Below, one piece after another: positions 1-64,000 of a stretch of DNA of 64,000 nt. The notes under the pieces are model-generated. The model worked only from the letters and a program-made list of their open reading frames with translations, was not told the DNA's origin and searched no databases. The stretch is from Acidithiobacillus sp. HP-2 (lineage in GTDB: Bacteria; Pseudomonadota; Gammaproteobacteria; Acidithiobacillales; Acidithiobacillaceae), in NCBI RefSeq assembly GCF_015100155.1, contig NZ_JACKZA010000011.1:62001-126000 (forward strand). Direction: 5' to 3'. The number at the start of each line of letters is the position of its first letter. Positions within the stretch are counted from its first letter, which is position 1. A program made the position numbers and the translations under genes.

Positions 1-1
1 G

Positions 2-55
2 GTAATGTGGGTCTTTATTTATGTGTTTGTTTATTTGTGGGGGTATATGTCATGA
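2..55 (+). CDS. cyoC: Cytochrome o quinol oxidase subunit III, last 17 codons (partial)
   Basis: Only the 3' end lies in the window. The frame starting at base 2 gives a hydrophobic, aromatic tail (VMWVFIYVFVYLWGYMS) and stops at 53-55. This matches the final transmembrane helix expected at the C-terminus of CyoC-type heme-copper oxidase subunit III. The stop overlaps the start of cyoD in an ATGA arrangement, as expected for translationally coupled cyo genes. The identification depends mainly on the following cyoD gene. Confidence 0.75.
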   Translation, partial: VMWVFIYVFVYLWGYMS

Positions 56-417
56 GTCATGGTCATAGCAATCCGATTGAACATCCGGAAGTACAGATGG
101 CGAGTCGTGGGAGTTATTTGACAGGATTTATTATTGCATCTTTATTGATGCTGGCTGCTACCATTCTGGTCAGTGGTCAGGTCCTGGCACCTTTCCCCCT
201 GTTGCTGACCATTATGGGTTGTGCGGGTCTGGCGGCCATCGCCCAGATTTATTTCCTGCTGCATATCGACATTTCTGAACACAACATCTGGAATACGGTG
301 GCTCTGGTAATGTTCATTCCCTTGTTTGTCATCACGATCGGACTGACCTGGTGGATGTTCTCACAGTTATACCTGCGCACTATGCCGATGATTCCGGGTA
401 TGCCAGGCATGCACTGA
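52..417 (+). CDS. cyoD: Cytochrome o ubiquinol oxidase subunit IV
   Basis: This is a 121-residue membrane protein with three predicted transmembrane helices, at about residues 22-42, 50-72 and 83-108. The His-rich N-terminus (MSHGHSNPIEHPE) and the 'YFLLHIDISEHNIWNT' loop are typical of CyoD, a small accessory subunit that stabilises the CuB/heme core of the bo3-type quinol oxidase. The start at 52 was chosen because it overlaps the cyoC stop; an earlier in-frame ATG at 7 falls inside cyoC. The C-terminus is Met- and Pro-rich (MPMIPGMPGMH), which is unusual but small. It is probably cotranscribed with the heme synthesis genes that follow 11 bp downstream. Confidence 0.9.
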   Translation: MSHGHSNPIEHPEVQMASRGSYLTGFIIASLLMLAATILVSGQVLAPFPLLLTIMGCAGLAAIAQIYFLLHIDISEHNIWNTVALVMFIPLFVITIGLTWWMFSQLYLRTMPMIPGMPGMH

Positions 418-428
418 AGGGTGACTAT

Positions 429-1379
429 ATGGGTGAGAAAATCATGAGACAAGCTGCTGAGTTAGGTGGGGCAGGCGGGGAAGGGCAGCTCCCCCACGCC
501 ATAGAAGGGGAGATGACGCCGGTAGTGCGTTGGATTGGCCGGATGATCACCGCAGCCCTGCTGCTGGCGGTGGCGGCGGGCCTGTGGCAGGGCTTCAGCA
601 GTCACGGACTGCTGAATGGCCTGGTCAACGGCCTCAAGGCCAGCGAAGTCGGCTTTGCCATCGTCCTGATCCTGCTCGGCAGCATCGTTGAAGGCTTTGG
701 CTATGGCCTGTCTCTGGGGACCAAATGGCCCTACACCCGCAATATTGTGGTGCTGATGGTCCGGGGTGACCCGGAAGCCGCCCATCGGGTCGTCGCCACC
801 CTGGTCGGACTGGTTGCCCTGGCACTGGTCATTCTCGCCCCCACGGTCACCACCATCAGTGGTCTGATTCTGATTATCGTGACCGCCCTGTTCGGCATGG
901 GCACCCTCTACGTGCTCGCCGGCCGGGCCCCGGCTTTTGTGCACGGCACCCATGGCCTGCTGGCTTATGGCGTGTTTCTGATTTACCTCACCGGGCTGGC
1001 CTATCCCGGTCTCAATTTCTGGACCTATCTCGGTGCCATGGGCGCGCTCCATGCGCTGCTGCTCGCGGTCTTTCTGGGGGGCATGACCACCGGACAACGC
1101 GGCTTCGGCACCGCGATCGGCGCCTTCGTACAACCCCGGAAAGCCTCGCAGTGGACCGTTGCCGCCCACATCACGGCGGGCCTGATTCTGGTCGCCACCC
1201 TGGGCTACATGATGCCCGCCTACCCGATTGCCTTCTATCTGGCCGTCGGGCAGTTCGCGGTTGGATTTTTACTTTTTCACGCCGTCAGCCTCAAACCCAA
1301 GGACCCCGGCATCATGGTCGCCTTTCACCAGAGCATGGTACTGCTCATGGCCCTGGCCATTGTCCTGGTCTGGCGCTGA
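429..1379 (+). CDS. ctaA: Heme A synthase-like (COX15/CtaA family) membrane protein
   Basis: This 316-residue protein has about eight hydrophobic helices. An E-x-x-H-R motif (E116, H119, R120) in helix context is the hallmark of CtaA. Further candidate heme-ligand histidines are H172/H175, H208, H247, H284 and H300. CtaA hydroxylates the C8 methyl of heme O to make heme A in the cytoplasmic membrane. Its place directly between cyoD and ctaB supports a role in supplying heme to the adjacent oxidase and raises the possibility that the oxidase carries heme A. The start ATG at 429 follows cyoD by 11 bp; a second in-frame ATG is 15 bases later. The sequence is divergent from typical CtaA, so the exact activity is inferred. 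Confidence 0.75.
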   Translation: MGEKIMRQAAELGGAGGEGQLPHAIEGEMTPVVRWIGRMITAALLLAVAAGLWQGFSSHGLLNGLVNGLKASEVGFAIVLILLGSIVEGFGYGLSLGTKWPYTRNIVVLMVRGDPEAAHRVVATLVGLVALALVILAPTVTTISGLILIIVTALFGMGTLYVLAGRAPAFVHGTHGLLAYGVFLIYLTGLAYPGLNFWTYLGAMGALHALLLAVFLGGMTTGQRGFGTAIGAFVQPRKASQWTVAAHITAGLILVATLGYMMPAYPIAFYLAVGQFAVGFLLFHAVSLKPKDPGIMVAFHQSMVLLMALAIVLVWR

Positions 1380-1400
1380 GACACGGCCACAGGAACCCCC

Positions 1401-2363
1401 ATGAAAAGTCACGTGATCACCGCTACCCCCACCGACCCCGACGGCATTCTGCCCGCCGCCAGCTCGGCACAGAAAAACCCCTTCCGCCCCGGCCTCTTTC
1501 TCCATGACCTCTGGGTCCTGGCCAAAGCCCGGGTCGTCTCCCTGCTGGTATTCACCGCCGCCGTCGGCGAAATACTCGCCCCCAACGCCCTGATCCACTG
1601 GCAGTCCGCTCTCGCCGGACTGTTCGGCATTGCCCTGGCCGGTGGCGCGGGGGGCGTGCTCAACCAGATCGTCGAACCGGACCTCGACCAGCACATGCGC
1701 CGCACCCTGCACCGGCCGCTGGCCGAAGGGCGCATCAGCCGCCGGGGCGCCATCGTCTACGCGGCTCTGCTCATGAGTGCCGCCATCGCCATTCTCGCCT
1801 GGGGCACCAACCCCCTGACCCTGATTCTGACCCTGGCCGGCACCGTCGGCTACGGCGTGGTCTACACCCTCTACCTCAAACCCAGCACCCCCTGGAACAT
1901 TGTCTGGGGTGGACTGGCGGGTGCCCTGCCTCCCCTGATTGGCTGGACCGCCATCACCGGCAGCATCGCCGCCCTCCCGGTGGTTCTGGTCCTGCTGGTG
2001 TTTGTCTGGACCCCCGCGCACTTCTGGCCCCTGGCCATCAACTGCCGGCGCGACTACGCCAAAGCCTGCATACCCATGCTGCCCTGCACCCACGGCATCG
2101 ACCGGACCCGCAAGGAAGTCCTGAACTACGCCATCCTCACCTGGGTGGTCAGCATGATCCCGGCGTTTCTGACCGGAGACTGGATTTACGGCGGCATTGC
2201 CTGGCTTTCGGGGGCCTGGTTTGTGGGCATGGCCTTACGCCTGAAAGCCCTGCCCGAAGGCCAGGAAATGGATCAATACGCCCGCAGCATGTTCGCTTAT
2301 TCCATCTCTTATCTGTTTTTGCTTTATACCGCACTCATTCTGGGCAAATTGCTTTTAGGATAA
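1401..2363 (+). CDS. ctaB: Protoheme IX farnesyltransferase (heme O synthase)
   Basis: The product is 320 residues, the usual size for CtaB/CyoE of the UbiA prenyltransferase superfamily. The polyprenyl-diphosphate/Mg site runs from N88 through E92, D94 and D96 to R101-T102 and R105-P106, the family pattern N-x3-(D/E)-x-D-x-D-x2-M-x-R-T-x2-R-P. A Glu replaces the usual first Asp. The enzyme adds a farnesyl group to heme B to make heme O in the membrane. A Shine-Dalgarno AGGA sits about 6 bases before the ATG. It lies 21 bp after ctaA and 13 bp before the Rrf2 regulator, so one transcript is likely. Confidence 0.93.
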   Translation: MKSHVITATPTDPDGILPAASSAQKNPFRPGLFLHDLWVLAKARVVSLLVFTAAVGEILAPNALIHWQSALAGLFGIALAGGAGGVLNQIVEPDLDQHMRRTLHRPLAEGRISRRGAIVYAALLMSAAIAILAWGTNPLTLILTLAGTVGYGVVYTLYLKPSTPWNIVWGGLAGALPPLIGWTAITGSIAALPVVLVLLVFVWTPAHFWPLAINCRRDYAKACIPMLPCTHGIDRTRKEVLNYAILTWVVSMIPAFLTGDWIYGGIAWLSGAWFVGMALRLKALPEGQEMDQYARSMFAYSISYLFLLYTALILGKLLLG

Positions 2364-2376
2364 AGAGGATTGGCAA

Positions 2377-2802
2377 ATGATGTTCAGCAAAAGCAGTGAA
2401 TGCGCGTTGCGGGCCATGATTTATATTGCCGCCCAAAAACCGGGTACGCCGGTGTTAAGTCGCGACGTAGCTGAATATCTGGGAATGCCGATTCAGTGCA
2501 TTACCAAAATCATGCGTGGACTGGCCAAGCGGGGATTGCTGGAATCTTTGAAAGGACGTGGTGGCGGTTTTGTACTTACGCGCAATGCGGACAGTTTGAA
2601 CATTCTGGATGTTGTGGAAGCGGTGGAAGGGCGCTTAACCCCGCATTGCCTGCTGGGTTTGAAGGTGTGTGCCGATGAAACCGCCTGCCCGGTTCATTGT
2701 CAGTGGGCGCAACTGCGCGGGCAGGAAATGGAAGTGCTGCGTCAACAAAGCATTGGTGCCATGGCACAGATGCTGTTTGCTAGCCCGGGGAATGTGGCAT
2801 AG
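2377..2802 (+). CDS. ctaR: Rrf2-family Fe-S transcriptional regulator
   Basis: This 141-residue protein has an N-terminal winged helix (SSECALRAMIYIA start, GRGGGF wing) and a C-terminal cysteine cluster. The cysteines C91, C98, C104 and C108 are spaced C-x6-C-x5-C-x3-C. Rrf2 regulators (IscR, NsrR, RirA) bind an Fe-S cluster with three cysteines of nearly this spacing and sense iron, NO or redox state. In A. ferrooxidans an Rrf2 gene near oxidase assembly genes has been called ctaR and proposed to control oxidase biogenesis; I use the symbol on that remembered basis and on position. Two ATGs (2377, 2380) are possible, after an AGAGGA ribosome site. Confidence 0.85.
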   Translation: MMFSKSSECALRAMIYIAAQKPGTPVLSRDVAEYLGMPIQCITKIMRGLAKRGLLESLKGRGGGFVLTRNADSLNILDVVEAVEGRLTPHCLLGLKVCADETACPVHCQWAQLRGQEMEVLRQQSIGAMAQMLFASPGNVA

Positions 2803-2839
2803 GTCCCCATGTGTTCATTGGGAGGTTGTGCACATATCG

Positions 2840-2892
2840 GGACCAAGATTAGCTGGTTCTGTGCCATCTGGACCAGTCTGGTCCTGGACCAG
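2840..2892. promoter_or_regulatory. Cluster of GGACCA half-sites, candidate upstream activating sequence
   Basis: Visible half-sites are GGACCA at 2840-2845, inverted TGGTTC at 2854-2859, GGACCAG at 2870-2876, inverted CTGGTCC at 2878-2884 and GGACCAG at 2886-2892. The last three overlap so that either outer copy can pair perfectly with the middle one. They lie about 170-220 bp upstream of the -24/-12 element, the usual distance for a bacterial enhancer-binding protein. The activator is not known. The motif differs from the TGTC-N10-GACA type attributed to GlrR. Confidence 0.55.
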
Positions 2893-3058
2893 GAATAAGC
2901 GGCGAATGGATGGGGTGCTGCGGGGTCCTACAGAGAAGCAACTGCCGTGTGTCTTTACCACAAATATACAATCAAAGTTTTGTTCTGTTTGATAAAATAA
3001 TTAAATAAATGGCGCCATCAGGGATTTTTTTGGGTCTCAACGGGCGCATTTCAAGGTT

Positions 3059-3074
3059 TGGCATACAGTTTGCT
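3059..3074 (+). promoter_or_regulatory. Sigma-54 (-24/-12) promoter for the sox cluster
   Basis: The sequence TGGCAT-N5-TTGCT fits the RpoN consensus TGGCAC-N5-TTGCW with one change. The invariant GG (3060-3061) and GC (3072-3073) are 12 bp apart, as required. It points into the DUF302-soxYZB cluster, with transcription expected to start near 3085. RpoN itself is encoded at 48521-49954. A sigma-54-dependent two-component control of sox has been described in A. caldus (from memory), which makes this reading more plausible. Confidence 0.7.
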
Positions 3075-3192
3075 AAAGACTAATCAGTTTAGATTTGGCG
3101 GCTCCCATGATGAGCTTGATCAGATTGCTGATGTGAAAAATCAACAGAACGTGATGTTTTTGTCGTGAACAATTGGAAAGGGGTCGCCCAGA

Positions 3193-3705
3193 ATGAAATT
3201 TCGAGGATTGGTAGCACTGAGTGTGAGTGTTTGTGCAAGTTTATTCGTCACTGCGGTAGCAAGCCCGGTGTATATCGAGAAAGTCGATATGCCCATGAAA
3301 GCGGCCATGTCAGAAGTCAAAAACGTTTTGCATGATGGTGGTTATAAAATTGTGCTTCATCTCAATATTTTGAAGCTGATTCAATCCCAGCAGAAGCAAC
3401 TGAAAATACCCAATTTTAATCAGCATAAATTTACCGATGTACAAGCTTTGGTATTTTGTAATCCGTATGACTTCAGTAAGTTGCTGAATGCCGATTGGCC
3501 TGCTGCCGCAGGTTGTCCATTGACTTTGGATGTGTTTTCAAAAGGACAAAACAGTTACATCGTTTACGGATTACGGGCTGACTTTGCGAATACGCCGGCT
3601 TCCAAAAAAATCACACAATCTTTTGACAGTGCCGTTATTAAAGTGCTGCAGGGTATTCCCATGTCTCGGCAGATTACCAAAATCCCTGACTTTTCAGGGG
3701 AATGA
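3193..3705 (+). CDS. Exported DUF302-family protein at the head of the sox cluster
   Basis: This 170-residue protein starts with a Sec signal peptide (cleavage probably after residue 23, ...VTAVAS). The mature part has the DUF302 pattern: an N-terminal segment that describes an amphipathic helix and 'GGYKIVLHLNI', then 'ALVFCNPYDFSKLLNADWPAAAGCPLTLDVF', with Cys residues preceding the conserved Pro-containing segment. DUF302 proteins are small alpha/beta domains of unknown function, often found beside sulfur oxidation genes. As the first gene after the sigma-54 promoter, and 35 bp before soxY, it is probably part of the sox operon. Its biochemical role is unknown. Confidence 0.75.
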   Translation: MKFRGLVALSVSVCASLFVTAVASPVYIEKVDMPMKAAMSEVKNVLHDGGYKIVLHLNILKLIQSQQKQLKIPNFNQHKFTDVQALVFCNPYDFSKLLNADWPAAAGCPLTLDVFSKGQNSYIVYGLRADFANTPASKKITQSFDSAVIKVLQGIPMSRQITKIPDFSGE

Positions 3706-3740
3706 TTTGTAAGTTCACGTTTGGCTAGAAGGAGAGATCA

Positions 3741-4244
3741 ATGGAACAGATGAAAAGACGGAAATTTTTGGGAGTGTCAGCAGTGGGTATGGCGGCAGTA
3801 GCCGGTTCCGGGGTGTTGGTACCCGCTATAGCCAATGCCGCCAATGTGGCAGGTTGGCCTGCAGCGGCATTTGATGCCAAAAAGCTGGATGAGGCGATGA
3901 AGGACAGTATTGATACAACCTCGGTAAAAACTTCGGCGAAAGTCCGCCTGACCGCACCAACCATAGCGGAGAATGGCGCGGCAGTTCCGGTAACCGTGGA
4001 TGTGGATCATCCCATGACCGCCGATGATTATATAGAATCAGTATATTTATATGTAGATCATAATCCTACGCCATTGGCCAGTGCCTTTCATTTTACGCCG
4101 GATAGTGGTCATGCCTATTTTCAGGAACGCATCAAGATGGCGAAAACCGATATGGTCAGAGCTGTAGCCAGGACCAACAAGGGCGTGATGATGTCTTCCA
4201 AGCCCCAGGAAATCAAGGTAACCATCGGCGGTTGTGGCGGATAA
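3741..4244 (+). CDS. soxY: Thiosulfate carrier protein SoxY
   Basis: The product is 167 residues and ends in GGCGG, with the carrier cysteine C165 on the flexible arm that holds the sulfur substrate through the Sox cycle. A twin-arginine signal (KRRKFLG, residues 5-11) followed by a hydrophobic stretch shows export by Tat, as is usual for SoxY. The central beta-sandwich motif region (VPVTVDVDHPM ... VYLYVDHNPTPLASAFHF) is standard. An AGGAGAG ribosome site precedes the ATG. SoxZ follows 47 bp later; the two form a periplasmic heterodimer. Confidence 0.95.
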   Translation: MEQMKRRKFLGVSAVGMAAVAGSGVLVPAIANAANVAGWPAAAFDAKKLDEAMKDSIDTTSVKTSAKVRLTAPTIAENGAAVPVTVDVDHPMTADDYIESVYLYVDHNPTPLASAFHFTPDSGHAYFQERIKMAKTDMVRAVARTNKGVMMSSKPQEIKVTIGGCGG

Positions 4245-4291
4245 ATATCAGAAAATTCCCAAGCAGCTGAATTGATTAAGGAGAAATTATT

Positions 4292-4621
4292 ATGGCAGCA
4301 ATTGGTAATCCAATGATCCGGATGGCTTCACACGCCAAAAAAGGACAAATTGTTGAAGTACGTTCGTTGATCATGAATCCGATGACTACGGGACTGAGCA
4401 AAAATAAAGCGGGCAAGTTGATTCCTGCGCATTTTATTCAGACAGTCACCGTGACTTTCAATAAAAAGCCACTCTGTAATGTAGATTGGAGTACAGCGAT
4501 CAGCGCCAATCCCTATATGGCTTTTAAAATGCGCGCTGTTGAAAGCGGTACGCTGGAAATGACCTGGAAAGACAATACGAATGGTGTTTGGTCCAGTAAG
4601 GCAGCTATTACTGTCGCCTGA
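4292..4621 (+). CDS. soxZ: Sulfur oxidation protein SoxZ
   Basis: This 109-residue protein has no signal peptide and is exported piggy-back with SoxY, as in other Sox systems. It is an immunoglobulin-like beta sandwich: 'GQIVEVRSLIMNPMTTGL' followed by 'IPAHFIQTVTVTFNKKPLCNVDWSTAISANPY' is the family signature. It binds SoxY to make the SoxYZ carrier. A strong ribosome site (AAGGAG) precedes the ATG. Nothing in the reading frame looks damaged. Confidence 0.95.
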   Translation: MAAIGNPMIRMASHAKKGQIVEVRSLIMNPMTTGLSKNKAGKLIPAHFIQTVTVTFNKKPLCNVDWSTAISANPYMAFKMRAVESGTLEMTWKDNTNGVWSSKAAITVA

Positions 4622-4662
4622 ATGAACGAACCTTTTCACAAAAGATAACCCGCGAGGTGAGT

Positions 4663-6396
4663 ATGAATCTGTCACGTAGAGATTTCATGGCGATGATGGG
4701 TATTGCTGGAGCAACAGGATTTTTATCGCCATCTGCAATTGCTTCTTCCTGGGGTTCAGGTAAGGACCCCTATGAAATACCCGAATACGGTAATGTCACG
4801 TTACTCCATATTACGGATACCCATGCACAGTTGCTGCCCGTTTGGTGGCGTGAGCCGGGAACCAATATTGGCACGCGTGAACAAAAGGAATGGGGCGTCA
4901 CACCACATATGGTGGGTGATAAAAAGCTCGAATATTACGGGATCAAAGCCGGGACGCCGGAAGGTTATGCTTTATCCTGCATGGATTTTGATACTCTGGC
5001 GCATAAATATGGAAAAATCGGCGGTTATGCGCACATTGCCACCCTGGTCAAACGGTATCGGGAGCAGGTGGGCAAAAAAGCCATTCTGCTGGATGGCGGC
5101 GATGCCTGGCAAGGATCTGCAACCAGTCTTTGGACCAAAGCCGAAGATATGGTGGGCGCCCAGAACCTGCTCAAAGAAGACTACTTTGTCGGCCATTGGG
5201 AGTTTACCTATGGTGCTGACCGGGTTGAGTATCTGCTCAAGCATAAGCTCAAGGCGAAATTTCTTTCCCAGAATGTGTTTACGATTCCATGGGACGAACC
5301 CGTGTTCGACCCCTACGACATTCGCGAAGTGAGCGGACGGAAAGTGGCTGTTATTGGCCAATCATTCCCTTTTACACCTATTGCCAACCCCGCTTATTTT
5401 GTTCCTAAATGGTCTTTTGGCATTCATCCCGGACACATGCAGAAAATGGTGGATGAATGTCGGCAAAAGCATAAAGCCGATATTGTTTTAGTACTTTCCC
5501 ACAATGGCGCAGATGTCGATAAAAAAATGGCATCCCAGGTCAATGGTATTGATATTATTCTTGGTGGGCATACCCATGAAATCATGGGACCACGTCCGGT
5601 GAAAATCAATAATACCTTGATTATTAATACCAGTACCAATGGTAAGTTCCTCGCCCGCTTTGATCTGGATGTGGGTAAAGGTAAACTTAATGGCTGGCGT
5701 TTCAATTATCTTCCCATCATTTCCAACATGATTCCGGAAGACCAGGAAATGGCTGATTATATTAACAAAGTACGTGCACCCTATGCCAAGAAACTGGCTG
5801 AGCCTTTGGCCGTTACCGAAAGTCTCCTGTATCGCCGGGATAATTTCAATGGAACTTTTGATCAGATTCTCTGTGACGCGTTGCGTGAAGAAATGGATTG
5901 TGAAGCGGCGTTTTCTCCGGGATTCCGCTGGGGATATTGCAAACTCCCGGGGGAGACCATCACCATGGAAGATGTCATGGGGCAGACGGCCATCACCTAT
6001 CCTCAGGTGACTGTCACTGAATACACCGGCGCCGAGCTGAAAAATGTGATGGAGCAGGTGGCCGATAACTTGTTTAATCCCAATCCCTATTATATTCAGG
6101 GTGGGGATATGATTCGGGTGGGCAATATCCAGTACACCATGAACCCCGGTGAAACCATCGACAAGCGTATTACCGATTTGCGGGTAGGTGGCAAGATGGT
6201 TCAGGCCAACAAGCGCTATAAAGTGGCTGGTTGGGGTGCCATGCAAAAGGTGGAAGGGACGCCAGTCTGGGATATTTTCGCCAAATGGTTGCGGTCTAAA
6301 AAGACCGTGTCGGCCAACCCGCGTGACTTACCGGTGCTCACTAAAAACATGGCCGGTAATCCAGGAATTGCATTTCCCAAAGAATACGATCTCTAA
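4663..6396 (+). CDS. soxB: Thiosulfohydrolase SoxB (dimanganese)
   Basis: The 577-residue product is a member of the 5'-nucleotidase/metallophosphatase superfamily. A Tat signal (SRRDFM, residues 4-9) leads it to the periplasm. Metal-site motifs are visible: DTHAQ near residue 50, GGDAWQGS near 147, the N-x-x-x asparagine region around 'SQNVF', SHNGADVDKK near 280 and GGHTHE near 305. SoxB hydrolyses the terminal sulfone of S-thiosulfonate-SoxY to release sulfate. The start ATG at 4663 was preferred over an in-frame GTG two codons earlier because GAGGTGA is correctly spaced for it. It lies between soxZ and a membrane cytochrome gene. Confidence 0.95.
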   Translation: MNLSRRDFMAMMGIAGATGFLSPSAIASSWGSGKDPYEIPEYGNVTLLHITDTHAQLLPVWWREPGTNIGTREQKEWGVTPHMVGDKKLEYYGIKAGTPEGYALSCMDFDTLAHKYGKIGGYAHIATLVKRYREQVGKKAILLDGGDAWQGSATSLWTKAEDMVGAQNLLKEDYFVGHWEFTYGADRVEYLLKHKLKAKFLSQNVFTIPWDEPVFDPYDIREVSGRKVAVIGQSFPFTPIANPAYFVPKWSFGIHPGHMQKMVDECRQKHKADIVLVLSHNGADVDKKMASQVNGIDIILGGHTHEIMGPRPVKINNTLIINTSTNGKFLARFDLDVGKGKLNGWRFNYLPIISNMIPEDQEMADYINKVRAPYAKKLAEPLAVTESLLYRRDNFNGTFDQILCDALREEMDCEAAFSPGFRWGYCKLPGETITMEDVMGQTAITYPQVTVTEYTGAELKNVMEQVADNLFNPNPYYIQGGDMIRVGNIQYTMNPGETIDKRITDLRVGGKMVQANKRYKVAGWGAMQKVEGTPVWDIFAKWLRSKKTVSANPRDLPVLTKNMAGNPGIAFPKEYDL

Positions 6397-6438
6397 AAGA
6401 TTTTATGAGTTTGGGTTTGATTGGGAGTCGAGCCGATT

Positions 6439-7170
6439 ATGCGTAGCTTGGCAGATCTCAGTATGGCTGAAAAAATCATGCATACGGGTTTCATTTTTCT
6501 GGTGGGTTTGGGTCTCCTGGTTGCGGAGGCCTACACCTATGTCACCCATGCAGGACTGGATGGTAAGCCGGGTATATCTGTTCAGAATGTAGCCATGTCT
6601 TACTATGGAAATCGCAAGTCCAGCAAGCTGCAGGAAATGTTACCAGCCATGATGCCCATGGCGCATGTGCCCGTCAGTGAGCGGCCTAAAATGGTCCAGG
6701 CCGTCAACCATTGGATTGCCAATGGCGAAACCCGCAATGATTATGAACAGGAGGTCAAGCCATTAATTAATGGCTCCTGTTTGAAATGTCACACCATGGG
6801 TATGCCGAATATTGGTACCTATAAACTACTCAAGGCCCAGGCTCATGTAGATATGGGTATGCCTTATTCAGAGATGCTGATGTTGGGTATGGTCCATCTG
6901 ACCACATTGGGTGTCATTTTCTGGATTGCGGGCTGGATATTCAGTAAGGCACGTTTCCCGCGTGTTCCTAAATATTTGATGATTGGTGTACCGTTTTTCG
7001 CTTTTTTCCTGGATTTTGCAGGTTGGTTCCTGACCAAGCAGGACCCTAATTGGGTCTGGTTGGTATTAATTGGAGGGATACTGTCCTGTCCACTGGTATT
7101 GGTTGGCATGGCCATCAGTTTATATCAGATCTGGTTGTTTCCCCGCCAGGAGGAAGTGCCACCCTTGTGA
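6439..7170 (+). CDS. Membrane-anchored monoheme c-type cytochrome-like protein of the sox cluster
   Basis: I do not recognise a named family. The 243-residue protein has an N-terminal transmembrane helix (about 13-33), a periplasmic domain with one heme-binding CLKCH (C114, C117, H118), and three further helices (about 148-168, 180-198, 206-232). Several Met residues near the heme site (M120, M122) could act as sixth ligand. It sits between soxB and the cytochrome c maturation gene resB, which fits a need for heme attachment. A likely but unproven role is to pass electrons from SoxAX to the respiratory chain. The ATG at 6439 was chosen over a TTG six codons upstream. Confidence 0.65.
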   Translation: MRSLADLSMAEKIMHTGFIFLVGLGLLVAEAYTYVTHAGLDGKPGISVQNVAMSYYGNRKSSKLQEMLPAMMPMAHVPVSERPKMVQAVNHWIANGETRNDYEQEVKPLINGSCLKCHTMGMPNIGTYKLLKAQAHVDMGMPYSEMLMLGMVHLTTLGVIFWIAGWIFSKARFPRVPKYLMIGVPFFAFFLDFAGWFLTKQDPNWVWLVLIGGILSCPLVLVGMAISLYQIWLFPRQEEVPPL

Positions 7171-7179
7171 GAGAAATTT

Positions 7180-8994
7180 ATGCCAGAAACCCAAGCCTGC
7201 GTTTATACCGAGCCCTTGAGCTTCCGGATTGTTTTCCGGGTTCTGGGCTCCATGCGCCTGGCGGTCCATTTACTGCTGTTTGTCGCCATAGCCTCAATCA
7301 TTGGCACTATTCTGCCGCAGCAGGAAGTGTATACAGATTACCTGCATCAATTCGGAACCTTCTGGTTTAACGTATTTGGCAATCTGGATTTGTATGATGT
7401 TTATCGCTGTGGATGGTACATGGGGATTGTCGCCTTTTTGATTGTGTCAACAACTGTCTGCGTATTTCGTAATGCACCTCCCATGCTACGGGAAATGCGT
7501 CATGTGAGATCCAACCCATCAGATAGTTTTTTAGAAAGTAGACCGGTTCAGTTCGAATATTTTTCATCAAAATCTGATACAGAATCTATTCAATCGGCAA
7601 TAGCCACCCTGGGCGATTTTGGTTATCAGGCCCGGGTACTCAAGACCCCCACCGGAGACACGGTCATTTTTGCTCAGAAGGGTCGATTTTATCGAACCGG
7701 GTATTTGTTAACCCATGTGGGAATTATTTTATTTTGTGCGGGTGCATTATATAACGCCAATCTTCCCTTGAAATGGGCTGAATGGACGGGTACCGTACAT
7801 CCTGAAAAGAATTTTGATCTTCCTCTGTCAAAAATTCCGCAGTCCAGTTGGCTATCCGCTTCAAGTTCAGCATTTCGTGGAATTATCACCATTCCGGTTG
7901 GACAAACAGTCAACGCCATGTTTGAGCTGGTAGGTGATGGTTTTTTGGTTCAGCATCTTCCATTTATGTTGCGGCTGGATGCTTTCAGGGTCACGCATTA
8001 TTCCAACGGTCTTGCCAAGGATTTTGTCTCGACGATTTCTCTTTATCATCACGATGGGAAAAAGTTCAAAACCGGTATTGTCCGCGTCAATCATCCCATG
8101 TCGGTGGATGGTGTGCAGATTTATCAGTCCAGTTATTCCGACAGTGCTTCAAAATTACACCTGCACAATTACCTGTTGTCTGCACCAGCGTTGCCACCAG
8201 CCACTATTTCCACCAGTGTGGGTGAGCATCTTAAAACTTTTGGTTCACAATATGCGATTTCCATTACTGACTTCAAAACCCAGAATGTCATACCCCGTAA
8301 AGCTGTAGGACTTTCTCCAGGACCGGATCATGGAATGATCAATATGGGGCCGACCGTGAGTTATCTGGTGAATAATGATCGGGATCATACCTGGATTATT
8401 CTTAAATCCTACATGAAAGCTTTTTCCCGGCATGGTGAAGCCTATCGGTTGATTGGGTTTAGAGAGAACGGATCGAGTGCTTATCACTATCTGACAATTC
8501 CACAGGGGCAAAAAGATGGTATCCACTTGTTTATGAGGTATCTCTCGGACCTGGAGCAGGCGGCCAGAAATGGTGAGAATGCCTCAAAAACAGTTTTTAT
8601 CAGTAATCTGAAAAAGGCCGAAGCACAAACTCAGGTTTTCCTAACGCCTCATGAGATGGATGTTTTTTTGCAGTCCAGCCTGAAAGCCATGCAGGAGTTG
8701 CGCGCCTATCCATTGCCATTTCTGACCGTATTTCATGATTATGATTTGCATTGGTCCGCAGGCCTGGAAATAACCCGTTATCCCGGCATGAAAGTTATTT
8801 ATGTGGCCTGTTTCGCCCTGGTTTTTGGAATATTCATTTTATTTTATGTTCCACGTCGGCGTATCTGGATTCAGATGAGTGAGGATGATGATAAAGGGCG
8901 TCGGCTTAAGCTGTTTGGGGATAGTTCAAGAAATGAAGAAGATTTTCATCGAGACATGGAGGAACTGAATGATAAATTGCAGGAGAGACTATGA
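7180..8994 (+). CDS. resB: Cytochrome c biogenesis protein ResB
   Basis: This 604-residue membrane protein carries the ResB N-terminal signature (FRVLGSMRLAVHLLLFVAIASIIGTILPQ), helices near residues 20-42, 75-95 and 170-190, a long periplasmic domain (about 190-535), and a final helix near 540-560 ending in 'FYVPRRRIW'. In system II maturation ResB works with ResC/CcsA to move heme out and ligate it to CxxCH proteins. It is located among three sox cytochrome genes, so it probably serves SoxX, SoxA and the membrane cytochrome. No ResC partner is present in the window; it may have been lost downstream of soxA or lie elsewhere. Confidence 0.9.
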   Translation: MPETQACVYTEPLSFRIVFRVLGSMRLAVHLLLFVAIASIIGTILPQQEVYTDYLHQFGTFWFNVFGNLDLYDVYRCGWYMGIVAFLIVSTTVCVFRNAPPMLREMRHVRSNPSDSFLESRPVQFEYFSSKSDTESIQSAIATLGDFGYQARVLKTPTGDTVIFAQKGRFYRTGYLLTHVGIILFCAGALYNANLPLKWAEWTGTVHPEKNFDLPLSKIPQSSWLSASSSAFRGIITIPVGQTVNAMFELVGDGFLVQHLPFMLRLDAFRVTHYSNGLAKDFVSTISLYHHDGKKFKTGIVRVNHPMSVDGVQIYQSSYSDSASKLHLHNYLLSAPALPPATISTSVGEHLKTFGSQYAISITDFKTQNVIPRKAVGLSPGPDHGMINMGPTVSYLVNNDRDHTWIILKSYMKAFSRHGEAYRLIGFRENGSSAYHYLTIPQGQKDGIHLFMRYLSDLEQAARNGENASKTVFISNLKKAEAQTQVFLTPHEMDVFLQSSLKAMQELRAYPLPFLTVFHDYDLHWSAGLEITRYPGMKVIYVACFALVFGIFILFYVPRRRIWIQMSEDDDKGRRLKLFGDSSRNEEDFHRDMEELNDKLQERL

Positions 8995-9041
8995 AGGGAC
9001 ACCTTTTTAACGCGTGTTGGGAATTTTAACAGGAGGTCGTT

Positions 9042-9425
9042 ATGAAAACATCAAAACTAGTTGTCATAGCCGTCATAACATGCGCTGCTGGTTTTATAGG
9101 ATCTGAAACTGTCGCTGTGGCTGCACCTATGACTAATGCGCAAAATATTGCAGCCGGAAAGTCCATTGCATTTAACCGTACGCAAGGTAATTGTTTGGCC
9201 TGCCATGTGTTGCCTGGCGGGACAATGGCAGGTAACGTCGGTCCCGATCTGTCGGTCTTGCCCCTTAAAGCCATATTTAAAACAAAAGAAAAACTCGTAG
9301 ATTTTTTGTATGACCTGGAAAAGGTGATCCCGCACATCAATATGCCCCAGTTTGGTAAAAACAAAGTGCTGACGCATCATCAGATGGAGTTGGTGGCCGA
9401 TTACTTATGGTCATTGAAGGGCTAG
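9042..9425 (+). CDS. soxX: Sulfur oxidation cytochrome SoxX
   Basis: The 127-residue protein has a Sec signal peptide (cleavage likely after VAVAA, residue 28). It carries a single c-type heme site CLACH (C51, C54, H55), 'GNVGPDL' and a probable axial Met at M101 in 'HINMPQFG'. This is the layout of SoxX, which pairs with SoxA to join thiosulfate to SoxYZ. A strong AGGAGGT ribosome site is present. The gene looks intact, but its partner soxA is truncated 28 bp downstream. Confidence 0.93.
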   Translation: MKTSKLVVIAVITCAAGFIGSETVAVAAPMTNAQNIAAGKSIAFNRTQGNCLACHVLPGGTMAGNVGPDLSVLPLKAIFKTKEKLVDFLYDLEKVIPHINMPQFGKNKVLTHHQMELVADYLWSLKG

Positions 9426-9453
9426 GATCGTTATCCCGATATGGAGTACAATC

Positions 9454-9873
9454 ATGAAAAAATTATTGATAGTTGCTGCCGCGATCAGTCTGGTAGGCGT
9501 TGCCGGGAGTGCAGAAGCGATCGTCTGGTGGAATCTGGGTAATATTAAAGTGGGTCCTGAACAAACCCTCAAGGATTTTCACCAGTATTTCAAGGAACAA
9601 TTTCCGAAAATGTCCCTGCAAAAATATGCGCTCGGCAGTTACGCCTTCAGCCCGGAAATGTATCAACAATATCAGGAAGCCATTCAGTTTAATCCGGGAG
9701 ATCTGACGCTCAGTCAGGGTAAGGCCGCCTGGGAGAAAAAATTTCCAGACGGGAAAACCTATGCGTCCTGCTTTAAGGATGGCGGCAAAGGTGTGGCCGC
9801 CAGTTATCCGTATTGTAAATATCTCCCGGCAAAGCCGGGAGCTTTAGTTCGTGAGCCGCTCAAAGCGGCTTAA
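9454..9873 (+). pseudogene. soxA: soxA, truncated by an IS200-type insertion
   Basis: The reading frame opens with a Sec signal peptide (cleavage after GSAEA, residue 22). It follows the SoxA pattern up to residue 120: 'DFHQYFKEQFPKM', 'GSYAFSPEMYQQYQEAI', then 'GKTYASCFKDGGKGVAASYPY'. From residue 121 to the stop at 139 the codons come from the end of the insertion element, starting in its CTCCCGGC/GCCGGGAG hairpin. SoxA is normally about 260-290 residues, so the C-terminal heme domain with the active-site cysteine is missing. No continuation of soxA is found on the far side of the element. The protein cannot be a working SoxA, unless another copy exists elsewhere. Confidence 0.85.
9823..9870. 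repeat. Transposase-distal end hairpins of the IS200-type element
   Basis: Two adjacent perfect stem-loops, 8-bp arms with AAA loop at 9823-9841 and 7-bp arms with CAA loop at 9854-9870, lie between the soxA fragment and the tnpA stop. Such hairpins are recognised as single-stranded DNA by TnpA. Confidence 0.75.
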
Positions 9874-9928
9874 AACGGGGACGCTAACGCGGCCCCTCAG
9901 TTTTGGCGCCACCACTGGGTGGCCCGGA

Positions 9929-10360
9929 TCAACTCCATATGTTCAACTGATCTACTCGTTCATCCTCTTTTTCCTGATGGCGAATATAATCTCGAATCAT
10001 CGCCTCATCTCTACCCACCGTCGATACAAAATACCCACGCGCCCAAAAATGCTGGCCCACGAAATTACGCTTCCGTTCACCGTAAGTCCGCGCTATATGG
10101 ATCGCGCTCTTGCCCTTGATGTAACCCACCACACTGGATACTGCGTACTTCGGCGGTATCGAAATCAGCATATGAACATGGTCTACCATCAGATGCCCTT
10201 CTTCTATCCGGCTTTCCTTATGCCGGGCCAAAGCCCGAAATACCTCCCCAAGATCATTCCGTAACTGACCGTACAACACCCTACGTCGGCACTTCGGAAT
10301 AAATACTATGTGATATTTGCACTCCCACTTGCTGTGCCTTAGGCTCAATCCTTCGTCCAT
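9929..10360 (-). CDS. tnpA: IS200-type Y1 transposase (REP-like TnpA)
   Basis: The 143-residue protein has the HUH nuclease motif HVH (H61, H63) and the catalytic tyrosine Y125 in 'MIRDYIRHQE', in the order and spacing of IS200/IS605 TnpA. It cuts and joins single-stranded element ends. The reading frame is intact, so the element may still be active. The ATG at 10360 was chosen because AAGGAG lies 6 bases upstream; a longer version from 10375 would include that ribosome site in its coding region. Confidence 0.92.
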   Translation of the reverse strand: MDEGLSLRHSKWECKYHIVFIPKCRRRVLYGQLRNDLGEVFRALARHKESRIEEGHLMVDHVHMLISIPPKYAVSSVVGYIKGKSAIHIARTYGERKRNFVGQHFWARGYFVSTVGRDEAMIRDYIRHQEKEDERVDQLNIWS

Positions 10361-10443
10361 CGGTTTCTCCTTCATCGTGTGCTTGGCGGCTCACAACGTC
10401 GGTTCTCCGATGGACTCCCCTATATGTCAAACATCTACTGTCA

Positions 10444-10460
10444 CCCCGGCAGAGCCGGGG
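10444..10460. repeat. Transposase-proximal end hairpin of the IS200-type element
   Basis: CCCCGGC-AGA-GCCGGGG forms a 7-bp stem upstream of tnpA. It resembles the hairpin at the other end (CCCGGC-AAA-GCCGGG core), which helps define the element. Confidence 0.7.
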
Positions 10461-10486
10461 GATTTCCTATTTTTGGTTAATCACAA

Positions 10487-10688
10487 ATCTAAAAAACGGC
10501 AGAGGGTCGGGAGGCTTTGCCGCGACTTTGTCCCGCGCCGTTGTTGTTCTTGGCGAAATCCTGCGCCCATCAGGAGAGCTGTTTGAGCCCGTAGGGCGAG
10601 TTCTCTCCTGACAGCAGGATGAGCCTTAGAACAACAGGCAAGGGGCGTTGGAGCAAAAAGCCTCCCGACCCTCTGCCGTTTTTTAGAT
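10487..10688. repeat. 202-bp nested palindromic unit with 32-bp perfect arms (MITE-like or structured RNA)
   Basis: The outer arms 10487-10518 and 10657-10688 are perfect inverted copies of 32 bp, ending in runs of A and T. Three more inner pairs are nested in the right order: TGTTGTTCT (10542-10550) with AGAACAACA (10628-10636), ATCCTGC (10558-10564) with GCAGGAT (10614-10620), and TCAGGAGAG (10570-10578) with CTCTCCTGA (10603-10611). The tip is GCCC-GTA-GGGC. Either strand could fold into one long stem. No open frame explains it. It might be a miniature mobile element, a stable RNA, or a very large bidirectional terminator behind anmK. Confidence 0.75.
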
Positions 10689-10702
10689 GACAGAACCAGA
10701 TA

Positions 10703-11836
10703 TTAAGCGTGGGCCAGTCGAGATAATAATTCCGCCCAGTTCCTGCCCGGCAGAATATTGCCCAAGACCACGGCTTCCCGGACTCCCGTCACCTGACCAT
10801 AGGCTAGTGCTTTTCCTCGCAAGCATTGTTCACCCAACCAGGCAAAAGCCAAAGCCTCAAGTGCCTGACTGGGAATCCCGCTTTGTTCTGCACCATGATG
10901 TACCTGCAACTCAGGTAAAGCCGACTGCAATTCCCGCATCAGCGTTGGATTTTCAGCGCCGCCGCCAAACACCAGCAATTCTTTTGCATCCGGTGTCCAT
11001 TTTCGCAGGGCATCTGCCACCGTTATGGCCGTCAATGCCGTTAACGTAGCAACAAAATCCGCCCCCGAATATTTCCAGTCATTCCACCATTGATGGACCA
11101 GCCGATCATCAAAACTTTCCCGACCGGTACTTTTGGGTGGAGATTGCCGGAAATAGGGGTGTTTCAGCCATTGGGCGAGGGGCAACGCCTGAACTTTACC
11201 TGCCGCAGCCAATTTGCCGTCCAGATCGCAACAGGCTTCGCCTCCGCTCAGAATCCGGACCGCAGCATCAATCAATACATTCCCGGGCCCGGTATCGAAG
11301 GCCTGCAAAGCCCGGGAGTCATCACCGCCAGGGATCCAGGTTAAATTTGCCATACCGCCCAGATTCAGGACCAGACGTGGCTGCTGTGCCTGAAACAGGC
11401 GCTGATGAAATGGGGGAACCAGTGGTGCGCCCTCACCACCAGCGGCAACATCTGCTCGCCGAAAATCATGGACCACCGTCAGACCCGTAGCGATAGCTAC
11501 ATCGGCGGCTGAACCGATCTGCAGGGTAAAACCGGGAACAGCACGCGGCTGATGCCGAATGGTCTGGCCATGCAGGGCAATAAAATCCACCGGCCCCAGT
11601 TTACTGATGGCAGTCTGTGCCACCTCCGCATAACAGGCCCCCAGTTGCCGATCCAGTACGGCCATTTGCTCGACACTGAGGAGGCCATTGGCGGCAAGCA
11701 CCATCTTGCGCAAGGGCGCGGCAAAAGGCTGGCTGATTAAACCGGCATAACCCTGTGCAGGAGCAACATCGAAATCCAGCACCGCCGCATCAACGCCATC
11801 GGCACTGGTTCCGGACATCAAACCCAAACCGCGCAA
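10703..11836 (-). CDS. anmK: Anhydro-N-acetylmuramic acid kinase
   Basis: The 377-residue product starts with GLMSGTSADGVDAAV, the phosphate-binding loop of AnmK, and has 'HGQTIRHQP', 'NLGGMANLT' and 'FDTGPGNVLIDAA', all family marks of this ASKHA-fold kinase. It opens and phosphorylates 1,6-anhydro-MurNAc from cell-wall turnover to MurNAc-6-phosphate in the cytoplasm. Downstream on its strand lies the large palindrome. AmgK and MurU, the later recycling enzymes of the non-E. coli route, are also encoded in this window at about 54-55.7 kb. Confidence 0.94.
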   Translation of the reverse strand: MRGLGLMSGTSADGVDAAVLDFDVAPAQGYAGLISQPFAAPLRKMVLAANGLLSVEQMAVLDRQLGACYAEVAQTAISKLGPVDFIALHGQTIRHQPRAVPGFTLQIGSAADVAIATGLTVVHDFRRADVAAGGEGAPLVPPFHQRLFQAQQPRLVLNLGGMANLTWIPGGDDSRALQAFDTGPGNVLIDAAVRILSGGEACCDLDGKLAAAGKVQALPLAQWLKHPYFRQSPPKSTGRESFDDRLVHQWWNDWKYSGADFVATLTALTAITVADALRKWTPDAKELLVFGGGAENPTLMRELQSALPELQVHHGAEQSGIPSQALEALAFAWLGEQCLRGKALAYGQVTGVREAVVLGNILPGRNWAELLSRLAHA

Positions 11837-11892
11837 GCCGTTACCGCTTCACTACAGGATTCAGAAATTGTTCCTGCTGCGAACAGCCTCCC

Positions 11893-12375
11893 TCAATGTT
11901 CGTGACCGTGCTCACCATGTACGTGACCGTGAGCCAGTTCTTCTGCTGTCGCATCACGTACATCCAGTACCGTGACATCAAAATTCAGCGTCATTCCGGC
12001 CAGTGGATGATTCAAATCTACGGTCACATCATCGCCTTCAATATCAATCACCGTGGCCAGACGGGCACCTTCGTCCGTCTCGGTTTCAAACTGCGTCCCG
12101 ATTTCGAGATCTTCCGGATCATCAAAATCTTCCTTGGCAACCACTTCCACCAGATCCTCATCCCAGTCGCCATAACCTTCTTCGGGCGGAATGGATACTT
12201 CAACCTTGTCGCCCGCGCGATGCCCGGCCAGAGCCTGCTCCAATCCGGGAATGATTCCGTGGTGTCCGTGCAGATAAATAAGTGGTTCTTCACCTACAGA
12301 GCTGTCAATCAGCTCTCCCTCTTCATCGGTGAGGGAATAGTCGATGGTGACTACTTTGTCGTTGCTGATGATCAT
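11893..12375 (-). CDS. FKBP-type peptidyl-prolyl isomerase, SlyD-like
   Basis: The 160-residue protein has the SlyD layout. A split FKBP domain (VVTIDYSLTDEEGELIDSS, then 'PLIYLHGHHGIIPGLEQALAGHRAGDKVEVSIPPEEGYG') surrounds an insert-in-flap chaperone domain (about residues 70-125). The His-rich tail (HGHVHGEHGHEH) can bind nickel or other metals. It probably aids protein folding in the cytoplasm, with a possible metal-handling role. The start at 12375 follows a good AGGACG ribosome site; a much longer frame upstream overlaps hemH and was rejected. Confidence 0.9.
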   Translation of the reverse strand: MIISNDKVVTIDYSLTDEEGELIDSSVGEEPLIYLHGHHGIIPGLEQALAGHRAGDKVEVSIPPEEGYGDWDEDLVEVVAKEDFDDPEDLEIGTQFETETDEGARLATVIDIEGDDVTVDLNHPLAGMTLNFDVTVLDVRDATAEELAHGHVHGEHGHEH

Positions 12376-12430
12376 ATTGGGCGTCCTATAGATGAGGGCT
12401 GGAGGATAAAGACTGATTTCAGTGAGAATT

Positions 12431-13444
12431 CTAGCTTGACTGGGCAGAAACGGCAAAATTTTCCGGGGCCTCCCAAAACTGCCAGGAAGGCGCAAGAATC
12501 TCACTGAATGCCTTGATCCACATAGGATTTTCATTAAGTGCCGGAATATATCGTAAAGTTTTTCCGCCAACATTCAAAAAAGTTTCTTTGCCCTCCAGCG
12601 CAATTTCCTGGAGGGTCTCCACACAATCCGCCGAAAATCCGGGGCAGAGGACATCCATTTCCCGAATCCCCTGCCGGGCCAGACCCATCAGGGTTTTATC
12701 CGTATAAGGCTCAAGCCATTTAGCCGCGCCAAAACGACTCTGGAAGGTCTGAACCCATTCGCCCTGATTCAGGCCCAACTCCTGCACCAAAAGTGCCGTG
12801 GTGGTTTCGCACTGCTGACGATAAGGATCACCCAACTGAATGGACCGCTGTGGCAGGCCATGAAAGGAAATGAGCAACTTTTCAGCGCGACCGTTTTCCT
12901 GCCACCAGTGACGGACACTTTCTGCCAGCGCATGAATATAGGCAGGGTGGGCATGCCAGTCCCGGAGCATGCGTAATTCGGGAATATCCCGCATACCGCG
13001 CAACACATCGGCGACCTTGTCGAATATGGAGGCCGTAGTAGCAGCGGCATATTGGGGATAGAGCGGCACCACCAGTATTTTTTCGCAACCCGATTGGCGC
13101 AGTTCTGCCATTTTCTGCTGTAACGACGGCTTTCCATAGCGCATGGCCAGTTCTATGCGTAACTGTCCGGGAAAATGGGTATCACAATACTGCTGTAAGC
13201 CATCCGCAAGGCGCTGACTATATACCATTAAAGGAGACCCTTCGGGCATCCAGATGCTGGCATAATTGCGCGCCGAACGCGCCGGACGGAAAGTCAGAAT
13301 CGGACCATTTAATATGGGCCACCAGATAATCCGGGGTAATTCCACCACCCGCCGATCACTGAGGAACTCACGCAGATAACGGCGTACGGCTGCCGCTGTA
13401 GGAGCCTCAGGCGTACCCAGATTGACCAGCAGAACACCAATCAT
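12431..13444 (-). CDS. hemH: Ferrochelatase
   Basis: This 337-residue enzyme begins VLLVNLGTPEAP and carries the active-site region 'LLISFHGLPQRSIQLGDPY' and 'CPGFSADCVETLQEI', all conserved in HemH. It inserts ferrous iron into protoporphyrin IX, the last step of protoheme synthesis. That feeds the heme-modifying enzymes at the left of the window. The reading frame overlaps the xthA stop; of two adjacent ATGs the second (13444) has better spacing from AGGAGGA. It is probably cotranscribed with xthA and the GST gene. Confidence 0.95.
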   Translation of the reverse strand: MIGVLLVNLGTPEAPTAAAVRRYLREFLSDRRVVELPRIIWWPILNGPILTFRPARSARNYASIWMPEGSPLMVYSQRLADGLQQYCDTHFPGQLRIELAMRYGKPSLQQKMAELRQSGCEKILVVPLYPQYAAATTASIFDKVADVLRGMRDIPELRMLRDWHAHPAYIHALAESVRHWWQENGRAEKLLISFHGLPQRSIQLGDPYRQQCETTTALLVQELGLNQGEWVQTFQSRFGAAKWLEPYTDKTLMGLARQGIREMDVLCPGFSADCVETLQEIALEGKETFLNVGGKTLRYIPALNENPMWIKAFSEILAPSWQFWEAPENFAVSAQSS

Positions 13445-14220
13445 CATTCCTCCTGCAGTTGAATCAAAACCGGCGCGTGATCTGAAGGTCGTTCAGCAGC
13501 CCGTGCATTCCGATCGATGGCTACATCCTGAACCTCCGCCATCAAGGCGTTGGAGGCCAGAATCAAATCAATCCGCAACCCGCGATTACGGCGGAATCCT
13601 GCCGCCCGATAATCCCACCAACTCCATTCCTGAAGATCACCATGTTGGTGACGCCAGCTATCCTGCAGCCCAAGATTCAGCAGGGCCGTCAGGGCTGCCC
13701 GTTCGGGGGGAGAGCACAGGACATCTTCACCCCAGGCGACCGGGTCATAAACATCCCGGTCATCGGGTGCAATATTAAAATCTCCGACGAGCAGCAGTCG
13801 GGGCCACTGCTGCAATTCCTTTGCAATCAAAGCTCGCAGACGCTCCAGCCACTGTAGCTTGTAGGGATATTTGTCACTTTCCAATGACTGGCCGTTGGGC
13901 ACATACACATTTACCACCCGGGTGCCCGCGAAAGTGCCCGCGCAAAGCCGCGCCTGACCGTCGCTTCCATCTGGCCAATCGCAGCGCCCATCTTCCGGTA
14001 CGCTGCGACTGAGTATCGCCACGCCGTTATAGGTAGGCTGCCCATGATATAGTGCGTGATAACCCGCTTCAGCCAGTTCGGCAACGGGAAATTTTTCATC
14101 GGTGAGCTTGGTTTCCTGCAGACACAGCACATCCGGAGATTTTTCCTGCAACCACTCGAGCACTTGCGGAAGCCGCACCTTCAGTGAATTGACATTCCAG
14201 CTGGCCACTTTCATGGACAT
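13444..14220 (-). CDS. xthA: Exodeoxyribonuclease III (AP endonuclease)
   Basis: The 258-residue protein has the EEP nuclease signature: 'SWNVNSLKVRLPQVLEW', 'LCLQETKLTDEKFP', 'YNGVAILSR', 'VGDFNIAPDDRDV', 'GLRIDLILAS' and the catalytic tail 'RPSDHAPVLIQL'. It cleaves abasic sites and trims 3' ends in base excision repair. Its ATG overlaps the stop of the upstream GST gene (TAATG), so translation is probably coupled. A second, more distant family member lies at 16081-16842. Confidence 0.94.
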   Translation of the reverse strand: MSMKVASWNVNSLKVRLPQVLEWLQEKSPDVLCLQETKLTDEKFPVAELAEAGYHALYHGQPTYNGVAILSRSVPEDGRCDWPDGSDGQARLCAGTFAGTRVVNVYVPNGQSLESDKYPYKLQWLERLRALIAKELQQWPRLLLVGDFNIAPDDRDVYDPVAWGEDVLCSPPERAALTALLNLGLQDSWRHQHGDLQEWSWWDYRAAGFRRNRGLRIDLILASNALMAEVQDVAIDRNARAAERPSDHAPVLIQLQEE

Positions 14221-14822
14221 TACTGCGGTAGTGTCGCATTAACACTGGGCCGTAAACGCATACTGTGCATCCAGGCCAACAAATCGGGAAACTGGACCAG
14301 AAAGTCCGGAGCCCGCAGATCCACATAACCCACTGCAGCTACCGTCGCAATTTGTGACAGATTCAATACTGGCGCAGATGCCGCGTCTTTCCACACCCTG
14401 GTTTCCTCCTGAAGCATGGCCAGCGCCGTAGTCACCTTGCCACGCGCGCGCTGCAACATGTTCAGATCCTGACAATCAGCCGCGTGACGTTGTTCCAGAA
14501 CCCAGGCAATGGTCGTATCCATGATGCCGCTGGCCAGTGCTTCCACACGCAGGGCTTCAATACGCGCTTCTGGATCTTTGGGAACAATCGCCGGATCAGG
14601 ACGCAACACCTCCAGATACTGAACAATCACAGCAGAATCATAAACCGCCGAACCATCACTACGCAGCAGTACGGGGATTTTGCCCAGCGGATTGTGGGTG
14701 AGGGCAGCATGGTCCTGAGTCCGCAAATTGACCCACTCGACTTCGCAGGGGATGTTTTTTTCCAATAGCACCATACGGACCTTGCGGGCATAGGGGCTGG
14801 TTTCGGTAGCGAACAGGCGCAT
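14220..14822 (-). CDS. Glutathione S-transferase family protein
   Basis: The 200-residue protein has a thioredoxin-fold N-terminus (MRLFATETSPYARKVRMVLLEKNIPCE, with Ser/Pro at the active position), 'NPLGKIPVLLRSDGSAVYDSAVIVQYLE' for glutathione binding, and a helical C-terminal domain. It resembles YibF-type GSTs of unknown substrate. It heads the GST-xthA-hemH unit on the minus strand. It is divergent from rlmJ with 79 bp between. Confidence 0.88.
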   Translation of the reverse strand: MRLFATETSPYARKVRMVLLEKNIPCEVEWVNLRTQDHAALTHNPLGKIPVLLRSDGSAVYDSAVIVQYLEVLRPDPAIVPKDPEARIEALRVEALASGIMDTTIAWVLEQRHAADCQDLNMLQRARGKVTTALAMLQEETRVWKDAASAPVLNLSQIATVAAVGYVDLRAPDFLVQFPDLLAWMHSMRLRPSVNATLPQ

Positions 14823-14901
14823 CTTTTTCTCCTTATGGGTAGGCCAGCGTTGACTCTGTTATCATGACTTAAATTATCATCCCTAGCCAAGCCCAGGAAT
14901 C

Positions 14902-15750
14902 ATGAACTACCAACATCATTTTCATGCCGGTAATGCGGCAGATTGCACCAAACATCTGGCGCTTTTTCTTGTTTTGGAGGCCTTGACCCGCAAGGACACC
15001 CCACTGGCCTACATCGACACGCATGCCGGAGCAGGCAGTTACCCAATGGGCAACAGCGGAGAACATCTTGGCGGCATTACGCGCCTCTGGGCAGATCGAC
15101 GCAGCCTGCCCCAATCCGGGGAATGGCTCAAATGCATTCAGCAGATCAATCACGACAAACAACTGCTGCACTACCCCGGCTCGGCCCGGCTGGCCGCCGA
15201 ACTGCTCAGGCCTCAAGATCGGATGATTTTATGTGAAACAGAGGCGGAAATTGCCTTGCAGTTACGAGCAAACCTGGGCAAAAGATCGCATACCAGCATT
15301 TTGAACGAAGACGGATATCGCGCCCTTTTTGCCCATATTCCTCCGCAGGAAAAACGCGGTCTGGTGTTCATTGATCCGCCCTTTGAGCGCCGGGACGAAT
15401 GGGAAATGCTCGCCGATACCATACTGCGTGCCTATCAACGCTGGCCTCAGGGAACCTATCTTATCTGGTATCCCATAAAAATACGGGGTACGATCACGCG
15501 GTTCTGGCAGGCCATACGTGGCAAGATTGCGGCGCAGGTGTTTGAACTGACACAACGGCCGGAAGATGGACGCGAAGCCCTGGCCGGTAGCGGATTGTTG
15601 CTGATCAATGCGCCCTGGGGCGTCAAGGAAGCCCTCAGCGCCGGTCTTACGGAACTTGGCCCGCTACTGGCCGACCCACAATCGGGAGGATTCTGGTCTC
15701 TGCGTTGCAGCGGCTGGGCCGCTCCTGAAAAAGCCGGTCAAAAAAAATGA
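14902..15750 (+). CDS. rlmJ: 23S rRNA (adenine2030-N6)-methyltransferase
   Basis: The 282-residue protein begins MNYQHHFHAGNAADCTKH, followed by 'YIDTHAGAGSYPM' (SAM site) and 'GLVFIDPPFERRDEW', where DPPF is the catalytic loop of an N6-adenine methyltransferase. This set is specific for the RlmJ/YhiR family, which modifies A2030 of 23S rRNA. It stands at the start of a plus-strand run of translation-related and repair genes. Confidence 0.94.
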   Translation: MNYQHHFHAGNAADCTKHLALFLVLEALTRKDTPLAYIDTHAGAGSYPMGNSGEHLGGITRLWADRRSLPQSGEWLKCIQQINHDKQLLHYPGSARLAAELLRPQDRMILCETEAEIALQLRANLGKRSHTSILNEDGYRALFAHIPPQEKRGLVFIDPPFERRDEWEMLADTILRAYQRWPQGTYLIWYPIKIRGTITRFWQAIRGKIAAQVFELTQRPEDGREALAGSGLLLINAPWGVKEALSAGLTELGPLLADPQSGGFWSLRCSGWAAPEKAGQKK

Positions 15751-15783
15751 TTCATCTCAATCACGCAGAGAAAGGTTAAGCGG

Positions 15784-16068
15784 ATGGACAAAGAAACTCT
15801 TCCCAATATCGATCATATTCAAAAGCTGCTGCTTTATGGCGGCCCTTCCGCGCAGCTACAGCAGGAGCTGGTCAAAACGTCCGGTGCCGAAATCAGTGTC
15901 GCCGTCCTTTATCAGCTGGCCCTGCGTCATGGCGTCATCAGCCCGACTGCAGCGCGTGAAGGTCTGGCCCTGCTGGCGACTGCGGGAACAGCCGGCGACA
16001 GTGGTCGTAAAATTCTGGAACAAGTGATTGCCGACAGCGATTTTCTGGCTGTACGGGTCATGCGCTGA
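15784..16068 (+). CDS. Small protein of unknown function
   Basis: This 94-residue, mostly helical, mildly acidic protein has no signal peptide or recognisable motif. It lies 33 bp after rlmJ and 12 bp before the second exonuclease III gene, in the same direction, and probably shares their transcript. GAAAGGT upstream could serve as ribosome site. It is accepted as a gene because of the compact spacing and codon use like its neighbours; the function is unknown. Confidence 0.6.
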   Translation: MDKETLPNIDHIQKLLLYGGPSAQLQQELVKTSGAEISVAVLYQLALRHGVISPTAAREGLALLATAGTAGDSGRKILEQVIADSDFLAVRVMR

Positions 16069-16080
16069 GGGAAACGGACA

Positions 16081-16842
16081 TTGCGTCTTTATAGCTGGAA
16101 TGTGAACGGCTGGCGGGCAGCCTGCCGCAAAGGCCTGCGGGACTGGGTGGAAGAGACCGGTCCCGATCTGCTCTGCACTCAGGAAACCAAAGCGGATCCT
16201 GCAAAACTGACCGCTGTGGAAAGCCGCCTGGAGGGATATGGCAGCTGCTGGGCCGTGGCCGAACGGGCCGGTTACAGCGGCGTCGCCACTTTCAGCAAAA
16301 TTCCCGGGCAAACTTCTCATGCGGGTCTGGGCATAGAGCATTTTGACCGCGAAGGCCGGGTGGTTGTCACCGATTGCGGCGATTTTGATTTGTACAACGT
16401 CTATTTTCCAAACGGCAAAAAAGACGGCGAACGACTGGCCTTCAAGCTGGATTTTTATGCCGCCTTTCTGGCGCATATTAACCAGAAAGTGGCGGCAGGC
16501 CGCCCGATTATTTTTTGCGGCGATGTGAACACGGCGCATCAGCCCATCGATCTCGCCCGCCCCAAGGAAAATCAGCGCATTTCCGGCTTTCTTCCCGAGG
16601 AGAGAGCCTGCATGGACCAATGGCAACAGGCTGGTTGGGTGGATAGTTTTCGTCACCTTCATCCCGATGAGGCCCGTTACTCCTGGTGGAGCCAACGCAC
16701 CGATGCCCGCAGTCGCGACATCGGCTGGCGCCTCGATTATTTCTGGGCACACCAGAGCCTTCTGCCGCGCCTGCGCGCTGCGGGTATCGCTACGGAAGTC
16801 ATGGGTTCTGACCATTGTCCCGTCTGGCTGGAGATTATTTGA
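16081..16842 (+). CDS. Exonuclease III-family AP endonuclease (second copy)
   Basis: The 253-residue protein starts with TTG after a GAGGGA ribosome site. It has the EEP fold motifs 'SWNVNGWRAACRKGLRDW', 'CTQETKADPAKL', 'YSGVATFSK', 'CGDVNTAHQPIDLARP', 'DIGWRLDYFWA' and 'GSDHCPVWLEI'. The 'HQPIDL' and C-terminal 'SDHCP' forms place it with the exonuclease III/ExoA subgroup rather than with the xthA at 13444. It probably processes abasic sites; the two may differ in 3' exonuclease strength. It overlaps prmB by one base. Confidence 0.9.
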   Translation: MRLYSWNVNGWRAACRKGLRDWVEETGPDLLCTQETKADPAKLTAVESRLEGYGSCWAVAERAGYSGVATFSKIPGQTSHAGLGIEHFDREGRVVVTDCGDFDLYNVYFPNGKKDGERLAFKLDFYAAFLAHINQKVAAGRPIIFCGDVNTAHQPIDLARPKENQRISGFLPEERACMDQWQQAGWVDSFRHLHPDEARYSWWSQRTDARSRDIGWRLDYFWAHQSLLPRLRAAGIATEVMGSDHCPVWLEII

Positions 16843-17738
16843 TGCGCCTAGAACAGTATGTGCAACTTGCCGAAAATGACCTGTTCACCGTGGCAGACTT
16901 GCGGCGCTGGGGTAGCAGCCGCTTTGCTGCCGCTGATCTGGACTTCAGTCAGGGGCAGCAAAATCCCCGCGCCGAGGCCGATCTGATCCTGGCGCGCGCC
17001 CTGCACCTGGAACCCGAAGATCTTGCGGACTTTTCAGGTGCCCGGCTGCTGCCGGATGAAAAGCGCCGGGTATTGCAACACTTTTATGCGCGTGAAATTC
17101 TCCGCAGGCCGGCCGCCTACATCACCGGAGAAACCTGGTTCGCCGGTCTGCGCTTTATGGTCGATGAGCGGGTATTGATCCCCCGCAGCCTCATTGAGCC
17201 CTTTATTGAAGAGGGTTTTGCGCCCTGGGTAGAAGAATCCCGAATCCTGCGTATTCTCGAAATCGGTACCGGTTCCGGATGCATGGCCATTACCCTGGCC
17301 CTGCGTTTTCCCCGTGCTGAAATAGATGCCGTGGATATTTCTCCAGAGGCCCTGAACGTGGCGCGCAGCAATGTCCAGAAACACGGGCTGGAAGATCAGG
17401 TGCATTTATATCAGTCCGATTTGTTCTCGGCTTTGCAGGGCCAACGTTACGATCTGATTATCAGCAACCCCCCCTACGTGGATGCCGCAGCCATGGCCGA
17501 GCTACCCCCGGAATACACCCATGAACCACGCCTGGCCCTTGCCGCTGGTACGGATGGACTGGATTGTCTCCTGCCCCTGCTGGAACAGGCTCCCCGGTAT
17601 ATGGAAGCAGGCGGAGTATTGATTGTGGAAACCGGCGACGCAGAAGTAGCCCTCAGCGAACAGCGACCCGATTTGCCGCTGATCTGGCTGGAGCACCCTG
17701 CGGGTGGCTCCGGTGTTTTCCTGATGACCTATTCATGA
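16842..17738 (+). CDS. prmB: Ribosomal protein L3 N5-glutamine methyltransferase
   Basis: The 298-residue protein has the PrmB N-terminal helical domain, 'VLIPRSLIEPFIEEGF', the SAM loop 'ILEIGTGSGCMAI' and the catalytic 'ISNPPYVDAAAMAELPPEY'. The 'EYTHEPRLALAAGTDGLD' segment is diagnostic for PrmB/PrmC; the 'FAPW' region and 'SGCMAI' favour PrmB over PrmC. It methylates a glutamine of L3 during ribosome assembly. The ATG at 16842 overlaps the previous stop (TGATG). Its 3' end overlaps the convergent LysR gene by 6 bp. Confidence 0.9.
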   Translation: MRLEQYVQLAENDLFTVADLRRWGSSRFAAADLDFSQGQQNPRAEADLILARALHLEPEDLADFSGARLLPDEKRRVLQHFYAREILRRPAAYITGETWFAGLRFMVDERVLIPRSLIEPFIEEGFAPWVEESRILRILEIGTGSGCMAITLALRFPRAEIDAVDISPEALNVARSNVQKHGLEDQVHLYQSDLFSALQGQRYDLIISNPPYVDAAAMAELPPEYTHEPRLALAAGTDGLDCLLPLLEQAPRYMEAGGVLIVETGDAEVALSEQRPDLPLIWLEHPAGGSGVFLMTYS

Positions 17739-18659
17739 GTCAGTACGAGTGCCTTCAATGGGATGTTTTTCCTCGCTGAACAGCAGCTGTAAAAACACCC
17801 GCACCGCCCGCGACTGAAAATCTGTCTGCGGGCGAATGAGAAACAGCGTCCAGAATAAACCACGCGGCGGCTCCAGACGCAGGGAAGCCAAGGGCCAGCG
17901 GACCTTGTCCAGTGCCTCTACCGAGGCAAAGCCAATACCCAATCCTGCCGCGACCGCGTCGCGCAGGGCTTCGACACCCGTCACCTCCACGCTGTAACGG
18001 GCACACAATCCGGCATGGGCAATGGCGGCCTCCACGCGGCGCCGGATTCCTGAATGGGCTTCTCTCCAGACAATGGGTTGTTGCAGAATTTCCTCCCAGC
18101 GCGCCGATTGCCGTCCTTCCTGCACCCAGGGATGATCCCGGGGCAGAATGGCCACCAGTTCATCTTCCCGCCAGGCTTCCTGCTCCATGTGTTGGGGCAA
18201 ATGATCTGCAACAATTTGTTCTTCGGTAAACAGCAAATCCCAACTCCCCAAAGAAAGGGCATCCGGCAAAGGACCCGTTTTCAATTGCAACTGGATACTC
18301 GGGTAGGCACTGCGGAAGCGCGCCAGATGTTCCATCAAAAAATAGTTGGCGACCGTATTGGTAGCCGCAATGCGTAAACTGCCTTCCTGCAGGTTCTGAC
18401 GCCGCGCTGACCAGCTTTCGACCTCCTCCAGGCTTTCGCGCAGGCGGCGGGCATAGGGCAACAGGGACTCACCCGCTGCCGTCAGCTTGATACCGCGACC
18501 ACTGCGTTGATAAAGCGGTTCTCCCAAATTCAGCTGCAATGCCCGCAGCCGCTCGGAAACAGCGGGCTGGCTGCGCTGCAACATCCGGGCCCCACGTCCT
18601 ACCCCTTCGGCTTCGGCAACAGCCAAAAAGGCCAACAATTCTTCTGCATGTATTTTCAA
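17733..18659 (-). CDS. LysR-family transcriptional regulator
   Basis: The 308-residue protein has a LysR winged helix-turn-helix (residues 8-65: 'AFLAVAEAEGVGRGARMLQRSQPAVSERLRALQ...') and a substrate-binding-like effector domain. The likely start is TTG at 18659, since no ATG lies in frame nearby and GGAAAA is well placed. It is divergent from an MFS transporter with 91 bp between, the standard layout for a LysR gene controlling its neighbour. The effector is unknown. An AT-rich imperfect repeat (two CTAT/ATTAG-like steps) near 18692-18710 could be its site. Confidence 0.9.
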   Translation of the reverse strand: MKIHAEELLAFLAVAEAEGVGRGARMLQRSQPAVSERLRALQLNLGEPLYQRSGRGIKLTAAGESLLPYARRLRESLEEVESWSARRQNLQEGSLRIAATNTVANYFLMEHLARFRSAYPSIQLQLKTGPLPDALSLGSWDLLFTEEQIVADHLPQHMEQEAWREDELVAILPRDHPWVQEGRQSARWEEILQQPIVWREAHSGIRRRVEAAIAHAGLCARYSVEVTGVEALRDAVAAGLGIGFASVEALDKVRWPLASLRLEPPRGLFWTLFLIRPQTDFQSRAVRVFLQLLFSEEKHPIEGTRTDS

Positions 18660-18750
18660 TAGGATTTTCCGATGAATGCGTGCAAATCAATCTATTAGTT
18701 CTATATTAGTGACAGCGCTACAGTAGGGCAAATTTGATGGGAGACACCCG

Positions 18751-20319
18751 ATGGAGCGCATCCAGCCATTGTCCAGATCCTGGCCACTTTTTGCAGGCGT
18801 AGCACTGGCTTTGGGTATGGGCTCTTTTGATGGCGCCTCGGTACAGGGTATTTTTCCTTATGTGGCGGGCGGCCTTTCCACCAGTAACGATCACGCCCTG
18901 TGGACCCTCACCTACTTCATCGTACACTGGTCCCTGGGTATTACCCTCATGCCCTGGACCACCCAGCGTTTTGGCATGCGGCGCGTATTCCAGATGGCCG
19001 TTATGGTCGCCGGCATCGGCACCATCATCAGCGCCACCACCAGTAATCTCTGGATCATGCTGCTTTCCCGTGCCCTCGAAGGGATTGCCGCCGGACTGCT
19101 GGTCCCCCTGAGCCAGAGCCTGTTTCTGCGCCATAGCCCCGAACGACAGCATGGCCTGGTCACCATTTTCTGGAGTAATGCCATGCTGGTTCCCTTTTTT
19201 TTCGGGCCGGCCCTGGGCGGTTTACTGGCTACAGACCTGGGTTATCGCAGTATTTTTCTGCTTTCCCTGCCTTTCTGGATACTGTCATTACTGCTCGGTA
19301 GCAGTGGTATCCCCAAAGATCAGGGTCGAAAAAACATGCCACCCTTTGACGGCTGGGGATTCGGCCTGCTCTACGCCGGACTGATGAGCCTGCAAATCGT
19401 ACTTGATCAGGGCGAGGAATATGGCTGGTGGCACTCCGCATTTATTCTGAAAATGACCCTGATTGCTCTGGCTTGTTTTTTGCTGTTTGCCTGGCGCGAA
19501 AGCGAAACAGACCACCCCTTGCTGGAAATCCATTTTCTGAAGCGGCGCAATTACTGGTTGGGGCTTTTGTTACTCTGCCTGGGATGGGCCATGTTCATGG
19601 GCTGGGCTTCCATTTTACCGCTTTGGGCGGAAGAAGATTTGGGCTTCAACGGATTCTGGGCCAGCCTCGTTCTTTTTCCCATTGGGCTGGGGGCGATCCC
19701 GCTGTCCACCCAGATGGATCGTCTCCGGGGTCTGCTGGGCTTGCGTCGTCTGGCTACCTTGTGTTTCAGCATTTTTGCCTTCGCCTATGGCAATGCTTAT
19801 CTCAGCCCCATCAGCAGTCTGTCTGACCTTTTTATTCCCATCCTCCTGATAGGCATTGGCGTCGGCATGCTCTTTGTGCCCCTGACTCTCATCATTCTTT
19901 CGGGTCTGGATAGCGAAGAAATCCCTTCAGCGGCAACGACCAGCAACTTCATCCGGGTATTCAGTGCAAATATCGGCGTCAGCCTGCTGAGTGTCTATTG
20001 GACCCGTTACAGCGCCATGGCTGCCGATCACTTGCGCGGACAGATCAGCCGCTTCCAGAGCCATCAGGATTTTTCAGCCACCATGTTGCACAGCATGATC
20101 ATGGTCAAAGCCGACACCCTCAGTATCGACAACCTGTTGCGGCTGTCCATGTGGATTTGCCTGGCCGCCGCCCTGATAGCCTACTTTTTCATCTTCCCCC
20201 CGAGCCGCATGAAAACAGCCAGCGGCCCGCAAAACTATGTGGAAGAGGAGGAAGAAGAAACCGGCTTTGCCGCTTCGACAAAAGCCGAAGCAACCGACGG
20301 CGCCAGAACCACTTCCTGA
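18751..20319 (+). CDS. MFS transporter, DHA2 (EmrB/QacA-like) family
   Basis: The 522-residue protein has about 14 hydrophobic helices, as in DHA2 drug:proton antiporters. Motif 'SRALEGIAAGLLVPLSQSLFLRH' (after helix 4) and 'GPALGGLLATDLGYRSIFLLSLPFWI' (helix 5, motif C region) are typical. It probably exports a toxic organic compound; the substrate is unknown. The last 28 codons form a hydrophilic acidic tail (VEEEEEE) that lies over the convergent mscS-like gene. It is divergent from the LysR gene that probably regulates it. Confidence 0.9.
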   Translation: MERIQPLSRSWPLFAGVALALGMGSFDGASVQGIFPYVAGGLSTSNDHALWTLTYFIVHWSLGITLMPWTTQRFGMRRVFQMAVMVAGIGTIISATTSNLWIMLLSRALEGIAAGLLVPLSQSLFLRHSPERQHGLVTIFWSNAMLVPFFFGPALGGLLATDLGYRSIFLLSLPFWILSLLLGSSGIPKDQGRKNMPPFDGWGFGLLYAGLMSLQIVLDQGEEYGWWHSAFILKMTLIALACFLLFAWRESETDHPLLEIHFLKRRNYWLGLLLLCLGWAMFMGWASILPLWAEEDLGFNGFWASLVLFPIGLGAIPLSTQMDRLRGLLGLRRLATLCFSIFAFAYGNAYLSPISSLSDLFIPILLIGIGVGMLFVPLTLIILSGLDSEEIPSAATTSNFIRVFSANIGVSLLSVYWTRYSAMAADHLRGQISRFQSHQDFSATMLHSMIMVKADTLSIDNLLRLSMWICLAAALIAYFFIFPPSRMKTASGPQNYVEEEEEETGFAASTKAEATDGARTTS

Positions 20320-21164
20320 CGTGGCCGGGGAATTTCTATACCAGCGTTTTCGAGAGCTTCCGCCAACGCCCAGTTAAAAGCCGCATGGGTACTGCCAGGG
20401 CGCATCAATCCGTCACGCTCTACCCAAACAATCATCTCGCAATCATATCCTGCTTCACCAAAAGCGTTGAGCCAGAGTGAAGGTGGGTACTGCTTGTTTG
20501 GCGTACATAAGGGATGCGCCAAGGCGGTATTCACCACCAGCTCACGGAGTTTTTCCCGGTCAGTCCCATAGGGAACCCGAAAAGGAACGTGAATACGCAT
20601 GACCGGATCATCCAGACTCCAGTTAATCACTTCCCCATTCACAAACTGGGAATTAGGGACCAAAACATCCACATGGTCGTTCGTCATTATCTGGGTATAA
20701 CGCACGCTGAGTTTTTTGACTTCGCCGTGCAGGCCATTTTCCTTGATCTGAATATAATCTCCGACCTTGATACTGTGTTCAAAAAGCAGAATCAGACCAG
20801 AGGCAAAATTGCTGAAAATATTCTGCAGACCAAAGCCCAAACCAACACCGACTACGCCACCGAGAATACTCAGACTGCTGAGATTGACGCCCACCGTTTG
20901 CAAGGCAATCAAAATACCCAGAGCAATGACGATATAGTAGGTCAACCTGGAAATCGCATAAGCAGTAGCCGCGCCCAGACTCCGGGTCAGGGTTTTCCGC
21001 GTCAGCCTTCTCAGCCAGATAGCGCCCCACCAGAGGAAAAACAGGATCAGCACAAATTCGATAATCCCCAGGGGTTCAATCAGAATATTGCCCGGCAAAT
21101 GCCATGGCGTGGTAAACCATCGCCAGAAAGCCCCCCAATAATCATGCATATTCGGTTTCTCCAT
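20235..21164 (-). CDS. Mechanosensitive channel, MscS family
   Basis: The 309-residue protein has three N-terminal helices (about 24-45, 65-85, 90-115). The Gly/Ala-rich pore helix 'GGVVGVGLGFGLQNIFSNFASGLILLFEHSIKVGDYIQI' (about 96-135) is diagnostic of MscS, followed by the beta domain 'VRYTQIMTNDHVDVLVPNSQFVNGEVINWS'. It would release solutes under osmotic downshock. The C-terminus ends in a serine run (SSSSSST). Its last 85 bp overlap the 3' end of the MFS gene on the other strand. Confidence 0.92.
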   Translation of the reverse strand: MEKPNMHDYWGAFWRWFTTPWHLPGNILIEPLGIIEFVLILFFLWWGAIWLRRLTRKTLTRSLGAATAYAISRLTYYIVIALGILIALQTVGVNLSSLSILGGVVGVGLGFGLQNIFSNFASGLILLFEHSIKVGDYIQIKENGLHGEVKKLSVRYTQIMTNDHVDVLVPNSQFVNGEVINWSLDDPVMRIHVPFRVPYGTDREKLRELVVNTALAHPLCTPNKQYPPSLWLNAFGEAGYDCEMIVWVERDGLMRPGSTHAAFNWALAEALENAGIEIPRPRQEVVLAPSVASAFVEAAKPVSSSSSST

Positions 21165-21310
21165 CGATTTTTTTGTCCAGGTTAGGGTGTTTGTCCTGGA
21201 TTATTCCTAGTCTATCAGAATGCGCTCCGTGACAAACATACAACAACCCCTGCCGCAAAGCGTCCACATCAGTTACACTAAAGCAAAAATTGACTGGATA
21301 AGGTAGCCCC

Positions 21311-23050
21311 GTGAAAGCATTTGTTCTCCAGCCCCTGCAAGAGGCCCTCAATGCCCTGCTGCAGCAGGGCGTCATCCCGGAAGTTCCGGCTCAGCTCGAA
21401 CTGGATCGTCCCAAGCAGGTGGAGCACGGCCATCTGGCCAGCAATATCGCCCTGCTTCTCGCCAAAAAGGCGGGGCGTAAACCCCGTGACCTGGCCGACG
21501 CCATTATTGCGGCCTTGCCCGCCAGCCCGTGGATAGTGCGTACGGAAATTGCCGGACCGGGGTTTATCAATTTTTTCCTGAGCCCTGCCGCTTTTCATGC
21601 GGTCATCGAAAAAATACAGACCGAACAAAACCAGTTCGGGTCCAGCCAACGGGGTGAACAGCAAAAGCTGCAGCTGGAATTTGTTTCGGCCAATCCCACC
21701 GGTCCGCTTCATGTGGGGCACGGTCGGGGTGCTGCCTACGGTGCGAGCCTGGCCAATATTTTGCGCTTCAATGGGTATGATATTTTCTGTGAATATTACG
21801 TGAATGATGCCGGTCGGCAGATGGATATTCTGGCCGCCAGTGTTTATATGCGTTACCTCGAAGCGGCCGGACTGCTCCCCTGGTCCTTTCCTGACAACAG
21901 TTATCGCGGCGCTTATGTGCGCGAAATTGCGGCACAGCTACGCGCGCAATGTGGCGACCACTTGGAGCATGCCGCAGCAGGCATCCCCAACCTGCCGGCC
22001 ATGGAAGACGCCGATGCAGCTGTGGACGCACTGATCGCCCATCTCAAACAAAGTCTGGGGGATGATTACCGCGTGCTGCACAGTGCCGGGCTTGATGAAA
22101 TCCTGAACGACATCCGCAATGATCTGGAACAATTCGGCGTGCATTACGAACGCTGGTATTCAGAACGGCAACTGGTCGATTCCGGTGCCGTAGACCGGGC
22201 AGTGGCTGAACTGCAATCTGCCGGACATTGCTATATTCAGGATGGCGCGATCTGGTTCCGGTCAACGACTTTTGGCGATGACAAGGACCGGGTTCTGCGT
22301 CGGGAAAACGGCGCGTACACCTACTTTGCATCGGATGTGGCTTACCATGCCGAGAAATTTGCCCGTGGTTTCACCCATGTTGTGGATATGTGGGGAGCCG
22401 ACCATCACGGCTACGTTCCTCGCGTCAAGGCAGCGCTCCAAGCACTGGGGCTGGACGCCGAAAAGCTGGAAGTCGTACTGGTCCAGTTTGCCATTCTTTA
22501 TCGTGGTGCGGAAAAGGTATCCATGTCCACCCGTGCCGGAGAATTTGTCACCCTGCGCGAGCTGCGCGAAGAAGTTGGTAATGATGCCGCCCGCTTTTTT
22601 TATGTGCTGCGCCGCGCTGATCAGCACCTCGACTTTGATCTGGATCTGGCCAAAAAGCACTCGGAAGAAAATCCGGTGTTTTATATCCAGTATGCCCATG
22701 CCCGGGTTTATTCCATGCTCCGCCAGGCTACAGAAAAAGGCTTGAGTCTTCCTGCCGATAATGAGCGCGCACTGGATTGTCTGCAAGATTCCCGCGAGCT
22801 GGTTCTGGCCGATGCATTATGGCGTTTTCCGGAAGTCGTACACAACGCCGCCCGGGATCGGGAACCACATCAGATTGCTTTTTATCTGCGCGATCTGGCC
22901 GCCGCTTTTCACACTTATTACAACTCCACCAAGATTCTGGTGGAAGAAACACCCCTGCGCCACGCCCGCCTGACGCTTTGCAAAGGAGTCGCCCAGACCA
23001 TTGCCAATGGCTTGAAACTGCTTGGGGTCTCGGCACCGGAGCAGATGTAA
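21311..23050 (+). CDS. argS: Arginyl-tRNA synthetase
   Basis: This 579-residue class I synthetase has the Arg-tRNA N-domain (residues 1-90), the HIGH-type signature '[18 protein letters not shown]', '[10 protein letters not shown]', '[13 protein letters not shown]' and the KMSKS equivalent '[15 protein letters not shown]', with a DALR anticodon domain ending in VSAPEQM. The start is GTG, preceded by AAGG. It lies upstream of the SPOR protein gene with 6 bp between. Confidence 0.96.
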
Positions 23051-23056
23051 CCCGTC

Positions 23057-23917
23057 ATGCGCGATTATAAAAATCAGACCAGCCGCCCACCTTCCGGAGA
23101 GCAGCGCCCGGCGCCTCCACCCCGCAGGCCGAGGGAGCCCGAACCCGAGCAGGAAATGGATGAAGAGCAGGAAGCACTGCATTCTAACGAAGATCGAGGT
23201 CCCAGACGCTGGCCATGGTTATTGCTCTTCATCATCCTGCTGCTCAGCGCCCTGGTGTGGTGGTGGATCGCGCAATTACCCATCAATACCGGCAAACTGG
23301 GGCTCCTGTCGAAAAATTCAGGCAGCACTGCCGCCACCGCATCAACCAGCAGCACCGCCAAGCCTGCAACAGGGGGCAACTCATCAAGTGCCAGTTCCAT
23401 GGCATTGGCTACGGCCATCGCGTCCTCCGCTGCCCCTGTCCCCAGCACCAGCAAAAACGGGACAGCAGCCAGTACCCCGTCAACAGCCGCTGCCGCTTCC
23501 ACACACAGCGGCGTGGATTTCAACTTTTATCAGATCCTGCCGAAAATGCATGTCGATATACCGGCAGACATTCTCGGCAGTGGTCCGGGCATTCCCTCCG
23601 CAAGCACCAACAGCGCTGCTGCCGTGGCCGTACATCAACCGGTGACGATTCAGGTGGGAGCGTTTACGAATAGGGCTGCCGCCGTCGTGCTCCGCGACCG
23701 CCTGTCGCTACTGGGCGTCAGCACCGGCATGACCAAAGTGGATGGCAATGGCAGTAACACGCTTTATCGCCTGCAAACCCAAACGTTTGATTCTTTGGCC
23801 GATGCCCAGCCCACTCTCGCCAAAATCCGTGGTATGGGCATCACCCCTTTGCTGATTGGCAACGGCATCATCGGTGCAGCAACTAATGCACCGCTGTCCC
23901 AGTCTCCAGCGCCTTGA
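23057..23917 (+). CDS. SPOR-domain inner-membrane protein (FtsN/DedD-like)
   Basis: The 286-residue protein has a charged cytoplasmic N-terminus rich in Pro, Glu and Arg, one transmembrane helix (about 55-75, WPWLLLFIILLLSALVWWWI) and a long low-complexity Ser/Ala/Thr linker. A C-terminal SPOR domain starts at about residue 195 ('VTIQVGAFTNRAAAVVLRDRLSLLGV'). SPOR domains bind glycan strands lacking stem peptides at the division site. The order argS-SPOR gene is common in proteobacteria. Its last 35 bases overlap the convergent YbjN-like gene. Confidence 0.88.
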   Translation: MRDYKNQTSRPPSGEQRPAPPPRRPREPEPEQEMDEEQEALHSNEDRGPRRWPWLLLFIILLLSALVWWWIAQLPINTGKLGLLSKNSGSTAATASTSSTAKPATGGNSSSASSMALATAIASSAAPVPSTSKNGTAASTPSTAAAASTHSGVDFNFYQILPKMHVDIPADILGSGPGIPSASTNSAAAVAVHQPVTIQVGAFTNRAAAVVLRDRLSLLGVSTGMTKVDGNGSNTLYRLQTQTFDSLADAQPTLAKIRGMGITPLLIGNGIIGAATNAPLSQSPAP

Positions 23918-24350
23918 TGGCTGCAGCGGGAGTTTCCTGACCGGCCAGCACCTTGTCCAACCCGGGCAGGTAATGGTTTATGGTTTCCACACCCAACAAC
24001 AGGTAGGGACGCAACAAGGCCGTGGATAATACAGCTGCCGGTGCCTGCAAAATCGTCTTGAAATTGATTTCACCATCTTCCATATCCAGCTCGAAATTAC
24101 CCAGAGACAGGCCATAGTTGGCACGGGTCACAAATTCGGCCACCGCCAACCGCTTGTTCGCCGTAATATCGAGATTCTGTGGACGCAAATAAAACAGGAT
24201 GCGCTCACGATCTGCATGAACATGACAGAAAATATCCAGGGTGCCATTGGGTACCTGCAGTGCACAGGTCATGACCGGATAATCCGGAAGCATTTTGGCT
24301 TCCCAGTCCAGTTCCATAAACAGTTTTTCAACCACTTCCACATGATTCAT
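23883..24350 (-). CDS. YbjN-domain protein of unknown function
   Basis: The 155-residue soluble protein looks like the YbjN/type III secretion chaperone-like fold: 'MNHVEVVEKLFMELDWEAKML', a beta meander ('LDIFCHVHADRERILFYLRPQ') and a helix 'RLAVAEFVTRANYGLSLGNFELDMEDGEINFKTIL'. The molecular function of this family is unclear. Its ATG overlaps the rsmA stop (ATGA), so it is translated with rsmA. The assignment rests on pattern similarity only. Confidence 0.7.
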   Translation of the reverse strand: MNHVEVVEKLFMELDWEAKMLPDYPVMTCALQVPNGTLDIFCHVHADRERILFYLRPQNLDITANKRLAVAEFVTRANYGLSLGNFELDMEDGEINFKTILQAPAAVLSTALLRPYLLLGVETINHYLPGLDKVLAGQETPAAAIKALETGTAVH

Positions 24351-25150
24351 TGTTGGGATCCTTGTTCAGAAAAAGCCTCGGCGAGGCGAAAAAAGGCAGC
24401 CTGATCCAGTGTTTCTGCACGACAGGACGGATCAATGTCCAAGCTCTGCAACTGCTCCGCGCTGAAAATGCCGCGTAAATTATTGGCGATGGTCTTGCGG
24501 CGCTGCGCAAAACTGCTGGTGACAATCCGGGCAAAAGCCGGGCGCAGACCATCGGTCAGCAAAACCGGCTTACAGGGTAGCAAACGCATGAAGGCTGAAT
24601 CCACCTTGGGCGCCGGAAAAAAATTCCCGGGACCCACCGTGAAGAGGGACTCCACTTCACACCAGGCCTGAATCATCACCGATAGTCGTCCATAGGTTTT
24701 GCTCCCGGGGGCCGCCACCATGCGTTCGACGACCTCCTTTTGCAACATGAAGTGCATGTCCTGAACCCGCTCTACCGACTCCAGAATATGAAAAATAATG
24801 GGGGTCGCGACGTTGTAGGGAAGATTACCCACCACCCGCAGCGACTTGTCGCTGTCACCCAGACGCGCAAAATCCACCTTCAGGGCATCGGCCTGCAGGA
24901 TCGTCATTTGCCCGGGGGCCGCCAGCGCTTCAAGGCCGGGGATCATGTCCCGATCCAGCTCAATCACGGTCAGATGATCCAGAACCTGGAGCAGCTTTTG
25001 GGTCAACGCTCCAGGCCCCGGCCCGATTTCCAGCAGAACGTCCTGCCGATCCGGGCGAATGGCATCCATGATGCGCTCCACAATATAGGGTTGCACCAGA
25101 AAATTCTGTCCAAAACGTTTTTTGGCTGCCGGCAAGGCCCCCACTTGCAT
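24347..25150 (-). CDS. rsmA: 16S rRNA dimethyladenosine transferase
   Basis: The 267-residue enzyme (KsgA) starts MQVGALPAAKKRFGQNFL and has the SAM site 'LEIGPGPGALTQKLL', the catalytic 'VGNLPYNVATPIIFHIL' and the C-terminal helical domain ('SFAQRRKTIANNLRG'). It dimethylates A1518 and A1519 of 16S rRNA. The ATG at 25150 has GAGG six bases upstream; a TTG two codons earlier is less likely. In many bacteria rsmA sits next to pdxA; here an HNH gene on the opposite strand is between them. Confidence 0.95.
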   Translation of the reverse strand: MQVGALPAAKKRFGQNFLVQPYIVERIMDAIRPDRQDVLLEIGPGPGALTQKLLQVLDHLTVIELDRDMIPGLEALAAPGQMTILQADALKVDFARLGDSDKSLRVVGNLPYNVATPIIFHILESVERVQDMHFMLQKEVVERMVAAPGSKTYGRLSVMIQAWCEVESLFTVGPGNFFPAPKVDSAFMRLLPCKPVLLTDGLRPAFARIVTSSFAQRRKTIANNLRGIFSAEQLQSLDIDPSCRAETLDQAAFFRLAEAFSEQGSQQ

Positions 25151-25215
25151 TCTCAACCTCGCTTCATGCTATATTTGGGTGACGCCTCTAGCAGGCGATG
25201 CGAAACGGAAAGTCC

Positions 25216-25770
25216 ATGCACCTCGTGCTTCGTCTTGACGTCGGTGGTCGTCCCATGGCCTGGGAAACCTGGGAAGAAGCCGCCGCCCATTATGTCCGGG
25301 GTAATGTGGCCTGGACCCTCGGGAATCCTTTTTTCACTGCTCACGGTGGAGTATGCCGGCGCAGTGGCATCCATTCCCAGCTCGATATTCATCCGGTCAT
25401 TGCCGTGCGCGGTCGGCATCTTGGCAAAATCAGGCCTCCCGCCCTGACTAATCAAACCCTGTTCCACCGCGATCATCATCTCTGCATGTACTGTGGCAAA
25501 CATTATCCGGTGCGCGAATTGACCCGTGACCATATTATTCCCATTTCTCGCAAGGGCCGGGATATCTGGACGAATGTGGTGACCGCCTGCCGCAGTTGTA
25601 ACAGCCGTAAGGACGATCGAACTCCGGACGAGGCGCACATGCCCTTGCTGGCGGTACCTTTTACGCCGACCTGGGCGGAATATCTGTTGCTCAGCAATCG
25701 CCGTATTCTCGCCGATCAGATGGAGTTCCTGCTGGCTCAAGTGCCCGAAGGGCGCAGCCGGATAGGCTGA
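25216..25770 (+). CDS. Stand-alone HNH endonuclease
   Basis: The 184-residue protein has a C-terminal HNH domain. It contains 'HHLCMYCGKHYPVRELTRDHIIPISRKGRDIWTNVVTACRSCNSRKDD', with two CxxC zinc pairs (CMYC, CRSC) and the catalytic D-H and N residues. The N-terminal 90 residues are a domain of unknown role seen in similar proteins. Such chromosomal HNH proteins are widespread in proteobacteria and not obviously mobile. The ATG at 25216 follows CGGAAAG. It sits alone on the plus strand between rsmA and pdxA. Confidence 0.85.
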   Translation: MHLVLRLDVGGRPMAWETWEEAAAHYVRGNVAWTLGNPFFTAHGGVCRRSGIHSQLDIHPVIAVRGRHLGKIRPPALTNQTLFHRDHHLCMYCGKHYPVRELTRDHIIPISRKGRDIWTNVVTACRSCNSRKDDRTPDEAHMPLLAVPFTPTWAEYLLLSNRRILADQMEFLLAQVPEGRSRIG

Positions 25771-25805
25771 GCGCCTGTCGCTCTCGACCTGAACCAACTT
25801 CTCCA

Positions 25806-26807
25806 TCAGAGCAGGTTCATATGCCGGTTACGGACAATTTCTGTTGCAACATCAAGTGCATGGAGGAGACTTTCTCCTTGCGCCCGCCCCGTGCCCGCCA
25901 CATCCAGGGCCGTGCCATGATCCACACTGGTGCGCACAATAGGTAAACCCAGGGTAATATTCACGGCCTCACCAAACGCATGATATTTCAGCACCGGCAA
26001 CCCCTGATCATGATACATGGCCAGAACTGCGTCGGCGTCCTCCAGCAAGCGGGGCGTGAACAGGGTATCTGCCGGCCAGGGGCCAGAAACCCGCATACCC
26101 TCCTGTTGCAGAGCATGAATAACCGGGATAATGATGTCAGTTTCTTCGTGCCCCAGATGCCCACCCTCACCGGCGTGCGGGTTTAAACCCGCGACCATGA
26201 TACGGGGCGCAGCCAGAGCAAAATCCTGAATCAGGGAAGCCTGCAGAATCCGCAGGGTCCGTTCCAGACCACCCTGGGTAATGGCGCTTGGCACTGCGGC
26301 CAAAGGCAGATGGGTGGTGGCCAGAGCAACCCGCAACCCGCGTCCGGCCAGGAGCATCACCACCTCGCTTTGCCCGCAGGATCCAGCGAGGTATTCGGTA
26401 TGTCCCGTAAAGGGAATACCTGCGTCATTGATGACGCCCTTGTGCACAGGAGCAGTGACCATAGCGTCCGACAGCCCCACGCGCAGCAAATCCAGGGCCT
26501 TGTCCAGACTGCGCAACACCGCCGGAGCATTGGCAGGATCCAGATGTCCCGGCCGGCAACTGTGCAGCAGGGGTATATCCAGCACGCACAAAACACCGAG
26601 CTCGGGCTCAGGCCACGGATCCCCTTCCTGCCAGGACTCCAGACGCACGGGCAACCCTAATATCGTCGCCCGGCTGCGCAGGCAATGCAGATCCCCCAGC
26701 AGAATGACGGCTGCAGGCAGGGGATGAGTAGCCAACTGCAGACAAATATCCGGACCAATTCCGGCAGGTTCGCCAACAGTCACCAACAAACGCGGCAATG
26801 TATTCAT
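25806..26807 (-). CDS. pdxA: 4-hydroxythreonine-4-phosphate dehydrogenase
   Basis: The 333-residue enzyme shows 'VTVGEPAGIGPDI', 'VTAPVHKGVIND', 'GHTEYLA', 'GLNPHAGEGGHLGHEE' and 'MYHDQGLPVLKYHAFGEAVNITLGLPIVRTSVDHGTALDVAG', the metal and substrate sites of PdxA. It oxidises 4-phosphohydroxy-threonine in the DXP-dependent route to pyridoxal phosphate. Its start overlaps the stop of the S4-domain gene (TGATG), so translation is coupled. The common pdxA-rsmA pairing is interrupted by the HNH gene. Confidence 0.95.
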   Translation of the reverse strand: MNTLPRLLVTVGEPAGIGPDICLQLATHPLPAAVILLGDLHCLRSRATILGLPVRLESWQEGDPWPEPELGVLCVLDIPLLHSCRPGHLDPANAPAVLRSLDKALDLLRVGLSDAMVTAPVHKGVINDAGIPFTGHTEYLAGSCGQSEVVMLLAGRGLRVALATTHLPLAAVPSAITQGGLERTLRILQASLIQDFALAAPRIMVAGLNPHAGEGGHLGHEETDIIIPVIHALQQEGMRVSGPWPADTLFTPRLLEDADAVLAMYHDQGLPVLKYHAFGEAVNITLGLPIVRTSVDHGTALDVAGTGRAQGESLLHALDVATEIVRNRHMNLL

Positions 26808-27055
26808 CACCCGAATTCCTCTGGCAGCATTTCAACGATGCCCTCTGGTCCTTCCACACGCTGAGGCAAGCACAATATCCGCGCCCGCAGCAAACGGTCA
26901 CGAATATCCACGGTCAACACATCTCCTGGTTTTACTTCTGCTCCGGCCTTGGCAGTCCGACCATTGATCTGCACACAACCCGCATCACAGATTTCCTTGG
27001 CCAGACTGCGGCGCTTGATGAGGCGCGACATTTTCAGGAACAGATCCAGGCGCAC
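26807..27055 (-). CDS. S4-domain RNA-binding protein (Hsp15-like)
   Basis: This 82-residue protein is essentially one S4 domain: 'MRLDLFLKMSRLIKRRSLAKEICDAGCVQINGRTAKAGAEVKPGDVLTV'. It resembles HslR/Hsp15 and RqcP-type proteins that bind stalled 50S-tRNA complexes, but it is shorter than Hsp15. It lies between an ABC ATPase gene and pdxA and shares their direction. The exact partner is unknown. Confidence 0.85.
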   Translation of the reverse strand: MRLDLFLKMSRLIKRRSLAKEICDAGCVQINGRTAKAGAEVKPGDVLTVDIRDRLLRARILCLPQRVEGPEGIVEMLPEEFG

Positions 27056-27069
27056 TGAAGCAGAGCCTT

Positions 27070-27990
27070 TCAGCGCATCTGTCCAAGGATGTCGGTGAAG
27101 GCATCCTCCAGACGTGGTTCCTGCAAATGCAGATCGAGAATTTGCGCAGGCAACTGCTGCAACTGGGCGAGGACTGCACCCAGAGGATTGCGCTGAGCAT
27201 CAATGCGGAATACCCGGATATTTTCACTGGCCCCAGTCAGCAAATCCTCCAGCGCTGGACCCAGTTCTCCCGGGTCATGATCAAAAGTCACTTTCAGGAT
27301 TCGCCAGCTTGCCGCACTCAACAAGTTCTCTTTTCTGTCGAGGGCGACAATTTTTCCATGCTGCAGGATGGCAATCCGTTCGCACAACTCCTCAGCTTCT
27401 TCCAGATAATGGGTGGTCAAAATGACCGTTCGGCCTTCGGCATTGTAGCGCCGTATGAACTGCCAGAGTCCCTGGCGCAACTCCACATCCACGCCTGCAG
27501 TCGGTTCGTCCAGTACCACTACCGGTGGCCGATGTACCAGTGCCTGGGCAATCAGCACCCGCCGTTTCATGCCTCCAGATAAATTTCGCAGATTGGCATT
27601 GGCCTTGTCTGCCAGATCCAGTTCTGCCATGAGTTCATCAATCCAGTCATCATTATGGCGCAGGCCAAAATAACCGGATTGCATGCGCAAAAATTCACGC
27701 ACGGTAAAAAAGGGATCATACGCCAGCTCCTGAGGAACTACTCCCAGCAATTGCCGGGTTCGACGAAAATCTCTTTCGACATCGAACCCGAAAATTTCCG
27801 CCACACCACTGGAGCGGCGGACCACGCCCGCAAGAATATTGATGAGAGATGACTTACCCGCACCATTAGGGCCCAGCAAACCGAAAAACTCACCGGCGTG
27901 AATATCCAGATCCACACCCGCCAGCGCAAGATGTCCGCTCTGATAGGCTTTACGTAAACCCTGAATGTGAATGGCCGGGCTATCAGTCAT
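27070..27990 (-). CDS. ABC transporter ATP-binding protein (YadG/CcmA type)
   Basis: The 306-residue ATPase has Walker A 'GPNGAGKSS' (about residues 38-46), Q-loop 'VVPQELAYD', signature 'LRNLSGGMKRR', Walker B 'VVVLDEPTAGVD' and switch H 'TTHYLEEAEEL'. A C-terminal extension of about 80 residues follows. It belongs to the ABC-2 exporter class. No permease gene is adjacent, but an ABC-2 permease sits at 59390-60208 next to ibaG-murA, where this pair would stand in many relatives. Its start at 27990 overlaps the mlaB stop, so it follows the mla operon. Confidence 0.9.
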   Translation of the reverse strand: MTDSPAIHIQGLRKAYQSGHLALAGVDLDIHAGEFFGLLGPNGAGKSSLINILAGVVRRSSGVAEIFGFDVERDFRRTRQLLGVVPQELAYDPFFTVREFLRMQSGYFGLRHNDDWIDELMAELDLADKANANLRNLSGGMKRRVLIAQALVHRPPVVVLDEPTAGVDVELRQGLWQFIRRYNAEGRTVILTTHYLEEAEELCERIAILQHGKIVALDRKENLLSAASWRILKVTFDHDPGELGPALEDLLTGASENIRVFRIDAQRNPLGAVLAQLQQLPAQILDLHLQEPRLEDAFTDILGQMR

Positions 27991-28301
27991 GGTCCAATGT
28001 GCAGCATGTCCTGTAAACGATAAAGCGCCACCAGTTCGCGGAAGGGCTGCGCCATCCCGCGAATTTGCAAGGTCATCCCTCTGGACGTCTGGACCTGGGT
28101 CCATTCCATGAGCAGGGCCAGGGTGGCACTGTCTCCGGCCTCAAGCTCATTCAGGGCAATCACCGTACAGCCCTGACTTTCCCTGCTCCAGTCAAAGCCT
28201 TTGAGCAAGCCATCCAGATACGCAACCCGCCAGTCGCCCAGCAGGAAAAGCTGGGACTGCCCATCGACTTCACGGCGCTGCCAGCTGGCTCTCAGACTCA
28301 A
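27987..28301 (-). CDS. mlaB: STAS-domain protein MlaB
   Basis: The 104-residue protein has a STAS fold with 'GDSATLALLMEWTQVQTSRGMTLQIRGMAQPFRELVALYRL', including the conserved D-S-A-T. MlaB binds and stabilises the MlaF ATPase in the inner-membrane MlaFEDB complex. The start is a TTG that overlaps the mlaC stop (TTGA). The gene is last in the mlaFEDCB run and overlaps the ABC ATPase gene that follows. Confidence 0.85.
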   Translation of the reverse strand: MSLRASWQRREVDGQSQLFLLGDWRVAYLDGLLKGFDWSRESQGCTVIALNELEAGDSATLALLMEWTQVQTSRGMTLQIRGMAQPFRELVALYRLQDMLHIGP

Positions 28302-28939
28302 GCGGGCTGCTTCCCGGAGCTTTTTTCAGTCGCATCTTTCTCGGTCATTTGCTGGAGCAAGGCGGGGATTCCGCGACTGGAAGCTATCTGCCCGAAACTC
28401 TGTCGATAATTCAGAACCATACTCACACCATCGATGTAGGTGTTATATATCCGCCAGGTATGATCGGTGTAGAGCAGGGCATAAATGACCGGAATATCCG
28501 GACCACCATCGGCTTGGCGAATAACCATGTTGACCTGGGCTACGGGCGGGTCCTGGGAAACCTGCTGGCTACCCGTGATTTTTACCGTCTGACCTTGATA
28601 ATGATTCAGCGCATTACTGTAGGTACGCACCAGCAGATCCTTGAAAAGGACTACAAACTCTTTCTGCTGCGCAGGATTCATCTGCCGCCAGTATTGCGCC
28701 ATGACATATTGGGACATGGTAGTGAAGTCCATATGCGGCAACACAATATCAGCTACCTGCTTTTTGACGACCGGAGTGATGGGTTTACCCTTGTTGGCAC
28801 GCAGCACCTTCAACACATTATTGGTGAGTTCATGGACAACGGTGACGGCGCCCTGGGCGTTGGGGGCATCCGTAGCACTGGCCGGCACAGTCCAGGCGAA
28901 AATCAAACATAACAGCGCAATCCAGGTGATCTGACGCAT
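28298..28939 (-). CDS. mlaC: Periplasmic phospholipid carrier MlaC
   Basis: The 213-residue protein has a signal peptide (cleavage after ASA, residue 22) and the Tol-Tol-Ttg2 family pattern: 'HMDFTTMSQYVMAQYWRQMNPAQQKEFVVLFKDLLVRTYSNAL' and 'IYNTYIDGVSMVLNYRQSF'. It ferries phospholipid between the outer-membrane MlaA and inner-membrane MlaFEDB. The ATG at 28939 is preferred over an adjacent TTG because of GGAG spacing. No mlaA is seen in the window. Confidence 0.93.
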   Translation of the reverse strand: MRQITWIALLCLIFAWTVPASATDAPNAQGAVTVVHELTNNVLKVLRANKGKPITPVVKKQVADIVLPHMDFTTMSQYVMAQYWRQMNPAQQKEFVVLFKDLLVRTYSNALNHYQGQTVKITGSQQVSQDPPVAQVNMVIRQADGGPDIPVIYALLYTDHTWRIYNTYIDGVSMVLNYRQSFGQIASSRGIPALLQQMTEKDATEKSSGKQPA

Positions 28940-28951
28940 CAAAATTTCTCC

Positions 28952-29431
28952 TTATTGACTTCCTGAAGACTTGCTACTTCCTGCAGCCTTGCTGAACACC
29001 ATCTGACCAATCATCTGATCGATATTGACTGCACCCTGGGTCATGGTAATGGTCGCACCGGGCTTGAGGTTCTGCGGCATGCCACCCGGCTGAATGGCAA
29101 TATACTGTTCTCCCAGCAGCCCCTGAGTATAAATCGAGGCTCCCGTATCAATCGGCAGCTTGATGGACGGTTCGATACGCATGGTCACATTGGCCATATA
29201 GGTTTTCGGATTCATACCAATATGGGTAACTTCACCAATAGTGACGCCACCAATTTTAACCGGGCTGCGAGTCTTGAGACTGCCGACATTGGTAAAATCG
29301 GCATGCAGCACATAACCACTATCATAGGCAAAGCCGGAAAGATTCCCTACCCGTAATGCCAGCACCACCAACGCTGCAATGCCCAGCAGTACGAATATGC
29401 CGACCCACCAATCTATTGCCCGAGTTTCCAT
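28952..29431 (-). CDS. mlaD: MCE-domain protein MlaD
   Basis: The 159-residue protein has an N-terminal helix (residues 8-28) and one MCE domain ('YVLHADFTNVGSLKTRSPVKIGGVTIGEVTHI ... YTQGLLGEQYIAI'), with a hydrophobic C-terminal segment. MlaD forms a hexameric ring around the lipid path. The ATG at 29431 lies inside a longer frame and has good context; the preceding mlaE ends 14 bp before. Confidence 0.94.
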   Translation of the reverse strand: METRAIDWWVGIFVLLGIAALVVLALRVGNLSGFAYDSGYVLHADFTNVGSLKTRSPVKIGGVTIGEVTHIGMNPKTYMANVTMRIEPSIKLPIDTGASIYTQGLLGEQYIAIQPGGMPQNLKPGATITMTQGAVNIDQMIGQMVFSKAAGSSKSSGSQ

Positions 29432-29444
29432 GTGCTTCCTGCCC

Positions 29445-30227
29445 TCAGCTGAATAGCAAAGCTGTAAGAATAAAATCAAGACCCAATACGGTCAGCGAGG
29501 CTGTCACCACACTCAGCGTCGTGGCATTACCTACCCCTTCCGCCGTCGGCCGCGCCGTATATCCTTTCCAGGCGGCAATCCAGGTCACCACCACACCAAA
29601 ACACAGTGCCTTGAACAAGCCCGTCAGTATATCTCCTGAAAAGGTCACGTTAGACTGCATCTGCGCCCAGAAAGTCCCACCATCCACACCCAATACCGGC
29701 ACGGAAATCAGATATCCGCCAAAAATTCCGACCAGATCGAAAATCGCGCAGAGTATGGGCACCGAGATGATCCCCGCCCAGAGACGGGGAGCCACCACCC
29801 AGGCCAGGGGATTCACCGCCATCATTTCCATGGCACTCAACTGCTCGGTGGCTTTCATGGAGCTGATTTCTGCGGTCAATGCAGAGCCCGCACGCCCGGC
29901 AAATAACAAGGCGGTCAGCACCGGCCCCAGCTCGCGCAGCAACGACAGGGCAATCAGCGTTCCCAAAGCCGAAGTGGCCCCAAAGCGCACCAGCGCGTAA
30001 TAACCCTGAAATCCCAGAACCATTCCTGTAAAAAACGCCGCGACCACCATAAGAATCAGTGAACGCACACCAAAACCATAAATCTGCCGGAATAATTGCT
30101 GAAAGCTGAAATGCCGATTAAACACACTCAGCAGGCTCGATAACAGAAAACGACTGGCGACACCCAGGCCGGGAACGGTTTGCAAGGCGCGTCGGCCCAA
30201 TTGCGGAATAAATTCGAGCATAGCCAT
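29445..30227 (-). CDS. mlaE: ABC lipid transport permease MlaE
   Basis: The 260-residue membrane protein has five to six helices and the MlaE motif 'ALLFAGRAGSALTAEISSMKATEQLSAMEMMAVNPLAWVVAPRLWA', the coupling segment that meets MlaF. It is the permease of the phospholipid trafficking system that keeps outer-membrane lipid asymmetry. It starts 3 bp after the mlaF stop. Confidence 0.95.
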   Translation of the reverse strand: MAMLEFIPQLGRRALQTVPGLGVASRFLLSSLLSVFNRHFSFQQLFRQIYGFGVRSLILMVVAAFFTGMVLGFQGYYALVRFGATSALGTLIALSLLRELGPVLTALLFAGRAGSALTAEISSMKATEQLSAMEMMAVNPLAWVVAPRLWAGIISVPILCAIFDLVGIFGGYLISVPVLGVDGGTFWAQMQSNVTFSGDILTGLFKALCFGVVVTWIAAWKGYTARPTAEGVGNATTLSVVTASLTVLGLDFILTALLFS

Positions 30228-30230
30228 GGG

Positions 30231-31055
30231 CTATAGCACCTCGCCAGCGGCATGACTGTCCCGCAACGCTGCGGCATAATCCTGGCGGGCCGGATAATGG
30301 AAAGGCACCGGCCCATCGGGCTGCCCCCCCAAAAATTGTCGAGCCAGGGCGGAATCACTGGCACGCAAGTCTGCCGGGCTGCCCTCAGCAATGATTTTGC
30401 CGCCCGCCAGAATAAAACCGTAATCGGCAATAGAAAAAGTTTCTTCCACATCATGGCTCACCAATACGCTGGTCGCCCCCAGGGCCGTATTCAGCCGTTT
30501 GATGAGTGAGGCGATAATTCCCACGCTGATGGGATCCAGCCCGGTAAAAGGTTCATCATAAAATATCAACATCGGATCCATGACGACCGCCCGGGCCAGG
30601 GCGATTCTGCGCCCCATTCCTCCCGAAAGCTCTGCCGGAAACAGACCCGCAGCGCCACGCAACCCCACCGCCTCCAGCTTCATCATGACCAACTTGCGCA
30701 GCAGGTTCTCCGGAAGGCGGAAATGCCGGCGCAGCGGAAAAGCCACGTTTTCAAAGGCACTCAAATCGGTAAACAAAGCACTGTGCTGAAATAACATCCC
30801 CATCTGCCGACGCAGACCATACATGGCATCCTCACTGAGCTTTTGCAGATCCTGCCCGGCAATACGAATCTGGCCGGACTGTGGACGCAAGGTTCCGGCC
30901 ATCAGATTGAGCATGGTCGTCTTGCCCCCACCACTGGCCCCCATCAGCGCAACAATGGCACCCCGGGGAATATGCATGTCTACCCCCGCCAGCACCGGGT
31001 GCGAGCCACGGGCAAAGCGCACATTTTCCAGCTCTACAAGAGCCTCAGCAGCCAT
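30231..31055 (-). CDS. mlaF: ABC lipid transport ATPase MlaF
   Basis: The 274-residue ATPase has Walker A 'GASGGGKTT', 'LFQHSALFTDLSAFENVAFPLR', signature 'AELSGGMGRRIALARA' and Walker B 'LIFYDEPFTGLDP'. The C-terminal extension is typical of MlaF. It leads the minus-strand mla operon. A start at 31055 fits the GGAACAGGG spacing; an ATG two codons earlier (31061) is directly after that site. A TATACT -10-like hexamer on the minus strand near 31090-31095 may be part of its promoter. Confidence 0.94.
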   Translation of the reverse strand: MAAEALVELENVRFARGSHPVLAGVDMHIPRGAIVALMGASGGGKTTMLNLMAGTLRPQSGQIRIAGQDLQKLSEDAMYGLRRQMGMLFQHSALFTDLSAFENVAFPLRRHFRLPENLLRKLVMMKLEAVGLRGAAGLFPAELSGGMGRRIALARAVVMDPMLIFYDEPFTGLDPISVGIIASLIKRLNTALGATSVLVSHDVEETFSIADYGFILAGGKIIAEGSPADLRASDSALARQFLGGQPDGPVPFHYPARQDYAAALRDSHAAGEVL

Positions 31056-31370
31056 GAGCATCCCTGTTCCATTATCAGTCAGGGGTCAGAGTATAAACCG
31101 AACGGTCAACAGGGCACCAGAACAGCAGAATATCGGCCTGCGGGCAGATCTAAAAAAAGCTGAAAAATCCCTTGCATCCCATGCGGATAAGTGTATAGTT
31201 CGCATCCTGTTTCCACGGCACCGAAAGCAGTTACTAAGGGGGTCAGTCCTTAAGAGACTTGGAGCACGGCATGGCCACGTTCCAGCAAGGTAGGGCATAA
31301 AACCAAGTACTGTCTGGGGGTGCACGGGAGCTACTTCTTAACCTTTTTAACTTTGGTAAGGGGGGCACCT
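31056..31370 (+). other. Divergent control region between mlaF and speD
   Basis: About 315 bp separate the two divergent operons. The left part should hold the mla promoter on the minus strand. The right part holds the speD promoter (31172-31199) and a leader of about 165 bases. Within the leader, CTAAGG near 31233 and CCTTAAG near 31247 can pair, and CTTAACC near 31336-31342 faces GGTAAG near 31355-31360 just before the ribosome site. No open frame in it looks real. Confidence 0.55.
31172..31199 (+). promoter_or_regulatory. Sigma-70 type promoter of speD
   Basis: TTGCAT (31172-31177) and TATAGT (31194-31199) are separated by 16 bp. A perfect 5-bp inverted repeat, ATGCG and CGCAT, brackets the -10 box (31181-31185 and 31201-31205), which could be an operator. 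Transcription should begin near 31206, leaving a long leader before the speD ATG. Confidence 0.5.
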
Positions 31371-31772
31371 ATGCGCTCGTTAGGACATCAAATCGTTGCA
31401 GACTTTTATCACTGTGACGGCAGTACCTTGTCTGATGTAGATTTTGTCACGGATGCCATGCTGGAGGCCGCTCGGCGTGCCAACTGCACCATTGTGACGC
31501 AAACCTTTCACCACTTTTCTCCTTACGGAGTCAGTGGTGCCGTTATCGTTGCGGAATCCCATCTGGCCATTCACACCTGGCCCGAATATGGTTATGCAGC
31601 GGTAGATGTATTCACCTGTGGCGATATCATTCAGCCGGAAGATGCCTTGAATTACCTCAAGGAAGCTTTTGGTGCCGGCCAGGTCTCCACCATGGAGATG
31701 AAACGCGGGCAAGTAGACATGATGGGCATTCCTGCCCATGAACTGCGCGTCAAGCCGGTTCTCTGCGCCTGA
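31371..31772 (+). CDS. speD: S-adenosylmethionine decarboxylase, small prokaryotic type
   Basis: The 133-residue proenzyme has the self-cleavage site 'VAESHLAIHTWPEYGYAAVDVFTCG'. S63 would become the pyruvoyl group after cleavage between E62 and S63; H68 and C83 are the processing and catalytic residues of this class. It makes decarboxylated SAM, the aminopropyl donor for spermidine. The start at 31371 has GGGGGG just upstream. SpeE follows after a terminator. Confidence 0.95.
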   Translation: MRSLGHQIVADFYHCDGSTLSDVDFVTDAMLEAARRANCTIVTQTFHHFSPYGVSGAVIVAESHLAIHTWPEYGYAAVDVFTCGDIIQPEDALNYLKEAFGAGQVSTMEMKRGQVDMMGIPAHELRVKPVLCA

Positions 31773-31792
31773 AAGTACCCGTCACCACAGCG

Positions 31793-31828
31793 GGCGGGCT
31801 CTGAATACCGGAGCCCGCCTTTTCTTTT
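31793..31828 (+). terminator. Intrinsic terminator after speD
   Basis: GGCGGGCTC (31793-31801) and GAGCCCGCC (31811-31819) form a perfect 9-bp GC-rich stem with a 9-base loop, followed by TTTTCTTTT. This is a strong rho-independent terminator between speD and speE. Confidence 0.88.
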
Positions 31829-31890
31829 ATCTCATTCTTCCGCAAAATCCACGCGGGGACATACCATTCCGGTCACAATGAGAGGCAATC

Positions 31891-32727
31891 ATGAGCACAG
31901 AACTTTGGTATACCGAACGCTATGAAGAACATGGCGCGAGCTTGAGCCTGAAAATCCGCGAAGTACTGCATCGCGAACAAAGTCCGTACCAGACCATAGA
32001 AATTTTTGAAACGGAACATTTTGGCACCCTCATGACTCTGGATGGTCTGGTGATGGTCACCGATCGTGACAATTATCTGTACCACGAAATGATGAGCCAT
32101 CCTGCCCTGTTCACCCACCCCGCACCCAAACGGGTGCTGATTATTGGCGGCGGAGATTGTGGCACCCTCCGGGAAGTGCTGCGTCACCCGGAAGTGGAAG
32201 AAGCCACGCAGGTCGAACTGGATGAAAGAGTGACCCGGGTTGCCGAACGCTTTTTTCCCGAGCTGTGCGAAAAAAATCATGATCCCCGCGCCCACTTTCA
32301 CTTTACAGATGGCATAGCCTGGATCAAGGAGGCCCCTGCCGGACGTTATGACGTCATCATTGTGGATTCCACGGACCCGGTAGGACCGGCTGCCGGCCTG
32401 TTTGCCACCGATTTTTATACCGCCTGTTACCACGCTCTGGCCGGGCAGGGCGTTCTGGTTGCCCAATCTGAATCCCCGCTACTGCATGCTGATCTCATTC
32501 GTCAGTGCCACAGCCGCATGACGGAGGCAGGCTTTGATGCGGTGAACAGCGTGTATTTTCCCCAGTTTTGCTACCCCTCCGGGTGGTGGAGCGGCACTTT
32601 GGGGCGCAAGGGTCTGAGCATGGACGCGTTTCGCGCTGAAGATGCCAAAGCCTTTACCGGCACCCACTACTACCACGCGGGTATGCAGCAGGCCGCTCAG
32701 GTAGCCCCGGCTTTCCTGCTCGGCTAA
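31891..32727 (+). CDS. speE: Spermidine synthase
   Basis: The 278-residue enzyme has 'MTLDGLVMVTDRDNYLYHEMMSHPAL', 'RVLIIGGGDCGTLREVLRHPEVEEATQVELD' (dcSAM site) and 'DVIIVDSTDPVGPAAGLF' with the catalytic Asp. It transfers the aminopropyl group to putrescine. The terminator upstream suggests it has its own promoter in 31829-31880 or depends on read-through from speD. Confidence 0.95.
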   Translation: MSTELWYTERYEEHGASLSLKIREVLHREQSPYQTIEIFETEHFGTLMTLDGLVMVTDRDNYLYHEMMSHPALFTHPAPKRVLIIGGGDCGTLREVLRHPEVEEATQVELDERVTRVAERFFPELCEKNHDPRAHFHFTDGIAWIKEAPAGRYDVIIVDSTDPVGPAAGLFATDFYTACYHALAGQGVLVAQSESPLLHADLIRQCHSRMTEAGFDAVNSVYFPQFCYPSGWWSGTLGRKGLSMDAFRAEDAKAFTGTHYYHAGMQQAAQVAPAFLLG

Positions 32728-32749
32728 ACCTGCTCGGAACTGAACCGCT

Positions 32750-33361
32750 TCATTGGGCAGACTGCCCCGGTCCGATATGGGTGTACCGGGGACAGTAATT
32801 CCAGAGATGCAAGGCTGGCGTATCATGTTCCCAGGCCAGACGGGAAATGCTCCCGGGGTCCAGATGCAAATGATCTCCAAAGCGGAGATCCAAACCCAGC
32901 CAGCGCGTCGCCAGGGCGCGCAAAATATGCCCGTGGGCAAAGCAAAGAACATGCTTGTGCCCTTTTGTATCCCAGTCGTGAAGCAGCCGATCGCAGCGTT
33001 CCGTCACCTCTGCGGGGCTTTCTCCCTCCGGCCCGCCACAGCGGAATATGCTCCACTCTGGATTTTCCTTGTGAATTTCCTGAGTAGTCTTGCCCTCATA
33101 ACGGCCATAGCGCCATTCCATCAAATCATCATGCAATTGCGGATGCGCAAAACCGGCAAGAATGGCCGTGTGATGGGCGCGAATCAGCGGGCTGGAATAA
33201 ATCCCGTCAAAATGCCCCTGATTTTCAAACACAGCCCAGAGCGCCTCGGCATCTGCGCGTCCTGCGGAGGTCAGACCAATATCCGTGTCCGAAGTATGCT
33301 TACCCTGATCCGCCCATTCGGTCATACCATGCCGTACCAGGGTAATGGATTCAACTTGCAT
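32750..33361 (-). CDS. Histidine phosphatase family protein (phosphoglycerate mutase-like)
   Basis: The 203-residue protein begins 'ITLVRHGMTEWADQGKHTSDTDIGLT', with the RHG catalytic motif, and ends with the second active His in 'CFAHGHILRALATRWLGL'. It belongs to the branch of small phosphatases such as CobC and SixA/GpmB relatives; the substrate cannot be told. It converges with speE, with only 22 bp between the stops. Confidence 0.85.
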   Translation of the reverse strand: MQVESITLVRHGMTEWADQGKHTSDTDIGLTSAGRADAEALWAVFENQGHFDGIYSSPLIRAHHTAILAGFAHPQLHDDLMEWRYGRYEGKTTQEIHKENPEWSIFRCGGPEGESPAEVTERCDRLLHDWDTKGHKHVLCFAHGHILRALATRWLGLDLRFGDHLHLDPGSISRLAWEHDTPALHLWNYCPRYTHIGPGQSAQ

Positions 33362-33489
33362 GATGGCTCTCCTGTTTTTTGCCAGATACCCTTCAAACTA
33401 TAGACGCTCCGACAAGAGGCTTGCGCGAATGGTCGCGGGTCGTTATGGTTTAATCAGTTTATCTAATTTATCTGATCAAGGGGCGCATG

Positions 33490-33858
33490 ATGAACAAGAC
33501 AGCAATGGAACTGGTCAAGGAAGCCAAGGCAGAAATTCGGGAAATGGATTTACAGCAGGCCCATGGCAAACATCAGTCGGAAGAAGTGGTTATCATAGAT
33601 GTTCGCGAAACCCATGAATTTTCTGGTGGCCATATCCCTGGTGCGCACCATATATCCCGGGGCATGCTCGAATTTAAGGCAGACTCCCATCCGGCCCTCA
33701 AGGACAAGGATCGGGAAATCCTGGTTTACTGCAAAACCGGGGGCCGTGCCGCACTGGCCGCCCAGCAATTAAAGAAAATGGGTTACACCAATGTTCATTC
33801 CATTCAAGGTGGCATGGACGCCTGGGATGACGCCGATCATCCGGTGCACAAGCCCTGA
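33490..33858 (+). CDS. Rhodanese-like sulfurtransferase
   Basis: The 122-residue single-domain rhodanese has 'VIIDVRETHEFSGGHIPGAHHISRGMLEF' and the active loop 'YCKTGGRA' with catalytic Cys in the CKTGGR pattern, followed by 'GYTNVHSIQGGMDAWDDADHPV'. No signal peptide is seen, so it is cytoplasmic. It could transfer sulfane sulfur, relevant in a sulfur oxidiser, but no partner is adjacent. Two ATGs (33487, 33490) are possible. Confidence 0.9.
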   Translation: MNKTAMELVKEAKAEIREMDLQQAHGKHQSEEVVIIDVRETHEFSGGHIPGAHHISRGMLEFKADSHPALKDKDREILVYCKTGGRAALAAQQLKKMGYTNVHSIQGGMDAWDDADHPVHKP

Positions 33859-34024
33859 AAACATCAGGGCGAGGCTCGCCTGAAATCCAATTCAGCCGCA
33901 AGTGGATTGGGCGAGTTTCAATCGCTGACGTCATGGGTGCTTTGGCACCTTCACTGAGCGGCTGCCTGCTGCTAAAGGCTGCCAGCGCGGCGGGGACAGT
34001 CGTTTATTATAATCTCCCCCACCA
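33859..34024. other. Structured 166-bp spacer between convergent rhodanese and glrR genes
   Basis: Several inverted repeats are visible: TCAGG...CCTGA just after the rhodanese stop, AATCCA...TGGATT around 33887-33909, and GGTGC-TTTG-GCACC at 33936-33949. None is followed by a long T run on the plus strand. It may hold the terminators of both genes or a small RNA; the sequence alone does not decide. Confidence 0.4.
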
Positions 34025-35410
34025 TCATTCTTCGCCTTCTTCTTCATCTGCCGTTCCATTTTCCTTGAAGGCTGATGGATCCAGATGATAGCGTCTTAAC
34101 AAACGATAAAATTCGGTGCGGTTGCGCTGTGCCAACTGCGCCGCCTGACTCACATTTCCCCGCGTCATACGCATGATCTGAATCAGGTAATTCATTTCAA
34201 AACGCCCTTTGGCATCGGCCAGGGGCATGACTTCGCCCTCCTTGTCGCGCAGGGCGTGGCGAATCAGTGGCGCGCCAATACGTGGTGTGGTGGATAAAAC
34301 CACCGCCTGCTCAATGACATTGGCCAACTGCCGGACGTTGCCTGGCCAGGGTGCCGCCACCAGGAGCTCCATCGCCTCCGGAGCAATACCGCGCACATCC
34401 TTGCGGTTTTTGGCGGCGGTATCGCGCAGAAAAAACTCCGCCAGCAAGGGAATATCTTCAGGGCGTTCGGCCAGCGCGGGCAACTCCAGTGTCACTACGC
34501 AAAGACGATAATACAAATCGTCCCGGAAACGCCGTTCAGCCATCTCTTTTTCCAGATCACGGTGACTGGCGGAGATGATGCGGACATCAACGGCGATGCT
34601 TTCTGTCGACCCCACCGGGCGAATCATGCGTTCCTGCAGAGCACGTAATAATTTGACCTGCAGGGAAAGCGGCATATCGCCAATTTCGTCCAAAAACAGG
34701 GTGCCCTTTTCCGCTGCCTGAAATAATCCCTGATGATTATTAGCCGCCCCGGTAAAAGCGCCTTTCTTGTGGCCAAAAAGTTCTGACTCCAGCAACTGCT
34801 CCGGGAATGCTGCACAATTCAGGGCAATAAAAGGCTGCGCACGGCGTGGACTGGCCTGATGAATGGCTTGAGCCAGCAACTCTTTGCCCGTACCGCTGGC
34901 ACCGTGCACAAAAACACTGGCATCCGAAGCTGCCACCAGGCGCGCCTGATCCAGCACCCCCTGCATTTTAGGGCTACGGGTCAAAATTCTATCCCAACTG
35001 GTATCCTTGCCCTTTTTCCCGGCAGAAGGCGCTACTGCCGCAGTCAAACTGAAAGCCCGTTCAACCTGGGTCATCAGATCCTTACCATCAAAAGGCTTGG
35101 TCAAAAAGGCAAAAACCCCCTGGTTGGCAGCCAGCAAGGCGTCAGGTATGGAACCGTGGGCTGTCAAAATGATGACGGGCAAGGTGGGATACTCGCGACG
35201 AATGGCATCCAGCAAGGCCATGCCATCCATCTGGTCCATTTTAAGGTCGGTAATCACCAGCCCCGGATGCTCCATGGCCAGCAGCGCCAGAGCTTCATTG
35301 CCATTAGCCGCCGTACTGATGTTATATCCTGCCGTTTTCATGCGGAGCGACAGCAAGCGCAGCAAATCTGCGTCATCATCCACCAGCAGGATTTTACCTT
35401 TATCTGTCAT
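34025..35410 (-). CDS. glrR: Sigma-54-dependent response regulator, GlrR/QseF type
   Basis: The 461-residue protein has a receiver domain with phosphoacceptor D55 ('LVITDLKMDQMDGM', 'FLTKP'). An AAA+ domain follows, with Walker A GASGTGKE (170-177), the sigma-54 contact loop GAFTGA (217-222) and Walker B near 240. A Fis-type HTH ends it ('RGNVSQAAQLAQRNRTEFYRLLRRY'). The 'HGSIPDALLAANQGVFAFLTKP' and 'RNRTEFYRLLRRYHLD' stretches match GlrR of enterobacteria closely. It would activate RpoN promoters when phosphorylated by the kinase encoded just upstream. Order and overlap match the glrK-qseG-glrR operon. Confidence 0.9.
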   Translation of the reverse strand: MTDKGKILLVDDDADLLRLLSLRMKTAGYNISTAANGNEALALLAMEHPGLVITDLKMDQMDGMALLDAIRREYPTLPVIILTAHGSIPDALLAANQGVFAFLTKPFDGKDLMTQVERAFSLTAAVAPSAGKKGKDTSWDRILTRSPKMQGVLDQARLVAASDASVFVHGASGTGKELLAQAIHQASPRRAQPFIALNCAAFPEQLLESELFGHKKGAFTGAANNHQGLFQAAEKGTLFLDEIGDMPLSLQVKLLRALQERMIRPVGSTESIAVDVRIISASHRDLEKEMAERRFRDDLYYRLCVVTLELPALAERPEDIPLLAEFFLRDTAAKNRKDVRGIAPEAMELLVAAPWPGNVRQLANVIEQAVVLSTTPRIGAPLIRHALRDKEGEVMPLADAKGRFEMNYLIQIMRMTRGNVSQAAQLAQRNRTEFYRLLRRYHLDPSAFKENGTADEEEGEE

Positions 35411-35413
35411 GAT

Positions 35414-35803
35414 TCAGTGTCCCTGCGGGAAGCGGGCGTTTTTCTCTATTTGTACCAATTCGTTCAGTTTACGACGTAATTCAGCTTCATGCTGCTGCGA
35501 CTGAAGGAGACGGTTTTGTAAATCGTTCACCTTGTTTTCCAGCTTTTGGTATCCGGGGTCTCCCGCTCGAGCATCGGCCAACTGTTTAACCAGGACAGCC
35601 GCTTCGGCTTTTTCGGAAATGCAGGATGCAGTCACCGGGGTCACTTTTTCCAGTTCGGCTATTTGTGCCTTGAGGGTTGCCAGCTCACTGGTTTTAACAA
35701 TCTGTTCTCCCGGTTTGAGCAGTACGGCATTAGACGGAAGCGCTGGGACTGGGGTGCTGGCGCATCCCGTCAGCATCAGCGGAATGATGAGCATGGGAAG
35801 CAT
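35414..35803 (-). CDS. qseG: Small outer-membrane lipoprotein, QseG/YfhG-like
   Basis: The 129-residue protein has a lipoprotein signal (MLPMLIIPLMLTGCAS, lipobox LTGC with Cys14) and then a heptad-rich coiled coil (about 40-115). It lies between the kinase and regulator genes, exactly where QseG is in the enterobacterial glrK-qseG-glrR operon; there QseG interacts with the sensor kinase. Sequence similarity is not judged here; the call rests on position, lipobox and size. The start at 35803 lies within the end of glrK, a 74-bp overlap. Confidence 0.65.
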   Translation of the reverse strand: MLPMLIIPLMLTGCASTPVPALPSNAVLLKPGEQIVKTSELATLKAQIAELEKVTPVTASCISEKAEAAVLVKQLADARAGDPGYQKLENKVNDLQNRLLQSQQHEAELRRKLNELVQIEKNARFPQGH

Positions 35804-37241
35804 CCTGCCCAGCAAGGGGTAAACGCACTCTAAACCAGGCACCTGGTGTTTTTTTATCCTGCAATTCAAGACTTCCCCCATAACTCAACACATATTCCCT
35901 GGCAATGGCCAACCCGAGACCACTACCTTCTATTTTTCCGGAATCCGAAGCTTCGCCGCGATACAAAATATCAAAAATCTTTTCCCGCTCATCGAGATCC
36001 ACTCCAGGACCCTCATCCTGAACGTCCAACACCGCCTGTTCGTCCTGTACTTGCAAATCCACCCGTATGGTACCGTTTTGAGGAGAGAATTTCACGGCAT
36101 TTGACAACAAATTATCACAAATAGTGCGGAGTCGATCTGCATGCCCCCGAATACGCACCTCCTCAAGCCGGGTTTCCAGATGTAATGCATTACTTCTTAG
36201 ACTGGGCTTGTAGCTCAGCAGCAGATCCTCTACAACATGAGTCAGAGATAACTCCTGCACCATGCCGGCACCCACAGGCCCCTCCGCCAGGCTAAACCGC
36301 AACAGATCTTCAATGAGGCGCTGCAAGCGTAAGCTGTTATCCCCCACAATCTGTACGATTTCCTGCTGCTCGGCACTAAGATTTTGTCCGAGATCGTCCT
36401 GCAACAACTCCGACCCTTCGCGAATGGCTGTAAGAGGCGTTTTCAGCTCGTGGGAAAGCTGACGCAGAAAATGCAGCTTGGCCGCTTCCAGAGCGTTCAG
36501 ACGGTTCCGCAACCATTCCAGGCGATCTCCCAAACTGGCTATGTCGCGGGGCCCTTTGACCGTTATGGGTGTTTCCAGATCACCTGCACCCAGCCCGGAC
36601 ACCGCTTGATCCAGACGCCGCACCGGTCGGGTAATGAGAATAATGAACACAACAGCTACCGCGACTGACAGGGGTAAAACCAGAAGCACCTCAAAAATGG
36701 TCAGCCGTTTTATAGCCAACGCACGCGTGCCCAGTTTACCGACCTCTGTACTGATTCCTTCATTCACATCACTTTGCAGACTTTGGGCCTCCCCGCTGGC
36801 CCGGCTGAAATCACCTGCCAGAGCACTCCGGTTGCCCTCCAGGGAAACCAGGGGTAATAGCTGACGGGCACGGGAAAGATTTTCGGCCAGATGATGCAGC
36901 CGCTCCCGGTCCACCGGCGAGGGACCTGCCGCCGCAAACTGGGTACTGGCTTTTTTGTACTCGCTAAAGCTCTGATCATACAAAACGAGTAATGCCTGAT
37001 CCTGCAGTACGGTGTACTGCAGGCCATAACGCTCCATGGAACGCACGGCGTTATTCATGCGATTGGCCGCATCACTCATGGCCACTGCCCGGAGAATACT
37101 GACCTGCCCCTGTTCGGCAAAATGCGCGATGGAAAGTGTCACACTGACAATGACCAATACCAGCGGCACGATGGCCAGGCCGAAACCAAACACGACCAGC
37201 TTGGAAATGGAACTCGGACGAAGAACCATGAAGGTTTGCAC
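35730..37241 (-). CDS. glrK: Sensor histidine kinase, GlrK/QseE type
   Basis: The 503-residue protein has two transmembrane helices (about 12-36 and 180-203) flanking a helical periplasmic sensor domain of about 140 residues, then HAMP. It has the H-box 'FLRQLSHELKTPLTAIREG', N-box 'DNLLSNAVKFSPQNG' and G-boxes 'DEGPGVD' and 'GSGLGLAIA'. It should phosphorylate the GlrR-like regulator. Alternative starts are 37241 and 37229. The stimulus is unknown; in enterobacteria this kinase responds to envelope conditions. Confidence 0.88.
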   Translation of the reverse strand: MQTFMVLRPSSISKLVVFGFGLAIVPLVLVIVSVTLSIAHFAEQGQVSILRAVAMSDAANRMNNAVRSMERYGLQYTVLQDQALLVLYDQSFSEYKKASTQFAAAGPSPVDRERLHHLAENLSRARQLLPLVSLEGNRSALAGDFSRASGEAQSLQSDVNEGISTEVGKLGTRALAIKRLTIFEVLLVLPLSVAVAVVFIILITRPVRRLDQAVSGLGAGDLETPITVKGPRDIASLGDRLEWLRNRLNALEAAKLHFLRQLSHELKTPLTAIREGSELLQDDLGQNLSAEQQEIVQIVGDNSLRLQRLIEDLLRFSLAEGPVGAGMVQELSLTHVVEDLLLSYKPSLRSNALHLETRLEEVRIRGHADRLRTICDNLLSNAVKFSPQNGTIRVDLQVQDEQAVLDVQDEGPGVDLDEREKIFDILYRGEASDSGKIEGSGLGLAIAREYVLSYGGSLELQDKKTPGAWFRVRLPLAGQDASHAHHSADADGMRQHPSPSASV

Positions 37242-37475
37242 TCCAAAAAATACCCAGGATCCAGCGTAAATTCGCCGGAAACAAATCGCAATAATATCAG
37301 ATAACCTTAATATACTTTAATAATATCCCTCTATTGCCCAGCAAAACATTAGAATTACAAACTACTGTGGAGATCGAATACGATTTTACCATGATAAAAG
37401 TGAGGAAGCGTTCACACGCGTTATCCTCAACCGCCGCAAAATTCCAAAAATAACTTTAATTATCAGGAGAATTTC
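37242..37475. other. Divergent promoter region glrK / oprC-like receptor
   Basis: This 234-bp spacer is AT-rich, with ATAATATCAGATAACC and TTAATATACTTTAATAATATCCC stretches around 37289-37328 that could be promoter elements or a metal-regulator site. AGGAG precedes the receptor ATG. No -24/-12 element was found on either strand. Confidence 0.45.
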
Positions 37476-39662
37476 ATGCGACGAGCACCTATCCACCCGC
37501 TTATCGGTGCGGTCTTGCTGGCACTGGCCAACAGCTCCGAGGCAACAACCCCGATGACCATTAACATTAATCTACCAGGATTCATGACGGACTCTGCAGA
37601 TGGCGCTCTGAACGCCTCGGCCAATGCGCGTGATAATGCCCATCTGGCAAGCAATACCGCGAAAATTTTGCAGAACATCCCCGGAGGTTCTGTTTCCGCC
37701 GCAGGTGGAGTATCCGGATTGCCAGTTTTAAACGGCTTGAGTGACAATCAACTGCTCTTGCAGGTTAACGGATTCAGCACCCCCAATGCCTGTGCCAATC
37801 ATATGAACCCACCGCTTTCGTATCTCCCGCCAGCCGCCATTGGTCAGATAACCATCTATCCCACGGTGGTCCCGGTAAGTGTGGGGGGCAACGCTATTGG
37901 TGGAGCCGTCATCGTCAAATCGCCGCAACCAATTTTCGCAAAGCCCGGCAGCCATTTTGTGAGTGGCGGCAGCGTAGGCGGATTTTATCAAAGTAATGGC
38001 AATATTTACGGAACGCATCTGAATGCTGCGGCGGCTACCAGGCACTTCAGCATTAACTATAGCGGCTCCTATGTACATGGCGGCAACTACACGGCAGCAA
38101 AAGCTTTCAAGCCTGAAACCTACGGCATTCCCGGCGATATGGTGGCTTCATCCCTGTATGAGGCAATATACCAGAATCTCAATGCTGCCTACCGCTGGAA
38201 ACAGCAGGTGTTGGAACTGGGCGTGCAATATCAGAGCATCCCCTACCAGGGATTTCCCAGTGCCCGCATGGATATGACCGGAAATCACAGTACCCGCCTT
38301 AACCTCCATTATCAGAGCCAATTTCAATGGGGTAAATTGGAATTACAGGCTTACAATCAGGTAGTTCAGCACAGCATGAACTTCCTTGCAGACAAAAACC
38401 TGGGCGCCATGATGGGCATGCCAATGAACACCCAGGGCGTGAATAACGGCGTAAAGGGTAAAATTGCTGTGCCTCTGGACACACGCAATCGCCTGGAATT
38501 CGGTGCCAGTTACAACCATGAACATCTGAACGACTGGTGGCCCCCAGCAACCAGTAAAATGAGCATGATGGGCCCCAATACTTATATAAATATCGACAAT
38601 GGCAGAAGGGATCGCTATGCCGCTTTCGCCGACCTGAAAACGCAATGGGATCCACAATGGAACAGTGATCTTGGCCTGCGGCTGGAAGATGTGCGCATGA
38701 ACTCCGGCCCAGTCCAAGGTTACAATGCCATGATGTATGGAAACCCGGACAACCCGCAAAGCCTGCCGGGGACATTCAACCGGAGTGATCGCCAGCGCCA
38801 GTACACCAACTGGAATTTTTCGGCCATCGTGCACTACCAGCCCGATAAACACAGTAGCTATACCCTGGGACTGGCGCGTAAAGCCCAAGCCCCCAGCCTT
38901 TACGAACTCTACCCCTGGTCCAGCAATGCCATGGCCATGAATATGATCGGCTGGTTCAACGATGGTAATGGTTATATTGGTAATATCAACCTGAAACCCG
39001 AAACAGCCAACACGGTCAGTCTGGCTGCCAATTTCCATGGCTCAGACCCACAAATCTGGCACGTGCAAATTCAGCCTTACTTTACCTACATTCATAATTA
39101 TATTGGTGCGGTCCGCTGTCCGACCAGCCTTGGAGGAGCCTGTACAGCGGCGAATCTGCACGCGGAGAGCGGTTTTGTCTATTTGCAATTCGCCAATCAA
39201 AACGCCGAAATATGGGGTATCAATATGGATAGCTCTGCCCGTCTGGCAAAAACCCGGCGTTATGGAACATTTACGCTGTTGGCAAATGCCGCCTATGTGC
39301 GCGGGGATAACTTGAGCAGCCATACGCCCCTCTACCACATGATGCCCTTAAACTTGCGACTTGCCCTGCATCAAAACTGGGGAGCATGGCGCAACACCAT
39401 CGAAGAACAGCTGGTTGCCGCAAAAAACCAGGTAGACACCCTGCGTAATGAACCGCAAACAGCTGGCTATGGCTTATTGAATCTGCGCACCGCATATCGG
39501 CAGGGCCACTGGCAGGCCAGCCTGGAACTCGCGAATCTCCTGAACCAGTTTTATGAACAACCACTGGGAGGGCTTTATCTGGGCCAGCGCCCCATGACTT
39601 ATGGCACAGCACTGCCTGGTCCAGGACGTTCCGTGAACATGAGCCTGCAATATCAATTTTGA
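37476..39662 (+). CDS. TonB-dependent outer-membrane copper receptor, OprC/NosA-like
   Basis: The 728-residue protein has a signal peptide, a plug domain (about 60-150, 'LSDNQLLLQVNGFSTPNACANHMNPPLSYLPPAAIGQITIYP') and a 22-strand barrel ending in aromatic F. It has the copper site found in P. aeruginosa OprC, C-x3-M in the plug (C106, M110) and H-x-M in an early barrel loop (H299, M301). The spacing between the two motifs is close to that of OprC. Met-rich loops (MMGMPMNTQG, AMAMNMIGW) add to a copper role. It would import copper using TonB energy. It diverges from glrK. Confidence 0.82.
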   Translation: MRRAPIHPLIGAVLLALANSSEATTPMTININLPGFMTDSADGALNASANARDNAHLASNTAKILQNIPGGSVSAAGGVSGLPVLNGLSDNQLLLQVNGFSTPNACANHMNPPLSYLPPAAIGQITIYPTVVPVSVGGNAIGGAVIVKSPQPIFAKPGSHFVSGGSVGGFYQSNGNIYGTHLNAAAATRHFSINYSGSYVHGGNYTAAKAFKPETYGIPGDMVASSLYEAIYQNLNAAYRWKQQVLELGVQYQSIPYQGFPSARMDMTGNHSTRLNLHYQSQFQWGKLELQAYNQVVQHSMNFLADKNLGAMMGMPMNTQGVNNGVKGKIAVPLDTRNRLEFGASYNHEHLNDWWPPATSKMSMMGPNTYINIDNGRRDRYAAFADLKTQWDPQWNSDLGLRLEDVRMNSGPVQGYNAMMYGNPDNPQSLPGTFNRSDRQRQYTNWNFSAIVHYQPDKHSSYTLGLARKAQAPSLYELYPWSSNAMAMNMIGWFNDGNGYIGNINLKPETANTVSLAANFHGSDPQIWHVQIQPYFTYIHNYIGAVRCPTSLGGACTAANLHAESGFVYLQFANQNAEIWGINMDSSARLAKTRRYGTFTLLANAAYVRGDNLSSHTPLYHMMPLNLRLALHQNWGAWRNTIEEQLVAAKNQVDTLRNEPQTAGYGLLNLRTAYRQGHWQASLELANLLNQFYEQPLGGLYLGQRPMTYGTALPGPGRSVNMSLQYQF

Positions 39663-39710
39663 TATTTCATCCAAACGGCAGTTGCCATTTTTTGATTTAC
39701 CGAACGTAAA

Positions 39711-39736
39711 AAACCCGGAGAAGATTCCCCGGGTTT
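39711..39736 (-). terminator. Terminator between the copper receptor and the small basic protein
   Basis: AAACCCGG (39711-39718) pairs with CCGGGTTT (39729-39736). Read on the minus strand the stem runs into TTTTTT, so it mainly ends the small minus-strand gene; it may also slow plus-strand transcripts from the receptor. Confidence 0.75.
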
Positions 39737-39783
39737 ATCAACACGACTGGGATCCGCGCCATCAGGTCGCGGATTGAGGCTAC

Positions 39784-40029
39784 TTACGCAGCCGGTTCAG
39801 CCTTCTTTTCTTCCACTTTCTTGGCCATTTCAGGCTTCTTCATTTCAGCCTTCTTCACCATTTTCTTGTGCTCAATTTTCTTGTGCTCGGCCTTCTTCAC
39901 CATTTTGTGCTCAGGCGCTTTGTGCTCAACCATCTTTTCAGGAGCCTTGGCAGGCACTTCGGTGGTCGCAAAAGCAGCAGTAGCAGTCAAGAAAGACAAT
40001 GCAGCAGTCAGGGCAACAATTTTCTTCAT
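39784..40029 (-). CDS. Small exported Lys/Glu/His/Met-rich protein, Asr (acid shock)-like
   Basis: This 81-residue protein has a clear signal peptide (MKKIVALTAALSFLTATAAFA, cleaved after residue 21). The 60-residue mature part is disordered, made of repeated KMVKKAE/HKKIEHKK/KKPEMAKK units. Composition (Lys, Ala, Glu, His, Pro, no Cys or aromatics after cleavage) recalls Asr of enterobacteria, a basic periplasmic protein needed for acid shock. Function here is inferred from composition only; metal or proton binding are options. GAGGAGAGC is the ribosome site. It has its own terminator and a sigma-54 promoter, so it is monocistronic. Confidence 0.75.
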   Translation of the reverse strand: MKKIVALTAALSFLTATAAFATTEVPAKAPEKMVEHKAPEHKMVKKAEHKKIEHKKMVKKAEMKKPEMAKKVEEKKAEPAA

Positions 40030-40103
40030 AAATAAGCTCTCCTCAAAAGGTGGTTCCAGATTTCCGCTTGTAGCGGCGCTGTTTCAGCAGCGATAATCTC
40101 TTA

Positions 40104-40119
40104 GCATAACGCGTGCCAA
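40104..40119 (-). promoter_or_regulatory. Sigma-54 (-24/-12) promoter of the Asr-like gene
   Basis: Read on the minus strand the sequence is TTGGCACG-N4-ATGC, matching the consensus TTGGCACG-N4-TTGC at all but one position. GG is at 40117-40116 and GC at 40105-40104, the required 12-bp step. Transcription should start near 40092, giving a leader of about 62 bases. Confidence 0.78.
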
Positions 40120-40345
40120 CTTTTTAATTTAATGATTATAATAAGAAAATAAAATATAAAAACATTCATGGCGCTGAAACAGGCAGAATCAACCTTAACG
40201 TCCCATCTCCAGTCAATAAAAATCCGGGCACGAAAACTCCCAGTGCAAAATTATTTATGCTTAACTATCAGTCAGATAAAAATAAGTTTCTGGTTTATTC
40301 CATAGCCTGGCAGCGATCGCCGCCACCCAGGAACGCATGGTAATA

Positions 40346-40429
40346 CGTCACTTGTTAGCGACAGGTGGAAAGGATTTTGTAATAAATGGATGATCTGACG
40401 CCATGCGCGCCTGTCGTCATTCAACGACG
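40346..40429. promoter_or_regulatory. Two GlrR-like enhancer sites (TGTC-N10-GACA type)
   Basis: CGTC-N10-GACA lies at 40346-40363 and TGTC-N10-GACG at 40412-40429, each one base off the motif reported (from memory) for enterobacterial GlrR. They are about 230 and 300 bp upstream of the -24/-12 element, separated by 66 bp (about six helix turns). They are candidate sites for the GlrR-like regulator encoded 5 kb away. Confidence 0.5.
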
Positions 40430-40511
40430 ACGCCGGAGAAACAGCTTATGGAGATGATGGGAAATATGGGAGGCCGTCGAAACGACTTCCTCCGGGTTCT
40501 TTTTGAACTGC

Positions 40512-40784
40512 TCAGGCAGAAGGCGGAACAAAGCCTTCAGGTTGCTGCGCGCCGTCACCAAAAAAGTAGGCTTCCATCTGTTTTTCCAGAAAAGTTCTGG
40601 ACTTGGGATCTATCGGCGAAAGACGATATTCATTAATCAACATCGTCTGATGCTTCAGCCAACCCTGCCAGGCTTCCTTGGAAACTTCCTGATAAATACG
40701 CGCGCCCAGTGGGCCAGGATAAGGGGGACGATCCAGACCTTCAGCTTCGTGACCCAGTTTTACGCATTGCACCATTCGAGACAT
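40512..40784 (-). CDS. yggX: Fe(2+)-trafficking protein YggX
   Basis: The 90-residue protein reads [26 protein letters not shown]... with the family cysteine (C7) and '[12 protein letters not shown]'. YggX helps protect Fe-S clusters from oxidative damage and lies downstream of mutY in very many proteobacteria, as here. The ATG at 40784 is preceded by GAGGAA; a GTG five codons earlier would contain that site. Confidence 0.95.
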
Positions 40785-40860
40785 AAGAAACTTCCTCACT
40801 AGAACATCAGGATATTAAGGAGACGCCGCCCATCTTACCTGAACCTGTCTCTCGGGCAAG

Positions 40861-41973
40861 TTACGAAGTCTGACTGAGAATCTTGCGAACAGGGGTTGGC
40901 AATCCTTCTGCCAGGGCATTTTCCCGAGTAAACCAACGTCCTGTCAAAATCTGATCTGCGACACCCGGCACAATTTGATCGTCTTGCACAGTCGCGAGAA
41001 TGCAGCGGAAGTGTAATTGAAAATGGGTAAATACATGCTTCTGAAGTATTTTCAGCGCCTTTACTTCTACGGTAAGGCCATGGCGGAGGGCACAGAACTG
41101 TCGTACCCGTTCGCGCAGCAGGATCCCATCGGCAAGAGCCTTTTGCTGATCATCACAAAGGAAGGGGAGCGCTGAACCTTCCGGATTTAATTGAGGCAGA
41201 CACCAAAGCCCGCCCCATATGCCAGAATCCGGTCTTTTTTCGAGAAATATCTGTCCACTACGATCTTCTAACTGCAGAAAAAAAACGCAGCGAACGGGTT
41301 TTTCCGGCTTGCGGGTGGGCAGCGGCAGTTGTTCACTCAACCCACCCGCATAAGCCAGGCAACGCCGTTGTAAGGGGCATGCGTCGCAGTGAGGATGCCG
41401 TGGAACGCAAATCATTGCGCCGAAGTCCTGAATGGCCTGATTGTATGTGTGGGCATCAGCGGGCGTCAGTGCCTCAGCCAGCTTCCACAAATGCTGCAGG
41501 GTTTTGCTGGCCTTGGGATCGCTACGAATGGCCTGGGTCCGGATCAGGACACGACGGGCATTGGCATCGAGAATAGGGCGTTGCTGGGCAAAAGCACTGG
41601 CCAGTACTGCAGCAGCCGTACTACGCCCCACTCCCGGGAGACTTTCTGCACTTTCCGGCGTATCGGGAAATTCACCCGCAAAATCCGTCATGATTTTTTG
41701 CGCAGCACGTTGGGCGTTGCGGGCCCGGGCGTAGTAGCCCAAACCGCTCCACAAGGCCAGCACCTGATCCTGGGGCGCAACAGCCAAAGCCTCCCAATTG
41801 GGCAGGGCGTCCAGAAACCGCTGGTAATAGGGCTTGACACTTTCCACCTGGGTTTGCTGCAACATGATTTCCGCAAGCCACAAGCGATAACTGTCCCGGG
41901 TTTGTCGCCAGGGCAGACCATGGCGGCCATTTTCGCCGTACCAGTCCAGCAATATGTCGGCAATCTGCATCAT
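40861..41973 (-). CDS. mutY: A/G-specific adenine glycosylase
   Basis: The 370-residue enzyme has 'LPWRQTRDSYRLWLAEIMLQQTQVESV', the HhH motif 'ESLPGVGRSTAAAVLASAF', catalytic 'LDANARRVLIR' and the Fe-S cysteines 'CVPRHPHCDACPLQRRC' (C-x6-C-x2-C-x5-C). The C-terminal NUDIX-like domain recognises 8-oxoG. It removes adenine opposite 8-oxoG. Its start overlaps the stop of the AsmA-like gene by 4 bp. Confidence 0.96.
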   Translation of the reverse strand: MMQIADILLDWYGENGRHGLPWRQTRDSYRLWLAEIMLQQTQVESVKPYYQRFLDALPNWEALAVAPQDQVLALWSGLGYYARARNAQRAAQKIMTDFAGEFPDTPESAESLPGVGRSTAAAVLASAFAQQRPILDANARRVLIRTQAIRSDPKASKTLQHLWKLAEALTPADAHTYNQAIQDFGAMICVPRHPHCDACPLQRRCLAYAGGLSEQLPLPTRKPEKPVRCVFFLQLEDRSGQIFLEKRPDSGIWGGLWCLPQLNPEGSALPFLCDDQQKALADGILLRERVRQFCALRHGLTVEVKALKILQKHVFTHFQLHFRCILATVQDDQIVPGVADQILTGRWFTRENALAEGLPTPVRKILSQTS

Positions 41974-43232
41974 GGTTTCCGACTACGGATAAGCACGTCC
42001 TCCGCCCGGATTTTTCCCCAGATCAGCTGCCCGATCTGCAGCGAGCCGGTGATCGGCCAGGTTGCGGGAAGCCTGGGTAGTACGGCCCCTGGACCCGGTT
42101 TGGGCGCGGGGAGATAGGCACCAAGGTCCAGGCGCTGCATCTTTAAGTCCAGATGAATTTCCAGGGGTTGCCAGGTTCCCGTAATATTTCCAGACCAGGG
42201 ACTGCTATCCAGCAGACCATGGCGGATGGTCCAGTCGAAACGGGGATTTTTCCAGATCAGTTTACCGCTCATCTTGAAATATCGCGGGACCTTGGGGTTC
42301 GTCAATTTCGGCCAGGATAATCCCCATTTTTTAGCCAACTCCGGCAGGTGCTCTGCGCTTACGACATAACTTGTCTGACCGGTCCATTGCGCCCAGGAAA
42401 AACGGGCATTATCAACGCGAATGTGGAAATCTGACCCCGCTTGCACCGTTGCGCTGTGCATCGCAATTTTTTGCAGCCCTGGCTGAGCCTGTAAATCCTC
42501 CAGCGAACACTCCATCCGCTGCTCATGATTACCTCGCCAATGGACTTGCAGCGCGGGAATCTGCAATGCGTTATCCTGAATTTCCAGGCGCGGCATCAGC
42601 AGTTTGAAGGCATCTGGAACCTGACGAGTGCCAATCAGCAATTGCAAATTGCGCAAAGAAATTTCGCTCGTGGAGTGAATATCCATTTGCAAACGGCCTT
42701 GACCCGCATGTTGATTCCAGAACCAGCGTCCTGTAGCGGTTCCGGCACCAGAACGAGGGAAACTGGCCTGCACATCGGACAGTTGCAATACATGTCCCGC
42801 CAGACCAGACCAGCGCAAACTGCCATCGCGGATCTGGATGTCTCCCGGCAGACTGACATGCATATTGGCGGAAGAAGCTGCCGAGCCCGGGCTGGCTGGC
42901 CAGGGACCATACACAGAAGGCTGATCCAGAAAAATCTGCTGGATTTTTACATGCCCGGTAAGCAGGGGTCGCCAAAGCAAGCTCAACATCAGTCGCCGTA
43001 ACTGCAAGCGGGGCTGCGCTTGTGTTCCGATCCGCAAGCCTTGCAGGGTCACCTGCAATTGCTGCTTGCCCCAATAAAAGCGGGGATTAGCCTGCAGGTT
43101 TACGGGGGCCTGCAGGCGGGTAGCGAGAATTTCTTCCAGAACAATTCGGGGGCCACCGATGAACCAGAAAACAAACATTCCGATCACCAGCAGCATCAGG
43201 AGCAGCATCAGACCTACCCCTATACGGCGCAT
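41970..43232 (-). CDS. AsmA-family protein
   Basis: The 420-residue protein has one N-terminal helix (about 5-30, 'MLLLMLLVIGMFVFWFIG') and a long periplasmic part of repeating beta segments, as in AsmA-like bridge proteins. 'RIVLEEILATRLQAPVNLQ' and 'LRRLMLSLLWRPLLTGHVKIQQIFLDQPSVY' are the AsmA N-terminal pattern. Family members help move phospholipid to the outer membrane. Length is shorter than AsmA itself (about 600). The start at 43232 was chosen by its position after the ptsI stop; a longer frame from 43316 would overlap ptsI. Confidence 0.75.
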   Translation of the reverse strand: MRRIGVGLMLLLMLLVIGMFVFWFIGGPRIVLEEILATRLQAPVNLQANPRFYWGKQQLQVTLQGLRIGTQAQPRLQLRRLMLSLLWRPLLTGHVKIQQIFLDQPSVYGPWPASPGSAASSANMHVSLPGDIQIRDGSLRWSGLAGHVLQLSDVQASFPRSGAGTATGRWFWNQHAGQGRLQMDIHSTSEISLRNLQLLIGTRQVPDAFKLLMPRLEIQDNALQIPALQVHWRGNHEQRMECSLEDLQAQPGLQKIAMHSATVQAGSDFHIRVDNARFSWAQWTGQTSYVVSAEHLPELAKKWGLSWPKLTNPKVPRYFKMSGKLIWKNPRFDWTIRHGLLDSSPWSGNITGTWQPLEIHLDLKMQRLDLGAYLPAPKPGPGAVLPRLPATWPITGSLQIGQLIWGKIRAEDVLIRSRKP

Positions 43233-43239
43233 TGGTGAT

Positions 43240-44952
43240 CTAGCTATGTCCGGTCTCCAGGGCCACAGAAAAATCTCCTGCCAGAGCACCCATTGCCAAC
43301 TGTTCGGCTTCGGCAATGGATGTCTGGCGGATAATTTCCTTCACCTCGGGGATTGCGCCCGGGTACATACTGAATTCCCGCAAACCCAAGCCCAGCAGTA
43401 ATGGCGTAAAAGCCGGATTGGCCGCCATTTCGCCACACATGGCTACCGGAATACCTTTGGCGCGCCCGGCAGCAATGGTGTGCTGAATCAAAGCCAGGAC
43501 GCCGACGTGCAACGGATCAAAAAGATCATTGACATCATCATCGCCACGATCAACCGCTAGGGCATATTGAATAAGATCGTTGGTCCCGATGGAGAAAAAA
43601 TCGGCACAACCGGCAAAATAGTGCGCAGCCATGGCCACGGCGGGCACTTCTACCATAATCCCGAGAGGCATATCCGGATCACAGGGCAGTCCCTCGCCAC
43701 GCAATTCTGCCTGCAATTCACTTACCAGCGCCCGGCTTTGCAGCAATTGGCTCATACTGCTGAGCATCGGCAGCATCAAACGCACCGGCCCCAGGGCCGA
43801 AGCCCGCAATATGGCCCGCAAATGCGGGCGAAACCACTCGGGACGACGCAGACAAAGGCGTAGTCCGCGCAAACCCAAAGCCGGATTCAGGGCATTATGT
43901 GTGGTCGTTTCGTCGTCACTTAACCCCTTGTCGGCACCAATATCCAACGAGCGGATGGTCACGGGGGCTCCCGCCATTTCGGTCACAACCCGGGAAAAGG
44001 CCTGATACTGCTCTTCTTCATCAGGAATATCGGGACGATTCATAAACAGAAACTCACTGCGATACAAACCCACACCATCGGCATTCATGCGCCTCACCAG
44101 ACTGGAGTCGTCCGGTAATTCGATGTTGGCCCGCAAATGAATTTCCACACCATCGGCAGTAATGGCGGGCAGATCCCGTTGTTCTTCCAGAAGACGGCGG
44201 CGGCGCTGCCGTTGCTCCTGTAAGCCTTGATATTGGCGCAGTAACAGCGCGTCCGGTGCCACCAGAATAATGCCCTGATCACCATCGACAATGACCATGT
44301 CGCCGCTGCGTAGCAGACGACTGGCAGAATGGGCGCCAACGACTGCTGGCAGTCCAAGACTCCGTGCGAGAATGGCGGCGTGCGAGTTCGCAGCACCAAA
44401 GTCGGTCACCCAGGCCAGGACCTTGTCCTTTTTCATGAGCACGGTATCAGCAGGGCTCAACTCTTCAGCAATGATGATCTGTCCTTCCGCACTCTGCAGC
44501 GTCGGCGGCTCCCAGCCGACGAGCTGCCTTAACACCCTATCGGTCACCTGAATAATGTCTTCCCGCTTGGCACGCAGGTAGGCGTCTTCCATGCGGTCAA
44601 AAATTTCCAGCAGACGCTCCCGTTCCAGCTGAATGGCCCAGGCCGCATTGCGGTGATCTTCACGAATGGAGCGTAACGGCCTTTCCCGCAAGGCTGGGTC
44701 ATCCAGCATCAGGAGATGCGCATCAATAAACAGGCGGGTATCCTGGGGTGCGTCGGCAGGAATCACGTCCCGTACCGCAAAAAGTTCATCACGGGCACTG
44801 CTGAGAGCTGCACGTAAGCGCAGCACTTCTGCCTCCACAGCTTCTGGAGCCAGAAGATGTTCGGGAATATCCAGCGTCGTCGGCTCCAGCACCAGCGCTG
44901 TGCCAATCGCAATGCCACCAGAAGCCCCTATACCTGCCAGTTCAAAACTCAT
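43240..44952 (-). CDS. ptsI: Phosphoenolpyruvate-protein phosphotransferase (PTS enzyme I)
   Basis: The 570-residue enzyme lacks the GAF domain of PtsP, so it is the enzyme I type. The phosphohistidine lies in 'TDFGAANSHAAILARSLGLPAVVGA'. PEP-site motifs follow: 'GLYRSEFLFMNR', 'TIRSLDIGADK', 'MVEVPAVAMAAHYFA', 'FFSIGTNDLIQYALAVDR' and 'CGEMAANPAFTPLLLGLG'. It passes phosphate to HPr. Its start overlaps the ptsH stop (ATGA). With no EIIBC nearby, the chain is probably regulatory. Confidence 0.94.
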   Translation of the reverse strand: MSFELAGIGASGGIAIGTALVLEPTTLDIPEHLLAPEAVEAEVLRLRAALSSARDELFAVRDVIPADAPQDTRLFIDAHLLMLDDPALRERPLRSIREDHRNAAWAIQLERERLLEIFDRMEDAYLRAKREDIIQVTDRVLRQLVGWEPPTLQSAEGQIIIAEELSPADTVLMKKDKVLAWVTDFGAANSHAAILARSLGLPAVVGAHSASRLLRSGDMVIVDGDQGIILVAPDALLLRQYQGLQEQRQRRRRLLEEQRDLPAITADGVEIHLRANIELPDDSSLVRRMNADGVGLYRSEFLFMNRPDIPDEEEQYQAFSRVVTEMAGAPVTIRSLDIGADKGLSDDETTTHNALNPALGLRGLRLCLRRPEWFRPHLRAILRASALGPVRLMLPMLSSMSQLLQSRALVSELQAELRGEGLPCDPDMPLGIMVEVPAVAMAAHYFAGCADFFSIGTNDLIQYALAVDRGDDDVNDLFDPLHVGVLALIQHTIAAGRAKGIPVAMCGEMAANPAFTPLLLGLGLREFSMYPGAIPEVKEIIRQTSIAEAEQLAMGALAGDFSVALETGHS

Positions 44953-45230
44953 GCCTCTTCCCCGAATCGGTCCTTAGCCAGCGCCAGCAAGGCATCGGCA
45001 CAAGCCTGCTCTCCCTCTCCTTCGGTTTCCAATGTCAGAATGGTTCCCTGGGCTGCCGCCAGGGTCATCAAGCCCATGATACTTTTACCATTGACCCGCT
45101 GAGCATCGCGCTCCAGCCAGACAGCACAGGGGTAACGTGCCGAAAGACTGACAAACTTCGCCGAAGGCCGGGCATGCAAGCCCAACGAATTAATAATAGG
45201 ATAGTCAACACGGACCGTCACAACACTCAC
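44949..45230 (-). CDS. ptsH: Phosphocarrier protein HPr
   Basis: The 93-residue protein has the active-site His in 'LGLHARPSAKFV' (H19) and the regulatory serine in 'RVNGKSIMGLMTLAAAQG' (S50), the target of HprK encoded 1.5 kb upstream on the same strand. A GTG start at 45230 is used. The HPr-EI pair follows the EIIA-Man gene after 120 bp of spacer. Confidence 0.93.
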   Translation of the reverse strand: MSVVTVRVDYPIINSLGLHARPSAKFVSLSARYPCAVWLERDAQRVNGKSIMGLMTLAAAQGTILTLETEGEGEQACADALLALAKDRFGEEA

Positions 45231-45350
45231 CCCCTGACAACAAGGTCAGACTCAAATGTTTTCAGCATAACCCGACCGCGAAGGTGCGACCATAGCGCCG
45301 ACAACACCGGGTATTGTGGCGAATGACCGCTACCCGTTCCAGGCTTATGT

Positions 45351-45758
45351 TCAGGTACGCGGCGCAGCACGCAGAGCAAGAATATCCACAACGCCCTGCA
45401 CAGCCCCATCCAAGGCCCCCTGACGGGCTGCGGTCAGACCTTCTTCGCGCCGCGATAAAGCCCGCAGCAGCATCGCCAGATTCAAACCGCTGATGGCTGC
45501 CACGCGGTCTTCGGGAAGAATTGCCGGAATCAGGTTTGCCGGGGTTGCTCCGTAAAGATCGTTGAGAATCAGCATGGCATCGCCTTCCGGCAGTTTTTCA
45601 ATGAATTCCCACAGGCGCCTGCGCCCGGTTTCGGGATTAGCGTCGGGCAAAATCTCCACAACTTCGACGGCTGCTGGCATGGTCCCGAAAATATGTTCCA
45701 GGGTATTGGCAAATGCCACGCCCATACCTGCATGGGTCAGCAGAACAAGGTGAATCAT
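45351..45758 (-). CDS. PTS EIIA component, mannose (PTS-EIIA-Man) family
   Basis: The 135-residue protein starts 'IHLVLLTHAGMGVAFANTLEHIFG', with the phospho-accepting H9, and has 'AMLILNDLYGATPANLI', both typical of EIIA-Man/ManX. No EIIB/C/D partner is present, so it most likely signals rather than transports. It overlaps rapZ (ATGA). The gene order rapZ-EIIA-HPr-EI is common in beta/gammaproteobacteria. Confidence 0.9.
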   Translation of the reverse strand: MIHLVLLTHAGMGVAFANTLEHIFGTMPAAVEVVEILPDANPETGRRRLWEFIEKLPEGDAMLILNDLYGATPANLIPAILPEDRVAAISGLNLAMLLRALSRREEGLTAARQGALDGAVQGVVDILALRAAPRT

Positions 45759-46657
45759 GTCAAAGTCTCGGTGACATTCAGTTCACGATGCTGAATCAGA
45801 ATGCGTTGGCCTTTACCCAATAATTCGCGTGCCAGAACTTCCACCATGTACACACTGCGGTGCTGCCCCCCCGTACAACCCAGGGATACCGTCACATAAT
45901 TACGATGTTCCCGGGCAAAGGGGGGTAACCACACCTGCAAAAAACTCCGCAAGGATCCCAGCGCTGTCTGTAGCTCTGGACGCCCTGCCAAAAAAGCCTG
46001 TACGGCAGCATCACGCCCCGTTAAAGCCCGCAACTCCAGATCATAGTGCGGATTGGGCAAGGCGCGCAGATCAAACACAAAATCAGAATCCAGTGGCAGC
46101 CCCCGCTTGAAGGCAAAAGACTGCAGCAGCAATACCAAACCGCCATAGTGCTGCGACGCCAGACTCCAGGCCTGCACCCGCAGGCGCAACTGGTGGGTAT
46201 TGATTCGGGAAGTATCCAGCCTTTTGTCTGCCATATCAGCGAGAGGTTGCACCATTTCCCGCTCTCTTTGCAGCGCTTTCAGCAGGGATTCACCAGGAGT
46301 AGCCGCATTGTCATCAGTCAGGGGATGGCGGCGGCGGGTTTCACTGTAGCGCTGCAACAGGGTGTCTTCGCCCGCTTCCAGAAACAAAATACGTGGATGC
46401 AGACCATACGCATCCCGTAAATCTTTGAGGGCCTGTGGCAAGGCCGCAAAAAAATCGCGATTACGCACATCTATGCTGACGGCCGCCAAAAACGACTGCC
46501 CCTCGCGATGCGCCAGCTGCGCGCCAAAAGCCACCAGCAGGGTAGCGGGTAAATTATCCGCGCAATAATAACCCTGATCTTCGAGCGCCTGGAGCACCGT
46601 GGATTTTCCCGATCCTGACAGTCCGCTGACAATAATGAAGTCCCGCTCCGCCATCAT
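45755..46657 (-). CDS. rapZ: RNase adapter / nucleotide-binding protein RapZ
   Basis: The 300-residue protein has Walker A 'VSGLSGSGKSTVLQALED' and the RapZ tail 'FDLRALPNPHYDLELRALTGRDAAVQAFL ... YVTVSLGCTGGQHRSVYMVEVLA'. In E. coli RapZ binds the GlmY/GlmZ small RNAs and controls glucosamine-6-phosphate synthase. Here its RNA partners are unknown. It overlaps hprK (ATGA). It is notable that GlrR, the activator of glmY in E. coli, is also represented in this window. Confidence 0.95.
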   Translation of the reverse strand: MMAERDFIIVSGLSGSGKSTVLQALEDQGYYCADNLPATLLVAFGAQLAHREGQSFLAAVSIDVRNRDFFAALPQALKDLRDAYGLHPRILFLEAGEDTLLQRYSETRRRHPLTDDNAATPGESLLKALQREREMVQPLADMADKRLDTSRINTHQLRLRVQAWSLASQHYGGLVLLLQSFAFKRGLPLDSDFVFDLRALPNPHYDLELRALTGRDAAVQAFLAGRPELQTALGSLRSFLQVWLPPFAREHRNYVTVSLGCTGGQHRSVYMVEVLARELLGKGQRILIQHRELNVTETLT

Positions 46658-47586
46658 TCCTCCCCGGCACTCAGACGTACCTGTTCTTCAAAGTCAGCGA
46701 GCATGTCGCCTCCGGACTCTTTCACATACTGGCTGCGGGCTGCCGCTTCCACCAGCACGGCAAGATTGCGCGCTGCCGAAACCGGAATGCGCAAGCGCGT
46801 CAGCGGAACCCCCAGAATATCCAGGTTGTCGACCTTACCCTGCAGTCGGTCGATGTCGGCCAGCTCCATATCCTGCATATCCTGAATTTCGACCACCAGA
46901 CGAATGCGTTTGGAACGGACGATAGCCGCCGCACCAAAAAATTCCCGGATGTTGATAATACCCAGGCCCCGCACTTCCAGAAAATTCCGCAAAGGAGCCG
47001 GACAATGCCCGGTGATCACCTGAGGCGCCTCACGCACACATAATACGCTGTCATCGGCTACCAGACGGTGACCACGGCTAACCAGCTCCAGCGCCAGCTC
47101 GCTTTTGCCGATACCGGCCTCGCCCTGCAGCAACAACCCAACGCCCAGTACATCCACCAACACCCCATGCACTTGCTGCCGGGGAGCCAGCTCGCGATGC
47201 AGGTAAAGTTGCAGACGGGCGAGCACCTTCGGGGCCTCCAAGGCAGTCGTCATGACCGCCACTTGCCGGGACTGAAGTGCTTCCAGAAGTTCCGGACTCA
47301 GCGTTTCACTTTCGCACAGTACCAACAGGCTCAGCTTTCCCGTCAGAAATTGCTCGAAACTCAGGGGGTTATCCCGCAAAAACTGGAGTTCACAGGTTCC
47401 GGCGATCTGTACGACGTGAGGACGAATAAAATTCAGAAAACCGACCAGAGCCGCGCCACCAACATCGTCTTCCGCCCAGGGGTCGCCACGCAGCTGACAA
47501 TCCTTATCCGGTCGATGCAGACAATCCCAGAACATCTCCTTGTGGAGATCTTCGCAAAGCCGACGCAGACTGATTTGTCTTTCCAT
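46654..47586 (-). CDS. hprK: HPr kinase/phosphorylase
   Basis: The 310-residue enzyme has Walker A 'GEAGIGKSELALELVSRGHRLVADDSV' and the HprK signature 'LEVRGLGIINIREFFG'. It phosphorylates and dephosphorylates HPr on serine. Its presence with HPr S50 indicates a metabolic switch acting on the PTS in place of sugar uptake. It lies between ptsN and rapZ. Confidence 0.95.
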   Translation of the reverse strand: MERQISLRRLCEDLHKEMFWDCLHRPDKDCQLRGDPWAEDDVGGAALVGFLNFIRPHVVQIAGTCELQFLRDNPLSFEQFLTGKLSLLVLCESETLSPELLEALQSRQVAVMTTALEAPKVLARLQLYLHRELAPRQQVHGVLVDVLGVGLLLQGEAGIGKSELALELVSRGHRLVADDSVLCVREAPQVITGHCPAPLRNFLEVRGLGIINIREFFGAAAIVRSKRIRLVVEIQDMQDMELADIDRLQGKVDNLDILGVPLTRLRIPVSAARNLAVLVEAAARSQYVKESGGDMLADFEEQVRLSAGEE

Positions 47587-47606
47587 GTCCGCGTCTTCCC
47601 TGAAAG

Positions 47607-48053
47607 CTAATCAGAATGGGTCATTGCGGTAAAAAATCCTTCAGCATTGCGCACCTTGAGCAAGTCTGCACGTACTGTCTCAGAGGCCAAACGTACCGCC
47701 AGGGTCGAAAGAATTTCGAGGTGAGCCGTAGCCGCCGTTCTGGGTACGGCCACCGCAATAAATACCTGCACATCCAGACCATCCGGTGCGGCAAAAGAGA
47801 TTCCCTGAGCACTGCGCAGGGCCGCCAAGGCTACCTCAGTTACACCGTCAATACGGGCATGGGGAAAGGCGACACCATGGCCGATTCCGGTGGAACCCTG
47901 CTCTTCACGACTTTTCAGGGCCTGAGCAATGACGGAGGCTGTTTGTCCGGTCGACTCTGCGAGAAGTGCCGCCAAGGCGTCCAGCACGGCTCCGGCATCC
48001 GTAACCGGAGGATCAATAAGAACTTGTTGGGGAGTTAAGGGCAGAGTCGTCAT
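47607..48053 (-). CDS. ptsN: PTS nitrogen-regulatory EIIA component (EIIA-Ntr)
   Basis: The 148-residue protein has 'STGIGHGVAFPHARIDGV' with the phosphoacceptor H65, in the fold of EIIA-Fru/Ntr. It follows hpf and rpoN, the standard rpoN-hpf-ptsN order. EIIA-Ntr regulates potassium uptake and other processes by protein contact. Confidence 0.94.
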   Translation of the reverse strand: MTTLPLTPQQVLIDPPVTDAGAVLDALAALLAESTGQTASVIAQALKSREEQGSTGIGHGVAFPHARIDGVTEVALAALRSAQGISFAAPDGLDVQVFIAVAVPRTAATAHLEILSTLAVRLASETVRADLLKVRNAEGFFTAMTHSD

Positions 48054-48062
48054 GATTGAAGG

Positions 48063-48404
48063 TCATTCTATCTCGGCAATGGCTGCCAGACCGGAAGGAT
48101 TGTCATTACGCCGGTCCTGGCGTTTTTCCTTGTAACTGTCAACCTGGCCTTCCAGTTTTTCGGTGACCAGGTCCAGGGCGCGATACATGTCGGCATGCTG
48201 GGATACGGCGTGAAACACATGACCAGCTGCATACATAGTCACATCAGCGGTATTTTCGGGATTTTCATGGGGCGCATGTTTCAGAACAACCCGGGCATCA
48301 ATCACCTGATCAAAATGTCGATCAAGTTTGCCAATTTTATCTTCTGCATGGTTTTTCAGGGCTTCTGTCAGGTCCAGGTGCTGACCGGTAATGGTAATTT
48401 GCAT
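48063..48404 (-). CDS. hpf: Ribosome hibernation promoting factor, short form
   Basis: The 113-residue protein starts 'MQITITGQHLDLTEALKNHAEDKIGKLDRHFDQVIDARVVLK', the sigma-54 modulation/S30EA fold. It lacks the long C-terminal domain, so it is the short HPF that promotes 100S ribosome dimers. A 116-bp spacer with CCCC-TGATC-GGGG hairpin (about 48446-48458) separates it from rpoN. Confidence 0.94.
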   Translation of the reverse strand: MQITITGQHLDLTEALKNHAEDKIGKLDRHFDQVIDARVVLKHAPHENPENTADVTMYAAGHVFHAVSQHADMYRALDLVTEKLEGQVDSYKEKRQDRRNDNPSGLAAIAEIE

Positions 48405-48520
48405 GGCGCTCTCCTGTCCTCTTGCGAGGATTGTTTATGATAATTGCCCCTGATCGGGGTCCGGCTTCAGTGTAGCGCCAACCGCCGCCACAAAAAACCC
48501 TGTCTTATGGATGTCGAAAA

Positions 48521-49954
48521 CTAAAGCCGCCGACGCTGGCTTGCCGGCGGGATATTGGCCGCTTCCCGATATTTGGCTACCGTCCGGCGGGCAATCTGAA
48601 TGCCCTGATCGGCGAGAACCTTGGCAATTTCTGCATCACTCAGAGGATGTTTGGGATTTTCCGCCTGAGTCAATTTGATGAGCAAGGCGCGAATGGCCGT
48701 CGCCGATGCCGAGCCGCCACTGTCTGTTCCCACATGACTGGAAAAAAAGTACTTGAACTCGAAAAGACCTCGGGGGGTAACCATGTATTTCTGGTTGGTC
48801 ACCCGGGATACCGTGGATTCATGCATTTCCACGGTTTCGGCAATATGACGCAACACCATGGGGCGCATGGATTCCGGTCCGTTGATAAAAAAATCCTTTT
48901 GCTTGTCCACAATCGCCCGGGCCACTTTCAAAATGGTTTCCTGGCGACTTTGCAGGCTCTTGATAAACCAGCGTGCCTCATTGAGCTGATCCTGAATATA
49001 TTTATGGGCGGCATCCTTGCCCCCGGCCATTCCCGCATAACGGCGATTAATGCGCAGCTTGGGCATGGCCTCGGGATTCAGGTCCACCCGCAGGCGTTTA
49101 CCGGACCAGCGCACAATCACATCGGGAATGACATACTCGGTATTTTCGCTTCCAACTTCTTCACCCGGTTTGGGGTTGAGAGCGGAAATAAGCGCCATGG
49201 CTGATCCCAGCGCGGCTTCATCAACCCCCAGGCTTGCGCACAGCCTTGGATAATCATGGCGACCCAGGGCCTGCAAATGGTCTTTGACAACATCCATCGC
49301 CAACTTTTGCACGCTGGCATCCACATCCGTCAACTGCCTGAGTTGCAACAAAAGACATTCACTCAGATCACGCGCCGCCACACCAGGAGGGTCGAAGTCC
49401 TGAACGCGCAGCAATACCCCCTGGAAGACGGCAGCATCAACGCCCATGGCAGCAGCCAGATCGTCTGGATTTTCGATCAGGTAACCGCGATCATCAATGG
49501 CGTCAATAATCATCTCCGCCATGTTGCGCTCCTCAGGACTGAAGTGCGTCATATCCGCCTGCCAGCGCAGATAGTCCTGAAGGCTTTGACTGTGACTGTT
49601 CCGTGCTTCAAAGTCGGGAAGCTCATCATCAGAACCCCCGCCTGATGCACTGGTGCCCAAATCAAACACGTCATCCCATTGACTGTCGACCGGCAAATCA
49701 TCAGGCAAAGTATCTTCCGCAGCCAGATCCAGCTGGCGATCTTCACCGGAGCTTTCACCGGGTTCAGGAGCACTACCCGAAGCGCCGGATTCTTCAACGG
49801 ATGCATCCTCATCCAGAAGGGGATTGCTTTCCAGCATCCCCTGAACTTCCTGTTGCAGATCAACCGTCGATAACTGCAGCAGGCGAATGGCTTGTTGCAG
49901 TTGCGGGGTCATGGCCAAATGCTGACCGAGTTTGAGTTCTAGACCTTGTTTCAT
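48521..49954 (-). CDS. rpoN: RNA polymerase sigma-54 factor
   Basis: The 477-residue protein has the Q-rich activator region I ('LELKLGQHLAMTPQLQQAIRLLQLSTVDLQQEVQ'), an acidic region II (about 50-115), the core-binding domain and the C-terminal RpoN box 'IARRTVAKYREAANI' (ARRTVAKYRE) that reads the -24 element. It should serve the two -24/-12 promoters found in this window and the GlrR-like activator. It stands between lptB and hpf as in most relatives. Confidence 0.96.
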   Translation of the reverse strand: MKQGLELKLGQHLAMTPQLQQAIRLLQLSTVDLQQEVQGMLESNPLLDEDASVEESGASGSAPEPGESSGEDRQLDLAAEDTLPDDLPVDSQWDDVFDLGTSASGGGSDDELPDFEARNSHSQSLQDYLRWQADMTHFSPEERNMAEMIIDAIDDRGYLIENPDDLAAAMGVDAAVFQGVLLRVQDFDPPGVAARDLSECLLLQLRQLTDVDASVQKLAMDVVKDHLQALGRHDYPRLCASLGVDEAALGSAMALISALNPKPGEEVGSENTEYVIPDVIVRWSGKRLRVDLNPEAMPKLRINRRYAGMAGGKDAAHKYIQDQLNEARWFIKSLQSRQETILKVARAIVDKQKDFFINGPESMRPMVLRHIAETVEMHESTVSRVTNQKYMVTPRGLFEFKYFFSSHVGTDSGGSASATAIRALLIKLTQAENPKHPLSDAEIAKVLADQGIQIARRTVAKYREAANIPPASQRRRL

Positions 49955-49966
49955 TGCTTTCCAGAT

Positions 49967-50692
49967 TCAGATTCGAAACTGATCTCCCAGATATACCTGA
50001 CGGACCATGGGATCATCCACGATTTCCTGTGGGCTCCCGGCCGTCAGCACCTTCCCATCATGCAATATATAGGCACGTTCGCAAATGCCTAATGTTTCGC
50101 GCACATTATGATCGGTAATCAGGATACCAATGCCGCGTTCACGCAAGTCCTGAATAAGACGTTGGATTTCCAAAACAGAAATCGGGTCGATCCCCGCAAA
50201 AGGTTCATCCAGCAAGATGAAGCGCGGACTCATGGCCAAGGCGCGCGCAATTTCCACCCGGCGCCGCTCGCCACCAGAAAGACTGTGCCCCTTGGTGTCG
50301 CGCAACAGACCCAAATGCAATTCAGCCAGGAGCTGATCCAGGCGATCCTGGCGTTCGGCTTTACTGAGTGGCAGGGTCTCCAGAACCGCGAGAATATTAT
50401 CTGCCGCGCTCATTTGCCGAAATACAGATGGTTCCTGGGGCAGGTAACCCAATCCCATGCGCGCCCGTTCATGCATGGGAAATGCAGTGATATCACGCTG
50501 CTGCAAAAAAATATGACCACGATTCGGGCGTACCAGTCCGACCATCATGTAAAAAGTGGTGGTTTTGCCAGCGCCATTGGGGCCCAGCAAGCCCACGACT
50601 TCCCCGGCGGCAACCTGAACAGAAACATCCCGGACGACCGTACGACGACGATAAGACTTGAACAGAGACTGGGCCTGGAGCAGGTCGCTCAT
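49967..50692 (-). CDS. lptB: LPS export ATPase LptB
   Basis: The 241-residue ATPase has '[21 protein letters not shown]', Q-loop '[14 protein letters not shown]', signature '[18 protein letters not shown]' and Walker B '[16 protein letters not shown]'. It powers LptB2FG, pulling LPS from the inner membrane. It overlaps lptA (ATGA). lptF and lptG are not in the window. Confidence 0.95.
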
Positions 50693-51234
50693 GGCCTCCC
50701 ACCGCTGGCAGAGCGGTTTGCTGCTGCGGGATAAAACACGGAGTGGACGCGCTGTCCGGGGGATGCCGTCACTGCCGTTTGCTGGTTATTCAAAAAGTAC
50801 GTCACCTGCTGGCCACTGATTTCATTTTTTTCCTGCCAGAGATGGGCATCCCCTTGCAGCACAATCTCCCCCGAACCCGGTTTGTAAATCAGGGTATCTC
50901 CGTAGCCGTGGCGCTGCGCGCTGGACATGGTAAAGCTGACGGGACTACCAGTTGCCGTGGCCGTCTGTACCTTGCCCTGCAGGGCAGCTATGACGAGTTT
51001 GCTGGCATGAATGACCACGTCGCCCTGGGTCATAACGACATTGCCGAGATAAGTGGCCTGCTGGGAGGGCTTGTTTTCGGCATGCAGCGTATCTGCACTG
51101 ATATGAATGGGTCCTTTGGCCAACGTCTGTTGGGCAGCAGGGGCCGCCAGGGCCGCCAGGGAAACCATCACCAGCCCGACCGGCCAGTAGCGCCCCATCG
51201 AGCCAGGCTTAAGGCGCATAAACACCACGTACAT
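50689..51234 (-). CDS. lptA: LPS transport periplasmic protein LptA
   Basis: The 181-residue protein has a signal peptide and the OstA-like beta-jellyroll '[41 protein letters not shown] ... [26 protein letters not shown]'. LptA forms the bridge that carries LPS across the periplasm to LptD, also encoded here. The start ATG at 51234 lies inside the end of lptC; MRLKP at 51219 is an alternative. Confidence 0.9.
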
Positions 51235-51763
51235 TCCGCAAAATATTGACCTCCTCGGTTTTGACCGACGCCCAGAGCCCTGTTCCGGTCATCCAGTCCT
51301 GACCATGTTCCAGGCGAACCGGATCCTGGGTGCTAATAATGCCCGTTTGCGGGTTATAGTGCACCCTCCCGGTCAGAAAACGGGTATCTGGTTTCATTGT
51401 CCCGATGACATTCCCCCACAGGGTAATCAGGTGGCTGGATCCATCGACCTTGCCCTGATTGGCGCGCAGATTCAGTTCCTGGCCGGGTCGAAAACGTTTG
51501 ACTGCGACGTCTTTGAGTATGGTCTGATCGCGACGCGGTTCGTGATAGGCCGTATGCGCCGTGGCCAGCAAGTCCAGCTTCCCGGTGGCATCATACTGAC
51601 GCATGACAACATCTTCAGCGGCCTGATCGCCCTTATGAATTTGACCGTGCCAGTCAATTTGCGGGAGCGACAGGGGGCGCTGCGGCCATGACCACCAGAC
51701 CATTCCGGCAAGACACATAACCAGCACGGTAAAACCCAGGCTGGGAAGCCGCAAACGCAGCAT
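51209..51763 (-). CDS. lptC: LPS export protein LptC
   Basis: The 184-residue protein has one N-terminal helix (about 8-28) and a jellyroll domain ('YDATGKLDLLATAHTAYHEPRRDQTILKDVAVKRFRPGQELNLRANQGKVDGSSHLITLWGNV'). It stands in the kdsC-lptC-lptA-lptB order. The ATG at 51763 overlaps the kdsC stop (TGATG). It links the inner-membrane LptBFG to LptA. Confidence 0.9.
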   Translation of the reverse strand: MLRLRLPSLGFTVLVMCLAGMVWWSWPQRPLSLPQIDWHGQIHKGDQAAEDVVMRQYDATGKLDLLATAHTAYHEPRRDQTILKDVAVKRFRPGQELNLRANQGKVDGSSHLITLWGNVIGTMKPDTRFLTGRVHYNPQTGIISTQDPVRLEHGQDWMTGTGLWASVKTEEVNILRNVRGVYAP

Positions 51764-52314
51764 CAACAATGCCCCTGTTGCCCAGCCTGGGTCAAAACGG
51801 CGGACCAGCAGCCTTTGGCCTGCAAAATCAGCTCACATAATTCCCGGACGGCCCCTCGGCCACCCTCATACTGGCTTTGCCAGTGAACCCGCCGGGTCAG
51901 TTCCGGATGGGCATCAGCCGGCGCAGTGGCCAGCCCGACGCGCTGTAAAATGGGCAAATCAATCAGATCGTCACCCATATAAGCAACCATGGCATCTTCA
52001 ATATTCAGCTCCAGCTTCAGCTCACTGTAAGCCAGATGTTTGTCCTTGCAGCCCTGAAAAAGATGTTTGATACCCAGGTCCCGGGCACGATGCGCCACTG
52101 CCGGGGAAAACCGTGCGGTAATAATGGCCAATTCCACGGCATGCGCCTGCAGCAGCTTGATCCCGTAACCATCGCGCACATGAAAGGCTTTGCTTTCGGT
52201 GCCGGCATCATCAAAATACAGCCGTCCGTCGGTCATCACTCCATCCACGTCCAGGATCAGCAGCCGGATTTGCGCAGCACTTTCCATCAGGGTTTCCGCT
52301 GCCAAACGCTTCAT
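51763..52314 (-). CDS. kdsC: 3-deoxy-D-manno-octulosonate 8-phosphate phosphatase
   Basis: The 183-residue HAD phosphatase has motif I 'LLILDVDGVMTDGRLYFDD' and motif III 'MGDDLIDLPILQRVGLATAPADAHPEL'. It removes phosphate from Kdo-8-P in the synthesis of the LPS inner core sugar. It overlaps kdsD (ATGA). Confidence 0.94.
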   Translation of the reverse strand: MKRLAAETLMESAAQIRLLILDVDGVMTDGRLYFDDAGTESKAFHVRDGYGIKLLQAHAVELAIITARFSPAVAHRARDLGIKHLFQGCKDKHLAYSELKLELNIEDAMVAYMGDDLIDLPILQRVGLATAPADAHPELTRRVHWQSQYEGGRGAVRELCELILQAKGCWSAVLTQAGQQGHC

Positions 52315-53294
52315 ACAATTCCGGCCCGAAGTAAATCATGCATATTCAAGGCGCCGACCAAGCGCTGATTGTCGTCCACAACCAGCAGCGCCCCCACCCG
52401 TTTGGCCTCCATCAGGGCTAAAGCCTCGGCCGCCAGTGCTTCAGCGCGGATGCTGCAGGGTTGGGCATGAGCCAGGGCAGACATGGGTTGCTCCCAGAGA
52501 TCCTGACGCTCGGCAAAAGCCCGCCGCAAATCTCCATCGGTGAAAATACCCAGTACCCGATCCTCGCCATCCACCACGGCGGTCATCCCCAAGCCTTTGC
52601 TGCTCATCTCCAGAACCGCATCACGCAGCATGGTTTTCAGGAGTACCTTTGGCAAAGCCTGGCCCTGGTGCATCACATCCTGAACCCGAAGCAACAGACG
52701 CTTGCCAAGGCTTCCACCAGGATGGGAAAGCGCAAAATCATCCGCCGAAAACCCGCGCGCCTGCAGCAAGGCCATGGCCAGGGCATCGCCCATGGCCAGA
52801 GTTGCCGTGGTGGACGCCGTAGGCGCAAGATTCAGAGGACAGGCTTCGCGCAGCACACTGCAATTGAGATGCACAGCGGCACTGCGCGCCAGGGTCGACT
52901 GGGGATTGCCGGTCATGGCGAGCAGTGGTACGGCCAGACGCTTGACCACCGGAAGAATGGCCAGCAATTCAGCCGTTTCACCCGAGTTGGAGAGCGCCAG
53001 AAGACAATCAGAGCGGGTCAGCATGCCCAGATCGCCATGACTGCCCTCAGCAGGGTGCAGAAATAAAGCCGGACTGCCCGTACTGGCCAGGGTCGCGGCA
53101 ATTTTTTTGCCGATGATGCCGGATTTGCCCATACCACTCACTACCACCCGGCCCGAACATTGGAGAAGTAACCCGCAAGCCTGGACAAAACTGTCGTCAA
53201 GACGTGCTTCCAATGCACTCACCGCTTCAGCCTCCAGACGCAAAACATCACGCCCGGTAGCCAACAGATTATCGACATCCATGCTTACTGCCAT
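52311..53294 (-). CDS. kdsD: Arabinose-5-phosphate isomerase
   Basis: The 327-residue protein has a SIS domain ('VVVSGMGKSGIIGKKIAATLASTGSPALFLHPAEGSHGDLGML', 'LALSNSGETAELLAIL') and two CBS domains near 205-327. It converts ribulose-5-P to arabinose-5-P for Kdo. Three starts are possible (GTG 53306, ATG 53294, ATG 53282); 53294 is a compromise with no strong ribosome site. Confidence 0.93.
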   Translation of the reverse strand: MAVSMDVDNLLATGRDVLRLEAEAVSALEARLDDSFVQACGLLLQCSGRVVVSGMGKSGIIGKKIAATLASTGSPALFLHPAEGSHGDLGMLTRSDCLLALSNSGETAELLAILPVVKRLAVPLLAMTGNPQSTLARSAAVHLNCSVLREACPLNLAPTASTTATLAMGDALAMALLQARGFSADDFALSHPGGSLGKRLLLRVQDVMHQGQALPKVLLKTMLRDAVLEMSSKGLGMTAVVDGEDRVLGIFTDGDLRRAFAERQDLWEQPMSALAHAQPCSIRAEALAAEALALMEAKRVGALLVVDDNQRLVGALNMHDLLRAGIV

Positions 53295-53306
53295 TCTGAC
53301 AAACAC

Positions 53307-53585
53307 TTAATCTGCACGATCACCGTCCTGTTCCTGAATGGCTTCATAGACTGCATGACATTGGGGATGTGCCGCCATGACCTTGTCAATATCCGCAAAT
53401 GAAGTCTGGCGCAGCAAGGTCCAGCAACGCATATTTTCTGCAGCCAGACTTTTTGGATGATGCGCATACCAGTTGCTGCTGTCCTTGGGCGTATTACCGA
53501 CAAGTTCTTGCCCCCGCGCCCACCACAACAGCAGGGCAAAAAGTGCTAGCGCACCAATAATGACCAACGTATATACAATTTTCAT
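53307..53585 (-). CDS. Small membrane-anchored protein of unknown function
   Basis: This 92-residue protein has one N-terminal helix (about 4-24, 'TLVIIGALALFALLLWWARG') and a soluble tail. The tail has 'NWYAHHPKSLAAENMRCWTL' and 'HPQCHAVYEA', with two cysteines spaced 24 residues apart. This W/Y-hP...C...hPxCxxA pattern faintly resembles EexN/KikA-like entry-exclusion lipoproteins, but no lipobox is present. It lies between kdsD and another small gene on the same strand. The function is unknown. Confidence 0.55.
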   Translation of the reverse strand: MKIVYTLVIIGALALFALLLWWARGQELVGNTPKDSSNWYAHHPKSLAAENMRCWTLLRQTSFADIDKVMAAHPQCHAVYEAIQEQDGDRAD

Positions 53586-53612
53586 AAATTCTGCTGGATG
53601 ACCTGGGTCAAG

Positions 53613-54047
53613 TTAAACTTCTTCGTGATATTGCTGATTCAACAATTGTACCAGTTTCCCTTCGCGCTCAGTAATATCCACCATCAGGCGGTCGCTGAAA
53701 TCCTGCCAGAATGATTGCAGACGGGCGAGATCTTCTCCTTCAGCAAACTGACCCATCAATTCTCCGACCTTTTCAATGACTTCACGAAGTTGCAAACTGG
53801 TACTCAGGGCATTTTTAATTTGTTCGCGAGGATGAGGTATCCAGCTCCGGTCACTGACGTAAGAGCGCAAACGCTCACCATATTCCAGAACCCGTTTGCG
53901 CAACTTGCCGCCAAGCCCGATTTGCTGACTGCGTAAATCCCCCCAGACAGCGAGTTCCATCAAATCAACCCAGTCTTTCCGCCAGCGTTTTCGGAGTTCG
54001 ACAGACACCGATATCGCGTCCTGAACAGCTACCAGGTCAAATTCCAT
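53613..54047 (-). CDS. Helical protein of unknown function
   Basis: The 144-residue protein is soluble, mostly helical and rich in charged residues, with no signal or known motif. It overlaps the 3' end of murU by 11 bp and shares its strand, so it may be cotranscribed with amgK-murU. I do not recognise it. Confidence 0.6.
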   Translation of the reverse strand: MEFDLVAVQDAISVSVELRKRWRKDWVDLMELAVWGDLRSQQIGLGGKLRKRVLEYGERLRSYVSDRSWIPHPREQIKNALSTSLQLREVIEKVGELMGQFAEGEDLARLQSFWQDFSDRLMVDITEREGKLVQLLNQQYHEEV

Positions 54048-54714
54048 CTTGCCGTACCCTGCATATTTCCTGCGCCACTAGCCATCGCTCCGGCGTACCT
54101 ACATCGGTCCATATTCCCTGATACAGGGTCCCCTCCACCTCACCCGCTGCAATCCAGTGTCGCAACCAGGGTGCCAAGGGTGCCGACTGTTCCGGGTAGC
54201 CCCGCAACAGCGCCGGATCAATGCGGGCAATTCCTGCATAAGTATGACGTTCTTCGCCCTGCAACGCCACCATCCCCGCATTCAGGGCAAAGTCTCCTGC
54301 GGGATGATGGGGTGGATTGGGAACCAGGACCAAACATACAGAAGCCAAAGCCGCCTGCAGCAGAGAATCCCAGGGGAAGTCCGTACAAATATCTCCGTTG
54401 ACCAGCAAAAATGGGGCATCTCCCAGTTGTGGCAAGGCCCGAATCAAAGCGCCGCCCGTCTCCAGGCGACCCGACCTTTCGTCACTATAGAAAATGCGTA
54501 GCCCCTGCCATTGATGACCCAACCTTTCCACAATCAGGTCGCCCAGATGACCAATATTGATGATAACCTCGCGGACGCCAGCAGCGGCCAGGGATTCCAG
54601 ATGCCGCACGATGAGCGGTTTACCCCCGACCTCCAGTAAAGGCTTGGGAAGATGGTCCGTGTAGGGACGTAAGCGCTCACCCCGCCCGGCTGCGAGAATC
54701 ATCGCCCGGGTCAT
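54037..54714 (-). CDS. murU: MurNAc-1-phosphate uridylyltransferase
   Basis: The 225-residue nucleotidyltransferase begins 'AMILAAGRGERLRPYTDHLPKPLLEVGGKPLIVRHLESL', the G-x-G-x-R-L-x-P-x-T/K-P-L pattern, with 'NGDICTDFPWDSLL' as the metal-site Asp region. Size and pairing with AmgK identify MurU, which makes UDP-MurNAc from MurNAc-1-P. Its start overlaps the amgK stop (ATGA). Confidence 0.88.
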   Translation of the reverse strand: MTRAMILAAGRGERLRPYTDHLPKPLLEVGGKPLIVRHLESLAAAGVREVIINIGHLGDLIVERLGHQWQGLRIFYSDERSGRLETGGALIRALPQLGDAPFLLVNGDICTDFPWDSLLQAALASVCLVLVPNPPHHPAGDFALNAGMVALQGEERHTYAGIARIDPALLRGYPEQSAPLAPWLRHWIAAGEVEGTLYQGIWTDVGTPERWLVAQEICRVRQDGI

Positions 54715-55733
54715 CGCGCCAGCCAGGCCGAGAACTGCGGGAAAAATATTTGCAGATGCGCATCGCTGGCTAAGGCATCCAGTACATATTTGCGAAATTG
54801 CGGCAGCAAATCCAGATAACCCGACTTGCCATCACGATAGGCCAAGCGGCAAAAAATACCCAGAATCTTGATGTTGCGTTGCAATGCCATCCATTCGACA
54901 CTGCGCACAAAGGACGCCTGCGGCAATGCCGCCCTGCCAGTTTTGCTGAGTCTGCCCTGAAAATCCAGAATCCATTGGTGCCGGCGGGCAGAGCCCCAAT
55001 CCCAGTAACGATCCCAAAGCAAGGAGGCCAGATCATAGGTCCAGGGGCCGGTCACAGCGTCCTGAAAATCAATCATCACCAAGCGCCGGGGATCAGGCTG
55101 CAGCATGAGATTGCGGGCGTGGAAATCCCGATGGACCCATACCTGAGGCTGATTGAGGGCATTATCCTGCAACAGTGCAAAAAGCCTTTGCAAGTTCTGC
55201 TGCGCTTCTTCATCCGGCGTCACCCCCAGATGCCTGAGCAAATACCAGTCATGAAATAAAGCCAGCTCTTCGCCCAGACGTTGCCTTGAAAAAAACGGTA
55301 GCCGAGGTCGCGCATCATCCTTTCTGCCCGCGCTTTGCAGGGCAACAATGAGATCCAGCGACTGCTGCATCCAGAACTCCGTTTCCGTGCCTGTATCCAG
55401 AATGGCCTTGAGATCCATAGTTCCCAGATCTTCAAGGAGCACAAATCCCGGCTGCAACTGCGCTGCCAGAATTTTTGGCACGGGCAGCCCCGCACTTTGC
55501 CAGCGCTGCTGAACCCGTAGAAAGGGCAAAATATCCTCAGGTGGTGGCGCATCCATGAACAGCCGCTGGTCCGGCAAACGCCAGTAATGCCGGCCACTGG
55601 CATCACCGGGAATGGCCTGGGATTGTCCAGCATCCACGCCCCTGGCCTGCAGCCAGGCTGCTGCATCTGGCGATATTTGTCCGGCCGAAACAGCGGGCGT
55701 CAAAATTTTTCTGGTGTTTAGAGATTGCGACAT
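54711..55733 (-). CDS. amgK: N-acetylmuramate/N-acetylglucosamine kinase AmgK (APH fold)
   Basis: The 340-residue protein is an aminoglycoside phosphotransferase-fold kinase: 'GDASGRHYWRL', 'VLLEDLGTMDLKAIL', catalytic 'WVHRDFHARNLML' and 'VMIDFQDAVTGPWTYDLASLLWDRYWDW'. Neighbouring murU and opposite lptD is its usual place. It phosphorylates MurNAc at C1 so that recycled sugar enters UDP-MurNAc without the MurA step. It is divergent from lptD with only 29 bp between starts. Confidence 0.88.
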   Translation of the reverse strand: MSQSLNTRKILTPAVSAGQISPDAAAWLQARGVDAGQSQAIPGDASGRHYWRLPDQRLFMDAPPPEDILPFLRVQQRWQSAGLPVPKILAAQLQPGFVLLEDLGTMDLKAILDTGTETEFWMQQSLDLIVALQSAGRKDDARPRLPFFSRQRLGEELALFHDWYLLRHLGVTPDEEAQQNLQRLFALLQDNALNQPQVWVHRDFHARNLMLQPDPRRLVMIDFQDAVTGPWTYDLASLLWDRYWDWGSARRHQWILDFQGRLSKTGRAALPQASFVRSVEWMALQRNIKILGIFCRLAYRDGKSGYLDLLPQFRKYVLDALASDAHLQIFFPQFSAWLAR

Positions 55734-55762
55734 AAAAGCATTTTGTGCGATTTTAGGCGCCT

Positions 55763-57958
55763 ATGAAAAGCCCTCTTCAGCAGGTTCGCAAATTTCGACA
55801 CGGAAAATCTCTTCCGTCCGGGCACGTTGCTTCTCCACGTCGCCGCATTTGCCTGGCCCTGCTGGCAGCATTGCTATACCCCGGCCTCGCCTGGGCTACG
55901 ACTGTGGAAAAGCCGGTGACCCTGTATGCCGATCAAGTCAACGGAATGGGCAGTGGGCACTGGACGGCCAAGGGTAATGTCGAAGTACTTTATGGAGATC
56001 GGCGGGTTTACGCCGATACGGTGCATTACGACCAGGCCAAAGATGAAATTCTGGCTGATGGCCACGTGCGGATGGTGAGCCCCGGCATGGTCACAGCAGC
56101 CCCCCAGGCAACCATTCATCTCAAGGCCAACGAGGGGATAGTCGTACACCCCCGTTATCTGCTCGAAGCCGAGCAGGGACATGGTCATGCAGAAAGTGGT
56201 CGCGAGTTGAGCAAGGGTCACTATCAGCTCAATGAGGCTTGCTACACAACCTGCCACGGCAAGGTACCCGCCTGGCAACTGTGGAGCAGTCAGATCGACC
56301 TCAATCAGAACGACAACTATGTGACGACCAAAAATACTACGCTGAATGTATCCGGCCTTCCGGTATTCTGGATGCCCTATTTCAGTTTTCCGCTCAAGCG
56401 CCACTCCGGTTTTCTGGCCCCGGGCGTAGGTAGTTCCACCGTCAACGGCTTTTATCTGGGCATACCCTACTATTTCGACATTTCCCGCAACCTGGACGAC
56501 ACCTTTACCCTGAATTACTTCTCTCGGCGTGGTGTCATGCTGCAAAATGAATTTCGTTATCTCGAACCGAACTACAGCGGCAAGCTTTTTCTGGATTTGT
56601 TACCTTCGGACCAACTGACCCATAAAAATGTCTGGGCATTATCCTGGCAGCACAACCAGAATCTCGGCGATGGCTTCAGTTTCAACGTCAATTACAATCG
56701 TGTCAGTTACAAAAACTTTCTTTCCGATTTTGGCGGCACCGCAGGTTTCGGCAGCAGTTTTATTGGCGGTATTGGTAACGCCCCTTACATTACTTCGACT
56801 GGCGGCATTTATTACAACAATGCCCACATCAGTGCCGGTGCCGAATTACAGGGTTACCAGGAACTCGCGCCGGACAGCAGCGCGCCTTATGCCCAGTTGC
56901 CGCGCATTTATGCGGATGGCTACTGGCGGGTGGGACGCAGCGGCTACTTCAATTGGCATAGCAGCTTCAATTATTTTTCTGCTTCCACCGGACCCATTGG
57001 TCAGCGCCTGGATCTGACCCCCACTCTGGGATGGCGCTTCAGCCGGGGTTGGGGCTTCCTCGAACCCCAGGCTCGCCTCTACTACAGCCATTATCAAATT
57101 CAACGCAATACGCCTTATGCGCGCGCCATAAACCGCACCCTCCCCGCCCTGAGCCTGAAGGGTGGACTGAATTTTGTCCGCTATGGCAGCAATGGCAGCA
57201 CGGCGCTCCTGCAACCGATTTTCAAATATACCTACATTCCCTTACAGGCCCAGAATGAAATTCCCAATTTTGACGCCAGCACGCCTTACCTGGATTTTCC
57301 CGGCATTTTTAGCGACAACGTACTGTATACCGGCAGCGACCGGATAAATGCTGCCAATCAAATTGCCTATGGGCTACGTGGTACCTGGCTGACCCCCATG
57401 GGCCGTCAGCTCTGGGAAGCAGCCGCCGGACAAATTCGCTATTTCAATCACGAACAGATCAATCTGGCTGGTGATATTGTTCCGCAGGCCACACAGTCCA
57501 ATTATTTTTTCGAGGGACAATACGCCCCAATTGCCGACATGAACCTGCTCGCCAGCACCCAGGTCAACCCGCAGCATGGTCAGCTCGACCGCCTCAATCT
57601 GCGCGCCCAATGGCTGCCGGGACCCCAGCGGGTGATCAACCTCGATTACCGCTTTACCCGGGATTTCGTCGACCAAACCGGTGTTTCCGGTGCCTGGCCG
57701 GTGTTCCGGAACTGGCAGTTACTGGGGAGCTATCAGTATGATGTTACCGACAGCAAGCCTCTGGAGGAGCTGGTGGGGATCGGCTATGATGGTGGCTGCT
57801 GGGCAGCGCACATGATGGTATATCATCAGATTCTGCTTGGCGGGCAGTCCAATAATGCTGTTTATTTCGAGATCGTGTTGCGCGGCCTAACCAGCCTGGG
57901 CAATGCCTCAACCGGTTTGCTCAGCCAGTATGTGCCGGGCGCCAGTATGGAGTTTTGA
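55763..57958 (+). CDS. lptD: LPS-assembly outer-membrane protein LptD
   Basis: The 731-residue protein has a signal peptide (cleavage near residue 48, ...AWAT) and an OstA-like N-domain with C-x3-C ('ACYTTCHGKVPAWQLWSSQIDLN'). A large barrel follows ('FSFPLKRHSGFLAPGVGSSTVNGFYLGIPYYFDIS' is a family mark), with a late Cys in 'GGCWAAHMM'. The disulfide pairing thus has one late Cys where E. coli has two. It inserts LPS into the outer leaflet. It overlaps surA by 4 bp. Confidence 0.93.
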   Translation: MKSPLQQVRKFRHGKSLPSGHVASPRRRICLALLAALLYPGLAWATTVEKPVTLYADQVNGMGSGHWTAKGNVEVLYGDRRVYADTVHYDQAKDEILADGHVRMVSPGMVTAAPQATIHLKANEGIVVHPRYLLEAEQGHGHAESGRELSKGHYQLNEACYTTCHGKVPAWQLWSSQIDLNQNDNYVTTKNTTLNVSGLPVFWMPYFSFPLKRHSGFLAPGVGSSTVNGFYLGIPYYFDISRNLDDTFTLNYFSRRGVMLQNEFRYLEPNYSGKLFLDLLPSDQLTHKNVWALSWQHNQNLGDGFSFNVNYNRVSYKNFLSDFGGTAGFGSSFIGGIGNAPYITSTGGIYYNNAHISAGAELQGYQELAPDSSAPYAQLPRIYADGYWRVGRSGYFNWHSSFNYFSASTGPIGQRLDLTPTLGWRFSRGWGFLEPQARLYYSHYQIQRNTPYARAINRTLPALSLKGGLNFVRYGSNGSTALLQPIFKYTYIPLQAQNEIPNFDASTPYLDFPGIFSDNVLYTGSDRINAANQIAYGLRGTWLTPMGRQLWEAAAGQIRYFNHEQINLAGDIVPQATQSNYFFEGQYAPIADMNLLASTQVNPQHGQLDRLNLRAQWLPGPQRVINLDYRFTRDFVDQTGVSGAWPVFRNWQLLGSYQYDVTDSKPLEELVGIGYDGGCWAAHMMVYHQILLGGQSNNAVYFEIVLRGLTSLGNASTGLLSQYVPGASMEF

Positions 57959-59397
57959 TGTCCTGCAAACGTCGTCCACTTGTTATTGCCCTGAGCCTAC
58001 TGCTTGGAATCCTGCCCGTTGCGGGCTGGGCCAGCACGCCTTTCCTGAACCGGGATACCCTCCTGGCCCAGGCACCAGCGCCTGCTGTTGATTCTGCACC
58101 AGCAACGCATACTTATTCGGAAGACTCCGCACTGGCACCCATGAATGCGCCAATGCCCAGCAACGCGGTGAACCTGGATAAAATCGTAGCCATCGTCAAC
58201 GACAATATCATCACCTCCATGCAACTGGAGCAACGCGTCAGCGCGGTGCGCGCCCATCTCCAGCAGAGTGATCCCAATGCCATGCCTGCGGATGACATTT
58301 TGCGCCGTCAGGTGCTGCAACAGATGATTTTGCAGGATATCGAATTACAAATGGCGCAACGCGCCAACATCAAAGTGGACAAAGGCATGCTGGATCAGGC
58401 CGTCAACAACCTGGCCCAGGCCAACCACATGACCGCTGACCAGTTACGTCAGGCATTGAGCAGTCAGGGACAATCCTGGGAAACCTTCACCAACGATCTC
58501 AAGGATCGCATTATTGTTGACCGACTCATGCAGCAGGAAGTGGAAAGCCGCGTCCATGTGGGTCCTGACGAAGTCAAAACCTTCGCTCATCAACTCAAGG
58601 ACATGGGCGGAGTCAGCTTCAACCTGCAGCAGATATTCATCCCCATGCCCAACAACCCGACCCCCAACGCCATCAGCGCAGCCCGCCAACAGGCCACCGA
58701 GGTCCGGAATCACCTGATTGCCGGGGAAGACTTTTCACGTCTCGCAGCGCAGGTCAGCAGTGGTCGCGATGCCCTGCAGGGCGGCCGGATAGGCTGGGTG
58801 AAAGCCGGAGAGCTCCCCCCCTCGGTGTCTCAGGCCCTCATGTCTCTGAAAACCGGGGATATCAGCCAGGTCATCGCCGGACCCACCGGTTTCCACATTT
58901 TCAAGATCCTCGACAAAAAAGACGAACAACCCACCATCACTGAAGTCAAGGCAGCAGCCATCGTGCTCCGCGCTGGCAGTAGCCTGCAACTTCAGGAAGC
59001 AGAAGATCGCGCCCAGGATATTCAGACCGCCCTTCAGAATGGCAGCCGCTTCTCGGAACTGGCGCGGAACTACAGTCAGGATCCCAACACCGCTGCAAAA
59101 GGTGGAGAAATGGGCTGGATTACCCCGGGACAGCTGCCAGACACCCTCGAACGGACTTTGCTCACCTTGCAGCCCGGTGCCGTCAGCAGTCCCATTCGTG
59201 AAGGCGATGCGATTTACATCCTGCAGTCCCAGGGCCAGCGCCAGCAGCCCGTGGAAGAAAAACAGATCATGGCAGCAGCACGCATGCAGCTCTTTAACCG
59301 GATTGTCCGCGAGCGCATGGACGAATGGCAACATCGGATTCGCGACAGTGCCTATGTAGAAATTCTGGAACCCAATCTACGCGGCAACGATGCCTGA
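57955..59397 (+). CDS. surA: Periplasmic chaperone/isomerase SurA
   Basis: The 480-residue protein has a signal peptide, an N-terminal SurA domain ('VNLDKIVAIVNDNIITSMQLEQRVSAVRAHLQ') and two parvulin domains, about 215-320 ('GGRIGWVKAGELPPSVSQALMSL') and 330-430 ('KGGEMGWITPGQLPDTLERTLLTL'). A low-complexity stretch (residues 30-60) precedes the core. It folds outer-membrane proteins, including LptD, the adjacent gene. The C-terminus overlaps the ABC permease start by 8 bp. Confidence 0.93.
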   Translation: MMSCKRRPLVIALSLLLGILPVAGWASTPFLNRDTLLAQAPAPAVDSAPATHTYSEDSALAPMNAPMPSNAVNLDKIVAIVNDNIITSMQLEQRVSAVRAHLQQSDPNAMPADDILRRQVLQQMILQDIELQMAQRANIKVDKGMLDQAVNNLAQANHMTADQLRQALSSQGQSWETFTNDLKDRIIVDRLMQQEVESRVHVGPDEVKTFAHQLKDMGGVSFNLQQIFIPMPNNPTPNAISAARQQATEVRNHLIAGEDFSRLAAQVSSGRDALQGGRIGWVKAGELPPSVSQALMSLKTGDISQVIAGPTGFHIFKILDKKDEQPTITEVKAAAIVLRAGSSLQLQEAEDRAQDIQTALQNGSRFSELARNYSQDPNTAAKGGEMGWITPGQLPDTLERTLLTLQPGAVSSPIREGDAIYILQSQGQRQQPVEEKQIMAAARMQLFNRIVRERMDEWQHRIRDSAYVEILEPNLRGNDA

Positions 59398-60208
59398 AAT
59401 TCTGCATAGTACCCCGGCAACTGTCGCGAGCGTCAACCGGATTCAAGGCAGTCTGGCCCCAGCCTGGACCCTGTTTTACAAGGAAACCCTGCGTTTCGGT
59501 AAAGTCTGGTTGCAAACCATTGCCGCCCCGCTGATTACCACCATTCTCTATCTGGTGGTTTTCGGGCATGCTCTGGGCAGTCATATCACTGTGTATCCGG
59601 GCGTCAGTTATACGGCTTTCATTGTGCCCGGGTTGATGATGATGTCTGTGCTCCAAAATGCCTTCGCGAACAGCTCTTCCAGCCTGATTCAATCCAAGGT
59701 GACCGGAAATATTGTGTTTGTGCTGCTCAGCCCGCTCACGCCCACGGAAATTTTTACGGCCATGGTCGCCGCTTCGGTGTTCCGGGGTATTTTAGTGGGA
59801 CTGGCCATTTTTGCCCTGGCGTTACTGTATCTGCACATTCCCGTGCTGCATCCCTTCTGGATTCTGGTTTTCGCCATCCTTGGTGCCAGCGGCATGGGTA
59901 GTCTGGGTTTGATAGCGGGCCTCTGGGCCGAAAAATTCGATCAGATCGCCGGTTTCCAGAATTTTGTCATCATGCCCCTGACTTTTCTGGCCGGTGTATT
60001 TTACTCGGTGCAATCCCTGCCGGGTATCTGGCGGCAGATTTCCCTGATTAACCCCTTTTTCTACATCATTGATGGTTTTCGCTACGGTTTTTTTGCCGAT
60101 TCGGATGTCAGCGTCTGGGCCAGCCTGGGGGTCAGCCTGGCTTTTGCAATCATCACCGGCTTTTTTGCCTGGCGCCTGCTTGATCGGGGTTACAAGCTGC
60201 GCCAGTAA
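59390..60208 (+). CDS. ABC-2 type transporter permease (YadH-like)
   Basis: The 272-residue membrane protein has six helices and the ABC-2 pattern 'TLFYKETLRFGKVWLQTIAAPLITTILYLVVFGHALG', 'YTAFIVPGLMMMSVLQNAFANSSSSLIQSKVTGNIVFVLLSPL' and 'LTFLAGVFYSVQSLPGIWRQISLINPFFYIIDGFRYGFF'. No ATPase gene is next to it. The orphan ATPase at 27070-27990 is the likely partner. It precedes ibaG-grxD-murA. Confidence 0.88.
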   Translation: MPEILHSTPATVASVNRIQGSLAPAWTLFYKETLRFGKVWLQTIAAPLITTILYLVVFGHALGSHITVYPGVSYTAFIVPGLMMMSVLQNAFANSSSSLIQSKVTGNIVFVLLSPLTPTEIFTAMVAASVFRGILVGLAIFALALLYLHIPVLHPFWILVFAILGASGMGSLGLIAGLWAEKFDQIAGFQNFVIMPLTFLAGVFYSVQSLPGIWRQISLINPFFYIIDGFRYGFFADSDVSVWASLGVSLAFAIITGFFAWRLLDRGYKLRQ

Positions 60209-60274
60209 TACAGCACGCCATGCGAAAATAGCCACTTTGAAAAGGGGATCACAAATCTCCTGTTATGGGATACA

Positions 60275-60538
60275 ATGTTCCACATGAACGCCAACATGAT
60301 CAAATCACTTATTCAGCAAGAACTCCCGGATGCCCTGGTAGAAGTACAGGGAGACGACGGTGCCCATTTTGAAGCACTGGTCATCTCGGCTACTTTTACC
60401 GGTTTGTCCCCTGTCAAACAACACCAGCGGGTTTATGCCGCTCTGGGTGAACGCATGCGTGAAGAAATTCATGCGCTTTCCCTGCGAACCCTCACCCCTG
60501 AACAGGCCGAGCAGATCCGTCATCCTGCCCAGCACTGA
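60275..60538 (+). CDS. ibaG: BolA-family protein IbaG
   Basis: The 87-residue protein has the BolA fold: 'DALVEVQGDDGAHFEALVISATFTGLSPVKQHQRVYAALGERM' and the conserved helix-strand 'IHALSLRTLTPEQ', close to IbaG/YrbA of gammaproteobacteria. BolA proteins work with CGFS glutaredoxins in Fe-S and stress handling; a CGFS glutaredoxin follows directly. The start may be 60275 or 60284. TTGAAA and TGTTAT with 18 bp between (about 60237-60266) form a possible promoter upstream. Confidence 0.92.
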   Translation: MFHMNANMIKSLIQQELPDALVEVQGDDGAHFEALVISATFTGLSPVKQHQRVYAALGERMREEIHALSLRTLTPEQAEQIRHPAQH

Positions 60539-60572
60539 AACCATCCACGCCTGACACGTCACGAGGATTACC

Positions 60573-62833
<2,261 letters not shown>

Positions 62834-62837
<4 letters not shown>

Positions 62838-64000
62838 ATCGTCTCGACACCCGCGACCCCGATTTCACCCGACAGTTTCATGCCCTGCATGATTGGGATG
62901 CCAATCTGGATGATCAGATGGAAGGCCGGGTCAGGGAGATTGTCCATGCTGTGCGCGATCGGGGTGATGCCGCCTTACGGGAATTTACCGAACGCTTCGA
63001 TGGTTTGAGCACAACTTCTGCAGCTGACCTGGAAATACCCCGGACGGCTCTGGAAAAGGCTTTAAACAGTCTCGAACCGTTGCAGCGTGCAGCTCTGGAA
63101 GAAGCCGCCCAACGTATTCGCGCCTATCACGAATATCAGCGTAGTGAGAGCTGGAGTTTCAGCGAAGCCAATGGCACCCGGCTCGGCCAACGCATTTTGC
63201 CCTTGTCCCGGGTAGGTATTTATGTGCCCGGAGGTAAGGCCGCCTACCCCAGTTCGGTGTTGATGAACGCCATTCCTGCCCACGTGGCCGGAGTTGAGGA
63301 GATCATCATGGTTGTCCCTACCCCCAAAGGTCAGGTGAACTCCTGGGTATTGGCCGCTGCCGCCATTGCCGGGGTGCATCGGGTGTTTTGCGTGGGTGGG
63401 GCCCAAGCCGTTGCGGCACTGGCTTATGGAACCGAAACCGTTCCTGCCGTCGACAAAATCGTCGGTCCCGGCAATATTTATGTCGCCACGGCCAAGCGTA
63501 TGGTTTTTGGTCGGGTAGGCATCGACATGATTGCCGGCCCCAGCGAAATCCTGGTAATTAGTGATGGGTCTGCGCCTGCAGAATGGCTGGCCTGGGATCT
63601 TCTGTCTCAGGCAGAACACGATGAAATTGCCCAGAGTATTTTCATCAGTTGGGATGACGCTCACATTGACGCTGTAGTCACCGCCGTGGATCAGGCTCTG
63701 AGCGTGCTCGACCGCGCCCCCATCGCCAGTAAAAGCTGGGCGGATCGTGGGGCGGTCATCCGCGTGCGTGATCGTGCCGAAGCCTGCGAGGTCGCCAACA
63801 GGATTGCCGCAGAGCATCTGGAGCTGGCAGTAGCTGATCCGGAAAGCTGGCTGCCCGACATTCATAATGCGGGCGCCATATTCATGGGTATTCACAGCTG
63901 TGAGGCACTGGGTGATTATGTAGCGGGACCCAATCATGTTCTGCCCACCGGGGGCAGTGCCCGGTTTTCCTCGTCGCTGGGTGTTTATGATTTCGTCAAA
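62834..64000 (+). CDS. hisD: Histidinol dehydrogenase, N-terminal 389 residues (partial)
   Basis: The gene begins [15 protein letters not shown] and runs open to the window end without a stop. Family motifs are clear: '[30 protein letters not shown]', '[31 protein letters not shown]', '[13 protein letters not shown]', '[14 protein letters not shown]' and '[23 protein letters not shown]'. It oxidises histidinol to histidine. About 40-50 residues at the C-terminus lie beyond the window. The murA-hisG-hisD order is common in gammaproteobacteria. Confidence 0.95.

Follow-up and report, generated by a model that had tools for sequence, protein, structure and literature searches.

A small exported protein gene near glrKR in Acidithiobacillus sp. 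HP-2 as a predicted sigma-54-dependent target of GlrK/GlrR

The stretch of DNA analysed here (the window, 64,000 nucleotides from Acidithiobacillus sp. HP-2) carries a small gene, which we name sml, together with genes for GlrK- and GlrR-type regulators and for sigma-54 (Table 1). An earlier note on this DNA had located, within 39784-40429, an exported open reading frame, a sigma-54 element and a pair of GlrR-like sites and had reported RpoN elsewhere in the window; each of the former was found where it had been placed, and RpoN is confirmed by its family models. The order sml-glrK-lipoprotein-glrR is that of glmY-glrK-qseG-glrR in E. coli, with sml in the slot of glmY, and the distance from sml to glrK stays within about 3 kb in genera g1 and g2. 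The TonB-dependent receptor gene that separates sml from glrK in the window is, on comparison of the genomes, evidently a lineage-specific insertion or loss. It was seen only in part of the genus (G000, G003, G004, G008, G010 and G016, with a remnant in G015). The rpoN cluster (43240-49954) also encodes Hpf, HprK, RapZ, HPr and EI, all of them family-tested, as well as a PtsN-like protein that scored under its cut-off and an ORF of 135 aa read as EIIA-Man.

Table 1 Features of the sml locus and of the Arg-rich gene (window positions unless a locus label is given)
Feature	Position	Strand	Description
GlrR-type sigma-54 activator	34025..35410	-	assigned by recognition helix RNRTEFY, domains and identity to E. 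coli GlrR
Small lipoprotein in qseG position	35414..35881	-	lipobox LTGC by reading; true start probably inside the ORF
GlrK-type histidine kinase	35730..37241	-	30% identity over 444 aa to E. coli GlrK; HAMP, HisKA, HATPase_c
TonB-dependent receptor gene	37476-39662	opposite strand	between sml and glrK
Intrinsic-terminator-like hairpin 3' of sml	39711..39736	-	1 found vs shuffle mean 1.0, weak alone
sml (name coined here)	39784..40029	-	exported Lys/Glu/His/Met-rich protein, 81 aa
Predicted 5' leader	40030..40092	-	begins with hairpin H1 (40077-40092), then H2 (40064-40076)
Sigma-54 -24/-12 element TTGGCACGCGTTATGC	40104..40119	-	present in 22/22 orthologues
Proximal GlrR-type site TGTCGCTAACAAGTGACG	40346..40363	-	putative activating site
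Distal GlrR-type site CGTCGTTGAATGACGACA	40412..40429	-	putative activating site, 66 bp from proximal
RpoN (sigma-54)	48521..49954	-	NCBIfam sigma-54 equivalogs above cut-off
Arg-rich ORF beside lspA	L118:1632-1850		65-72 aa in own genome and relatives
Arg-rich gene in relatives	L150, L152, L153, L155, L156, L165, L166, L193, L199, L206		

The GlrR of the window shares 57% of its residues with E. coli GlrR. Its domains are a receiver, a sigma-54 AAA and a Fis-type HTH, the HTH_8 model scoring 21.6, just below its cut-off of 22. Against the NCBIfam model NF011695 it scored 611.5 bits, short of the equivalog cut-off of 763, with the next family trailing by 190 bits. In a 299-genome sample of the phylum, 22 genomes gave a match, and 12 of these likewise stay under this cut-off. 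The recognition helix RNRTEFY is common to the window GlrR and E. coli GlrR and is absent from all 15 other strong sigma-54 activators of the HP-2 genome (20 PF00158 matches, 16 of them strong). Within the family, GlrR was detected at E<=1e-150 in 24 of 25 genomes, and the remaining genome (G006) holds a partial copy cut by a contig end. For the GlrK-type kinase, all NCBIfam models among the matches listed (25 of 94) scored below cut-off. The small lipoprotein agrees with QseG in position and lipobox and shows no sequence similarity to it (blastp E 0.84 over 21 aa).

As encoded in the window, the mature sml protein has a pI of about 9.7 and contains no Cys, Asp or aromatic residues; its signal peptide, by our reading of the sequence, would comprise about 21 residues. 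Matches at E<=0.001 occur in 23 of 40 genomes, HP-2 included, and the orthologue set used below consists of 22 genes from four genera of a single family, with a weak match in G024 and further weak or paralogous matches excluded. No sml match was found in G012 and G013, of the same genus, where the alignment gap between yggX and glrK measures just about 187 and 120 bp. Both genomes keep GlrR, so sml is not essential to the GlrKR system. Comparison of signal-peptide codons between the window gene and 11 further distinct sequences (17 genomes taken, 12 distinct sequences) gave 100 synonymous and 4 other differences, counts that are not independent since the sequences are kin. In the orthologue alignment, the length of sml differs by whole codons within the repeated Lys/Glu/His/Met part. 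With a coding signature this strong, sml can be taken as a real, protein-coding gene.

The pI of the mature protein is 9.6-10.2 in genus g1, 8.3 in G019, 8.8 in G020 and near neutral (7.2-7.3) in genus g3; strong basicity at neutral pH is therefore not universal among sml proteins. At pH 2.5 the 20 computed sml proteins carry charges of +16 to +31. AlphaFold returned helix or disorder with no confident fold (mean pLDDT 57, pTM 0.23). The earlier note had described the product as an Asr-like, acid-shock protein. Like enterobacterial Asr, it is a small exported Lys/His-rich protein without a predicted fold. Unlike Asr, it falls below both curated family cut-offs, with 14.5 bits against 24.9 for Pfam PF06392 and 16.0 against 50 for NCBIfam NF033636, and membership of that family was rejected; as judged from its sequence, the resemblance is one of composition only. 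The asr gene of E. coli is under other regulators.

A sigma-54 element was defined by GG at -24, GC at -12 and 10 bp between them, with TGGCACG-N4-TTGC as consensus. The element upstream of sml has this arrangement and matches the consensus at 10 of 11 bases, as scored on the identical 15-mer of G004. In all 22 orthologues it lies 82-90 bp 5' of the sml ATG. Information reaches about 1.8-1.9 bits in its core columns and about 0.6 in those flanking it, figures that are conservative because they include the G018 row anchored on a wrong second match (its real site is at -83). In the HP-2 genome, 84 places fit TGGCAYN6TGCW and 7 fit its reversed form. A search of the minus strand from 39650 to 40520 gave no sigma-70-like site. 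From the general distance between a -12 element and its start, transcription is predicted to begin at about 40092, which is 62-63 nt before the ATG. The terminator-like hairpin after the gene makes it probable that the transcript is monocistronic.

Tandem hairpins occupy the extreme 5' end of the predicted leader (40064-40092) in most orthologues, and they may serve as an mRNA stabiliser or as a protein-binding site. Of 22 leaders, 20 contain H1 (that of the paralogue G022_6220 included), against 27% of shuffles, a weak difference since the sequences are related. MAFFT/RNAalifold on the leaders recovered H2 alone and no compensatory changes.

The two sites upstream of this promoter had been described as CGTC-N10-GACA and TGTC-N10-GACG, each one base from the GlrR motif, and this description holds. 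Both are one base off TGTC-N10-GACA and likewise off the E. coli consensus TGTN12ACA; the latter is fitted fully by the sites of two of the three opgG copies of the HP-2 genome and by that of an Arg-rich ORF. The expectation that the -24/-12 and GlrR-type motifs would recur in orthologous spacers was borne out, as at least one GlrR-type site accompanies the promoter in 22 of 22 orthologues and two sites do so in 17. The other five, from genera g3 and g4, have one palindrome under the pattern that gave these counts; among the 17, the distal sites of G008 and G016 begin with A and are missed by a stricter pattern. Spacing between the paired sites is 66 bp in 13 orthologues, 77 bp in three and 75 bp in one, and mostly 66 bp at sml compares with 63 bp between sites 2 and 3 of E. 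coli glmY, whose sites are TGTCTGTAAATCACGACA, TGTCGCTTTCTGGCGACA and TGTCTCTTTTTAGCGACA. The proximal site stands 82 to 281 bp from the promoter, distances that sigma-54 enhancers permit. Where glrKR is not adjacent to sml (G018, G019, G021, G022 and G023, of genera g3 and g4), the site or sites and the sigma-54 element are still kept. E. coli glmY uses IHF; a counterpart at sml under the strict consensus was limited to one IHF site between activating sites and promoter, in one of the 22 orthologues.

Taken alone, a GlrR site with one mismatch is common. Neither TGTC-N10-GACA (25 forward against 35 reversed-pattern matches) nor the stricter YGTCGYN6RYGACR (6 against 25) is enriched in the HP-2 genome. 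Nine places in the window fit TGGCAY-N7-GC, and YGTC-N10-GACR sites occur within 400 bp upstream at that of sml alone. By their conservation, their spacing and their pairing with sigma-54 elements, the sml motifs exceed chance, and their conservation is much stronger evidence than the motifs of a single genome.

Pairing of the two elements extends beyond sml. YGTCGYN6RYGACR lies within 400 bp upstream of a sigma-54 element at four of its six loci in the HP-2 genome and at none of 28 reversed-control places. By a simple binomial on 84 sigma-54 elements, with sml included, this association has a probability of about 2e-7; since the pattern was partly drawn from sml orthologues and a few other loci of relatives, the independent count within this genome is three of five. 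Besides sml, the four comprise two copies of opgG and an Arg-rich ORF of 72 codons next to lspA; the two remaining loci lack a sigma-54 element in their vicinity. The gene of a small exported protein makes a fifth case, being preceded by a perfect TGTC-N10-GACA that the stricter pattern does not include, and in G008 this protein has the pair as well. The Arg-rich ORF, which has no Pfam or NCBIfam match at the thresholds used, carries the pair at 79-81 bp spacing in at least 10 relatives as well as in HP-2, with another spacing in L204, and constitutes a clean second predicted GlrR target. In G019 (L188) and G021 (L161) a site of the Arg-rich type was seen with neither a sigma-54 element nor the ORF. 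Many places fitting the site pattern in relatives likewise have no sigma-54 element within 420 bp and are probably chance matches.

The widest association concerns opgG. MdoG (PF04349) was found at 29 places in 21 genomes. Among the 27 copies with readable upstream DNA, YGTC-N10-GACR followed by a sigma-54 element was present at 26, the three of HP-2 among them; two copies at contig edges were skipped, one of which shows the pair in a separate check. The same motif pair occurs in 85 of 5000 random 800-bp stretches. The single exception, G026, is also the only one of the 21 genomes without GlrR at E<=1e-150. One opgG site of HP-2, TGTCGCTTACTGGCGACA, and the E. coli glmY site TGTCGCTTTCTGGCGACA are identical but for one base. 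E. coli opgG has neither a sigma-54 element nor a GlrR-type site in the 800 bp upstream. In G025, of the same order and another family, the pair lies between glrR and opgG-opgH (L108). In the distant family f18 (L251, L252 and L253), each of the three genomes fetched shows, directly after glrR, one or two sites together with a sigma-54 element. Next comes opgG in G057 and a glycosyltransferase gene in G261, the third genome being G243. Around glrR in the phylum sample (22 genomes with a match, HP-2 included), a sigma-54 element with an upstream YGTC-N10-GACR was seen in 10 of 16 genomes, several of them enterobacterial-type and without a short ORF judged real; none of the six f16 genomes had an element and site around glrR. 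These distributions hint at an old and widespread control of periplasmic glucan synthesis (opgGH) by GlrKR, retained in the Acidithiobacillales and in f18 (before opgG or an opgH-like gene), with GlmY as the enterobacterial target in the slot that sml occupies here and a system that at its root senses periplasmic polymer or osmotic state; we regard this somewhat more as a conjecture than as a probable account.

The RNRTEFY helix, the E. coli-like sites and the gene order together make GlrR the predicted activator, and the earlier proposal of a sigma-54 promoter with GlrR as its activator is strongly supported by comparative evidence. We put the probability that sml is transcribed from a sigma-54 promoter under the control of GlrK/GlrR, whose genes lie just downstream, at roughly 0.88. 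GlrK, probably together with the small lipoprotein encoded in the same operon, would sense an envelope condition and phosphorylate GlrR, which would bind the two 18-bp palindromes (YGTC-N10-GACR, 66 bp apart) and be brought by DNA looping to RNA polymerase-sigma-54 at the -24/-12 element. The output would be a short, probably monocistronic sml mRNA with a 5'-terminal hairpin, and its product, small, basic and disordered, may act in the periplasm after export. Turning on opgG and a few other small proteins simultaneously, GlrR would alter the polymer and charge content of the periplasm. We infer that sml is most likely part of an envelope regulon under GlrR and that its protein may work beside periplasmic glucans. 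The link that the earlier note drew between GlrR and one acid-shock-like gene survives as a regulatory link and appears wider than supposed, extending to opgG and further envelope genes; its acid-shock part is not supported by the family scores.

The GlrR/GlrK and GlrR_2/QseE orthologue groups reported for the Acidithiobacillia (PMC12194929) are probably the same regulators as those considered here; the part of that paper covered treats HupR, NtrC, NtrX and TspR and gives no GlrR targets or sites. GlrR/QseF is also named in Acidithiobacillus in PMC9040811, again with no targets in the part covered. The earlier note gave glmY as the known enterobacterial target, which is correct as far as it goes, the E. 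coli list in PMC6075780 having rpoE as well. An E. coli transcriptome table lists GlrR for rpoE and RpoE for opgG (PMC10100675, the one open-access paper found to name both GlrR and opgG), so the route from GlrR to opgG may be indirect in E. coli, through RpoE, and direct as predicted here. Searches of the open-access literature turned up no report in which GlrR acts directly on opgG or on any small exported protein. Up-regulation of mdoG and mdoH in A. caldus under salt stress, described in PMC10599003, fits the model and is no test of it. A conserved regulon of periplasmic glucan synthesis and small exported proteins would offer a concrete answer to what GlrK/GlrR senses and a reason for the system outside the enterobacteria.

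Other regulators or products could account for the same locus. The earlier note saw a single GlrR-like regulator, which is true of the window and not of the genome, as the paralogue GlrR_2 (L042) lies outside it. Activation of the sml promoter by this paralogue is improbable. Among the proteins of the HP-2 genome, L042 ranks second in similarity to E. coli GlrR (47.5% over 446 aa), its helix RHRTDLY is the closest to RNRTEFY, and two QseEF pairs are found in most of 41 Acidithiobacillus strains (PMC9040811); against it, the window GlrR alone has the exact E. coli helix, the sml sites match those of E. coli glmY, and sml is close to glrK in g1 and g2. Still less probable is a transcript whose main role is that of a regulatory RNA replacing GlmY and feeding RapZ, with the peptide secondary. 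The slot and promoter type of glmY, the RapZ gene in the window and the hairpin pair that opens the leader would suit such an RNA, whereas the codon differences argue for a protein, no GlmY/GlmZ is among the four Rfam matches up to E 5 in 35000-43000, and RNAalifold found no compensatory pair. The E. coli locus itself differs in having a small RNA where sml is a protein gene, in its QseG and in lacking the opgG pair. That the motifs are coincidental and an ordinary promoter drives sml is very improbable: the frequency of one-mismatch sites and the lack of genome-wide enrichment would allow it, and conservation, spacing, sigma-54 pairing and the opgG test all speak against it.

A different matter is whether sml is an acid-shock chaperone acting like E. 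coli Asr, a role that would be compatible with GlrR regulation. PMC10746267 describes E. coli Asr as a periplasmic chaperone that is intrinsically disordered, and the signal peptide, Lys/His-rich repeats and lack of a confident fold of sml recall it. The family scores count against this role, as does co-regulation with opgG, which points to envelope or osmotic state as much as to acid. These bacteria moreover live in acid, and we consider the role rather unlikely.

Further small exported proteins were seen in relatives. A Lys/Ala/His-rich one with a near-perfect sigma-54 element is encoded in G018 (L203) and G023 (L110), with a GlrR-type site in G018 and none found in G023. In genus g4 (L074 and L207), a second exported gene of about 120 codons has a similar leader and a GlrR-type site, and in G022 the second exported gene lies between yggX and sml.
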